The notes under the pieces were generated by a model. The model was not told the origin of the DNA, did no database searches, and saw only the letters and a program-made list of their open reading frames with translations. Of a stretch of DNA of 44,094 bases, positions 1 to 44,094 are shown piece after piece. This DNA is from Bacteroidota bacterium (GTDB taxonomy: Bacteria; Bacteroidota; Ignavibacteria; UBA10030; BY39), in contig JASEGV010000019.1 of NCBI GenBank assembly GCA_030017895.1, forward strand, positions 1-44,094. The letters are read 5' to 3'. Both the position numbers and the translations under genes were made by a program. Numbering within the stretch: the stretch's first letter is position 1; every line of letters begins with the position of its first letter.

Positions 1-2
1 CT

Positions 3-446
3 TTGATAAACACGATGGTATATACACAAGATACACAACAGCGTGCATGGTTGTTACAATTTGCGAGCGATAAAGCACAAGAGTGGCAGATGAAGCGAGC
101 CGAAGCAGAATCGATTGCCACAAAACTTGGTATGCCGATTCGGCAAACATATACCGATGGAGTAACGATTGAGCTTCAGCGATTTGAAGCAGGAATGCCA
201 ATTTACTACATGACGCACAATCTTAGTGCAGCACGAACAATTTCTACGAATAAAGTGTGGCCAAGTGGTGGATATGGTTTTTCATTAACCGGAAGTACCG
301 ATACACTTGGAATTTGGGATGCAGGCCGTGTAAGACTTGAGCATCAAGAATTTGCAACGAATCGTGTTACGCAAGTTGATGGAGCAACTACTAATAGTAA
401 CCATGCAACGCACGCGGGCTCGGGTTGTTCTGTTCTTTCGATTTAA
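3..446 (+). pseudogene. S8 (subtilisin-like) peptidase, N-terminal fragment, truncated
   Basis: The frame is open from the window edge, so the 5' end is probably missing. It carries a propeptide-like segment, then 'IWDAG' (the expected catalytic Asp region) and 'RVTQVDGATT' followed by 'NHATHA', which matches the His region of S8 peptidases ('HxTHVAGT'). Homology stops at that His motif, near 412, and the last residues (GSGCSVLSI) read through unrelated DNA out of frame. The Ser-containing half of the catalytic domain is absent, so the product could not be an active protease. The following DNA encodes the end of an aminotransferase in another frame. The assignment rests on motif recognition; the truncation is seen directly. 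Confidence 0.72.
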
Positions 447-613
447 ACACACCCGACGAACGTAACAAACTGAAAAGTTCTTGCTACGATAAAGGACTGA
501 TTATACTCGGTTGTGGAGAGCGCTCGATGCGCTTCAGACCGCCACTGAATATTTCAAGGTCTGAAATCGATTTAGGAATTTCAATCATCAAAGGAGCGTT
601 GGAAGAGTTGTAA
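407..613 (+). pseudogene. L-lysine 6-transaminase-like C-terminal remnant
   Basis: Read in the frame of position 407, the DNA encodes 'NARGLGLFCSFDL', then 'GLIILGCGERSMRFRPPLNIS' style sequence ending 'IIKGALEEL'. This strongly resembles the last 65 or so residues of class III aminotransferases of the lysine 6-transaminase (lat) type, where 'RGxGLxxAFDLP' and 'CGxRSxRFRPxL' are conserved. The PLP-binding lysine and all upstream regions are missing and no good start codon or ribosome binding site precedes it. It is joined directly to the S8 fragment, in a different frame. It is followed 21 bases later by a strong hairpin terminator, consistent with the true 3' end of the original gene. Confidence 0.72.
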
Positions 614-634
614 GATAAAAGTTGCGGTATATTG

Positions 635-669
635 AAGCCGATTCCTCAGACTGGGGAATCGGCTTTTGT
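635..669 (+). terminator. Rho-independent terminator
   Basis: A perfect 11-bp stem, AAGCCGATTCC (635-645) with GGAATCGGCTT (655-665), has a 9-nt loop and runs into TTTT. It lies 21 bases after the aminotransferase remnant and fits the natural 3' end of that gene. Confidence 0.75.
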
Positions 670-673
670 ATAT

Positions 674-750
674 GTCGGAACGCCCGCCTGAACGGCTTGC
701 CCCGTAGGACGGGGCGAGTCGGGCAGGCCTGTTCCGACCTTTTTGTTTTT
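674..750 (+). repeat. Long GC-rich hairpin repeat, possible second terminator
   Basis: The outer arms GTCGGAAC (674-681) and GTTCCGAC (731-738) enclose a shorter GCCTG/CAGGC pairing. The core is the perfect stem GCCCCGT (699-705)/ACGGGGC (709-715) with an AGG loop. The right arm is followed by CTTTTTGTTTTT, so it could terminate transcription on the plus strand. The interior is far richer in G+C than the surroundings, suggesting an inserted palindromic repeat. The rest of the gap up to 914 is AT-rich and shows only a possible promoter. Confidence 0.6.
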
Positions 751-855
751 AACCACCAATTTGCATGGATTCTTGGGTCAGATAGCAATCAATATTAGTG
801 AATATAGCTTGTTTTATGGGTGTTTCAAATTTTTTGCAATTATTTTTAATAAAAC

Positions 856-885
856 TTGCCAAATAATAAAAAAAAACATTATATT
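856..885 (+). promoter_or_regulatory. Possible sigma-70-like promoter for the lipoprotein gene
   Basis: TTGCCA (856-861) and TATATT (880-885) are separated by 18 bases of A-rich DNA and lie about 30 bases before the ATG at 914. The fit is moderate, and such boxes occur by chance in AT-rich DNA. Confidence 0.3.
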
Positions 886-913
886 AACACAGCATCCGAA
901 TAAGCGAAACTGA

Positions 914-2329
914 ATGACCAAACAAGTAAAAATATTATTTCTAACTTTGCTTTTCCTCTTGGGTGGAATTGCATTGCAATTTACGTCTTGTAGGAAAACA
1001 CCCACAGAACCGTCTCAGCCTGGAATTTCCCTGGAAGCCGAAGATGTTGCCGTTACTGAAGTTTGGCTCAGAGTACGCACCCAAGCCCAAAGCGGCAGGC
1101 TCACACTATTTCGCAATGACAGTATTATTGTAACAATCCCCGACTCTCTGCTCGGAGTTTATCCCGCCAACGGCGGGACTCTTCGCTCTGGGCTTGACAC
1201 GCTCATAGTTGACGAAGGACTCCTCCCTAAGCACACTTACACATACAAACTCACTCGTACATTGCCGTTTGGACTTTCTGAGAGCACACGGCTTACAGTA
1301 ACGACGATGGATACAACTTCACATAACTTTACTTGGGAGATTGATACGCTCGGCGATGGTGCGAGTAGTGTGCTTTATGATGTTGCAATTATAAATGATA
1401 CTCTTGCCTATGCGGTTGGAGAAATATATAAGAGAGATTCGACTGGACAGTTTGAGGTTGATCCGTATAATGTAGCGAAATGGGACGGTAAGAAATGGCA
1501 TTTATTAAAAGTTTCATTTAGAGATTATGGAAACCCAACAGTATGGCCCGGTGTGCTAAAAGCTGTATATGGATTTTCGGCTGATAATATTTATGTAGCA
1601 TCATCGGCAAATTTATTAAAATGGAATGGAACAAGTTGGCAAGAAAAAGCATTTTTTATGACTGATATATCTTGGAATGGTAGAGTTAAAAAAATTTGGG
1701 GGTCAAGTGAAAATTATATGCATTTAGTTGGTGATAACGGTGCTATTTATTTTTTCAACGGCGTCAGTTGGCGGCGGTTGGAGAGCGGGACGGACGTGGA
1801 TTTGACAGATATATGGGGGACACAAGATGAACAAGAGATATGGACGTGTGGATGGAACTGGCAAGGGGGAAGCGTCATCATACGGAAACATGGTAGTAGT
1901 TGGCAAACGGTCTGGAACGGACAAACGCCAACGCCGCCGTATCTTTACAAGGGCTCGATGAGCACACTGTGGAGTGCAGGGCGAACAGAATTTCTTATAG
2001 CATCTGGCGATCTATTTCGTCACAGTTTCCTTAACACATCTATCTTAAGATTCGAAATAGTTATTACACCTAGTGGATGGTATCGATTTAACTTCGGCAA
2101 TTTCCCTTATCGTTTACGAGGCACTGCATCAAACAACATTATTGCAGTAGGAGACGGTGCAATGGTATGGCACTTCAACGGTCGAACATGGTTTAGATAT
2201 GAGCAGCTTCGAAACGAGAATGACCGGTTATACGGTCTGGCAGTATTAGACAATTTAATTGTAGCAGTAGGTACTCGTTATGGTGAAGGTCCATTTCGCT
2301 ATGCATTGGTAATAAGGGGAAGTAGGTGA
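914..2329 (+). CDS. Putative lipoprotein with propeller-like WNGxxW repeats
   Basis: A 471-residue protein with an N-terminal hydrophobic stretch (residues 7-22) ending in 'FTSC', a plausible lipobox with Cys26 as the lipidated residue, so it is probably anchored in a membrane. After an extracellular-domain-like segment (about 45-135), residues 140-471 contain recurring '(W/F)(D/N)GxxW' units: WDGKKW, WNGTSW, FNGVSW, FNGRTW, plus HGSSW. Each is preceded by an 'AVG' or 'GDNG' beta-strand signature, as in sialidase-like beta-propellers. No catalytic motif was recognised. It is monocistronic, with a possible promoter at 856-885, and is followed by an insertion sequence. A GC-rich palindrome lies inside the reading frame at 1162-1178 and encodes 'YPANGGT'. 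Function is unknown; cell-surface binding is an inference. Confidence 0.8.
   Translation: MTKQVKILFLTLLFLLGGIALQFTSCRKTPTEPSQPGISLEAEDVAVTEVWLRVRTQAQSGRLTLFRNDSIIVTIPDSLLGVYPANGGTLRSGLDTLIVDEGLLPKHTYTYKLTRTLPFGLSESTRLTVTTMDTTSHNFTWEIDTLGDGASSVLYDVAIINDTLAYAVGEIYKRDSTGQFEVDPYNVAKWDGKKWHLLKVSFRDYGNPTVWPGVLKAVYGFSADNIYVASSANLLKWNGTSWQEKAFFMTDISWNGRVKKIWGSSENYMHLVGDNGAIYFFNGVSWRRLESGTDVDLTDIWGTQDEQEIWTCGWNWQGGSVIIRKHGSSWQTVWNGQTPTPPYLYKGSMSTLWSAGRTEFLIASGDLFRHSFLNTSILRFEIVITPSGWYRFNFGNFPYRLRGTASNNIIAVGDGAMVWHFNGRTWFRYEQLRNENDRLYGLAVLDNLIVAVGTRYGEGPFRYALVIRGSR
1162..1178. repeat. GC-rich palindrome inside the lipoprotein gene
   Basis: TCCCGCC-AAC-GGCGGGA is a perfect 7-bp stem with a 3-nt loop, in frame within the lipoprotein gene. 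The same 7-bp arms with a different loop occur in glmM at 31963-31979. Confidence 0.7.
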
Positions 2330-2404
2330 TTAAAAATAAGAGAAGAGAATAAACTGTTTGTTCGACTATGGTAACATTCTTTCAAGTTTTCTTAATTCAC
2401 AATA

Positions 2405-2421
2405 GGGTATCTCTAAAAACT
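2405..2421 (+). repeat. IS5-family left terminal inverted repeat
   Basis: 17-bp end that matches the right end at 15 positions and abuts the AATA target duplicate on its left. Confidence 0.88.
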
Positions 2422-2503
2422 CAACAAAATGCAGTTCACCGAATTTTGTAGAAAAAAGTTTTTTTCGTATAATGGTAGAGAACATTGTAGGAAGATATTT
2501 TTT

Positions 2504-3547
2504 ATGAAACACAAAGACAACCGACCTCGTTCTTTTTTTGACGAACACTTTCGTTTGGAAAAGTTGAGCCAGCAAAACGATCCGCTACATAAACTCAAAG
2601 AACGGATCCACTGGGAATTGTTTCGTCCCTTGTTGAATGAAACGCTTTACAAAGAAGCCAAAGGTCCTGGCGGCTGCCGTCCCTATGACTATGTGCTGAT
2701 GTTCAAGATACTCATTTTACAACGTTACTATAATATTAGCGATGATAAGATGGAGTTCGCAATTTTAGACCGTCTTTCATTTATGCGTTTTTTGGGATTG
2801 ACCATTTCCGACAAAGTTCCCGATGCTAAAACGATCTGGCTCTTTCGCGAACAACTAACAAAAGCCGGTGCGATAGAAAAACTGTTCGTGATTTTTAATG
2901 AATATCTCAACAACGAAGGGCTTGTTGCTCATGAAGGGAAGATGGTGGATGCTAGTTTTGTAGAAGTTCCTATTCAACGCAACACTCGTCAGGAGAACAA
3001 ATACATTAAGAAGGGAAACATTCCCGAGCAGTGGAAAGAGAACCCACATAAGTTGGCACAAAAAGATACCGATGCTCGTTGGACGAAGAAAAACGGAAAA
3101 AATTATTATGGCTATAAAAATCATATTAAAGCCGATACAAAAAGCAAGTTGATAGATAGTTATGTGGTTACCAATGCCAGTGTGCACGATAGTCAAACAG
3201 TGGAGCAATTGATTTCAGAAAAAGATGCTGGACAACCCCTTCATGCCGACAGTGCCTATAGTGGCGAGCCAGTTGTCCAGGCGGTAGAAGAAAAAAAGAT
3301 AATCAACCAGATTCAAGAAAAAGGATATCGCAATCATCCGCTTTCAGAAGAACAAAAAGAAAACAATCGTCATAAATCTAAAATACGCGCACGAGTTGAA
3401 CACATCTTTGGCTTTGTAGAAAATAGTATGGGCGGCTTATGTATCCGAACTATCGGACTGACAAGAACTACGGCTGTCATAGGATTGATGAATCTTACGT
3501 ACAACTTATTTCGGTACCTCCAGCTAACACAACTAAATTCGGGATAG
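2504..3547 (+). CDS. IS5-family DDE transposase
   Basis: The ATG at 2504 is chosen because GGAAG lies about 9 bases upstream; an ATG at 2429 in the same frame lacks such a site. The 347-residue product begins 'MKHKDNRPRSFFDEHF', followed by the usual N-terminal IS5-type domain ('YDYVLMFKILILQRYYNISDDKMEFAILDRLSFMRF', split here as the well-known DUF772-like region). Catalytic residues are Asp149 in 'MVDASFV', Asp249 in 'HADSAYSG' and Glu299 in 'ARVEHIFG', the DDE triad of the IS5/IS4 superfamily. 'GYKNHIKAD' between the two Asp residues is also typical. The gene looks intact and the element complete, so it may still be active. Confidence 0.95.
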   Translation: MKHKDNRPRSFFDEHFRLEKLSQQNDPLHKLKERIHWELFRPLLNETLYKEAKGPGGCRPYDYVLMFKILILQRYYNISDDKMEFAILDRLSFMRFLGLTISDKVPDAKTIWLFREQLTKAGAIEKLFVIFNEYLNNEGLVAHEGKMVDASFVEVPIQRNTRQENKYIKKGNIPEQWKENPHKLAQKDTDARWTKKNGKNYYGYKNHIKADTKSKLIDSYVVTNASVHDSQTVEQLISEKDAGQPLHADSAYSGEPVVQAVEEKKIINQIQEKGYRNHPLSEEQKENNRHKSKIRARVEHIFGFVENSMGGLCIRTIGLTRTTAVIGLMNLTYNLFRYLQLTQLNSG

Positions 3548-3727
3548 CAGGGGATCAGTGTGCCCTATTGGGTCTCCAAATCGAAAAATGAGAAATAATC
3601 AACAAAAACGATGAAGCAATTAACAACGCAATGTCAACAAGGAAGTGTCCATAAAAAAAGTGGATAAAATTTTGCTTTTTAGAAAATTATTTAATATAAT
3701 TCTATCAAACAATGGCATCGAAAAAGT

Positions 3728-3744
3728 AGTTTTTAGAGGTGCCC
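3728..3744 (-). repeat. IS5-family right terminal inverted repeat
   Basis: AGTTTTTAGAGGTGCCC, inverted relative to 2405-2421, followed directly by the AATA target duplicate. Confidence 0.88.
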
Positions 3745-3779
3745 AATATTTATTTATAATAATTTAAGGAGAAAATAAC

Positions 3780-6700
3780 ATGAGTAATTTAAAAAGAAAA
3801 ATGGTCTTTCTGATCGCTATTATCATTGCTCTGATGCTTTCGCCTATACCGATGAAATCACAAGAATTGTGCGGAGTCATTCCAGAAGAAGGGATGACAT
3901 TTCAAAAAGCCGTGCCATATGCATCGTTACAAGAACTCTCAAGCTATCGCCCAGCGTGGACTCGACATATCAAATTATCCGTACACATCGTACGTTACTC
4001 TAATGGTAGTGGTGGAATTTCACAGAGCACAATCAATACCGCTGTACAGCAACTCAATTCAGCTTATTCAACTGCACAGATCGCATTCGAGATTGCGAAT
4101 ACTTATTATATCGATAATGATACTTACGCATATCTCGATAATGAGGCAGAAAGAATAGCACTTATGGCTATCAACGTGCAACCTGCTACTATCAATGTGT
4201 ACTTTGTACCGGGTGCTGCCGGAATTTCTGGAGCTGCCTATCAACCGGGTATCAGATTGATTGTCGTGAATGCGTACGCAACCAATGGCACTACCTTTCC
4301 GCACGAGGTGGGACATAATTTATTTATCTTGCATACTCACGATGAAACATACGGGAAGGAAAGAATAACTCGCGTCGATATTCCCAATTGTACAGCCAAT
4401 TGTAGTTCAGCGGGTGATCTTCTCTGCGATACACCGGCGGATCCGAATCTTTACGGTAATGTGAATGCAAATTGTCAATGGACGGGAAGCGGTACAGACC
4501 CTTGTGGTCATACGAACTACAATCCAGACACAAGAAATTACATGTCATATGCAGGTCAGTGTCGTAACCAGTTCAGTAGCCAGCAGATTGACCGGATGCA
4601 CTATATGCTTAGCACTAACCCTACTATTCGCCCGCTAATCCAGGTATCTGTTTCTATGGCGAATAAGGTTGGTAACAACACCGTAACAGGGAGTACACTC
4701 TCAGTTAATACGTCGACTGTCAACTCGGGTAGCGATATAGTTCTGCTGGATGGAGACCAGTACAACGGAAAAACGAATCATGAACGGTTTTCCAATTATG
4801 CTGGTCCGCAGGGCACCGGCGATTATAAGCACAACGAGTGGAACGGCAATGCTACTGAGTTCAGATTGCTGGAGAATTTCACTGTCGATAGAACAACCGA
4901 AAATGGTCGCAAAAGAGACGCGAATTTCAAACATCTAAATCCAAATCAAGTTAGATCAGAGTTAATTGAGACAGGTGTAACAGGTAGCTTCGAATGGAAA
5001 GACCCTTGGTGGGTAGATGGAAGCGGTAACCAGCCAAATACATTTCGAAATATTACAACTATCCTTAATGAAGGCGTGTTCTTGAATCAAAGGATACAAG
5101 ATGGGGTTTACTACACCGTCCGTGTGCCGCAGAGCCAGCCAATCGGCGGGTATAATGCTAACTTTGGCGTTTGGTCAGGCGAAGGCGCAACGCTTACTAA
5201 TCCTACAAATCTAGAAAGTCCAGTCGTGTTTAATAGCACAGATGCGGTAGTGAAAGCTAATTATAAACTTCCAATGAAATCGAATCTATCAACTGCAATT
5301 ACGGGAAACACACAAAGAAAATTAGTAGACTATGATGGTTTATGGTTAGCTTATGAGAGTGCAGGTAGAGTATGGGTTGCTAAATCAACAGATGGTGCGA
5401 ATTCATGGATACCTGAAAGTTATATTGGTGAGGGAAGCAAACCTTCAATATCAGCGGGTGCAAGTGGTAGAGATATCACTTTCAATAAAAAGCAGGCTGA
5501 TAATACCTATTCAGTTTTTTGGAGGCGTTTTGGAGTGCCCAATACTGATGTTGTGGGTTTAGGTTCTACAACAAGTGATGTGGAACCAAATCCAGTAGTA
5601 GGGGATATTTGTGTAGGATATTATCCAAACTATCCCACTCCGATTCCAATTTATAACGTGTATTTTTTCTGGAATAATACTAATGGAATAAGTTATCATA
5701 CGAAAACTGTTATTGCTGCTTCTCATTCATACGAAAGTGGCGGAACTTTGACTAAACCAAATTCCCTACTCAGAAATCCAAGTCTCGCTATGCCATATTT
5801 AACGTATGACGATAATACAAAAATATATTTAAGAAAGTTTTGGAGCGATACAGCAACGTATCAAAGTGGATTCGGTGGCGAGGAAATCGTTCCTGCCAGC
5901 GACCGTGAAGACCTAGGCACATTGAATGATCGTGAAAGCCGCAAATCTCAAGTAACATCTTCTGGAGATATAGTTTGGGAAGTAGGTAACTATCTACCTT
6001 TTAGAGATGATCCTATTGACGCTAACAGCTTTCAATCTCTCGCACTGGCACCAGAGCCCGGTGACCCTCCACCATCACCGCCAAAGTCTGCAATATTTTA
6101 TCAGAAACGAAACAGCAACGGCACATATGGTGCTGCAATATCATGGTCTGGGTCATTCAATTTTTATAACCCAACAATCGCATCATATAACGGCAATATA
6201 ACTGTAATGTGGGAAACCGGTGTAAATATGTATCGTGTCAGCTCGCCCAATTTAGGCATCGGAAACGCTGTTATTACTGCTGGAGTAAATCCAAACCTTG
6301 CTTCTGATCAATTAAAATACGCTTATTTAACAAGCTCAGCACCGTTGTTTAATTTAAACGTCCAACCCGAACAAGCAGTCGGACCGATTCCGCTTGATAG
6401 CTGCGAAATAGTTGTGTGCGAGGATGATCCGGGTAATGTTTATGATGTAACGACATCGAGAAGCGGTATAATTTGGTCGGTTAGCGACAGCACACGCTTT
6501 GAAGTTATCATAGGACAACCAAAATTATTTGCTGCCAATGGCTCTGTTGCACGTGTCCCATTTGAAGAAATAGCAGGTAGTGCCGATGTAACAAGTATAG
6601 ATAACCTTGTCGATTTACTAAAAACAAAACCGTTTAAAATTACAAGAGATAGTATAAGAGTCGGAGGCGAGATTATTGTAAGGAATCCTAATGGTTTAAT

Positions 6701-7265
6701 AATACCTGGTACTCCCTACGGTAAAGTGAAATTTGAATTAGTAGATGCAACGACAGGAAATGTTTTGATGCGAATCGGGAACGAGATGACTTTTGAACAA
6801 TCGAGTAAAATACGGTTTAACAACAAATCACCGGTAAAAAATTTAGCTGGAAGAACCGTTTACATTCGACCTCGCTTTGTTGGTTTCCCGAAGAAAAATT
6901 TATCGGGGACAATAGTAAATAATTATTACATTAAAAATATTGTTCCGAGTTCGCAAGCAATCTCAAAATCAAACACTAATGAAGAAGTAAAAAATATGCC
7001 GGTAGATTTTGGTCTGTCTCAAAACCATCCCAACCCGTTTAATCCAACGACACAAATAAGCTATGCGCTTCCTGATCCGGGTTATATTACACTCAAAATT
7101 TACGATGTCCTCGGTCGCGAAGTGGCAACTCTTGTTGATGAGTTTAAAGATGGTGGTTATTATGAAGCAACTTGGGATGCAACAAATATTCCAAGCGGCG
7201 TATTTTTCTACCGAATGCAGACTGGTTCGTTTAGTGAAACCAAGAAACTTATTTTGATGCGGTAA
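3780..7265 (+). CDS. M43-like (pappalysin/cytophagalysin) secreted metalloprotease with T9SS sorting domain
   Basis: A 1161-residue exported protein. The ATG is preceded by a strong AAGGAG. A signal peptide spans residues 1-27 (MSNLKRKMVFLIA..., ending near 'KSQE'). Residues about 50-290 form a zincin domain: 'HEVGHNLFILH' (His175, Glu176, His179, His185) and the Met-turn 'NYMSY' (Met255), with 'GDLLCDTPAD' between them, as in M43B peptidases. The usual Gly at the eighth motif position is Phe182. A long middle region (330-1050) contains beta-rich, bacterial-sialidase-like strings. The last 80 or so residues are a T9SS type A sorting domain ('NPNPFNPTTQISYALP', 'LKIYDVLGREVATLV', 'SGVFFYRM', 'KKLILMR'). 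It is probably released or anchored on the cell surface. An IS element lies just upstream and terminators lie downstream. Confidence 0.9.
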   Translation: MSNLKRKMVFLIAIIIALMLSPIPMKSQELCGVIPEEGMTFQKAVPYASLQELSSYRPAWTRHIKLSVHIVRYSNGSGGISQSTINTAVQQLNSAYSTAQIAFEIANTYYIDNDTYAYLDNEAERIALMAINVQPATINVYFVPGAAGISGAAYQPGIRLIVVNAYATNGTTFPHEVGHNLFILHTHDETYGKERITRVDIPNCTANCSSAGDLLCDTPADPNLYGNVNANCQWTGSGTDPCGHTNYNPDTRNYMSYAGQCRNQFSSQQIDRMHYMLSTNPTIRPLIQVSVSMANKVGNNTVTGSTLSVNTSTVNSGSDIVLLDGDQYNGKTNHERFSNYAGPQGTGDYKHNEWNGNATEFRLLENFTVDRTTENGRKRDANFKHLNPNQVRSELIETGVTGSFEWKDPWWVDGSGNQPNTFRNITTILNEGVFLNQRIQDGVYYTVRVPQSQPIGGYNANFGVWSGEGATLTNPTNLESPVVFNSTDAVVKANYKLPMKSNLSTAITGNTQRKLVDYDGLWLAYESAGRVWVAKSTDGANSWIPESYIGEGSKPSISAGASGRDITFNKKQADNTYSVFWRRFGVPNTDVVGLGSTTSDVEPNPVVGDICVGYYPNYPTPIPIYNVYFFWNNTNGISYHTKTVIAASHSYESGGTLTKPNSLLRNPSLAMPYLTYDDNTKIYLRKFWSDTATYQSGFGGEEIVPASDREDLGTLNDRESRKSQVTSSGDIVWEVGNYLPFRDDPIDANSFQSLALAPEPGDPPPSPPKSAIFYQKRNSNGTYGAAISWSGSFNFYNPTIASYNGNITVMWETGVNMYRVSSPNLGIGNAVITAGVNPNLASDQLKYAYLTSSAPLFNLNVQPEQAVGPIPLDSCEIVVCEDDPGNVYDVTTSRSGIIWSVSDSTRFEVIIGQPKLFAANGSVARVPFEEIAGSADVTSIDNLVDLLKTKPFKITRDSIRVGGEIIVRNPNGLIIPGTPYGKVKFELVDATTGNVLMRIGNEMTFEQSSKIRFNNKSPVKNLAGRTVYIRPRFVGFPKKNLSGTIVNNYYIKNIVPSSQAISKSNTNEEVKNMPVDFGLSQNHPNPFNPTTQISYALPDPGYITLKIYDVLGREVATLVDEFKDGGYYEATWDATNIPSGVFFYRMQTGSFSETKKLILMR

Positions 7266-7270
7266 TATCT

Positions 7271-7299
7271 TGTATGTCGAAATGCCATTTCGACTTACA
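7271..7299. repeat. Hairpin after the metalloprotease gene
   Basis: GTCGAAAT (7276-7283), loop GCC, ATTTCGAC (7287-7294), extended by TGTA/TACA outside one mismatch. It has no T-run, so it is more likely a repeat or an mRNA-stabilising hairpin than a terminator. Confidence 0.5.
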
Positions 7300-7351
7300 T
7301 AGTCCCGATTTATGAACAATCTTTCGTTAGGTAAAAATCGGAAGATTTACA

Positions 7352-7388
7352 GAGCCGGTTTCTCAGCGTGGGAAGTCGGCTCTTTTTT
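7352..7388 (+). terminator. Rho-independent terminator
   Basis: The stem GAGCCG (7352-7357)/CGGCTC (7377-7382) carries an additional TTC/GAA pairing inside and is followed by six T residues. It ends the metalloprotease transcript. Confidence 0.7.
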
Positions 7389-7399
7389 GTTAGTGCAGC

Positions 7400-7430
7400 G
7401 TAGGTCGGATTTTGTTTACATCCGACTTAC
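7400..7430. repeat. Inverted repeat before the C69 dipeptidase gene
   Basis: GTAGGTCGGAT (7400-7410) pairs with ATCCGACTTAC (7420-7430) over 11 positions including one G-T pair. It shares the GTCGGA core with the hairpin at 674-738. The rest of the 7266-7505 gap is AT-rich, without recognisable features. Confidence 0.45.
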
Positions 7431-7505
7431 TAAACCCCTCCTTTTGAATTTTAGTAGGTAAATATTATATTAAATGAAAAATTTATAAACAATTTGGGTA
7501 TAAAT

Positions 7506-9314
7506 ATGAAAACAAAATTTGTTTTAATCGGATTACTATTCTTATTCACTCAAGCATTTCCATGCACAAGCATTTTGGTAACGAAGGGGGCATCGACCGA
7601 CGGGTCAACGATGATAACTTATGCTGCCGATTCGCACCAGCTATATGGCGAATTGTATCATTGGCCCGCTGCTAAATATCCGGAAGGAACTATGTTGGAT
7701 GTTTACGAGTGGGATACAGGAAAATATTTAGGAAAAATTAAACAAGCACGAGAAACTTATTCAGTCATCGGGAATATGAACGAACACCAGCTAACAATCA
7801 GCGAAACAACTTATGGAGGACGCGATGAGTTAGTTGATAAAACTGCAATTGTAGATTACGGGACGCTGATTTATGTAACACTGCAACGTGCAAAAACTGC
7901 ACGCGAAGCAATTAAGTTAATGGGCGAGTTAGTTGCTGAATACGGCTACTACAGCTCAGGTGAATCAATGTCTATCGCCGACCCAAATGAAGTTTGGATT
8001 TTAGAAATTATCGGAAAAGGCGAAGGGAACAAAGGAGCCGTTTGGGTTGCACAAAGAATTCCTGACGGATATATTTCTGCTCACGCAAATCAAGCCCGTA
8101 TTACAACCTTCCCTCTAAACGATCCAAACAATTGTATCTATTCACCCGATGCAATTTCGTTTGCACGCTCAAAGGGATATTTTACAGGGCAAGATAAAGA
8201 TTTTAGTTTTTCTGATACTTATGCACCTTTGGCTTACAACTCGATTCGATTCTGCGAGGGAAGAGTCTGGTCGGTTTTCAGAAGAACGAATAAGAACATG
8301 GGAAAATATATTTCGTACATCAAAGGTGAATCGCTTGAACGAATGCCATTGTGGATCAAGCCAGACAAAAAATTATCGGTTCATGATGTAATGGAGTTGA
8401 TGCGCGACCATTTCGAAGGGACTGAATTTGATATGACAAAAGATGTTGGCGCCGGTCCTTATGCCTGCCCATATCGATGGCGTCCTTTAACTTGGAAGTA
8501 CGAAGGTGAAACTTACTTGAATGAACGCGCAATCTCCACACAACAAAGCGCCTGGGTTTTTGTAACTCAATCACGATCGTGGCTGCCTAATCCAATCGGT
8601 GGTGTGTTATGGTTCGGTATCGATGATTCTTATTCTACTGTTTATGTTCCGATGTATTGCGGTATTAAAAAAATTCCTCATAACTATGCAGTTGGAACGG
8701 GTTCGTTCACCGAGTTTACTTGGGAATCGGCTTTCTGGGTTTTCAATTTTGTTGCAAATTATTCTTACTCGCGTTACAGCGATATGATAAAAGATATTCA
8801 AATTGTTCAGCGGGAATTGGAAGGAAAATTTTTAGCCGATCAACCGTCAATAGAAAAAACAGCAGAAACACTCTACAAAACTTCACCCGAAAAAGCGAGA
8901 GATTATTTAACCGACTACACACTTGAAAAGGCAAAAACTACAGTTGAACGTTGGAAAAAATTAGGGGAGTTTTTAATATTTAAGTATTTAGATGGAAATA
9001 TGAAGAACGAATACAACAAGCCAACACATCCCGGATATTCAGATACGTGGAAAAAAAATGTAGTTACCGATGCTGGCAATACGTTGAAAATGAAAAAACT
9101 TCCCGGCGAAATAGAGAGAGATTACCAGAAATTAATTTCTACCGGCGATAAACTTCTGAAAGAAAAAAAATATGCAGATGCAAAAAAATCGTTTGCTGAT
9201 GCACTAAAAGTAAAACCGAACGAAGAATATCCTAACGAAAAAATTGCACAAATAGATAAATTAATGAAAGAACTTGAAGTATTGCACGATAAACACATAG
9301 GAATAAAAAATTAA
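7506..9314 (+). CDS. C69-family dipeptidase (PepD-like) with C-terminal TPR-like tail
   Basis: The ATG at 7506 begins a classic signal peptide (MKTKFVLIGLLFLFTQAFP) that ends immediately before Cys20 in 'CTSILVTKGASTDGS'. This is the N-terminal nucleophile sequence of peptidase family C69 (an Ntn-hydrolase fold), exposed by cleavage. Further family signatures are 'MITYAADSH', 'QLTISETTYGGR', 'GESMSIADPNEVWILEIIG' and 'VWVAQRIPDGYISAHANQARI'. The body extends to about residue 535. The last 60 or so residues ('GDKLLKEKKYADAKKSFADAL', 'KVKPNEEYPNEKI') look like one tetratricopeptide-type unit added to the peptidase, an uncommon extension. The product likely acts in the periplasm on dipeptides or short peptides. 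It is followed 22 bases later by murA, but the shared direction alone does not prove an operon. Confidence 0.88.
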   Translation: MKTKFVLIGLLFLFTQAFPCTSILVTKGASTDGSTMITYAADSHQLYGELYHWPAAKYPEGTMLDVYEWDTGKYLGKIKQARETYSVIGNMNEHQLTISETTYGGRDELVDKTAIVDYGTLIYVTLQRAKTAREAIKLMGELVAEYGYYSSGESMSIADPNEVWILEIIGKGEGNKGAVWVAQRIPDGYISAHANQARITTFPLNDPNNCIYSPDAISFARSKGYFTGQDKDFSFSDTYAPLAYNSIRFCEGRVWSVFRRTNKNMGKYISYIKGESLERMPLWIKPDKKLSVHDVMELMRDHFEGTEFDMTKDVGAGPYACPYRWRPLTWKYEGETYLNERAISTQQSAWVFVTQSRSWLPNPIGGVLWFGIDDSYSTVYVPMYCGIKKIPHNYAVGTGSFTEFTWESAFWVFNFVANYSYSRYSDMIKDIQIVQRELEGKFLADQPSIEKTAETLYKTSPEKARDYLTDYTLEKAKTTVERWKKLGEFLIFKYLDGNMKNEYNKPTHPGYSDTWKKNVVTDAGNTLKMKKLPGEIERDYQKLISTGDKLLKEKKYADAKKSFADALKVKPNEEYPNEKIAQIDKLMKELEVLHDKHIGIKN

Positions 9315-9336
9315 AAATTAAAATTTAAAATTCAGA

Positions 9337-10599
9337 GTGGATAAGTTTATAATAAAAAGTGGTAATAAACTCAACGGTGAGGTAGATATTAGCGGTGCGA
9401 AAAATGCTGCATTGGCTTTGATGCCTGCAGCATTACTCGCGAACGGCGAATACGTATTCACCAACATGCCCGACTTGCGCGACATAAAAACAATGGCGGC
9501 GTTGTTAAGCGGACTGGGTGTAGCAACAAAACGTCGCGGGCATCGGATGGTAATCGATACAGCCGGAGTGAACAAATACGAAGCCCCATACGAGTTGGTG
9601 AAGAAAATGCGAGCATCGATTTATGTTTTTGGTCCGCTTCTTTCGCGATACGGTTATGCAAAAGTTTCGATGCCCGGCGGTTGTGCATGGGGCCCGCGTC
9701 CGATCAATCTTCACATCGAAGGAATGAAAAAATTAGGTGCAGAGGTTGAGTTAGATAGAGGATATATCATCGCAAAAGCAAAGCGGCTAATCGGAACAAA
9801 AATCTCGTTCGATGTTTCAAGCGTGGGCGCCACCGGAAATGTTTTAATGGCGGCTGTATTAGCGAAGGGAACTACTTTCATTGAAAACGCAGCTATCGAA
9901 CCCGAGATAGCCGCATTGGTTGATTTCTTAATAAAAATGGGGGCGAAGATTAACCGGGTTGATTCCCGCAAGTTAGAAATTGAAGGTGTTGATGAACTTA
10001 ACCCAACCGATGTCGAAATGATACCTGATAGAATTGAAGCGGGGACTTTCCTGATTGCGGGCGCTCTTACAGGCGGCGAAATAAAAATAAACAAATGTAA
10101 ACCTGATGATTTAATATCTGTTGTTGAAAAATTAAAAGATGCAGGTTGTTTAATAATTACAGGTGATAGTTTTATTGAATTGAAATCTCCGAAACGGATT
10201 AGAAACGTCGATGTTACAACAGAAATATATCCGGGATTCCCGACTGACATGCAAGCGCAGTGGATATCTTTAATGGCACTTGCCGAGGGCTCTTCAGTAA
10301 TTACGGATACAATTTATTACGACAGATTCAAACATGTTCCGGAGTTAATGCGCCTTGGAGCGAATATCGATTTAAACGAGAACGTTGCTGTTGTTCGTGG
10401 AGTTAAAAAACTTACCGGTGCCAAAGTAATGTCAACCGATTTGCGGGCATCAGCATCTTTGATTCTTGCAGGACTCGTTGCGGAGGGAACGACGGAAGTT
10501 TTGCGTGTATATCACATCGACCGTGGTTATGAAGCGATTGAGAAAAAACTCCGTGCTTTAGGCGCTGACATCAGGCGGGTTTCTTCAAAAGAGTATTAA
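9337..10599 (+). CDS. murA: UDP-N-acetylglucosamine 1-carboxyvinyltransferase (MurA)
   Basis: This enzyme catalyses the first committed step of peptidoglycan synthesis, transferring enolpyruvate from PEP to UDP-GlcNAc in the cytoplasm. The 420-residue protein has the family's full length. The N-terminus 'SGNKLNGEVDISGAKNAAL' carries the conserved Lys22, and the flexible loop 'MPGGCAWGPRPINLH' carries the reactive Cys116, so the enzyme is of the fosfomycin-sensitive Cys type (the sensitivity is inferred). 'GATGNVLMAAVLAKG', 'PDRIEAGTFL' and 'TDMQAQ' are also conserved. The start is GTG at 9337, with only a weak upstream ribosome binding site. The gene for an SMR exporter follows after 18 bases. 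Confidence 0.97.
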   Translation: MDKFIIKSGNKLNGEVDISGAKNAALALMPAALLANGEYVFTNMPDLRDIKTMAALLSGLGVATKRRGHRMVIDTAGVNKYEAPYELVKKMRASIYVFGPLLSRYGYAKVSMPGGCAWGPRPINLHIEGMKKLGAEVELDRGYIIAKAKRLIGTKISFDVSSVGATGNVLMAAVLAKGTTFIENAAIEPEIAALVDFLIKMGAKINRVDSRKLEIEGVDELNPTDVEMIPDRIEAGTFLIAGALTGGEIKINKCKPDDLISVVEKLKDAGCLIITGDSFIELKSPKRIRNVDVTTEIYPGFPTDMQAQWISLMALAEGSSVITDTIYYDRFKHVPELMRLGANIDLNENVAVVRGVKKLTGAKVMSTDLRASASLILAGLVAEGTTEVLRVYHIDRGYEAIEKKLRALGADIRRVSSKEY

Positions 10600-10617
10600 C
10601 ATAAGGTGATTATAAAT

Positions 10618-10935
10618 ATGGCTTGGATTTATCTTGTCGTCGCGGGCATTTTCGAAATCGGTTGGCCCCTTGGTTTAAAATTATCGCAAGTAACCGAGAA
10701 AAAAATATTGTGGATTGCAGTCGCAGTATTATCAATGAGTTTTAGCGGCTTGTTCTTGTGGCTTGCTCAAAAAACAATTCCGATGGGAACTGCTTACGCA
10801 GTATGGACTGGCATCGGTGCGGTGGGTGCCTTCGTTGTGGGTATATTGATGTTTAAAGATGCTGCTACTTTTTACAGAATAATTTCAGTAACATTTATTG
10901 TGATTGGAATAGTAGGGTTAAAACTTTCGCATTAA
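10618..10935 (+). CDS. Small multidrug resistance family exporter, SugE/Gdx-like
   Basis: The ATG at 10618 is chosen because AAGGTGA lies 8 bases upstream. The product has 105 residues and four predicted membrane helices, as usual for the SMR family. 'MAWIYLVVAGIFEIGWPLGLK' contains the conserved proton/substrate-coupling Glu13. The pattern AxxxExxWxxxLK is that of the SugE/Gdx branch, whose characterised members export guanidinium ion, rather than the EmrE/Qac branch. No guanidine riboswitch can be fitted into the 18 bases after murA. The gene converges with the large sensor gene, with only 2 bases between the stop codons and no obvious terminator. Confidence 0.9.
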   Translation: MAWIYLVVAGIFEIGWPLGLKLSQVTEKKILWIAVAVLSMSFSGLFLWLAQKTIPMGTAYAVWTGIGAVGAFVVGILMFKDAATFYRIISVTFIVIGIVGLKLSH

Positions 10936-10937
10936 AA

Positions 10938-13784
10938 TTAATTCAAACTCAATGTCGATTGTAGGTTAGCAACCTGTGTAAGTATTTTCCGGAGTATAGT
11001 TTGTTCTAAATCTGATAAATGTTTTGGATTAACGTTGTTATCGAGAGAGAGTCCCTCCGACAATAATTTTGCTTGATGCTTGAATCTTATCTGCATTAAG
11101 AAATTATAAGCTTGAAGTAAATCTTGATAACCGGGTTTTGAAAAAATATTTTTTTCGTGTAGTTGATTTAATCTTTCAATAGTATTTGTGCTTTTGATTT
11201 TGTTCTTCAATGAATAAATTCGTATTAAATCTACAATAGGGAGTAATGCTAATTTAATATCGAAAACCTCAGATGATTTTAAAAGTCCGATAGGTGGTTT
11301 TATCTTTAACGCGTTTTGTGTTAGGTAAACAAAAAAAGGGTTATTACCGGAAATGATATTGTGGAGATGATTCCGAAGTTCTACAACAAAAGATTCATTT
11401 CCATAGACAGGTCTGAAATCGAAAAAGATATTTATATCTAATAAATCCTGTGGGTTAGCTGTTGTTACCCAATCCGAAAAATATTTTTTCCAAACCGATA
11501 ACGGTTGGCACCACTTTGGATTTTTTGCCATAACATTGCCTTTGCAGTATGTATAACCGACACTATTCAGCGACGTGCATACACGCTCGCTCAGTTTTAA
11601 GAAATATTCCCGTACTTCTATTTCGCGTTCACCCGAAACATCCTCATAAATTATCGCATTATCCTGATCGGTTACTAATGTCTGTTCTTCTCTTCCCTCG
11701 CTTCCGAGCGACATAAAAACAAATTGCACAGGAGGGACGCCCAACTCTTCTATTGCAAGCGATATTATTTTTTTCGTAATTGTATCGGCAATTATTGTAA
11801 TCATTCGAGTAGTATTTCGCACATTAGCTTCGCTGTCGATTAAAACTTTTATCAATATAAGAAGTTTTGAATAACATCGGCTTATTTCCTCTACCGATCC
11901 GGCTTTTTGAATATTCTGAATGAAGAACAGATAAGTTAAATGATGAGCTTTCTGGATGTCGTCCACACTAACTGTTCCGCATACTTTTCCGTTTTCGTCG
12001 GTAACAACAAGGTGGTCTATATTTTTATCGTAAAAAAGAAGTATTGCTTCAAAGATCGAAGAAGTGATTTGAACCGAAATCAAAGGTGAACTCATTATTT
12101 CAAATACAGGTGTTTCAAAATCAAGGTTCACCCCCAATACTCTATCAGTCAAATCGTGGTTGGTTACAATTCCAATGAATTCACCGGTTACAGTTTTAAT
12201 TAATATCGAATCAGAATCATTTTTCGTCATCAGCTTACCAACTTTTGATACAGGTAGATTCATATCACAAGAGAGACATTCTTTTACGAAAGGTTCTATT
12301 GGTTGATTAAGAAAAAGCAACGAGGTTTGCAGCTCTGATATGAGGCTTTCTCTATCTTCCTCTGTTCGCTTATTCTCAGTGATGTCTTCAATAATTCCAT
12401 CGCAATATGCACCTCTACCATTTTCTATCCTCAAAACAACAACGGAAACGGAGAGGATTGCCAATACAGAATCTCGTCTGCGTATCTGCACAACTTTATT
12501 TTTTATAGAACCGACGTCAATCAGTTCTTTTAAAAATGTTTTGCCCTCTTCGCTGTCTTCGAAAAAATCAATAAGACTTAAGCCAAGCAGTTCTTCATAA
12601 TTTTTACAACCCAGGATAAGGGCAACTGCAGGATTGAGTTCAATAAATTTTATCTCCTTATTTACCTCTGCCCGAAAAACTCCAATAGTAAGTTGATTGG
12701 TTAAGGCGATGTATTTTTCTCTGCTCTCGCCTAAAGCTTCTTCAATTTCTTTGTGTTTGCTGATATCTTTTACAATAATTATAGTGCCCTCTTTTCCCAA
12801 AAAAGAAATTGATGAAATAGTAAGTAATACATCGAGCAAACTTCCGTCTCGCTTTCTTAGGTGAGTTTCAATCTGAGAAAATTTTATAGTATCTCCGTAT
12901 GAAAATTTGCCCGTAAAGATTTCATCAAGATTTAGATTTACAAATTCTTCATCAGAGTAGCCTAACATTGAGTGTAAAGTTTTATTATAGAAAACCTTCT
13001 TCCCCTCTAGGATCATAATTAAACCTTCGGTTGATGCTTCGACGAGCGTTCTATACTTTTCTCTTGATTCTTTAAGCTCGTCTTCCGTTTGCCGTCGTCG
13101 TTTTTCAATTTTTATGTTTTGAATAGTGATAAACATAAGCAGAAGAGAGATGGTAACCATTATCGCAATCGAAATATTAATTAAGTTTTTTTCTAAAGAA
13201 GCGATTTCTAATTTTACATCTTCGATATAAATACCGGTACCGATTATCCAGCCCCAAGGATTGAACTCCTTCACGTAAGAAAGTTTTGGAACGATCCGGG
13301 TTGAATCGTCTTTCCATTGCCACATATAATCAACATATCCTTCTCTTTTTTCTTTTACTACTTTAACAATTTCTAGGAATAGTTTTTTATTGTGTGAATC
13401 TTTGAAATCCGATAAATTTGTGCCCTCTAAATCACTTCTGTAAGGATGCATTATCATTTCAGGTTGCATATCTGTAATCCAGAAATAATCTTTTCGTTCG
13501 CTTCCGTAACGGATATACCGGATTTGCTCTGTCGCTGATGTTTGAGCTTCCTCAAGCGTTATCGAGCCCTGCTGTTCAATTTCGTATTGTCTTTCAATAA
13601 CACTCCAGGCAGAATTCGTTAGTTCGCGAATCATCTCTCTTTTTCTATCTAAAATTGTTTCTTCAAATCGCGGAATAATAATTTGGAAAATAGAAACGAT
13701 AAAAAGAGCAATAGTTAGAAAGGTTGGAAAAAGAATTTTTATCAAAAATTTTTTCGTCGTTAAATACTGGATTATGTTTGGCAT
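10938..13784 (-). CDS. Membrane sensor: Cache, two PAS, CBS pair, DUF294 nucleotidyltransferase-like
   Basis: A 948-residue protein. Domain order: membrane helix (about 12-34); periplasmic single Cache domain (about 40-200), with 'GSERKDYFWITDMQPEMIMHP' and 'WGWIIGTGIYIEDV' typical of sCache_2; second membrane helix (about 206-226). PAS domains follow at about 240-350 ('SMLGYSDEEF', 'HLRKRDGSLLDV') and 365-475, then a pair of CBS domains (about 505-620, 'VGKLMTKNDSDSI', 'IMSSPLISV'). Next comes a DUF294 nucleotidyltransferase-like domain ('SLGSEGREEQTLVTDQDNAII', the GS...D.D pattern of GlnD-like enzymes) and a DUF294_C domain to the end. There is no histidine kinase or GGDEF module, so the output is presumably the CBS/DUF294 part. 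A phosphoesterase gene lies 12 bases upstream on the same strand. Confidence 0.9.
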   Translation of the reverse strand: MPNIIQYLTTKKFLIKILFPTFLTIALFIVSIFQIIIPRFEETILDRKREMIRELTNSAWSVIERQYEIEQQGSITLEEAQTSATEQIRYIRYGSERKDYFWITDMQPEMIMHPYRSDLEGTNLSDFKDSHNKKLFLEIVKVVKEKREGYVDYMWQWKDDSTRIVPKLSYVKEFNPWGWIIGTGIYIEDVKLEIASLEKNLINISIAIMVTISLLLMFITIQNIKIEKRRRQTEDELKESREKYRTLVEASTEGLIMILEGKKVFYNKTLHSMLGYSDEEFVNLNLDEIFTGKFSYGDTIKFSQIETHLRKRDGSLLDVLLTISSISFLGKEGTIIIVKDISKHKEIEEALGESREKYIALTNQLTIGVFRAEVNKEIKFIELNPAVALILGCKNYEELLGLSLIDFFEDSEEGKTFLKELIDVGSIKNKVVQIRRRDSVLAILSVSVVVLRIENGRGAYCDGIIEDITENKRTEEDRESLISELQTSLLFLNQPIEPFVKECLSCDMNLPVSKVGKLMTKNDSDSILIKTVTGEFIGIVTNHDLTDRVLGVNLDFETPVFEIMSSPLISVQITSSIFEAILLFYDKNIDHLVVTDENGKVCGTVSVDDIQKAHHLTYLFFIQNIQKAGSVEEISRCYSKLLILIKVLIDSEANVRNTTRMITIIADTITKKIISLAIEELGVPPVQFVFMSLGSEGREEQTLVTDQDNAIIYEDVSGEREIEVREYFLKLSERVCTSLNSVGYTYCKGNVMAKNPKWCQPLSVWKKYFSDWVTTANPQDLLDINIFFDFRPVYGNESFVVELRNHLHNIISGNNPFFVYLTQNALKIKPPIGLLKSSEVFDIKLALLPIVDLIRIYSLKNKIKSTNTIERLNQLHEKNIFSKPGYQDLLQAYNFLMQIRFKHQAKLLSEGLSLDNNVNPKHLSDLEQTILRKILTQVANLQSTLSLN

Positions 13785-13796
13785 TTTTTAAAAGTA

Positions 13797-14564
13797 TTAT
13801 TTGATTGTTTTAGCCGACCTTAATGGTACTACGTCGAGTTGATATGTGTGAGTATCAAATATCATTATTCCGTTTGCCCGTGTAGTATTGGCGACACAGG
13901 GTCCCACGAGCCACTGTGTTTTATACTGTAACTGATACGACCCGAATGGATGAAATTGTAATTTATGGTGATCAGCAATTGCATATCCCTCGATATGTCC
14001 GTGCCCTGAAACTCCGATTACACAATTATTGTCATTCATAAACCGGAAATGTTCAAGCAGATGTTTTGCTTTTCTCGGGAAATCTATTGTCGAACCCGAC
14101 AAATCAGGATAATTGAAGTGCGAGAACATAAATTTTATTCCATCGAATTCAGTTACAACTACTTCAGGTAAAGCTTTCAAATACTCTGCGGATTGCTCGG
14201 ATAAGAAGATTGGTAGCTCACCATCCTCATAAAGCCAGATTTTATTTTTTGAGAGTTTAGAACGCATATCATAATCCAAACTATACCAATCATCTGTATA
14301 TTTGAATCCGGCGTTATATGCTGGTATTTTTTTAATCGCATATAAGTCGTGATTGCCTGCTAAAACCGTATCGCAATTATTTCTGACGAGAGAAATACAC
14401 TCGTTCGCATTCCGCCCGTCAATATATTTAAAGAATGGAAGTGTAAAACCAACTATATCGCCGAGACAAACGATTGAGTCGCAATTCAATTTTTTCAGGA
14501 CATTAACAGCATCGTGCAAACTTTTAATGTCTTCGTGTATATCGCCAATAAATCCGATTTTCAT
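13797..14564 (-). CDS. Calcineurin-like metallophosphoesterase
   Basis: A 255-residue cytoplasmic protein with all motifs of the two-metal calcineurin fold: 'GFIGDIHED' (Asp8, His10), 'CLGDIVG', 'AGNHDLYA', 'SHFNYPD' and 'GVSGHGHIEG'. The family hydrolyses phosphodiester or phosphomonoester bonds; the substrate cannot be told from sequence. It reads toward the Cache/PAS/CBS/DUF294 gene, with 12 bases between them, so the two are probably co-transcribed and may act in one signalling unit (inference). Start is the ATG at 14564. Confidence 0.88.
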   Translation of the reverse strand: MKIGFIGDIHEDIKSLHDAVNVLKKLNCDSIVCLGDIVGFTLPFFKYIDGRNANECISLVRNNCDTVLAGNHDLYAIKKIPAYNAGFKYTDDWYSLDYDMRSKLSKNKIWLYEDGELPIFLSEQSAEYLKALPEVVVTEFDGIKFMFSHFNYPDLSGSTIDFPRKAKHLLEHFRFMNDNNCVIGVSGHGHIEGYAIADHHKLQFHPFGSYQLQYKTQWLVGPCVANTTRANGIMIFDTHTYQLDVVPLRSAKTIK

Positions 14565-14611
14565 TCTGATACGCTTTAATTATTAACTTCTGTTACTTTA
14601 TCAGATGCGAA

Positions 14612-15307
14612 TCATCCGTTTTGGTGGTTTAAATCTTTTACCCAAACACCAGTCCATTCCGGTATAATACTACGCGGCGTTTTTAATAAACTGTCTTTCA
14701 TTTTTTCTCCGAAGAAAAAGCCCATGATTCGTTCTGCTTCTTCATTAGATTCGAATTTATAATCTGTTCTTACAATTTTCTTTTCAAAATTATACTCTTC
14801 TTCAAGAATCTTATAAAACTCAAATAATACTTCGTTTGTCGGTACCGGCTCGTTCACATTTGTTCCAAGTGTTTCGATAATAATTATTTTTTTACTGCAG
14901 ATTTTAATGCAATTTGATATCAATTTCTTTACAATCTTGTTGATATTATCTTGATTTTCAATAATCGTATGACCGAAACTCCATCCTTCAATAAAATAAT
15001 CTGCCTTTCCTTTGAACTTGTTAATATCCCTGTTATCCAAAATTTGGAAAGTAATTTTATCGAGATAGTCGGCTAAATTAATTTTCGCACGCTCAATCAT
15101 GTGTCTCGATCTGTCAAAGCACCATATATGTTTAGCTCGATTAATGTATAAACGAGTAATACGACCAGTTCCTACTCCTGCTTCGACTATTTTTAAATCA
15201 TTGCCTTCGAGAATTTTTGCCAGTGTTGTTCCCAAATTGTTTTCATAGTCTTCATGTTTTACCAAATCATCATACTCTCGAGAATGCTTCTCGTAGATTT
15301 CAAACAT
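14612..15307 (-). CDS. Class I SAM-dependent methyltransferase
   Basis: About 231 residues from the ATG at 15307; a GTG at 15316 in the same frame is the alternative start, and neither has a clear ribosome binding site. 'LKIVEAGVGTGRITR' is motif I of the Rossmann-like AdoMet-binding fold, followed by the acidic 'WCFDRSRHMIERAK' (motif II region) and 'ILDNRDINKF' (motif III region). No substrate-specific motif was recognised. It lies between the phosphoesterase (47 bases away) and an SRPBCC protein on the same strand, with gaps that would permit but do not prove an operon. Confidence 0.85.
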   Translation of the reverse strand: MFEIYEKHSREYDDLVKHEDYENNLGTTLAKILEGNDLKIVEAGVGTGRITRLYINRAKHIWCFDRSRHMIERAKINLADYLDKITFQILDNRDINKFKGKADYFIEGWSFGHTIIENQDNINKIVKKLISNCIKICSKKIIIIETLGTNVNEPVPTNEVLFEFYKILEEEYNFEKKIVRTDYKFESNEEAERIMGFFFGEKMKDSLLKTPRSIIPEWTGVWVKDLNHQNG

Positions 15308-15346
15308 TGTGGGCACTGCAGTATAAGTTGAATTAATTAGGGAAAT

Positions 15347-16339
15347 TTATTTCACCGGATAATAAATTTTCGTCAGCCATTTGTTTGTGTCGGGTTCGCT
15401 GGCGGGGTCTGTGATGTAAACTTCCCAGCAAGCACCGGAAATCTTTTTCTTGTTCTTCGTAATCCATTCATCGAGTATTTGATGCGAAGTTCCGGAAGTT
15501 TCATACGAGCCATAATGATATCCAACTACGACATTGTCGCCCCGGAGTTCTCCGATTTTAATTTTACCGGTTGGCTTAACAACTCTATCCACAGGAATTG
15601 CCGGCTCCATATCAACTTTGTCGGGTGAGTAACTGTGATAGATTGCTAAAACAGGTCCGGCTTGCTTCAATCTGTTCGCTTGTATGAACGCCATCAGTTC
15701 TCCGTATATCGCTCCAAGCTTCTGAGATATCTCTGCCGGCTTGCAGGTCTCGCGTATGCTGATTATTGTTTGCGGTGGAATTGTTTCTGTGTCAATAATA
15801 ATAGGTGGTAAACTTTCGCACAACGTCTTGAGGTTATTCAGCCCTTTTTCAAAATCAGGACCTATCATCGCATCCATCATTAATCCAAAATATTTTGCAA
15901 ACGGGTTCATTCCTAATTCGGTTTCCATCCGCCATGTTACTTTAATTCCGTCAACAACTTTTTCCAACTTATAACTTCCTGTTGCAACTCCACTCTCCAT
16001 AAAGTCCATAGTTGTTTCTATAAATCCAAATGGAATGCTTTCAGTGATTTTCAGAATTCCGTTCCCAACCTTTGGGTGTGTACTTTCCCATTTGTATGCT
16101 GCCTCCTTACCACCGGGAGGACCTTCGTAAGTCAGTTTCATTTCCGGATCAATCTGATGCCAAGGCGACCACTTCTCCCAATTCTTCAAAGTATTTATTT
16201 GGTTGAAGATTACCGGTGCTGTTGAATTGATAACCATACTTCTTTCGACAACAACTTTGGAAGGTAGGAACAATGACACCAGAACAAATAACACTACAAT
16301 TATTAAAATTGTAAGTCCAAAAATTTTTAAGAATTTCAT
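15347..16339 (-). CDS. SRPBCC domain and GyrI-like effector-binding domain fusion, membrane anchored
   Basis: A 330-residue protein with one N-terminal hydrophobic helix (residues 6-27), preceded by a GAGGGT ribosome binding site. Residues 30-180 match the SRPBCC (START/polyketide cyclase-like) fold: 'VVERSMVINSTAPVIFNQI', 'NWEKWSPWHQIDPEM', 'GKEAAYKWES'. Residues about 186-330 match the GyrI-like small-molecule binding domain ('TIISIRETCKPAEISQKLGAIYGEL' region, 'YHYGSYETSGTSHQILDEWI', 'WEVYITDPASEPDTNKWLTKIYYPV'). Both folds bind hydrophobic or amphipathic small molecules. Such a fusion suggests a ligand-binding or hydrolase role at the membrane, but the ligand is unknown. The gene is divergent from enolase. 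Confidence 0.87.
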   Translation of the reverse strand: MKFLKIFGLTILIIVVLFVLVSLFLPSKVVVERSMVINSTAPVIFNQINTLKNWEKWSPWHQIDPEMKLTYEGPPGGKEAAYKWESTHPKVGNGILKITESIPFGFIETTMDFMESGVATGSYKLEKVVDGIKVTWRMETELGMNPFAKYFGLMMDAMIGPDFEKGLNNLKTLCESLPPIIIDTETIPPQTIISIRETCKPAEISQKLGAIYGELMAFIQANRLKQAGPVLAIYHSYSPDKVDMEPAIPVDRVVKPTGKIKIGELRGDNVVVGYHYGSYETSGTSHQILDEWITKNKKKISGACWEVYITDPASEPDTNKWLTKIYYPVK

Positions 16340-16441
16340 ATTACCCTCGTTTTTTGTTATGTAAAATTAAATAGATTAAATTCAAAATACAAGTTTTTGC
16401 ATTTATCAAGAAATTCCTTTAATTTAAAGCACTTTAAATAA

Positions 16442-17743
<1,302 letters not shown>

Positions 17744-17755
17744 ATTATTATTAGT

Positions 17756-19147
17756 ATGACGATAAAATTTGGAACAGATGGCTGGCGCGGTGTTATTGCT
17801 CAGGATTTTACATTCGGGAATTTAGAAAAAGTAACTCTGGCAACTGCGCTGCATTATAAGCGGCATAAAAAAATCGACAACGGTATTGTGGTTGGATACG
17901 ACGGACGATTTCTTGGAAAAGAATTTGCCGAGAGAGTAGCAGTTGTATTAGCAAGCTCAGGTATTCGTGTAAAATTATCGGATAAAATTTCATCAACACC
18001 GATGATTTCTCTTTTAACGAAAAAGTTAAATGCTGCTGCCGGTATCGTTATCACCGCAAGTCATAACCCACCACGCTACAGCGGTTATAAAATTAAAGGT
18101 GAGTTCGGCGGTCCTGCATTTCCTGAAACAATAGATAAAGTTGAAGAGCAGCTTGCACAAATTCTAAAAATAGAATTCGCTCTTAAAAAATCGTTGTCCA
18201 CTTTGGCTGCAGAAGGAAAAATCGAATACATAGATATGACTAAAATGTATTTGGATGATATCAAGAAAAAATTTGATATTAAGATGATTAAAGATTCCGG
18301 TATCAGAATAATGCACGATGCAATGTATGGTGCCGGTATGGATGTACTGACACAGCTTCTTCCGAATGCAGTTCAAATCCACGGCGAGTTTAATCCTTCG
18401 TTCGCCGGAACGAATCCCGAACCCATTGAATCGAATTTAAAAGAGTTGATGCTGAAAGTGAAGTCGGGGAAATTTGATATCGGTATTGCCACCGACGGTG
18501 ATGCCGACAGGATTGGCATAGTCGATGACAAAGGAAATTATGTTGACCCGCACAGAGTTTTTTCGCTTCTCTTAAAATATCTGGTAGAAGAAAAATGTTT
18601 GCGTGGTGAAGTTGCACGTTCGTTTACTGTTACCGATATCGTTGAACAGCAGTGTGAAAAATACGGCATCAAATTGCACACGACACCTGTCGGATTCAAA
18701 TATATCTGCCAATTGATGAACGAACGTAAAATTATCATCGGTGGTGAAGAGAGCGGTGGACTTGGTGTTATGGGACATATTCCCGAGCGTGACGGAATTT
18801 ACCTCGGTCTGCTGATAGCCGAAATAATTATCAAACGTAAAAAATCGTTAAGCGAATTGATAAAAGAATTAGAAGCCGAATACGGAAAACGATTTTATAA
18901 AAGAATCGACCATCATATAACTCAAAAAGAAAAAATTCAAATAATGAAACGTTTCAAACCATCGCTTAAAGAAATTGCAGGAATTCCGGTACGTCGAATT
19001 GAAACCATAGATGGATTTAAGTATTATATTGAAAACGGATGGATGTTAGTGCGTCCATCCGGAACTGAACCGTTAATCAGATATTACGCTGAAGCTGAAA
19101 ACATCAATAAAGTCGATAAAATGTTAAATTGGGCGATGGGAAAGTAA
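17756..19147 (+). CDS. Phosphoglucomutase/phosphomannomutase family protein
   Basis: A 463-residue alpha-D-phosphohexomutase. The phosphoserine loop 'TASHNPP' is at residues 100-106, the metal loop is 'TDGDADRIG', the sugar-binding loop is 'GGEESGG', and the C-terminal phosphate-binding loop is 'RPSGTEPLIRYY'. These are the four active-site loops in the expected order, so the enzyme should be functional. Family members interconvert 1- and 6-phosphates of glucose or mannose. Its position between enolase and a GalT-like protein plus glucan phosphorylase favours glucose-1-phosphate to glucose-6-phosphate conversion (inference from context). The next gene begins 4 bases after its stop, suggesting tight translational coupling. 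Confidence 0.93.
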   Translation: MTIKFGTDGWRGVIAQDFTFGNLEKVTLATALHYKRHKKIDNGIVVGYDGRFLGKEFAERVAVVLASSGIRVKLSDKISSTPMISLLTKKLNAAAGIVITASHNPPRYSGYKIKGEFGGPAFPETIDKVEEQLAQILKIEFALKKSLSTLAAEGKIEYIDMTKMYLDDIKKKFDIKMIKDSGIRIMHDAMYGAGMDVLTQLLPNAVQIHGEFNPSFAGTNPEPIESNLKELMLKVKSGKFDIGIATDGDADRIGIVDDKGNYVDPHRVFSLLLKYLVEEKCLRGEVARSFTVTDIVEQQCEKYGIKLHTTPVGFKYICQLMNERKIIIGGEESGGLGVMGHIPERDGIYLGLLIAEIIIKRKKSLSELIKELEAEYGKRFYKRIDHHITQKEKIQIMKRFKPSLKEIAGIPVRRIETIDGFKYYIENGWMLVRPSGTEPLIRYYAEAENINKVDKMLNWAMGK

Positions 19148-19151
19148 ATCT

Positions 19152-20468
19152 ATGCAATACAATTTATATTACAACATAATGCCCGATGGGACTGTTAAAC
19201 AGATAAATCCATTTACCGAAACAGAAGTTTGGGCAGTTCCGGGTAGAAGTTCGAAACCGATTAGTAACGAGATACCTCTGACAGCAAAGCCGTTGGAGTC
19301 AGCAACGCATCGCGACTACTGCAGTTTCTGTCCGGATAAATATTTTGATACGCCGCCGGAAAAAGCAAGGTTAATAAAAACGGAGACTGGTTACAAGACC
19401 TTGAAATATTTACTTGCTGAAAACTATTCTGAAACTACGGCTGAATTCAGAAGAATCACGAATTTGTTCGAAATTGTTACACTCGATTACTGGCGGAAAA
19501 ACTATAGTTACAGGATTCCTGAAGAAAGAAAAAAATGGCGCGACGAATATCTTTCAACTCCAAAAGGTATAATGCATATCGAGGGCTTATTAGATTTCAA
19601 ATTAAAACAGACAGGAAAAACTGAAGACCAAATTAAAAAAATGCACGCATACGATAAGCTTGCTATTGCAGATGCTTTTTTTGGAGGTTCGCACGAGATA
19701 GTAATTGCACGGTCGCATTTTCAACCGGATGCCGAATGGGACTCGCAATTCTTCTCATCCGGAATGATGAGTCATGAGGACCACTATCAATATTTTAAAT
19801 TCACAATCGATGCGATGAAAGATATCATCGACAATAACCGGTATGCAAGATACATAAGCGTATTTCAGAATTGGCTGAGACCGGCTGGTGCCTCGATGGA
19901 TCATCTTCACAAACAACTTGTAGCTCTTGACGAGTGGGGTTCTTCGATTCAACGGCAAAATAAAATGCTACGCGAAGACCCGAATGTATTTAACGATCTA
20001 TCCGTAAATTTTGCAGCCCGATTTAATTTGATAATCGCTGAAAACGATTACGCTATTGCTTTTGTCGGAATCGGACACAGATTTCCTACGATAGAGATTT
20101 ATTCAAAATCGCATGCCGGAAGGCCCTACGAACACACAGATGCGGAAATTCGCGGTGTCAGTAATCTTGTTCATGTGTTCCATGCCGCAATGGGAAGCAG
20201 TATTTCTTGCAACGAAGAGTGGTACTATACGCCAGTCGATTCTGTTTACAAAATGCCCTGGCATGTACTAATCAAGTGGCGAATAAATGTACCGGCAGGT
20301 TTTGAAGGCGGAACCGGGATTTATCTGAATCCGATGACACCCATCGAACTGCGAGATAAGATTGTACCGAGGCTGTATCAGATTCGTGACGAAGGGAAAA
20401 TTAACGGTACACGCATAGCGGAAGAATGCCGTATCTATCCGAATCCGCTCCTCTATTATCTGAAGTAG
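19152..20468 (+). CDS. GalT-like DUF4921 family protein (HIT-fold nucleotidyltransferase-like)
   Basis: A 438-residue protein. It begins 'NIMPDGTVKQINPFTETEVWAVPGR', has a zinc-site-like 'YCSFCPDKYFDTPPEK' near residue 57, and carries 'RPAGASMDHLHKQLVALDEW', whose His-x-His pattern followed by Gln matches the nucleotidyl-transfer site of galactose-1-phosphate uridylyltransferases ('HPHxQ' type). A second-half signature is 'HVLIKWRINVPAGFEGGTGIYLNP'. The family assignment is to DUF4921, related to GalT. It lies 4 bases after a hexose-phosphate mutase and 16 bases before glucan phosphorylase. A plausible role is nucleotidyl or phosphoryl transfer on a sugar-1-phosphate, but no activity is established for it here. 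Confidence 0.85.
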   Translation: MQYNLYYNIMPDGTVKQINPFTETEVWAVPGRSSKPISNEIPLTAKPLESATHRDYCSFCPDKYFDTPPEKARLIKTETGYKTLKYLLAENYSETTAEFRRITNLFEIVTLDYWRKNYSYRIPEERKKWRDEYLSTPKGIMHIEGLLDFKLKQTGKTEDQIKKMHAYDKLAIADAFFGGSHEIVIARSHFQPDAEWDSQFFSSGMMSHEDHYQYFKFTIDAMKDIIDNNRYARYISVFQNWLRPAGASMDHLHKQLVALDEWGSSIQRQNKMLREDPNVFNDLSVNFAARFNLIIAENDYAIAFVGIGHRFPTIEIYSKSHAGRPYEHTDAEIRGVSNLVHVFHAAMGSSISCNEEWYYTPVDSVYKMPWHVLIKWRINVPAGFEGGTGIYLNPMTPIELRDKIVPRLYQIRDEGKINGTRIAEECRIYPNPLLYYLK

Positions 20469-20484
20469 GAACGCATTAAATTCT

Positions 20485-22626
20485 ATGAAAGAAAAAATAA
20501 AAAATCAAGAATTTACTCCTGCGGTTCGTGAATCGCTTGTCAGACAGTTAAAGGCTTTGGCTTACAATTTATGGTGGACTTGGAATCCTGAGGCAGGTGC
20601 CTTATTTCAGGAATTATCTCCCCTTGTATGGGAACAGAGCAATCATAGCGCAGTAGCAGTTTTAAAACGTGTTTCTGATAATGAATTACGAGCACGTTTC
20701 GGCGATCCGCATTTTGCTCAACGTGTAAAAATTATACTGGATGAATATTCTGAATATATACATAACACTAACACTTGGTGCGTTCGGAATGCGCCGCATC
20801 TGTTGGAAAAACCGGTCGCTTATTTTTCAGCAGAGTTTGGTTTGCACGAGTGTTTACCCATTTACTCAGGCGGTCTCGGAATTTTAGCAGGCGACTTTGC
20901 TAAATCGGCGAGCGATCTGGGGATATCGTTTGTCGGAGTTAGCTTGTTTTACCGGCTCGGCTATTTTAGACAAAAAATTTCGGATGACGGCTGGCAGCAG
21001 GAAGAATATCCTCCTGTCGATCACAGTGAAGTTCCGATACGTCTTTTAGTAGATGAATACGGAACGCCTATCGAAACATCCGTAACAATCGGGCATAGCA
21101 CTGTCAAGTTGCAAGCGTGGCGTTTAAGAGTTGGCAGGGTAGAAATAATTTTACTCGATAGCAACCATCCCGATAACGAACTGCATTTCAGAGAACTTAC
21201 CGGCAGAGTTTACGGCGGCGATGTTTCCACAAGAATAATGCAGGAATTTATTTTAGGTGTTGGCGGCGTAAGAATACTACGTGCATTGGGTATCCATCCG
21301 CAAATTTTTCATATGAACGAAGGACATTCCGCATTTCTAACATTCGAATTGTTGCGCGAGCAGATTGCCCACGGCGTTCAAATTAAAGATGCAGAAGAAA
21401 TCGTGAAAAAACAGTGTGTGTTCACAACGCATACACCGGTTCCGGCAGGGCATGATAGGTTTCCACAAAGCTTAATCGAGTTTCAGCTTTCGACCTTCAC
21501 ACAAAAATTAAAACTTACAATCAATCAACTGATGGCTTACGGCAGGATTGACGAGAAAAATTCTGAAGAAACTTTTTGTATGACGGTTCTCGCCTTGAAA
21601 TTATCTCGAATAACAAATGCTGTGAGCGAATTACATGGAAAAGTAAGCCGAAAAATGTGGAAACAACTTTATCCAAAATTGGAGGAAGACAAAGTTCCGA
21701 TCATTCATGTAACAAACGGAATACATACACCGGGGTGGGCAAATTTACGCGCACACGAGTTCTGGAATAAACGACTCGGTTTCGATTGGACTGAAAAGAT
21801 TTTAGATAAAAAATACTGGGAGAAGTTTACAAATCATGAAATAGCTTCCGATGAAGAAATCTGGGCATTGCGATCCACATTGAGACGCGAGTTAGTTGAG
21901 TTTGCTCGAACCAGGATTGCAGCAACGAATCCCGGAAGATTTACAACTTCAGTTTTGGATAACATTCTGTCGCCCGATATTCTTACAATCGGGTTTGCCC
22001 GCCGATTCGCTACTTACAAACGTGCACCTCTGTTTTTTAAAAACCTAGAAAAGCTTATTCCAATAATTACACATCCGCAGATGCCGGTTCAGATTGTTTT
22101 TGCCGGAAAAGCACATCCGCGTGATGATGACGGGAAACGTTTTATTCAACGCATTATTCAATTTACACGCGATCCAAGATTCTCAGGCAGAGTTATATTT
22201 GTAGAAAACTATGATATCAACGTTGCACGTGCTCTGGTCTCAGGTGCTGACGTATGGTTGAATACTCCACGCCGTCCTTTAGAGGCAAGCGGAACGAGCG
22301 GAATGAAAGTTACTATTCACGGAGGGTTACATTTTAGCACTTCCGATGGTTGGTGGGTAGAAGGTTACAACGGAAACAACGGCTGGGTAATCGGTGCAGA
22401 AAAAAATTACTCGAACGAAGAAGAGCAAGATATTGCCGACTCGAATTCGTTGCTTCAAATATTAGAAAACGATATGGTTCCAGAATTTTACAACAGAGAT
22501 GAACACGGAATACCGCGTGCCTGGATTAAACGCATCCGCAACTCAATGCAAACTTTAATTTCTGAATACAGCTCCGACCGGATGGTGGCGGAGTATGTGA
22601 TGAAGTGCTATAAACATAATAGTTAA
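20485..22626 (+). CDS. glgP: Alpha-glucan phosphorylase, GT35, short archaeal/Thermotoga type
   Basis: Releases glucose-1-phosphate from glycogen-like alpha-1,4-glucans by phosphorolysis. The 713 residues match the shorter 'alpha-glucan family phosphorylase' subgroup rather than the roughly 800-residue GlgP of enterics. The N-terminus has 'LAYNLWWTWNPEAGALF', with 'AEFGLHECLPIYSGGLGILAGD', 'FHMNEGHSAFL', 'FTTHTPVPAGHDRF' and 'HVTNGIHTPGW'. The PLP region is 'EASGTSGMKVTIHGG', with the Schiff-base lysine at about residue 608. It is the last gene of the eno-mutase-GalT-like-glgP run. The 22627-22737 gap contains only repeat-like AT-rich sequence. Confidence 0.95.
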   Translation: MKEKIKNQEFTPAVRESLVRQLKALAYNLWWTWNPEAGALFQELSPLVWEQSNHSAVAVLKRVSDNELRARFGDPHFAQRVKIILDEYSEYIHNTNTWCVRNAPHLLEKPVAYFSAEFGLHECLPIYSGGLGILAGDFAKSASDLGISFVGVSLFYRLGYFRQKISDDGWQQEEYPPVDHSEVPIRLLVDEYGTPIETSVTIGHSTVKLQAWRLRVGRVEIILLDSNHPDNELHFRELTGRVYGGDVSTRIMQEFILGVGGVRILRALGIHPQIFHMNEGHSAFLTFELLREQIAHGVQIKDAEEIVKKQCVFTTHTPVPAGHDRFPQSLIEFQLSTFTQKLKLTINQLMAYGRIDEKNSEETFCMTVLALKLSRITNAVSELHGKVSRKMWKQLYPKLEEDKVPIIHVTNGIHTPGWANLRAHEFWNKRLGFDWTEKILDKKYWEKFTNHEIASDEEIWALRSTLRRELVEFARTRIAATNPGRFTTSVLDNILSPDILTIGFARRFATYKRAPLFFKNLEKLIPIITHPQMPVQIVFAGKAHPRDDDGKRFIQRIIQFTRDPRFSGRVIFVENYDINVARALVSGADVWLNTPRRPLEASGTSGMKVTIHGGLHFSTSDGWWVEGYNGNNGWVIGAEKNYSNEEEQDIADSNSLLQILENDMVPEFYNRDEHGIPRAWIKRIRNSMQTLISEYSSDRMVAEYVMKCYKHNS

Positions 22627-22737
22627 TGTTCAATTTCTAATTGACAATTTGCTATTGGCTATTGATTATTAGTGTTGAAATGGATTAATGGAGTGATGGA
22701 CTGGAAATCCGTTTATTCCGTGTTTATCTGTGTTCTA

Positions 22738-23301
22738 TTAGTACAGTTTATCTTTAACCTTTGTTCTGAGATTTCTTACTTCACCGATTAGCAGATTACC
22801 TAATTCTATATTTCCCATCTTAATTCTAACCAATCTCAACGTCGGGTGCCCAACAGCAGCAGTCATTTTTCTAACCTGCCTGTTGCGTCCTTCGTAAATT
22901 GTAATCTCAAGCCAAGCTGTTGGAACATTTTTTCTGAAACGAATGGGAACTGAACGGGGAGGAAGGTTTGGTTCTTGTTCGAGTAATTTTACTTCGGCGG
23001 GCAAAGTTTTCTTTCCTTCTATTACAACGCCTTTTCTGAGTTTTTCCAACGCATTTTCGTCCGGAATTGTTTCAACTTGAGCGAGATAAGTTTTCGGAGT
23101 TTTAAATTTCGGCTCCAATAATTTATGTTTTAATGTATTGTCGTTTGTTAGAAGTACTAACCCTTCACTGTCAAAATCCAATCTGCCGACAGGGTAAACA
23201 TCTTTTGGAAATTTTCCTAAGTCGGAGAGTGTTGGTCTGTCTTCCTTGTCGCTGAACTGACACAGAACTCCGTAAGGTTTGTACAATATAATATAATGCA
23301 T
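22738..23301 (-). CDS. rluE: RluE-type 23S rRNA pseudouridine synthase
   Basis: A 187-residue enzyme of the RsuA/RluB/RluE branch. The catalytic motif 'VGRLDFDSEGLVLLTND' places the nucleophile at Asp42. 'LYKPYGVLCQFS' at the N-terminus, 'GRNRQVRKMTAAVGHPTLRLVRIKMG' and the short length without an S4 domain fit RluE, which modifies a uridine in domain V of 23S rRNA. The RluE subtype is inferred from length and overall similarity. It is the last gene of a minus-strand run that begins with the M14 peptidase. Confidence 0.88.
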   Translation of the reverse strand: MHYIILYKPYGVLCQFSDKEDRPTLSDLGKFPKDVYPVGRLDFDSEGLVLLTNDNTLKHKLLEPKFKTPKTYLAQVETIPDENALEKLRKGVVIEGKKTLPAEVKLLEQEPNLPPRSVPIRFRKNVPTAWLEITIYEGRNRQVRKMTAAVGHPTLRLVRIKMGNIELGNLLIGEVRNLRTKVKDKLY

Positions 23302-23332
23302 TTTTTTTCAGCGAATATAAAATCTGAATGAT

Positions 23333-23566
23333 TTATTCAATGTCAGTAATAGGAGAGTCATAATACGATTCCAAAATTTCGACCGCTCTTTGAGCATCTT
23401 CAGCTCGGACAAATAATTTGACTCCACCGCTTAGCGAAAAGCTGTAAGCCCTTCCAGCATCGTCTGAACTGATAATTGAATCAATCTCATGTACTTTCAG
23501 ATAATTCTGCTCCATCTCTGCTTCTAAACGTGAATTGAAAACTTTTATGCAAATCAAATCTTTCAT
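23333..23566 (-). CDS. DUF2007 family small protein
   Basis: A 77-residue protein with the DUF2007 pattern: 'CIKVFNSRLEAEMEQNYLKVHEIDSIISSDDAGR' as one half (split in the usual way around the 'EAE' and 'SDD' motifs) and 'GVKLFVRAEDAQRAVEIL' as the other. The ferredoxin-like fold resembles the PII/signal-transducing type and the family is often called a putative signal-transducing protein; the ligand is unknown. A close paralogue lies at 28422-28667. A GGAGG ribosome binding site (complement of CCTCC at 23576-23580) lies 9 or so bases upstream of the start. It is one of several close-set minus-strand genes. Confidence 0.82.
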   Translation of the reverse strand: MKDLICIKVFNSRLEAEMEQNYLKVHEIDSIISSDDAGRAYSFSLSGGVKLFVRAEDAQRAVEILESYYDSPITDIE

Positions 23567-23578
23567 AGAATGAACCTC

Positions 23579-24043
23579 CTAATTTATAAAATGTTGAATG
23601 AACCAAGTCCGCTTTTCCTCGATATTCGATGGAATGTAATATTTTTCAAGCTTTTGCAGCGATTCCTTTGTTTTGGCTACTATTTCGTCCGTCGTTTCTA
23701 TCATCAGAATTTCTACAAATAAACTGAATGCTTTAAGATAAGTTCTCCAACTCTTGTCTTCTTTGCCAAGCAGTTCTAAAATATCAGCTTCTTCTTTAAG
23801 CAATGAAGCTATTACTATAGTTTTTCCAACATTTAATTCACCACCGATTTTCAGTAAGGCGATAATGTCCTGATCGCTTAACTGCTCTATCATTTTCCAT
23901 TTGAAGCCGAGAAAATTTTCACCGGAAGTTTGAATTTCACCAAGTGCATTTTCAAACTGCTTGACTTCCTTATTAAATAAGATTTTAGATAAAACCTTAT
24001 TAAGTTGTTCTATCATCCTCATTATGTAGTCGCGTTGGAGCAT
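23579..24043 (-). CDS. DUF6483-like family protein
   Basis: A 154-residue, mostly helical cytoplasmic protein starting 'MLQRDYIMRMIEQLNKVLSKILF', the N-terminal signature I associate with DUF6483. No catalytic motif is visible. The remainder is a series of amphipathic helices with 'YLKAFSLFVEILMIET'. It lies 4 bases after the DUF1016 remnant and 12 bases before the DUF2007 gene, so it is probably co-transcribed with both. The family name is given from memory of the N-terminal motif and is the least certain part. Confidence 0.65.
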   Translation of the reverse strand: MLQRDYIMRMIEQLNKVLSKILFNKEVKQFENALGEIQTSGENFLGFKWKMIEQLSDQDIIALLKIGGELNVGKTIVIASLLKEEADILELLGKEDKSWRTYLKAFSLFVEILMIETTDEIVAKTKESLQKLEKYYIPSNIEEKRTWFIQHFIN

Positions 24044-24047
24044 ATTG

Positions 24048-24551
24048 TTATTCCGATAAGTTTGATCCCGGCGACTTTAGTTTAAGTCTTAATTCTTTCT
24101 CAGATGGTAAAGTTAGTTTATACTTTGAAGCAAAAACTTTATTGTCTAAACCACCTAAAACATAAGGGTCTTTTATTGCGTTTTCTGGTTTTAGCAACTC
24201 GCAATAATGCGACCAAGCAAGTATTGGTTTGAATTCGTTAGACAGTGTCTGCGCTTTTTGTGAATAGTTCAAATAGAACTTACGCATTTGTTCCAGGTTT
24301 CTTTCAGAAAACCCTCTGCCAAATTTTTCTGTCATATCTCTTGATAAGTTAATAATCAGTTCCCTTCCATATTCAGCCCGTCTTCGACCTTTTTGTTCAA
24401 ACTCAACAATTTCTTTTCCGATTTCCCAATATGCTAATACTTGGGTTTGGTTTATTTCTCTAAAGACTTTACTTTTCGCGTTAGATAAAATCGAAGCGAT
24501 TCGTTTGAAGAGGTTATCATAAATTGTTGGAACGATTCTTTTATATTTCAT
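24048..24551 (-). pseudogene. YhcG/DUF1016-family nuclease with nuclease core deleted
   Basis: A 167-residue remnant of a protein normally about 340-380 long. The N-terminal DUF1016 (winged-helix-like) domain is well preserved: 'REINQTQVLAYWEIGKEIVEFEQ', 'RAEYGRELIINLSRDMTEKFGRGFSERNLEQMRKFY', 'AWSHYCELLK'. The frame then jumps to 'AIKDPYVLGG', a motif normally found about 50 residues further on, and straight to 'VFASKYKLTLPSEKELR', normally the C-terminal tail. The PDDEXK nuclease segment ('FYIDLVFYHR', 'DLKIG' in relatives) is missing. Both deletions kept the frame. A DNA-binding leftover could persist, but nuclease activity should be lost. It lies 3 bases after the M14 peptidase gene. Confidence 0.78.
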
Positions 24552-24554
24552 ATA

Positions 24555-27335
24555 TCACCAATCCACAACTCTGCTCGTTCCCCAACCGGCTCCTAAAAAC
24601 AAACTATTTAAAAACAATCTTTCTGTGCTATGGAAATATCCTCTAAAATTCGGCTCACTTGCAAAAAGTATTATCTGTCCGCTGCCCATACTTTCGCGTG
24701 TAATGTATGCTGTTTTTTGCCAGCGTTTCCTCGCTTCGGCCCACAGCAGTCCCGATATCCGAAGGTTTTTATTATCTGAAAAGCGAGCCGGAGTTTGTAC
24801 CGGACTTTTCGATAAAAAGGCATTTGACGTAAACATTATTGCTGCGGTTTTCTTTCCTAAACCGAAAGCAAGCCAATGTTCTTCATCCAAATCAACAGAC
24901 ATTATAGCACCGCGAGGCATAAACAAACGCATGAATTCATCTTCACGTTCGAGAGTTTTTATATCTGGAACCTTTTTCTCATCCTGCTTCTTTTCAATTT
25001 CTGTATTGTCCCAAATTTTCAAGCTATCAATTTTAATGTTATCATATTTCAATTCGGCTGCAATAGCTTCATCGTACAAACCAAGTTCATTCAATGCTTG
25101 GTGCCGAACTCTTACTTTACTCATTACCGAAGAAGTATCCGCGAGAAAAGCTGCGGCATTTCCAATTCCAATCAACGTTCCTCCGTTCTCAATCCACTTT
25201 TTAATTTTACTTATTCCATCTTTACCAAGTATTTGATTATAGGTTTGCGGACTGTTTGATGATGGAAAAATCAGAACGTTATATTTTCTCAGATCGAAAT
25301 TAGCGAGACCGTCAGCAGTTATGATGCTTATGCGCTGCTTCATTTTATAATCTAATAAATGCCAAAGAGTTGAGAAACTTCCCATACTGATTTGCGAACC
25401 TGTAACTAACGCAGTTCGCGGATATTCCAACAAAACAAAATCGTTACCGCCTAAATCGGGTCCTTTCGTGCTTAGCGCCGTATTTACACCGTAAATAGTG
25501 ATGCCGGTTGTCTTTGCAATATTTTGAATTTCATCTGCAAGCGTAGCAGGATTTTCAATCAGCCGCAATAAAATAGTGCCTCGTGTAAACGATTTACCTT
25601 CAATCTCAAAAGTTTCTTTTGCCGAACGGACTTTGTATCCCTTTTCAAGTAGGCTTGCCAACGCATCAACTGCGGCATCGTCGTAATATTCGAATATATA
25701 TCCGTAAGTCGGTTTTGGATTTATAACTTCTCCGGTTTTTGTTGATATGTTTTTAATCTGAGTTAACGAACCGGTTATCTTTTTATCAGTCCAGTAACTT
25801 TCAACGCCGTAGGCAATGGGCAGCGACCAAGCCATAACATCATACATCTCCGATTGTTTGTTCTTCTCTAATTTTTTCCTTTCTCTTTCCAGAGTTTCAG
25901 TATCCATACGCGGGTCAAATTCCAAAATGGTTTTGGCAAGCCTTCCCATCGGTTGATCAAGATTTATGATGTATGTTCCTTTAGGCAGTATCTTTTTTAC
26001 AGGTTTCGAGTCCCAATATCCATGCAAATTCCCAACTTCAATATCTTTGTCAGCAACATCAACTTCTATATTTTGCATCATCAGTTTTTCGATTAGGTTG
26101 TTTAAACGAGTCCTGTTTTTTTCGGGGATGAAAACGTAACTGTATGGTTCTCCCTTTTTAATGTTAAGATCTTTTTTCCGAGATTCATAAAATTCACTGA
26201 GTAAATTCTTTCGGTTAGACGCGGCAGTAGCGAGGTTTGCAAACGAGCTTACAAATTGTTGGTGGACAGCTTTGTGAAATGTTAGAATTGTACCGTCGGG
26301 ACGTTTTACAATTGAGCCGTCTGTTTGAGCTTGCTCGTATAAAATTCCGACTGCACCGATGTAAAGCGACCAGCCGCTGCCGTAGCCCGGATACCACTCG
26401 TCGTTCCATTCGCGAGTGTAATAATTCCATCCGTATTTATCGAATGCTTTCGCCTGATCTTTCGCAAATGTGTTACGCCACTTGAAATTAAATTCATTCA
26501 TATTCGGATTGAATGGTGGACCGGCGGGCGAGAAAAGATACGTGTCGTACGAACCCATCTCGTGTGCATCGACGAGAAGCTGCGGATTCCATTTCAGAAT
26601 TGTTTGTACACGTGCGCGGCTTTCCGGATGCACAAGTAAAAACCAGTCGCGGTTCATATCGAATAAATAATGGTTGCCGCGTCCCCAGGGCCAAACTCCT
26701 GTGTGCTGAATTGCTTGAGCGTCGCTATTTACAACCTCGCCTTGCCACTGCTGCATTTGAGCTAAATATCTTTCTCTTCCATCCGGATTTTCCATTGGAT
26801 CAATCAAAATTACCAATTCATTTTTTAGTTTGATTGTGGTTTCATCGGTTCCGGCGGCAAGTTGATATGCTAACTGCGCTGCGGCATCGGGACTTGAAAG
26901 CTCGTCGCCGTGAATACCATAAGCCATCCAAGCGATTGCCGGTGTGGACTCGATTAACAGTTGAACTTCTTTATCATCAAAAATTTTTCTTGGGTCGGCA
27001 AGTTTTGAAATTGAATTTTGAATTTCATTTAGCTTTTTGAAATTACTTTCCGAAGTAATTATCAGATGGTAAAGTGAGCGCCCCTCATAAGTTTTCCCAA
27101 ATTCTACGAGTTGAACCTCGTCAGATTTTTCATCAAGTATTTTAAAGTAATTCACAATTTCATCGTACCGGGTTGGTTTGCTTCCAATTGGGAATCCCAA
27201 AATAGATTCAGGTGTGGGAATCTGAGTATTGTAAGTTCCTTGAGGATAGAAGGGAATTACCTGTTCTTGTGTGAGAAGATTTGAAGCTGATAGAAAAATG
27301 AGAACAAACATAAGGCTGAATAGATAACGTAACAT
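24555..27335 (-). CDS. M14-family zinc carboxypeptidase, secreted
   Basis: About 926 residues from the ATG at 27335, chosen because AAAGGT lies about 9 bases upstream and a clean signal peptide (MLRYLFSLMFVLIFLSASNLL) follows; an upstream in-frame start at 27377 would spoil it. The peptidase domain covers about 35-400: 'GKTYEGRSLYHLIITS', zinc ligands in 'YGIHGDELSS' (HxxE), 'DPMENPDGRERYL', 'NRDWFLLVHPESRA' and 'LVDAHEMGSYDTYLFSP' (third ligand His). Residues 500 onward form an extra beta-rich region and a glutamine-amidotransferase-like segment ('LIFPSSNSPQTYNQILG', 'WIENGGTLIGIGNAAAF'), as in other large M14 peptidases of this phylum. It probably acts in the periplasm or outside the cell and starts the minus-strand run. 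Confidence 0.9.
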   Translation of the reverse strand: MLRYLFSLMFVLIFLSASNLLTQEQVIPFYPQGTYNTQIPTPESILGFPIGSKPTRYDEIVNYFKILDEKSDEVQLVEFGKTYEGRSLYHLIITSESNFKKLNEIQNSISKLADPRKIFDDKEVQLLIESTPAIAWMAYGIHGDELSSPDAAAQLAYQLAAGTDETTIKLKNELVILIDPMENPDGRERYLAQMQQWQGEVVNSDAQAIQHTGVWPWGRGNHYLFDMNRDWFLLVHPESRARVQTILKWNPQLLVDAHEMGSYDTYLFSPAGPPFNPNMNEFNFKWRNTFAKDQAKAFDKYGWNYYTREWNDEWYPGYGSGWSLYIGAVGILYEQAQTDGSIVKRPDGTILTFHKAVHQQFVSSFANLATAASNRKNLLSEFYESRKKDLNIKKGEPYSYVFIPEKNRTRLNNLIEKLMMQNIEVDVADKDIEVGNLHGYWDSKPVKKILPKGTYIINLDQPMGRLAKTILEFDPRMDTETLERERKKLEKNKQSEMYDVMAWSLPIAYGVESYWTDKKITGSLTQIKNISTKTGEVINPKPTYGYIFEYYDDAAVDALASLLEKGYKVRSAKETFEIEGKSFTRGTILLRLIENPATLADEIQNIAKTTGITIYGVNTALSTKGPDLGGNDFVLLEYPRTALVTGSQISMGSFSTLWHLLDYKMKQRISIITADGLANFDLRKYNVLIFPSSNSPQTYNQILGKDGISKIKKWIENGGTLIGIGNAAAFLADTSSVMSKVRVRHQALNELGLYDEAIAAELKYDNIKIDSLKIWDNTEIEKKQDEKKVPDIKTLEREDEFMRLFMPRGAIMSVDLDEEHWLAFGLGKKTAAIMFTSNAFLSKSPVQTPARFSDNKNLRISGLLWAEARKRWQKTAYITRESMGSGQIILFASEPNFRGYFHSTERLFLNSLFLGAGWGTSRVVDW

Positions 27336-27433
27336 AGCACTGACCTTTATTGATGATTGATGATGAAATAATAACAAAAGTAAGCATTAATTACAAGGAT
27401 AGAAATTCGGGAAGTCTATATCTATTAGGGCTA

Positions 27434-27480
27434 ATTAGTGTAATCCGTGGCAATTATTTTCAGCCACTAATTACACTAAT
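27434..27480. repeat. Hairpin repeat downstream of the GxxExxY gene (copy A)
   Basis: The 18-nt arm 27434-27451 (ATTAGTGTAATCCGTGGC) pairs with 27463-27480 (GCCACTAATTACACTAAT) at 16 of 18 positions, with an 11-nt loop. It is followed by TACACGAATT. A second copy in the same orientation lies on the other side of the GxxExxY gene. Confidence 0.75.
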
Positions 27481-27489
27481 ATACACGAA

Positions 27490-27864
27490 TTAGAGAACAA
27501 TCCTTTTATAAGTAAGTTTTTCCTTTCCAAAATTTACGATCAGGCCAAGCTTACATTTAGAAACAGCGAGATAGTTTATCGTTCGTTTGATAAATTCATC
27601 GACGATACCGTCCACAGCTTTAACTTCTAAAATTATTTTTTTGAATACGACAAAGTCAGCATAATACTTATGTGGTAAAATTATATCTTTGTAAGAAATA
27701 TCATATTCTTTTTCTCTTTGAAAAGGAACACCTCTCCTTCGAAATTCATACTCGATAGCATCCTTATAAACAATCTCAAGAAACCCACCACCCAATAAGC
27801 CGTGAACATCCATACAAACCCCAATTATTTGAAACGCTTCATCTTTATATATCAAATCAACCAT
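27490..27864 (-). CDS. GxxExxY protein (PDDEXK-like fold)
   Basis: About 124 residues from the ATG at 27864, preferred because GGAAGG lies 9-10 bases upstream; an in-frame ATG at 27882 would place that site inside the coding region. 'GGGFLEIVYKDAIEYEF' contains the family-defining G-x-x-E-x-x-Y, and 'YYADFVVFKKIILEVKAVDGIVDEFIKRTINYLAVSKCKLGLIVNFG' contains the D-x(n)-ExK pattern of PDDEXK nucleases. The biological role of the family is not established. The gene is bracketed by direct copies of a hairpin repeat, suggesting that it moves or spreads as a unit (inference). Confidence 0.88.
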   Translation of the reverse strand: MVDLIYKDEAFQIIGVCMDVHGLLGGGFLEIVYKDAIEYEFRRRGVPFQREKEYDISYKDIILPHKYYADFVVFKKIILEVKAVDGIVDEFIKRTINYLAVSKCKLGLIVNFGKEKLTYKRIVL

Positions 27865-27890
27865 TTCATATATCCCTTCCATTTGTGTTA

Positions 27891-27960
27891 TTTAGTGCTA
27901 TTCGTGGCGATAAGAGATTGCCACTAATCCGCCAGAGGACGGACGAATGTTCACGAATTT
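27891..27960. repeat. Hairpin repeat upstream of the GxxExxY gene (copy B)
   Basis: ATTCGTGGC (27900-27908) pairs with GCCACTAAT (27920-27928) at 8 of 9 positions around an 11-nt loop, then TTCACGAATT follows. It aligns with copy A in the same orientation, but the right side is interrupted by the GC-rich near-palindrome CCGCCAGAGGACGG. Its far end overlaps the stop codon of the CoA-binding protein gene. Confidence 0.65.
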
Positions 27961-28411
27961 ATTTCGGTAATTTGCCGAAAACTCCCCACACCCAGCGATG
28001 GGCGCGATGGAAGAATGCAGCCGGTTCTGCAAACATCAAGATGCACTCGCCATAAATAACATTCACATTCTGTTCTTTGCAGAAGTGTATTGCTTCATCC
28101 GATTCAGCGCCCTGCTGTATCCAAATATGTTTTATTCCGAGTGTGTATGCTTCGCGAACGATCTTTTCGGTCTCGGTTGGTTTTGTTATTACAACGACTC
28201 CTCCAACTTTTTCTGGTAATGATTTGAGGTTAGGGAAACACTTTTCACCTGAGATCGTTTCCGTTTTAGGGTTCACCGGGAAAACCTGATAGCCTTTAGA
28301 TTTTAATTCTTTGTAAGCGGCGTTCGAAAATTTTTTACCGGTCTGAGAAACGCCAACGACTGCTATGGGTTTTTGAGAAAGGAATTCTTGTATTGATTTT
28401 TGAGTTGTCAT
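27959..28411 (-). CDS. CoA-binding domain protein (YccU-like)
   Basis: About 150 residues from the ATG at 28411 ('MTTQKSIQEFLSQKPIAVVGVS'). The Rossmann-type nucleotide-binding motif 'IAVVGVSQTGKKFSNAAYKEL', with 'VFPVNPKTETISGEKCFPNLKSLP', 'GGVVVITKPTETEKIV' and 'HIWIQQGAESDEAI', matches the CoA-binding domain family of succinyl-CoA synthetase-alpha type in its single-domain form. The function of these small stand-alone proteins is unclear; CoA or NAD binding is expected from the fold. It begins 10 bases after the stop codon of the second DUF2007 gene, so they are probably co-transcribed. Confidence 0.88.
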   Translation of the reverse strand: MTTQKSIQEFLSQKPIAVVGVSQTGKKFSNAAYKELKSKGYQVFPVNPKTETISGEKCFPNLKSLPEKVGGVVVITKPTETEKIVREAYTLGIKHIWIQQGAESDEAIHFCKEQNVNVIYGECILMFAEPAAFFHRAHRWVWGVFGKLPK

Positions 28412-28421
28412 TCTGGATTCT

Positions 28422-28667
28422 TTATTCAGTTGGTGAAGATGAATTGATTTTATAATCATCACTTTCCAATATCTCGCTTGCTCTTTTTGAATCTTCCTCT
28501 TTAACTAAAATTTTAACCCCTTTTGCTGAATAGTTCCCTGTAATTATGCGACCTAAGTCGTCAGAAGAGATGATTGAATCAATTTCATACATTGCGAGAT
28601 AATTTTTTATCATCTCGGCTTCAAACCGGTTGTTACATATTTTGATACAAGTTAATTTGTGGGCCAT
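28422..28667 (-). CDS. DUF2007 family small protein, second paralogue
   Basis: About 81 residues from the ATG at 28667. It shares 'CIKxxNxRxEAEM', 'EIDSIISSDDxGR', 'GVKxxVxxEDxxRAxEILES' with the gene at 23333, clearly a paralogue. The C-terminal tail diverges (DDYKINSSSPTE). It is placed directly before the CoA-binding protein gene. The role is unknown; the ferredoxin-like family is described as putative signal-transducing proteins. The preceding gap (28668-28820) is AT-rich, with no recognisable gene. Confidence 0.8.
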   Translation of the reverse strand: MAHKLTCIKICNNRFEAEMIKNYLAMYEIDSIISSDDLGRIITGNYSAKGVKILVKEEDSKRASEILESDDYKINSSSPTE

Positions 28668-28820
28668 ATTCAATTATATTATACAAAAATCATTTAATAA
28701 TCACAAAACAAGTACGATTTTAGGTCTGGAAATAATGTCAGCAAGCTAAGTTGTGGGGAAGCTATGATTAGTAAATATATTTTGATAATGAATTATGACC
28801 ACAAAGGTACTAAGATACAA

Positions 28821-29120
28821 TTAACTATCAAACATTTCACCTTTTGAGAAATAAAGTTGAATTTTAGTTTTATAATATCGGCGCATTTCTTGTGTTTTTC
28901 GATAACGCTCTTTTGACATTTGCCTTGTTCGTTCTCGATAATCTTTATTTTCGTGATAACGTTTTTTTGCCCTCTCAATTGTCGCTTTCCTATACTCTGC
29001 ATTTTTGTGATACCTTTCGAGTGATTGTTGTTTTAAGATAGCACGATATATTTTATCTTTTTGATAACGATTATTCTTTGGATGTTTTAGTATTTTCTCT
29101 GTCTGTTTTTGTAATTCCAT
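28821..29120 (-). CDS. Hypothetical highly basic protein with 18-residue repeats
   Basis: A 99-residue protein rich in Lys, Arg, Glu and Tyr. It consists mostly of 18-residue units of the form RYxxNxxYRxxxxxxxKx: 'RYQKDKIYRAILKQQSLE', 'RYHKNAEYRKATIERAKK', 'RYHENKDYRERTRQMSKE', then a partial 'RYRKTQEMRRYY'. The pattern predicts long charged helices, possibly nucleic-acid binding. No named family is recognised and the ribosome binding site is weak. It starts 10 bases after the stop of a 50-residue upstream frame. Regular amino-acid periodicity favours a real gene over a chance frame, but the evidence is modest. Confidence 0.5.
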   Translation of the reverse strand: MELQKQTEKILKHPKNNRYQKDKIYRAILKQQSLERYHKNAEYRKATIERAKKRYHENKDYRERTRQMSKERYRKTQEMRRYYKTKIQLYFSKGEMFDS

Positions 29121-29129
29121 AACGCAATT

Positions 29130-29282
29130 TTATTTTAATATATTGTAACTATTTATTGAGTTCTTAACGGCAATTTTTTCTAAGCCACTAAGACTTTCCT
29201 TGTGCTTGATATTAACATTATGTATCGGCTTGCGTAACTTTTTTAATTCTTCAAGAGCTTTAAGATGATCTTTATTATCCAT
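29130..29282 (-). CDS. 50-residue frame resembling the start of DUF1003 (possible remnant)
   Basis: A frame from the ATG at 29282 encodes 'MDNKDHLKALEELKKLRKPI', then 'HNVNIKHKESLSGLEKIAVK' and 'NSINSYNILK'. The middle part resembles the short segment that precedes the two membrane helices in DUF1003 proteins ('NxNxxHxxxLSxLxKIA'), but here the frame stops before any membrane helix. It may be a truncated DUF1003 gene or a small protein in its own right. It lies 10 bases upstream of the repeat protein gene on the same strand. Confidence 0.4.
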   Translation of the reverse strand: MDNKDHLKALEELKKLRKPIHNVNIKHKESLSGLEKIAVKNSINSYNILK

Positions 29283-29391
29283 TTCAAATCCAATTTGGTG
29301 GTGAGTGCCTGGGGATGGTTGCTAAACGTTACTATGAAATACGAATGTTGAATGAAAAGAGAGCGGTTCCTTGATTATCAGTTTAGCTAAT

Positions 29392-30318
29392 TTATTCTTC
29401 ATCGAAATAATCTAAATCAATTTTCTTAATCTGATAGGCAGATACAGTCGAAACAGCTAAATCAAAATCAATCATATATTGAGTTAACAGTTCTCCATCA
29501 ACCAAAACAATCTTTGTTTCATTTTTAGGAGTATAATCCAAAGCCTCTTTAGAAAAATAAGAAGTAGTTATAAATATTCCTTTCTTAGCGCCTTGTCCGG
29601 CTAATGCGCCAACGAATTTTTGCAATTCAGGTCTACCGATTACGCCTTCCCATCTCTTTGCTTGGATATAAATTACGTCTAAGCCAAGTTTATCTTCTTT
29701 AATTATTCCATCGATTCCTTCATCCCCACTTCTGCCAATTGCTTTGCCAGCATCCTTTATTGAACCACCGTAGCCCATTTTGACTAGTAACTCAATAACT
29801 AATTTTTCAAAAAAAGATGCAGGGAGGTTCTTAATTTTTGACAACAAATCTTGAGATAAGGACTTTCTAATTTTTTGGTAAGAATATTCTAAACTCTCTT
29901 CTGGTGTGAGGTCGTTATCGTTATCAGATGCAATCTCAGTTTCGGTCTCATCTTTTTCAGATCGATCTTTTTTATACGTTTTTGTGTGCTCGATATATTC
30001 TGGAATCACCTTTAAAGTTTTTAAATTAACAAAAGGGGGATTGGTTTTTAGTAAGTCTAAGCCGTTTTGAGTGATTTTGAAATGAGCGCGTTTAGTGTTC
30101 TCAATTAAAGCAGCCATTTTTAGATGTGCTTTTGCCCAAAAGACACGGTTATAAAACACATATTGTGTGCCACTTGGAAGAAGTTGGGATAACTCATCAT
30201 CGCTTAGATTGAACTCTTTCGACAGATATTCAATGGTATCTTTGGTAGAATGCTCTAGTTTATCAATACAAAATTTTAATAATGGCAACATTATACTTTG
30301 AAAATCTGGAATTCGCAT
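29392..30318 (-). CDS. mrr: Mrr-type restriction endonuclease
   Basis: About 308 residues from the ATG at 30318, selected because GGAG lies 6 bases before it and the family begins 'xxPxxxxxxxPxL'. The N-terminal winged-helix Mrr_N domain spans about 1-90 ('RIPDFQSIMLPLLKF', 'FYNRVFWAKAHLKMAALIE'). An acidic linker is at about 110-145. The catalytic Mrr_cat domain spans 165-300, with 'FFEKLVIELLVKMGYGG', 'GRSGDEGIDGIIKED' and 'IYIQAKRW', the D...QxK variant of the PDDEXK site. Mrr cleaves methylated DNA in characterised members. It is next to HicBA in an accessory region. No partner methyltransferase is adjacent, as expected for a type IV enzyme. Confidence 0.93.
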   Translation of the reverse strand: MRIPDFQSIMLPLLKFCIDKLEHSTKDTIEYLSKEFNLSDDELSQLLPSGTQYVFYNRVFWAKAHLKMAALIENTKRAHFKITQNGLDLLKTNPPFVNLKTLKVIPEYIEHTKTYKKDRSEKDETETEIASDNDNDLTPEESLEYSYQKIRKSLSQDLLSKIKNLPASFFEKLVIELLVKMGYGGSIKDAGKAIGRSGDEGIDGIIKEDKLGLDVIYIQAKRWEGVIGRPELQKFVGALAGQGAKKGIFITTSYFSKEALDYTPKNETKIVLVDGELLTQYMIDFDLAVSTVSAYQIKKIDLDYFDEE

Positions 30319-30380
30319 TTTATTCTCCATTTTTATTAACATTAAATATTAATCATTTGTACGATAATCTGAATAGCACA

Positions 30381-30407
30381 ACCGCTGATTCCGCTTACAC
30401 AAGCGGT
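30381..30407. repeat. Alternative hairpins between mrr and hicA
   Basis: CCGCTT (30391-30396) pairs with AAGCGG (30401-30406), while ACCGCT (30381-30386) can instead pair with AGCGGT (30402-30407). The two structures exclude each other. There is no T-run. Functional meaning is uncertain. Confidence 0.3.
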
Positions 30408-30507
30408 GGGAACAATATGTTATTTAAAACTATTCAAACTCAAACAGCTTTTCGTCAAGCTCGTTTCAAAACAGAAATTTAACATCTTTGTAAAACTAAT
30501 GTATTGA

Positions 30508-30714
30508 CTAAAAATTTTTGAATTCTTCTTCCGTGATGTTAGCTTGCTTTAATATTTTACGAAATGTTCCAATCGGAATATCTCCAGTATGCATCGCGAC
30601 GTACGTTTGCCTTCCCTCTGCATGTCTCAAAATTATATGAGAGCCGGATTGGCGTCTGACCTCAAAGCCCGCCCGTTGTAATTTTTGTAGAACCTCTTTA
30701 GCCGAGTATGGCAT
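30508..30714 (-). CDS. hicA: HicA toxin (mRNA interferase)
   Basis: A 68-residue protein with the HicA double-stranded-RNA-binding-like fold: 'LQKLQRAGFEVRRQSGSHIILRH' contains the catalytic His26 in 'SGSH', followed by 'VAMHTGDIPIGTFRKILKQANITEEEF', the family C-terminus. It cleaves mRNA when not neutralised by HicB. Its start overlaps the end of the antitoxin gene by 17 bases, so the pair is translationally coupled, in the order antitoxin then toxin. Confidence 0.93.
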   Translation of the reverse strand: MPYSAKEVLQKLQRAGFEVRRQSGSHIILRHAEGRQTYVAMHTGDIPIGTFRKILKQANITEEEFKNF

Positions 30715-30940
30715 CTTCCAATTCTATAAATGAATATAATGACTCAGATTCTGGTTTTATTTTCTCACCGTTAGATTTCTTTTCCTCAATCCAAAGTTTA
30801 ATTAAATCAAGAGCAGCATTCTTAGCACCTTCGATGCCTAATCCGTGAGTTGTAAGGTCGAGTGTAGGTAGGTGGGCGTAATAATATCCCTCCGGAAAAT
30901 TTGTCTCAGTTATTTTTTCATAGATGACTGTAAAATTCAT
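30698..30940 (-). CDS. hicB: HicB-like antitoxin
   Basis: About 80 residues from the ATG at 30940, with AAGGTG 6-7 bases upstream. 'GYYYAHLPTLDLTTHGLGIEGAKNAALDLI' is the HicB partial RNase H-like fold. There is no room for a C-terminal ribbon-helix-helix or helix-turn-helix domain, so this is the short HicB form that may bind the toxin without binding DNA itself. The next stretch upstream (30941-31108) holds only an AT-rich tandem repeat ahead of glmM on the other strand. Confidence 0.88.
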   Translation of the reverse strand: MNFTVIYEKITETNFPEGYYYAHLPTLDLTTHGLGIEGAKNAALDLIKLWIEEKKSNGEKIKPESESLYSFIELEDAILG

Positions 30941-31058
30941 CGTTAACACCTTATATTGTCATATTATTATACAAAAATTCAATTATAATAACAATTTTGT
31001 TTCTCTCCCTACCTTTTGCTAAATTCAATCAAACCAATATTGAGTATTTGAATTTTTC

Positions 31059-31098
31059 AATCTTTGAATCTTTTAATCTTTTAATCTTTTAATCTTTT
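31059..31098. repeat. Five tandem copies of an 8-bp unit before glmM
   Basis: AATCTTTG once and then AATCTTTT four times, followed by AATT, ending 10 bases before the glmM start codon. Such arrays may change length by slippage. Confidence 0.85.
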
Positions 31099-31108
31099 AA
31101 TTGACCTT

Positions 31109-32527
31109 ATGAGTCTGATCGTTAGCATATCCGGTGTCCGCGGTGTAGTTGGGGAGACCCTAACTCCCGAAGTTGCAGTGCTTTATGCAAAATCTTTTGC
31201 CGAATACTGTCTGCAAAAAACTCCACAGGGAACCAAGTGTAAAATCGTACTCGGCAGAGACGGCAGAATTACTGGTAAAATTTTAACCAACATAATCTCG
31301 TCAACTTTGCTCGCTATGGGATGCGATGTTGTTGCAATCGGTGTTTGCCCAACGCCTACGGTTGCACTTGCGGTTGAGAAGTCGGATGCCATCGGTGGTA
31401 TCGCCGTTACGGCGAGCCACAATCCTATGCAGTGGAATGGAATGAAATTCTTCAACCACGAGGGTTTATTCCTCGATGCGAAGGAGATGAAAGATTTTTT
31501 AGAAGTGGTAAATTCCGGTTATATGAATTATGCGGCTTGGAACAAAATTGGAACTCATATATCCGATACATTCTGGATACAAAAACACATCGATACCGTT
31601 TTACAACTCAAGTGTATTGATGTTGAAAAAATAAAGAGCAGAAAATTCAAAGTAGTACTTGACTGTATTAATAGTGCGGGCGGAGTAATTGTACCGCCGC
31701 TGTTGAAGATGCTTGAATGTGAAGTTGTTGAAATGAACTGCGACGTGAGCGGAATATTTGCACACACTCCCGAGCCAATCCCCGAAAATCTTACTGCTTT
31801 AGCACAAAAAGTTCGAGACGAAAATGCAGATCTCGGAATCGCTGTGGACCCGGATGTTGATAGGCTTGTTTTAATTACAGAAAAAGGTGAACCACTTGGC
31901 GAAGAATATACAATTGCGTCTGTGGTAAATTTTGTACTGAGCAGAGAGCAGAGAGCAAAGAGTCCCGCCGATGGCGGGATAAACTCCGAGCAAAGTGTGG
32001 TTGTGAATTTGTCAACGACGAGAGCGGTGGATGAAATTGCAAAAAGTTATAATGCAGAAGTTGTTAGAACTCCTGTCGGAGAAATTAATGTTGCGAAGAA
32101 GATGAAGGAAGTCGGTGCAATTATCGGCGGCGAAGGAAGCGGAGGTGTAATATATCCCGAAGCTCATTACGGCAGGGATGCTATTGTGGGAATCGGGTTG
32201 GTGCTGCAAATGCTTGCTGAGTTTGGCAGGAGTTTGTCGGAGTACAAAGCTACATTGCCGCAGTATTATATTACTAAAAGTAAAGTTGAAATAGGGAATT
32301 TAAATCCTGATAAACTTCTCAATCAAATTATTGAAAAATTTAAAGATGAAAAGATTAATACTGAAGACGGTGTTAAAATAGATTTTGCTGATTCGTGGGT
32401 GCATTTAAGAAAATCGAACACTGAGCCGATTGTGAGAATAATTGCCGAAGCTACGAATGTAATGGAAGCAGAACAATCGGTCAAGCATTTTAAAGAAGAA
32501 ATCCTTAAATTAAGTAAGGAACATTGA
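31109..32527 (+). CDS. glmM: Phosphoglucosamine mutase (Bacteroidota-type phosphohexomutase)
   Basis: Converts glucosamine-6-phosphate to glucosamine-1-phosphate for UDP-GlcNAc synthesis. The 472-residue product starts 'MSLIVSISGVRGVVGETLTPE'. The phosphoserine loop is 'TASHNP' (Ser103), the metal loop is the 'DPDVDR' variant typical for this phylum's members, the sugar loop is 'GGEGSGG' and the C-terminal loop is 'RKSNTEPIVRI'. A 20 or so residue segment (about 274-294, 'SREQRAKSPADGGINSEQS') looks inserted between the metal and sugar loops. Its DNA is low-complexity and contains the palindrome at 31963-31979. A phosphomannomutase assignment cannot be excluded. A tandem 8-bp array precedes the start. 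Confidence 0.88.
   Translation: MSLIVSISGVRGVVGETLTPEVAVLYAKSFAEYCLQKTPQGTKCKIVLGRDGRITGKILTNIISSTLLAMGCDVVAIGVCPTPTVALAVEKSDAIGGIAVTASHNPMQWNGMKFFNHEGLFLDAKEMKDFLEVVNSGYMNYAAWNKIGTHISDTFWIQKHIDTVLQLKCIDVEKIKSRKFKVVLDCINSAGGVIVPPLLKMLECEVVEMNCDVSGIFAHTPEPIPENLTALAQKVRDENADLGIAVDPDVDRLVLITEKGEPLGEEYTIASVVNFVLSREQRAKSPADGGINSEQSVVVNLSTTRAVDEIAKSYNAEVVRTPVGEINVAKKMKEVGAIIGGEGSGGVIYPEAHYGRDAIVGIGLVLQMLAEFGRSLSEYKATLPQYYITKSKVEIGNLNPDKLLNQIIEKFKDEKINTEDGVKIDFADSWVHLRKSNTEPIVRIIAEATNVMEAEQSVKHFKEEILKLSKEH
31963..31979. repeat. GC-rich palindrome inside glmM
   Basis: TCCCGCC-GAT-GGCGGGA, in frame and encoding 'SPADGG'. The arms are identical to those at 1162-1178. The preceding DNA (GAGCAGAGAGCAGAGAGCAA) is also repetitive. 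Confidence 0.75.
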
Positions 32528-32638
32528 TTCATTTTCCCATTTATTCATTTGACTATTGACTTAATGGAACAATGATAAAATGATTGAATGCATTAATGCT
32601 AAAATATTGACATTAACATAACTCTACAGTGGTTACAT

Positions 32639-32911
32639 ATGGTTTTATCAAAAGTAATAGGCACAATAGTTTCGACGCAGAAGAACGAACATCTGCATTC
32701 GCACAAAATTTTAATCACACAACCAATCGATCTTGAAGGCAAATTAATCGGCAGGGATGTGCTCGCAATCGATACTGTTAATGCCGGAGTTGGCGACACT
32801 GTTTTAGTTAACGCTGAAGGAAGTTCGGCGCGACAAATTTTAAAGGACGAAAAAATTCCAGTCCATTCAGTTATAGTTGCAGTTGTGGATGGGTTCGATA
32901 TCGTCGAGTGA
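32639..32911 (+). CDS. EutN/CcmL-type bacterial microcompartment vertex protein
   Basis: A 90-residue protein with the EutN/CcmL fold signature: 'MVLSKVIGTIVSTQKNEHL' at the N-terminus, 'KILITQPIDLEGKLIGRDVLAIDTVNAGVGDTVLVNAEGSSAR' in the middle and 'IVAVVDGFDI' at the end. Characterised homologues form pentamers that cap the corners of protein-shelled microcompartments. No shell hexamer (BMC-H) gene or encapsulated enzyme gene is present in this window, so the gene is an orphan here. It lies between glmM and dprA, which have no obvious functional link to it. Confidence 0.93.
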   Translation: MVLSKVIGTIVSTQKNEHLHSHKILITQPIDLEGKLIGRDVLAIDTVNAGVGDTVLVNAEGSSARQILKDEKIPVHSVIVAVVDGFDIVE

Positions 32912-32955
32912 TGGTATTTTAGAGCTTTGTAGTGATTGAGTAATGGAACAGAATA

Positions 32956-34083
32956 ATGACTACAATTAATATCAAAGACTTATTAATTCTTTCGTACATT
33001 CCGGGAATCGGGCACAATCGTTTGCGCTCGTTAGTTACTCATTTTAAAAATTCAACAGATGCTTTAAATAGCTCTGCGAAGGAAATAATTAATGTCGAGG
33101 GTTTTAATAAAAAATTAGCTGTAACTATATCGGCATTTAAAAGAAGTGGAGATTATCATAAAGCCGAACAATACGCAGTTCACCAACTTTCAAAAATGAA
33201 TAAATCGGATGGTCGCATAATTACACTTTGGGACGATGAGTATCCTGATTTGCTGAAAAAGATTTACGACCCGCCCTGTTATCTCTTCATCAAAGGTAAT
33301 TTGAAGAAGGAGGATAAATATTCAATCGCGATTGTCGGAACCCGGAATCCTTCAACATACGCCATTACGATGACAGAAAAGTTTACACAGGAACTTGCCC
33401 GATTAGGAATCACAATCGTAAGCGGTTTAGCCCGCGGTGTTGATTCAGTTGCTCATAGTTCAGCATTGAAAGTCGGAGGGAGAACGATCGGAGTGATAGG
33501 TTCGGGAATTGATGTTATATATCCACCAGAAAACAAAAATCTATATTCACGTATCGAGCAAAACGGTGGAGTGATTTCCGAGTATGCTATGGGAACGAAA
33601 CCAGATGCCGGAAATTTTCCAAGAAGAAACCGGATTGTAAGCGGTATGACACTCGGAACTATCATCGTCGAAACAGGTATCGACGGTGGGGCAATGATTA
33701 CTGCTAATACGGCTCTCGATCAAAACAGAGATGTGTTTGCCGTTCCCGGTTTGATTACTGAAGTCAGAGCTTTGGGCTGCAATACTTTAATCAGAGATGG
33801 CAGAGCAAAGTTAATTACAACTGTTGACGATGTGTTATCTGAATTAAGCACAAAACTCAAACCGCTGTTACGCGAGGTAACAAAACACGAAAAAAAAATA
33901 GATGTTAATCTTTCATTTTTTGAAAAGAATATTTACGACACATTGAATGATGAGCCAATCCACATCGATTTACTTGCGGAGAAATCGGGGATGTCTACCT
34001 CGGATGCACTTGTAAATCTTTTAAGCCTTGAATTTAAAGGACTTGTAAGGCAACTGCCGGGAAAAATGTTTGTGAGATTGTAG
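32956..34083 (+). CDS. dprA: DNA processing protein DprA
   Basis: Loads RecA on incoming single-stranded DNA during natural transformation; cytoplasmic. A 375-residue protein with an N-terminal helix-hairpin-helix-like region ('LSYIPGIGHNRLRSLV'). The Rossmann-like core has 'AIVGTRNPSTYAI', 'TIVSGLARGVDSVAH', 'TIGVIGSGIDVIYPPENKNLY', 'NRIVSGMTLGTIIVE' and 'DVFAVPG'. A C-terminal winged-helix segment (about 310-375) has 'IYDTLNDEPIHIDLLAEKSGMSTSDALVNLLSLEFKGLV'. Complete and of normal length. It starts 44 bases after the EutN gene. Confidence 0.96.
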   Translation: MTTINIKDLLILSYIPGIGHNRLRSLVTHFKNSTDALNSSAKEIINVEGFNKKLAVTISAFKRSGDYHKAEQYAVHQLSKMNKSDGRIITLWDDEYPDLLKKIYDPPCYLFIKGNLKKEDKYSIAIVGTRNPSTYAITMTEKFTQELARLGITIVSGLARGVDSVAHSSALKVGGRTIGVIGSGIDVIYPPENKNLYSRIEQNGGVISEYAMGTKPDAGNFPRRNRIVSGMTLGTIIVETGIDGGAMITANTALDQNRDVFAVPGLITEVRALGCNTLIRDGRAKLITTVDDVLSELSTKLKPLLREVTKHEKKIDVNLSFFEKNIYDTLNDEPIHIDLLAEKSGMSTSDALVNLLSLEFKGLVRQLPGKMFVRL

Positions 34084-34176
34084 TCGCTTTGCAACCATCC
34101 ATCAAACCACTTTTCTGATATTCCGTTCAATATTAATTTTCCATTTTCGATAAAAAAGCTGTATATTATTTGTGCA

Positions 34177-34761
34177 ATGTTTGCAATAGAGAACAAAATA
34201 ATAGATGAACGCATACCGTATATAAAATTTTTATGCGATTTGGAAGTTTGTAAAGGCGGTTGCTGCACTCTGAGGGGGGGCAAAGGTGCCCCGCTCGCAG
34301 ATTCTGAAATTATTGAGATTGAGAATGCGCTTCCTGTTGTTAAAAAATATTTAGAGGCGAAAAGTTTACAAGAGATCGAAAATAACTACGGCATCGAAGG
34401 TTCGCCAGGCAATTTTACAACAGGTTGTATCGACAACAAAGATTGTGTTTTTGTATATTATGATCGCGATATAGCAAAATGTGCATTTGAAAAAGCATTC
34501 TTCAACAACGAAATCAGTTGGCGGAAACCTATATCGTGTCACTTGTTTCCGATTCGTATTGCGAATTTCGGGGGCGAAGTAGTTCGGTTCGAAAAAATTT
34601 CCGAATGTAAACCGGCAATTGTGAATGGAAAGAAAAACGACATGCCGCTATACACTTTTTTAAGTGATGCTTTGATACGAAAATACGGCGCACGATGGTA
34701 CAAATTGTTTCGAGAGAATTGTGAGTTACATCTAAAATTAGAAAGTGAGATTCAAGCATAA
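34177..34761 (+). CDS. DUF3109 family cysteine-rich protein
   Basis: A 194-residue protein with 'FLCDLEVCKGGCC', 'GKGAPL', 'CAFEKAF' and 'PISCHLFPIR', the conserved cysteine pattern of DUF3109. This is a Bacteroidota-enriched family related to the YkgJ-type metal- or Fe-S-binding proteins (relation inferred from cysteine spacing). Function is unknown. A run of seven G residues at 34274-34280 lies just before the GAPL motif. Its TAA stop is followed directly by the ATG of rpoN, so the two are likely translated from one transcript. Confidence 0.87.
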   Translation: MFAIENKIIDERIPYIKFLCDLEVCKGGCCTLRGGKGAPLADSEIIEIENALPVVKKYLEAKSLQEIENNYGIEGSPGNFTTGCIDNKDCVFVYYDRDIAKCAFEKAFFNNEISWRKPISCHLFPIRIANFGGEVVRFEKISECKPAIVNGKKNDMPLYTFLSDALIRKYGARWYKLFRENCELHLKLESEIQA

Positions 34762-36219
34762 ATGTTAAAGTTAAGTCAACATCAAAAATTAATGATGAAG
34801 CTGACACCCCAGCAGGTGCAGTATCTGAAGTTACTTCAGCTTCCATTGCTCTCTTTAGAACAGCGGATAAAAGCGGAGTTAGAACAGAATCCATTGTTAG
34901 AAGAAGGTGCTGACGATGAGATGGAAAATCCGCAAGACGAGCCAACCGAAGAACCGCCGCTTGAAGCATCCGAAGAAGTAGAAGGAGTTATCCGAACTGA
35001 GCCGGAGGAAGATAAGTACACTTTCGAAGACTTTATGAACGATGAGCTTAATGGTTACAAAACATATTACGAACCTGCGCCGGACGAGGATTCCAAAGAA
35101 GAGATGCCTATGCCCGCCGATGTTGCTCTTACACAAAAATTGCTTGATCAAATACGGTTGTTAGATTTTACAGATGAAGAATTTTTAATAGCTGAAGAAA
35201 TCATCGGTAACATTGATGAAGACGGTTACCTAAGGCGTCCGCTGGAAAATATAATCGAAGATTTGAATTTGAGCAGGGATTTGAATATTACAAAAGAACA
35301 AGCTGAAAAAGTTTTATTCCAAGTCCACAGGATCGACCCACCCGGAATTGGAGCCAGAAATTTACAGGAATGTTTGATAGCACAACTTGAGGTAAGTGAA
35401 TTCGATGCTAAGCTGAAAGCATTAGCCGAAAAAATTCTGCGTCAGCATTTCGAACACTTTACTATGAAACATTTTGAAGAATTAGCAAAGTTATTGGATA
35501 TCAGTATTGAACAGTTGAAACAAGTACTCGAACTGATTCAAAAATTAAATCCGAAACCGGGCGAGGGGTATATTACACAGCAACAAAATTATATCGTTCC
35601 CGATTTTATTATTGAGCACGACGCCGATGATATCATAATAACTTTAAATGATAGGAACGTTCCCCCGCTTCGTGTGAATAAAGCTTATAAGGAAATGATG
35701 TCGCGACGGAAGAAGAATTCGGTTAACGTCGAAACGAAAGATTTTATTCGTAAACGTTTCGAGGCGGCAAAATGGTTTATTGCTTCAATACACCAACGGC
35801 GGGATACAATGATGAAAGTAATGCACGCAATAGTTGAGCGTCAGCGGGAATTTTTCGACACAGGTGAAAATTTGAAACCGATGATATACAAGCATATTGC
35901 TGAGATGATCGGTATGGATATTTCTACAATCAGCCGCGTTGTGAACAATAAATATGTGCAGAATGAATACGGAGTTTATGAGTTGCGCTATTTCTTCAGT
36001 GACAAGATTTCAACTGCAAGTGGTGAAGATATGGCAAACAAGGAAGTTAAGAAAAAGATAAAGAAACTTATCGAATCTGAGTCGCCCGATAAACCATACA
36101 GCGATGATGAAATATCAAAAATTTTCAAAGAAGAAGGAATGTTTGTAGCCCGCCGCACAGTTGCAAAATACCGTGAGCAGTTGAAGGTTCCGATAGCGAG
36201 GATGAGAAGGAAGATATAG
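34762..36219 (+). CDS. rpoN: RNA polymerase sigma-54 factor
   Basis: Directs RNA polymerase to -24/-12 promoters that need an ATP-dependent activator. The 485-residue product contains region I ('LSQHQKLMMKLTPQQVQYLKLLQLPLLSLEQRIKAELEQNPLLE', glutamine- and leucine-rich), an acidic region II (about 50-115), a core-binding region III with 'DPPGIGARNLQECL' and 'LNPKPGEGY', the DNA-binding part with 'MDISTISRVVNNKY', and the RpoN box 'ARRTVAKYRE' at about 463-472. All regions are present, so it should be functional. It is contiguous with the DUF3109 gene and convergent with the YCF48-like gene, 37 bases away. Confidence 0.97.
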   Translation: MLKLSQHQKLMMKLTPQQVQYLKLLQLPLLSLEQRIKAELEQNPLLEEGADDEMENPQDEPTEEPPLEASEEVEGVIRTEPEEDKYTFEDFMNDELNGYKTYYEPAPDEDSKEEMPMPADVALTQKLLDQIRLLDFTDEEFLIAEEIIGNIDEDGYLRRPLENIIEDLNLSRDLNITKEQAEKVLFQVHRIDPPGIGARNLQECLIAQLEVSEFDAKLKALAEKILRQHFEHFTMKHFEELAKLLDISIEQLKQVLELIQKLNPKPGEGYITQQQNYIVPDFIIEHDADDIIITLNDRNVPPLRVNKAYKEMMSRRKKNSVNVETKDFIRKRFEAAKWFIASIHQRRDTMMKVMHAIVERQREFFDTGENLKPMIYKHIAEMIGMDISTISRVVNNKYVQNEYGVYELRYFFSDKISTASGEDMANKEVKKKIKKLIESESPDKPYSDDEISKIFKEEGMFVARRTVAKYREQLKVPIARMRRKI

Positions 36220-36256
36220 TTTTAGATTTTAGATTGTAGATTTGAGAATTCGAAAA

Positions 36257-38365
36257 TTAGCGAATCAATATCATTTTCTTGACCTCTACAAACGAGTCGG
36301 TTTGTAACTTGTAAAAGTAAATTCCACTGGATAAACCGGCGGCATTCCATATAACTTCATAACTACCCATTTTTTTGAATTCATTAACCAGTGTTGCTAC
36401 TTCTTGTCCCAAAATATTGAACACTTTCAATGTTACGTAATTATCCATTGGCAATTGATAATTGATAACTGTCAACGGGTTGAATGGATTAGGATAATTT
36501 TGACCTAATGAAAAATCTGTTGGGTAATAATTGTTGTTTGGGTTTTCAACATATAATCCGCTCGTGGTAGTGCGTAATATAATTCCATCCATTCCTACGA
36601 CAGTCCCGGTATTCACATCTGTAAAAGAAATTCCAAGAAGTGGATTTGCTACACCGCTAGTTTGTTTTATCCAATTTTGACCGCCGTCAGAAGTCCGAAG
36701 AATAAGCCCGTTATCGCCAATGATAAAGCCAACCATTTCCGAGATATATTGAACAGCAAACAAATCTTCAGTAACAAAGCTGGTTTGTATAAACCACGAA
36801 TCACCTCCGTTTGATGTTCGTAGGATTGTTCCCCCGCTACCGATAATTGTTCCAATTATGTTATTCGCAAAGGCCACGCTATTCAAATCGTTTTGTGTAT
36901 TACTTTGTCGATCTATCCATTCAATTCCTTTATTTGTCGTATGAAGAATTGTCCCATTTTTTCCCACAGAAAAGCCAATGTTTGATTTTGTGAAATAAAT
37001 ATCATTAAGGTCGAATGTTATATTGCTTTCTTGAGCCGACCAAGTAATACCATTGTCAGTTGTATACTTTATTGTTCCGCTTGATCCGACAACGTATCCG
37101 GTATCTTCATTTATAAAGTAAAGTCCATAATATGTTCTTGCCGTGCCGCTAATTGAGTCGCTGCTTTGAATTGTCCACGACGTACCTGAATCTGTTGTCC
37201 GTAGTATTGTCTCGCAATCACCAACGATTATCCCATTATTATTCATGTAGGATATTCCATAAAGATGTCTTCCTATCCAGTTTCGTATCCGCTTCCAGTT
37301 TGAGCCGCCATCTGTAGTGCGAACAATCATTCCATACTCACCTACAGCTATCCCAGTACTCTGATTGAAAAAGTATACATCGTAAAGATTGTTCATGATC
37401 TGAACGTTTGGATTTGTCCAGTTGATTCCTCCATCTGTCGTATAAATTATTAATCCGTTTGTACCGACAGCCACACCTTTATTCTTATCTAGATACTGAA
37501 CTCCATAAAGGTTATAATCTTGATTAATTGAATGGTCGATCCAGTTTAACCCGCCATCTGTGGTTTGTATTATTGTTCCGTAATTTCCTATTGCAACTGC
37601 AGTTAACGAGTCAATTGTAAATACATCATTTAGAACGTGTGGTGTGCCACTATTTTGTGCAGTCCAGTTATTACCACCATTGATAGTACGAAAAGTGATA
37701 TTTCCACCAACAGCAAAACCTTTTAGTGAATCTATAAAAGATAAATGATTTAATATAACTGTAGAATCGAAATTAATATTATACCAGTTATTACCCGCGT
37801 CTGTGGATTTCAAAATAAATCCTTCGGGTCCGGCGATGATAACATTATTCTTATTTAAAAATAAAACATCGGTTAACGAGAAATAAGGTTGTACAATATT
37901 TTGTGAAAGCCACATCTGTCCACTGTTTGTTGTCTGAAGATATGTGCCATTCTCACCGACTACAATACCTGTATCAATGCTATTAAAGTGAACTCCTAAT
38001 AGATTTATCGATGTCCCGCTCGATTGAAATGTCCAAGTGTAGCCGCCATCGGATGTTTTAATAATTGTCCCACTGTTGCCGACTCCAATTATGTTTAAAG
38101 AGTCAAGAAAAATTATATCATTTAAAGTGTGTGAAGTAATACTCGTTAGTGTAGTCCAAGTAGCACCACGGTCAAGGGTTCTCAAAATAGTACCATTCTC
38201 TCCAATTGCAAACCCATAATTTGAATTATAAAATGTTAATTCTCGTAATGTATTGTTTTGAAGAGGAGGGGTTTGTCTGTACCAGCCGGTCTGTGCTGAA
38301 TTATTTATAGTATAAAAGACAATTAAAAATAAAAATACTAAATATTTATCAAGGATTTTAAGCAT
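36257..38365 (-). CDS. YCF48-like beta-propeller protein with T9SS sorting domain
   Basis: About 702 residues from the ATG at 38365, chosen because GGAG lies 6 bases upstream. A signal peptide (MLKILDKYLVFLFLIVFYTINNSAQ) is followed by 13 clear repeats and one decayed repeat of about 43 residues of the form 'GxxGTIxxTxDGGxxW' (for example 'TIIKTSDGGYTW', 'LIIYTTDGGINW', 'TILRTSNGGDSW'), the YCF48/photosynthesis-system-II-assembly-like or BNR-type propeller unit. Residues about 620-702 are a T9SS type A domain ('NYPNPFNPLTVINYQLP', 'LKVFNILGQEVATLVNEF', 'SGIYFYKLQ', 'KKMILIR'). The product is probably exported to the surface. Biological role is unknown; a photosystem role is not implied. Confidence 0.92.
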   Translation of the reverse strand: MLKILDKYLVFLFLIVFYTINNSAQTGWYRQTPPLQNNTLRELTFYNSNYGFAIGENGTILRTLDRGATWTTLTSITSHTLNDIIFLDSLNIIGVGNSGTIIKTSDGGYTWTFQSSGTSINLLGVHFNSIDTGIVVGENGTYLQTTNSGQMWLSQNIVQPYFSLTDVLFLNKNNVIIAGPEGFILKSTDAGNNWYNINFDSTVILNHLSFIDSLKGFAVGGNITFRTINGGNNWTAQNSGTPHVLNDVFTIDSLTAVAIGNYGTIIQTTDGGLNWIDHSINQDYNLYGVQYLDKNKGVAVGTNGLIIYTTDGGINWTNPNVQIMNNLYDVYFFNQSTGIAVGEYGMIVRTTDGGSNWKRIRNWIGRHLYGISYMNNNGIIVGDCETILRTTDSGTSWTIQSSDSISGTARTYYGLYFINEDTGYVVGSSGTIKYTTDNGITWSAQESNITFDLNDIYFTKSNIGFSVGKNGTILHTTNKGIEWIDRQSNTQNDLNSVAFANNIIGTIIGSGGTILRTSNGGDSWFIQTSFVTEDLFAVQYISEMVGFIIGDNGLILRTSDGGQNWIKQTSGVANPLLGISFTDVNTGTVVGMDGIILRTTTSGLYVENPNNNYYPTDFSLGQNYPNPFNPLTVINYQLPMDNYVTLKVFNILGQEVATLVNEFKKMGSYEVIWNAAGLSSGIYFYKLQTDSFVEVKKMILIR

Positions 38366-38559
38366 GTTATTCTCCATAAATATAAAAGAAATTGTTCTTT
38401 TATTGCTTCTATCAGTACAGCTACCAACCTAGGATAATCAATTGATTTGGCATCTATACCATTTTCTTCATAATTAACAACCTTATTCCCAAAATGGTTA
38501 TCATCACCGCCTTGGGAAGTAGTCCCAGTCCAAAAAGTTATCTGTCCATTTGAAGGCAT
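38338..38559 (-). CDS. Small protein resembling the tail of an S74-type chaperone domain
   Basis: 73 residues, with AAGGA 7 or so bases before the ATG at 38559. After 'MPSNGQITFWTGTTSQGG' comes 'EENGIDAKSIDYPRLVAVLIEAIKEQ'. The latter resembles the last helix of tail-fibre-type intramolecular chaperone (peptidase S74) domains ('xVNYxxLxPxLxxAIxEQ'). The final 17 residues ('FLLYLWRITCLKSLINI') overlap the start of the YCF48-like gene in another frame, suggesting that the original protein was cut or that the stop has drifted. It may be a remnant or a translationally coupled leader of the next gene. Confidence 0.5.
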   Translation of the reverse strand: MPSNGQITFWTGTTSQGGDDNHFGNKVVNYEENGIDAKSIDYPRLVAVLIEAIKEQFLLYLWRITCLKSLINI

Positions 38560-38693
38560 GTTTTTATCCTTTCTGTCTTAATCAAATATAAGATTGACTC
38601 TGCTGAAAATCAATGTTTTTAAACAAAAAATGAATTTTTCTATTTCCACAAAAAAATGTATCTTATATGTGTTAAATATTAAAAGAAAACCTT

Positions 38694-39230
38694 ATGTCAA
38701 ATATCATACGATCAACAACAGTCATCGGTTTAACTCATAAAGGCAAATGCGTAATGGGCAGCGACGGACAGGTAACTGTCGGTAATGTTATTATGAAACA
38801 CGGCGCTAAGAAAGTCCGCAAGCTTTACAACGACACTGTACTCGCTGGTTTTGCGGGCGCCGCCGCCGATGCTTTTACTCTCTTCGAACGTTTCGAAGAT
38901 AAACTTCAGGAATATCGCGGTAACTTATTGCGTGCATCGGTTGAGCTTACAAAAATGTGGCGGACAGATAAGTATCTAAGACATCTCGAGGCGCTTCTTG
39001 CCGTTATCGATAAGGAAAAAGCTTTAATAATATCCGGTACAGGCGAAATCATAGAACCCGACGATGGTATAGTCGCTATCGGTTCGGGGGGGAGTTACGC
39101 GCTTGCTTCGGTACGCATGTTGGTGAAATACTCCGACCTATCGACACGGCAAATCGTAGAAGAATCCTTAAAGACCGCAGGCGAAATCTGTATCTACACA
39201 AATCAGAACATTACAATCGAAGAATTGTAA
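38694..39230 (+). CDS. hslV: ATP-dependent protease subunit HslV
   Basis: Threonine peptidase of the HslUV (ClpYQ) proteasome-like complex in the cytoplasm. A 178-residue protein. After a short propeptide (MSNIIRS) comes '[28 protein letters not shown]', where Thr8 should be the nucleophile exposed by processing. '[28 protein letters not shown]' and '[13 protein letters not shown]'-type motifs follow ('[16 protein letters not shown]'). The partner hslU follows 178 bases later, and the gap contains a cluster of hairpins. Complete. Confidence 0.97.
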
Positions 39231-39246
39231 ATATTGTTGAATATAT

Positions 39247-39364
39247 ATTTCTACATAGATCGAAGTCCTTTGTACTTCAACGAATACGAAACGATCTATG
39301 TCTCCGTAGGAGACAAATGTTTGTAGAAAATAATATATTAAGCGATCGACTCCAGCGGAGTCGA
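39247..39364. repeat. Cluster of three hairpins between hslV and hslU
   Basis: Hairpin 1: CATAGATCG (39254-39262) with CGATCTATG (39292-39300). Hairpin 2: GTCTCC (39300-39305), loop GTA, GGAGAC (39309-39314). Hairpin 3: TCGACTCC (39346-39353), loop AGC, GGAGTCGA (39357-39364). An outer pairing of ATTTCTACA (from 39247) with TGTAGAAAAT (about 39322) encloses the first two. None has a T-run, so they are not classical terminators. Confidence 0.65.
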
Positions 39365-39408
39365 ATGGAAACAATCAAACTACATATAATAGCAAACGAA
39401 AATAAAGT

Positions 39409-40791
39409 ATGAATAAAAAAAACAAAAAAGAGAATCACCACGAATTAACTCCTCGTGAAATCGTAAAAGAGTTAGACAAATACATCATCGGTCAGGATGC
39501 TGCAAAAAAATCTGTTGCTATTGCAATCCGCAACCGCTGGCGACGACTGCAAGCTCCCAAAAACCTCCGCGAAGAAATTATGCCCAACAACATCATTATG
39601 ATTGGACCTACGGGTGTTGGCAAAACAGAAATTGCTCGGCGGCTTGCAAAACTCGTGGACGCCCCTTTCCTGAAAGTTGAAGCATCCAAATACACCGAGG
39701 TCGGTTACGTTGGTAGAGATGTCGAGTCGATGGTGCGGGATCTAACTGAATATTCGGTAAGCATGGTCAAAGCCCAGAAGGCAGCAGAGGTACAGGACAA
39801 GGCACGCAAGAACGCGGAGGAGAGGATATTAGATATCTTAATTCCTAATCGCAAGAAGTCAACAAGTGAAACAGCAATAGAAAAACCTGAAGATGCCGAA
39901 AATATTTCATTCACCAGAGAACGTTTCAGGGAAAAATTAGCTAAAGGCGAACTTGATGAGAGGGTCATTGAATTAGATGTAACGACAGATCAAATTCCTG
40001 CTATGCAAGTTTTTGGTCCTGTTAATTTGGAGGAGATGGGGGTTAATATACAGGAAATGTTCGGTAGTATTTTGCCGAAAAAAATGAAGAAACGGAAATT
40101 GACTATCGCCGAAGCAAAGGTAGTTATTGCCCACGAGGAAGCCCAGAAGTTAATTGATATGGATGCAGTAGTTAAAGAAGCGCTGTTGCGGGTTCACGAC
40201 TCTGGAATAATTTTCCTCGATGAAATTGATAAAATTGCCGGCTCAAGAAGTCAGTCGCACGGACCCGACGTTTCACGAGAAGGTGTTCAACGCGATTTAT
40301 TACCTATCGTTGAAGGTTCGAATGTGATGACAAAATACGGTATGGTAAAGACCGACCACGTCCTGTTCATTGCTTCCGGAGCTTTCCATATGACGAAACC
40401 TTCTGATTTAATTCCTGAGCTGCAAGGGAGATTTCCGATTAGGGTGGAGCTAAACAGTCTAACGGAAGACGACTTTGTAAAAATTCTGACGATACCGCAG
40501 AATGCACTCATCAAACAATATATTGCAATGCTGCAAACGGAGGGCATTGATCTGCAGTTTTCGGATGATAGTATAAAGGAGGTTGCGAAGATTGCGAGAG
40601 AAGTAAACGAGCAGGTAGAAAACATCGGTGCGCGGCGTCTGCATACAATTTTAACGACTTTGTTAGAGGAATTGCTTTTTAATGCACCCGATAATATTAG
40701 TGAAGATAAAATTGTCGTTACAAGAGAAATGGTTCAGGACAAACTTGCAAGCATCGTGAAGAATAGAGATTTGAGCAGATATATTTTGTAA
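39409..40791 (+). CDS. hslU: ATP-dependent protease ATPase subunit HslU
   Basis: AAA+ unfoldase that feeds substrates into HslV. A 460-residue protein with the N-terminal '[34 protein letters not shown]', Walker A 'GPTGVGKTE', pore loop 'GYVGRD', an intermediate (I) domain at about 110-240, Walker B '[12 protein letters not shown]', sensor region '[12 protein letters not shown]' and '[15 protein letters not shown]'. The C-terminus 'DLSRYIL' docks into HslV in characterised complexes. Complete and of normal length. Confidence 0.98.
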
Positions 40792-40828
40792 AAGTACAAA
40801 TTTTCTATAAAATTTAACAAGATAACTC

Positions 40829-41680
40829 ATGGCAATGCAAAATATAGAAGCTCTCGAAAAACGTCTCTGGGAAGCCGCAGACCAGCTCAGGGCAAACTCC
40901 GGTCTCGGCTCGAATGAGTATTTCATGCCTGTGCTGGGTATCCTCTTTCTCCGCCAAGCATACAACAGATTTTCTTTTGTAGCGAAAGAGGTCGAACAAT
41001 CTCTGCCAGCCAGAAGCGGTGTAAAACGCCTGTCAACCAAAGACGACTTCACCAAGCGAAGATCAATTTTCCTGCGTGAAGGATCACAATTTGAATACCT
41101 TGTCAATCTTCGCGGGGAAATAAATATCGGCAGGTCTCTCAACCATGCAATGGATTTGATTGAGCTGGATTATGAGAGTTTGCGCGGTATTCTTCCAAAA
41201 GATTATGAAGCATTCGGCAACGATTTATTGCGTTCACTCCTCAGGATTTTTAACGATGAGGTTTTGCAAAAAGCATCAGGCGATGTTTTCGGGAGAATCT
41301 ATGAGTACTTCCTCATGAAATTTGCTATGCTGGGAGCGCACGACAACGGCGAGTTTTTCACTCCGCCGTCTATAGTTCAAACGATTGTCAACGTTATAGA
41401 ACTGACCATGGCATCGTGTTCGACCCCGCCAGTGGCTCAGGAGGTATGTTCGTTCAAACCAGTCATTTCCTCGAATCTCTCGAAAAGGAAGTGCAGAAGA
41501 TGGTTACCTTTTACGGTCAGGAGAAAAACGAAACCACCATCAGGATTGCCAAGATGAACCTTGCTGTCCACGGTCTTGAAGGCAACATCAAAAAGGGTAA
41601 TACGTTTTACGAAGATCAGCACGAGATGCTCGGTAAAGCCGACTTCGTCATGGCAAATCCTCCATTCAATGTGGATGTTG
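40829..41680 (+). pseudogene. Type I restriction-modification methyltransferase (hsdM), frameshifted and truncated
   Basis: Residues 1-190 in the first frame match the HsdM N-terminal helical domain ('LEKRLWEAADQLRANSGLGSNEYFMPVLGILFLRQAYNRF', 'DVFGRIYEYFLMKFA', 'NGEFFTPPSIVQTIVNVIE'). After 'NVIE' the frame is lost near 41402. Adding one base ('gaac-c-tgac') would restore 'EPDHGIVFDPASGSGGMFVQ', the AdoMet motif I that is found in the next frame. That frame continues to 'FVMANPPFNVD' (motif IV, NPPF), then homology ends near 41680. The remaining 200 or so residues of HsdM, and hsdS and hsdR, are absent. The methyltransferase cannot be functional as read. Confidence 0.85.
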
Positions 41681-42079
41681 AATATAATCGAAAAATTCCA
41701 TCTCCGCGAAAGTTTAATGAAATTCAGGAGCGAAGAGGGGCAGATCGAAAGTGAAATAAAGATTCTTCGGGAAGATATTAATCAAATGCAAAAATACAGA
41801 GATGAGATTTCATCTGCGAATACTGAGATTACCCGCTTGCGACAGAAATCAACGATATTCCAGGCGGCGATGAAAGATAGGATTAAATTCCACGAAGAAA
41901 ACCGACAGCGTGCAGAACAAGATTTCATGACGATATTGAACAGATATATCAAAGATTCTCCCGAAGCAAATAAAGCTGCTGGAATTCAGACTGTTGAAAG
42001 AGAGATACGTAAAAAAGAAGAACTGCTTGCCGGTTTACGTGAAAAACGGAACGATTACGAAAGCAGGTTAAGGTTTTAG
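41681..42079 (+). pseudogene. C-terminal fragment of a coiled-coil protein
   Basis: In the frame of 41681-42079 the DNA encodes 'KFHLRESLMKFRSEEGQIESEIKILREDINQMQKYRDEISSANTEITRLRQ' (heptad-rich; only its pattern is meant), then 'FMTILNRYIKDSPEANKAAGIQTVEREIRKKEELLAGLREKRNDYESRLRF'. It predicts long coiled coils. There is no ribosome binding site; an internal ATG lies at 41717. It is fused out of frame to the end of the hsdM homology, so it most likely represents the end of another gene whose start was lost. No family was recognised. The next gene starts 1 base after its stop. Confidence 0.55.
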
Positions 42080-42080
42080 T

Positions 42081-43727
42081 GTGAAAATAAAACAAGTAAC
42101 ATTAGTTTTGCTAATGCTTATTGTCTTAACAATGATTGAAAAACTAAATTCCCAAGTTCAACTTGAGTGGGCAGCACGTTACAACAGCGCAAGCAACGGC
42201 AACGATTATGCACGTGCGATGGCAATTGACTCAATGGGGAATGTTTATGTAACGGGGACTGACGCAGACTTACCGTATGGATTTATAACATTAAAAATAA
42301 ACTCAAGCGGACAGATTGTGTGGGCGAGGAGATATTCAGGGGGACAAGCATTTATACCAGTTCCCCAAGCAATTTCAGTAGACTTGAACGGGAATGTGTA
42401 TGTTGGTGCTGAAGATGTTACATACATCATAGTGAGTTATGACAGCATTGGTAATGAGCGCTGGGTACGAAGACATTCGGGGACAGCAGGCGGTCGTAGC
42501 CAATTGTATGATGTTGAACTCTATCGCGACACAGGAAGTGTGATTACCACAGTTCAGGGGCCTGTTGCAACTGGTTATGTAAAAAATATCGGTACAAATT
42601 GGGATGTCGGCACTGTAAAATATAACACCAATGGAGATGTTGTATGGGTTAGAAATTATGCTCCAAATAACTCGGATGATCAGGGAGGAATCGCAATGGC
42701 AACGAGTGACCAAACCAATATTACAATAACAGGATTCTCAGGATACTCTGACTTTCTCACATTAAGTTACGACATAAACGGTAACTTGCGCTGGGCGCAG
42801 ACGTGGAATGGACCGGCAAACAACTGGGATCAGGCAAATGATGTTGCGGTTGATAAAAATGGAAACACGTATGTTACAGGATATTCAGTAATGGCTCCAC
42901 CGTTTGATGATGATATTGTTACAATCAAATATGACAGCAACGGGACTCAACAATGGATAAGATTTTATGACGGTCCAAAGGATACGGGCTCATATGATTA
43001 CGGAGAATTTATAAAGACGGATGACGATGGTAATGTTATTGTTGCAGGAGGTGAGATGGGAGTTTCAACTTTTCTTGATTATTGCACCATAAAATATGAT
43101 TCACTTGGGAATCAGTTATGGGTTAGAACGTATAATGGAGTTGCCAACCGAAGCGATTTCGTCGAAGGTTTAGCAGTTGACAGATTTGGTTCAGTGTATG
43201 TAACTGGTACAGCAGATGAAAGAGTAAATTTTTATAGAATACACACAATCAAATACGACAAAGACGGAAATCAATTGTGGCTTGAGAAATATCCTGAATA
43301 TAATACGATATCAAGTCCTGCAGCAATTATTGTTGATAAGAATTTAAATGTCTATATTGCAGGTACAATATCGTTTAACCCAAGTGATATTATAGTTCTA
43401 AAATATTCTCAACTGACAAATGTAGAAACAATTTTAAACGAACTCCCCGAAGGTTTTGCGCTGTATCAGAATTATCCGAATCCGTTCAATGCGAGCACGA
43501 AGATAGATTTCAGGCTTCATGTTTCAGGTTTCACGTCGTTAAAGATTTATGATGTGTTTGGGAGAGAGGTGGCGACACTTGTGAATCAGAAGAAAGAACC
43601 GGGTGAGTATAGTGTGGGATGGAATGCTGATGGACTTTCAAGCGGTGTGTATTATTATAGAATGACGGTGCATCATTCTCCGTACGGATTGAAAACAGAT
43701 ACGAAAAAGATGGCAGTAATCAAGTAA
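42081..43727 (+). CDS. SBBP-repeat beta-propeller protein with T9SS sorting domain
   Basis: A 548-residue exported protein starting at GTG 42081, one base after the preceding stop. A signal-like hydrophobic segment spans residues 5-20. About nine repeats contain 'AxDxxGNxYVTGxxxxxxxxxFxTIKYDxxGxxxWxRxY', the SBBP (seven-bladed propeller-type) unit, for example 'AMAIDSMGNVYVTGT', 'VAVDKNGNTYVTGYS', 'LAVDRFGSVYVTGTA'. Residues about 465-548 form a T9SS type A domain ('NYPNPFNASTKIDFRL', 'LKIYDVFGREVATLVNQ', 'SGVYYYRM', 'TKKMAVIK'). Probably surface-displayed or released; function unknown. The next gene encodes another exported propeller. Confidence 0.9.
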   Translation: MKIKQVTLVLLMLIVLTMIEKLNSQVQLEWAARYNSASNGNDYARAMAIDSMGNVYVTGTDADLPYGFITLKINSSGQIVWARRYSGGQAFIPVPQAISVDLNGNVYVGAEDVTYIIVSYDSIGNERWVRRHSGTAGGRSQLYDVELYRDTGSVITTVQGPVATGYVKNIGTNWDVGTVKYNTNGDVVWVRNYAPNNSDDQGGIAMATSDQTNITITGFSGYSDFLTLSYDINGNLRWAQTWNGPANNWDQANDVAVDKNGNTYVTGYSVMAPPFDDDIVTIKYDSNGTQQWIRFYDGPKDTGSYDYGEFIKTDDDGNVIVAGGEMGVSTFLDYCTIKYDSLGNQLWVRTYNGVANRSDFVEGLAVDRFGSVYVTGTADERVNFYRIHTIKYDKDGNQLWLEKYPEYNTISSPAAIIVDKNLNVYIAGTISFNPSDIIVLKYSQLTNVETILNELPEGFALYQNYPNPFNASTKIDFRLHVSGFTSLKIYDVFGREVATLVNQKKEPGEYSVGWNADGLSSGVYYYRMTVHHSPYGLKTDTKKMAVIK

Positions 43728-43787
43728 AAATTTAAAATTCAAAAGTAAAAAATATATGTTCAACAATTTTTTAAAGGAGTCAAAGTT

Positions 43788-44094
43788 ATGAAACAGTTAA
43801 CAGTAATTTTCGTTGTGCTGTGTTTAACGATATCAGCACAGTCGCAGACGTGGAATTATTTAAACTTCGAGTGCGGCGGATATGTAACCGAGATAATCCC
43901 TGTAAAGTATCCTACTGGTACTCAGCCGGACAATATTAATCAACAAGTTCTTTATGCAAGAACCGATATTGGCGGGATTTATCGTTCGAGCAATAATGGC
44001 TTGAACTGGGAATACGTCAGCAAATATCTGAATACGGTGGGTACTCTAAATCCTGGCATCTCAGGTTCGGAGCTGAGCATCCAGGGCTTGGCAG
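43788..44094 (+). CDS. GH74-like/BNR-repeat propeller protein, N-terminal part
   Basis: The frame runs off the window. The ATG at 43788 has AAAGGAGT 7 or so bases upstream. A signal peptide (MKQLTVIFVVLCLTISAQSQ) precedes 'WNYLNFECGGYVTEIIPV', 'VLYARTDIGGIYRSSNNGLNWEYVS' and 'SELSIQGLA'. This arrangement matches the first blade of GH74-type xyloglucanase-like and related sialidase-like propellers ('GGGFVTGIVxxP', 'LYARTDVGGAYR', 'xWxLxGxxSLA'). Only 102 residues are visible, so catalytic Asp residues cannot be checked. It may carry a T9SS tag beyond the window, like its neighbours. Confidence 0.75.
   Translation, partial: MKQLTVIFVVLCLTISAQSQTWNYLNFECGGYVTEIIPVKYPTGTQPDNINQQVLYARTDIGGIYRSSNNGLNWEYVSKYLNTVGTLNPGISGSELSIQGLA

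Follow-up and report, generated by a model that had tools for sequence, protein, structure and literature searches.

Why does a small nuclease-like gene lie between two copies of the same hairpin repeat? The question arises in a Bacteroidota contig of 44,094 nucleotides—the whole stretch of DNA analysed here, hereafter called the window—where the only open reading frame of at least 60 amino acids between two hairpins encodes a protein of the GxxExxY family. The initial annotation proposed that gene and repeats form a cassette that spreads without a classical transposase. We followed this proposal from the window to related loci, to the sites that hold or lack the gene, and finally to the possible causes of its movement.

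The GxxExxY gene and its hairpin repeats

The GxxExxY gene occupies positions 27490–27882 on the minus strand. The left hairpin repeat, downstream of the gene (27434–27491, without strand), consists of arms at 27434–27451 and 27463–27480 around an 11-nt loop, followed by ATACACGAATT. The right hairpin repeat, upstream of the gene (27891–27959, without strand), has the core GTGGC-N11-GCCAC at 27904–27924 and an interrupted right arm, and its end is TTCACGAATT. The plus strand of the window contains exactly two copies of GTGGC-N11-GCCACTAAT, at 27447–27471 and 27904–27928, in the same orientation, while dinucleotide shuffles of the window, searched on both strands with up to two mismatches, yielded 0.09 copies on average and one at most. 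ACGAATT follows each copy, at 27485–27491 on the left and 27953–27959 on the right. These observations confirm the arrangement that was initially described, including the GC-rich near-palindrome CCGCCAGAGGACGG (27929–27942, without strand) that is nested in the right hairpin and splits its right arm.

The two copies differ in their folding. The left copy belongs to an inverted repeat of 47 nt whose arms are 89% complementary, and as single-stranded DNA it folds strongly (−12.7 kcal/mol, z −6.7), while the fold of the right copy is less distinct (z −1.5). The term “direct repeats” in the initial annotation holds for the shared orientation of the two copies, but it is only half the description, since each copy is itself a palindrome and in most relatives the gene is enclosed by the left and right arms of an inverted repeat. 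A more accurate description of the repeats is that of inverted arms, any of which can form a complete hairpin. No known RNA family matched within the window. GC-rich palindromes (such as CCCGCCTGCCGTCGGGCAGG) are nested in arms elsewhere as well: besides window positions 27929–27942, they occur at about 2768–2787 of locus L310 and in loci L083, L137, and L341, and they look like a separate small repeat inserting into arms.

What kind of protein does the gene encode? The 130-residue product matches only PD-(D/E)XK models among the protein profiles, namely TIGR04256 (GxxExxY; 127.1 bits, cut-off 35) and PF13366 (PDDEXK_3; 113 bits, cut-off 22), which places it in the PD-(D/E)XK nuclease superfamily. 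In 69 sequences, G31, G33, E36, D76, K88, N117, and F118 are invariant, and E86 and Y39 are conserved in at least 90%. Given the invariance of E36, D76, and K88 and the near-invariance of E86, these four residues are predicted to form the PD-(D/E)XK active-site quartet, which appears intact in the window protein. The AlphaFold2 model is confident (pLDDT 93), and as modelled, the window protein has both the fold and the E…D…ExK residues of the superfamily. Among the fold matches, the Cas4 protein SSO0001 ranks first (4ic1; Foldseek E 3e-4, VIA Z 9.9), and exonucleases, restriction enzymes, and Hjc match less well; a sequence search for solved relatives gave none with a meaningful E-value.

Two other labels for the protein were rejected. 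A Holliday-junction resolvase was considered as the nearest relative because the repeats could form cruciforms; Hjc, with a Z of 6.6 and Foldseek rank 24, falls below Cas4 SSO0001 and the exonuclease folds. A defence-system label was dropped as the window protein has no PADLOC match, and two relatives match Cas4 models weakly, with a best E of 0.014. Elsewhere in the window, an Mrr-type type IV restriction gene lies at 29392–30342 on the minus strand (PADLOC mREase_IV, E 3e-83), and the stretch 28730–30776 is absent from the corresponding region of the sister genome G001.

Inverted arms and their flavours across GxxExxY loci

Do other GxxExxY genes also lie between inverted arms? Such genes are present in 64 of the 98 genomes of the order. 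We reverse-complemented the 200 nt downstream of each gene and compared them with the 200 nt upstream, using a threshold score of 24. The gene was found in 91 of 96 loci (the exceptions being L006, L090, L092, L093, and L094, four of which are Mrp comparison loci), and the 94 open reading frames reduced to 89 distinct ones with a score of at least 80 and both flanks. The threshold was reached by 64 of these 89 loci, as compared to 2.4% of dinucleotide shuffles, and a score of at least 30 by 47, as compared to 0.17%; many of the 25 loci below 24 show units by eye. An independent set from named Bacteroidota genomes (79 loci, after L248 of the 80 was dropped for a short flank) gave 57 at 24 or above against 8.2% of shuffles, and 45 at 30 or above against 0.57%.

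Control flanks rarely behave in this way. Around CoA-binding genes, the highest inverted score was 22, and none of 29 loci exceeded the threshold of 36. Around DUF5615 genes of the same order (L347–L376, 29 of the 30 with both flanks), one of 29 loci reached 24, or three of 29 with the partner gene skipped. In a stricter comparison of arms from the same locus with arms from different loci, 28 of the 89 loci passed for inverted matches at the 99th percentile, a bar that is high because all of the arms share the motif. Seven records of a plasmid collection match GxxExxY, and the flanks of five were inspected: inverted arms are clear in the Bacteroides finegoldii and Bernardetia plasmids (none of 200 shuffles as good in each case). 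The signal is weaker in the Treponema saccharophilum plasmid, where 4 of 200 shuffles do as well, and in that of Gemmatirosa, where 7 do; in Sphingomonas, with 41 such shuffles and a left arm alone visible, it does not reach significance. In the Sphingomonas parapaucimobilis plasmid (L332), the GxxExxY gene lies at 571–999 between fabD and fabG, within a fatty-acid synthesis cluster.

How are the arms built? They are inverted arrays of two to four copies of an 8–10-nt unit (e.g., CACNRAGR), and the commonest unit reads C-R-C-N-R-A-G from the outer end toward the gene on both sides. Units number 1.78 per 130 nt upstream and 2.39 downstream, as compared to 0.18 for 159 control stretches taken from those loci, and their spacing is 8–10 nt in 304 of 457 intervals, with a peak at 9. 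In 49 anchored loci, the outer arm end on either side is TTAACCRCARAGR. The arm-end consensus is TTAACC…GGTTAA, with TTAA flanking both sides in just 4 of 48 loci, and no target-site duplication beyond chance was found in the 48 anchored loci, where the insertions are old. Perfect arm pairing was rejected as the defining feature, since many arms pair imperfectly and the array of units is more consistent; the arms can nevertheless pair as hairpins or cruciforms. Other flavours of arm are built on CACNGAT, on CACGAAT/CACTAAT (the window flavour), and on TCTGAAC.

The flavour of the arms follows the protein tree. This tree contains 127 of 169 distinct proteins (the whole order set and the even-numbered half of the second set), and it has few columns for many forks and places the window protein on a long branch. 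On it, three arm classes require 3 changes, as compared to a shuffled mean of 20.2 with none of 200 shuffles as low; the classes are patterns that we wrote ourselves, and loci L124 and L141, first scored as “none”, were manually assigned to a class, although excluding the two cannot increase the number of changes. The TCTGAAC class forms one clade with a support of 100. The split between CAC and CGC arms requires 15 changes, as compared to 34.4 after shuffling (minimum 27 in 200, none as low). Judged by sequence, this analysis shows gene and arms as one unit with family-specific arms. The co-clustering of flavour and protein points to their travelling together, and co-travel alone could yield the pattern, which is therefore not proof of recognition.

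The density of the repeat also follows the gene. Of 12 degenerate arm patterns tried on the flanks beforehand, CRCNRAGRNCRCNRAGR was chosen for counting in whole genomes; its density is 8.0 per Mb in the 64 carriers (control pattern 0.59) and 2.27 per Mb in the 34 non-carriers (control 0.93). Over the 98 genomes, the Spearman correlation of its density with gene presence is 0.62, and that of the control pattern is −0.23. Four of the five genera holding both states agree with this trend, while g12 shows no difference, and the repeat is nonetheless present in 7 of the 34 genomes in which no gene was detected.

Filled, solo, and empty sites

Has the unit changed place? The comparison rests on the window's genome (G000), the only other member of its genus among the relatives searched (G001), and an outgroup (G004). 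At the window's own site—hereafter called site A—G001 keeps the gene order, with an M14 peptidase (88% amino acid identity), a CoA-binding protein (75%), and a DUF2007 protein (83%) in common, and has one hairpin and no GxxExxY gene. This solo hairpin contains a different GC-rich palindrome in the same place as in the window's right copy. The cassette of G001 lies 3.4 kb from the solo hairpin, between phosphoglucomutase-like and EutN-like genes: window positions 27433–27908 align to C39:12134–12607 with 85.7% nucleotide identity and hairpin sequence on both sides, and the encoded proteins are 91% identical. The corresponding spacer in the window, site B (32500–32638, without strand), contains neither gene nor repeat in G000, merely unrelated sequence, and the 82-nt spacer of G004 likewise lacks any repeat; in G002, the site is occupied by another insertion. 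Since site B is empty in G000 and in the outgroup and filled in G001, the alignments make it most likely that G001 acquired the whole cassette there in one piece. At site A, the change could have gone either way.

An empty site that keeps one repeat copy, which the initial annotation suggested seeking in related genomes, is thus found at site A of G001, and both empty and solo-hairpin sites occur at other loci as well. At the rpmE–GlmU-like site, the gene lies inside the arms in G037, G007, and G048; hairpin remnants without the gene are present in G077 and G033, and the site is empty in G052, G068, and others. The gcvP–CoA-binding site is filled in G033, G052, and G060, while G077 has a left stub and the right arm on either side of unrelated sequence; three genomes carry a lone hairpin whose flavour differs, and the site is empty in the rest. 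Upstream of the CoA-binding gene, where relatives have the GxxExxY unit, L262 (G048), L263 (G056), and L265 (G080) contain solo hairpins of a different flavour, the CAAGATTACAAGATT type. As read from these alignments, the unit is shown to be present or absent at orthologous sites, and solo hairpins can be remnants of its deletion.

Other loci look more stable. In many Flavobacterium species, the GxxExxY gene lies upstream of trpS, and this apparent long stability of some loci implies that any activity must be low. In the loci L212 and L214 of two Flavobacterium species, near 3001–3360, the gene is inverted relative to its neighbours with turn-over points in the arm region, which suggests recombination between inverted arms.

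Within the 3.2 Mb of G000, the window-flavour pattern has ten matches, which make up five hairpins with two matches each: two at the window, two in the Mrp operon (C17), and a solo one (C43). This count rests on reading the places, as C17 14933–14950, among the ten, is a further single match with one mismatch, and one arm of the window's right-hand copy is without a pattern match. The pattern is absent from G002 and G004. G000 has six GxxExxY matches, four of full length and two fragments, and by eye each of the six is bracketed by its own flavour of short-period repeat. The fragments, in L005 and L006 (G000:C5 and C11), are decayed, and one of them contains a stop codon, but both retain repeat arms on either side.

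Candidate movers of the unit and known systems

What moves the gene and its arms? From these comparisons, the mobility of the two as a unit is well supported. The proposal of a cassette spreading without a classical transposase stands in that gene and both hairpins change place and no transposase gene lies between the repeats; movement by the unit's own enzyme does not follow from this, and a trans-acting transposase or host recombination could also be the mover. We consider it probable that [arm]-GxxExxY-[arm] is a small mobile unit with inverted repeats, in which the predicted nuclease acts on its own arms to move, copy, or spread the unit. The nuclease role, the mechanism, and the choice of target are what we infer.

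In the proposed mechanism, the GxxExxY protein would recognise the array of units in its own arms, whether cruciform or duplex, and cut there. Repair or replication of the break would then copy or move the unit, or spread it among repeat copies. Perhaps the nuclease also cuts solo repeats, so that the unit is copied in during repair. The solo hairpins would be non-autonomous derivatives, related to the unit as MITEs are to transposons.

The strongest rival holds that the GxxExxY gene is a passenger, one of several trapped small genes, and that the repeats are moved or recombined by a trans-acting transposase or by RecA-dependent or replication-slippage exchange. Its strength comes from the same hairpins bracketing other cargo too. 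At one Mrp-operon site between two MrpD-type genes, window-type hairpins enclose different cargo in the two sister genomes: a methyltransferase with an SNase domain in G000 (L055, G000:C17, about 6180–8300) and a DUF433/DUF5615 pair in G001 (L090, G001:C50, about 950–2030). The two operon genes are adjacent, and the site is empty, in the three outgroups G002, G004, and G032. Solo repeats, some of them in genomes without a detected GxxExxY gene, point the same way. It also speaks against our preferred reading that G003 has window-type hairpins and no detected cognate gene. The initial annotation had regarded a repeat abundant in all intergenic regions, irrespective of GxxExxY genes, together with a lack of empty sites, as evidence against its proposal. 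This is borne out in part: repeats independent of the gene do occur, as solo hairpins, around other cargo, and in G003, but they do not occupy all intergenic regions. The passenger explanation leaves aside the specificity of the arm link (64 of 89 GxxExxY loci as compared to one of 29 DUF5615 loci of the same order), the arm flavour that tracks the GxxExxY tree, and the repeat density that tracks gene presence, and we regard it as unlikely.

Could the arms instead be regulatory? As operators, terminators, or RNA-stability elements inherited with the GxxExxY gene, they would have no role in mobility. They do lie close to the coding sequence, at a median distance from the domain of 30 nt upstream and 19 nt downstream, and they are conserved as arrays and kept at orthologous sites in many loci. 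However, the gain at site B with both hairpins, the solo hairpins, the inversion, and the density across genomes would all be left unexplained, which makes this explanation very improbable. Least probable of all is loss alone, in which sites A and B were both filled in the ancestor and one of the two was emptied in each species, with no recent movement: the solo hairpin of G001 at site A could be the recombination product of two direct hairpins, and the cassette identity of 85.7% falls within the flanking range of 79–92%, but site B bears no repeat trace in either G000 or G004, so that two clean losses are needed.

The preferred reading, of a nuclease acting on its own arms, may extend beyond these loci. 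We tentatively suggest, as a possibility that falls somewhat short of an expectation, that the units belong to an undescribed class of mobile element, widespread in Bacteroidota and probably in other phyla. In this class, one small PD-(D/E)XK nuclease would move or home its own gene via cognate inverted arms of 8–10-nt units, the sequences of protein and arms would split jointly into flavours, and non-autonomous derivatives and landing sites of the element would account for thousands of otherwise unexplained hairpins between the genes of environmental genomes.

GxxExxY genes are common in the order, yet they are annotated by sequence motif only. Their link to cognate arms offers a testable function for the family and an origin for many of the hairpin repeats between genes. 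Provided that the nuclease promotes its own spread, the unit would be a minimal, transposase-free mobile element whose natural enzyme–site pairs have diverged into flavours; such pairs would be useful for studying the joint change of a nuclease and its DNA site. The window gene belongs to the known family of TIGR04256 and PF13366, and the model name is silent on repeats; what we add is its association with cognate inverted arms. In the portion of the literature searched, with subscription journals and preprints outside its scope, we found no description of this link, and GxxExxY genes are mentioned only in passing.

How does the unit compare with known systems? Its best fold match, SSO0001, relates the protein to the Cas4/lambda-exonuclease branch. 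Cas4 requires a four-cysteine Fe–S cluster. Unlike Cas4, the window protein has only two cysteines and thus no four-cysteine iron–sulphur site, and the loci examined contain no CRISPR genes. Like homing endonuclease genes, the GxxExxY gene is a candidate selfish nuclease gene that is present or absent at a site, and PD-(D/E)XK homing enzymes exist; the catalytic domain of one such enzyme, I-Bth0305I, ranks 35 among the fold matches (E 0.22). Unlike homing endonuclease genes, GxxExxY genes are in intergenic repeats and not in introns, inteins, or conserved genes. With MITEs and insertion sequences bounded by inverted repeats, the unit shares a gene enclosed by terminal inverted repeats, the existence of solo derivatives, and filled and empty sites; it differs from them in having neither a DDE nor another transposase and in arms of short-period units. 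The insertions, at which no target-site duplication was detected, are old.

In the REP/RAYT system (TnpA-REP), a single enzyme gene lies beside palindromes, and many solo palindromes lie elsewhere. REP palindromes are described in PMC3733652. The GxxExxY unit has the same layout, with palindromes flanking the gene and solo copies elsewhere. Unlike RAYT, which is a Y1 HUH tyrosine transposase, the GxxExxY protein belongs to the PD-(D/E)XK superfamily, and the arms beside its gene are arrays of an 8–10-nt unit.
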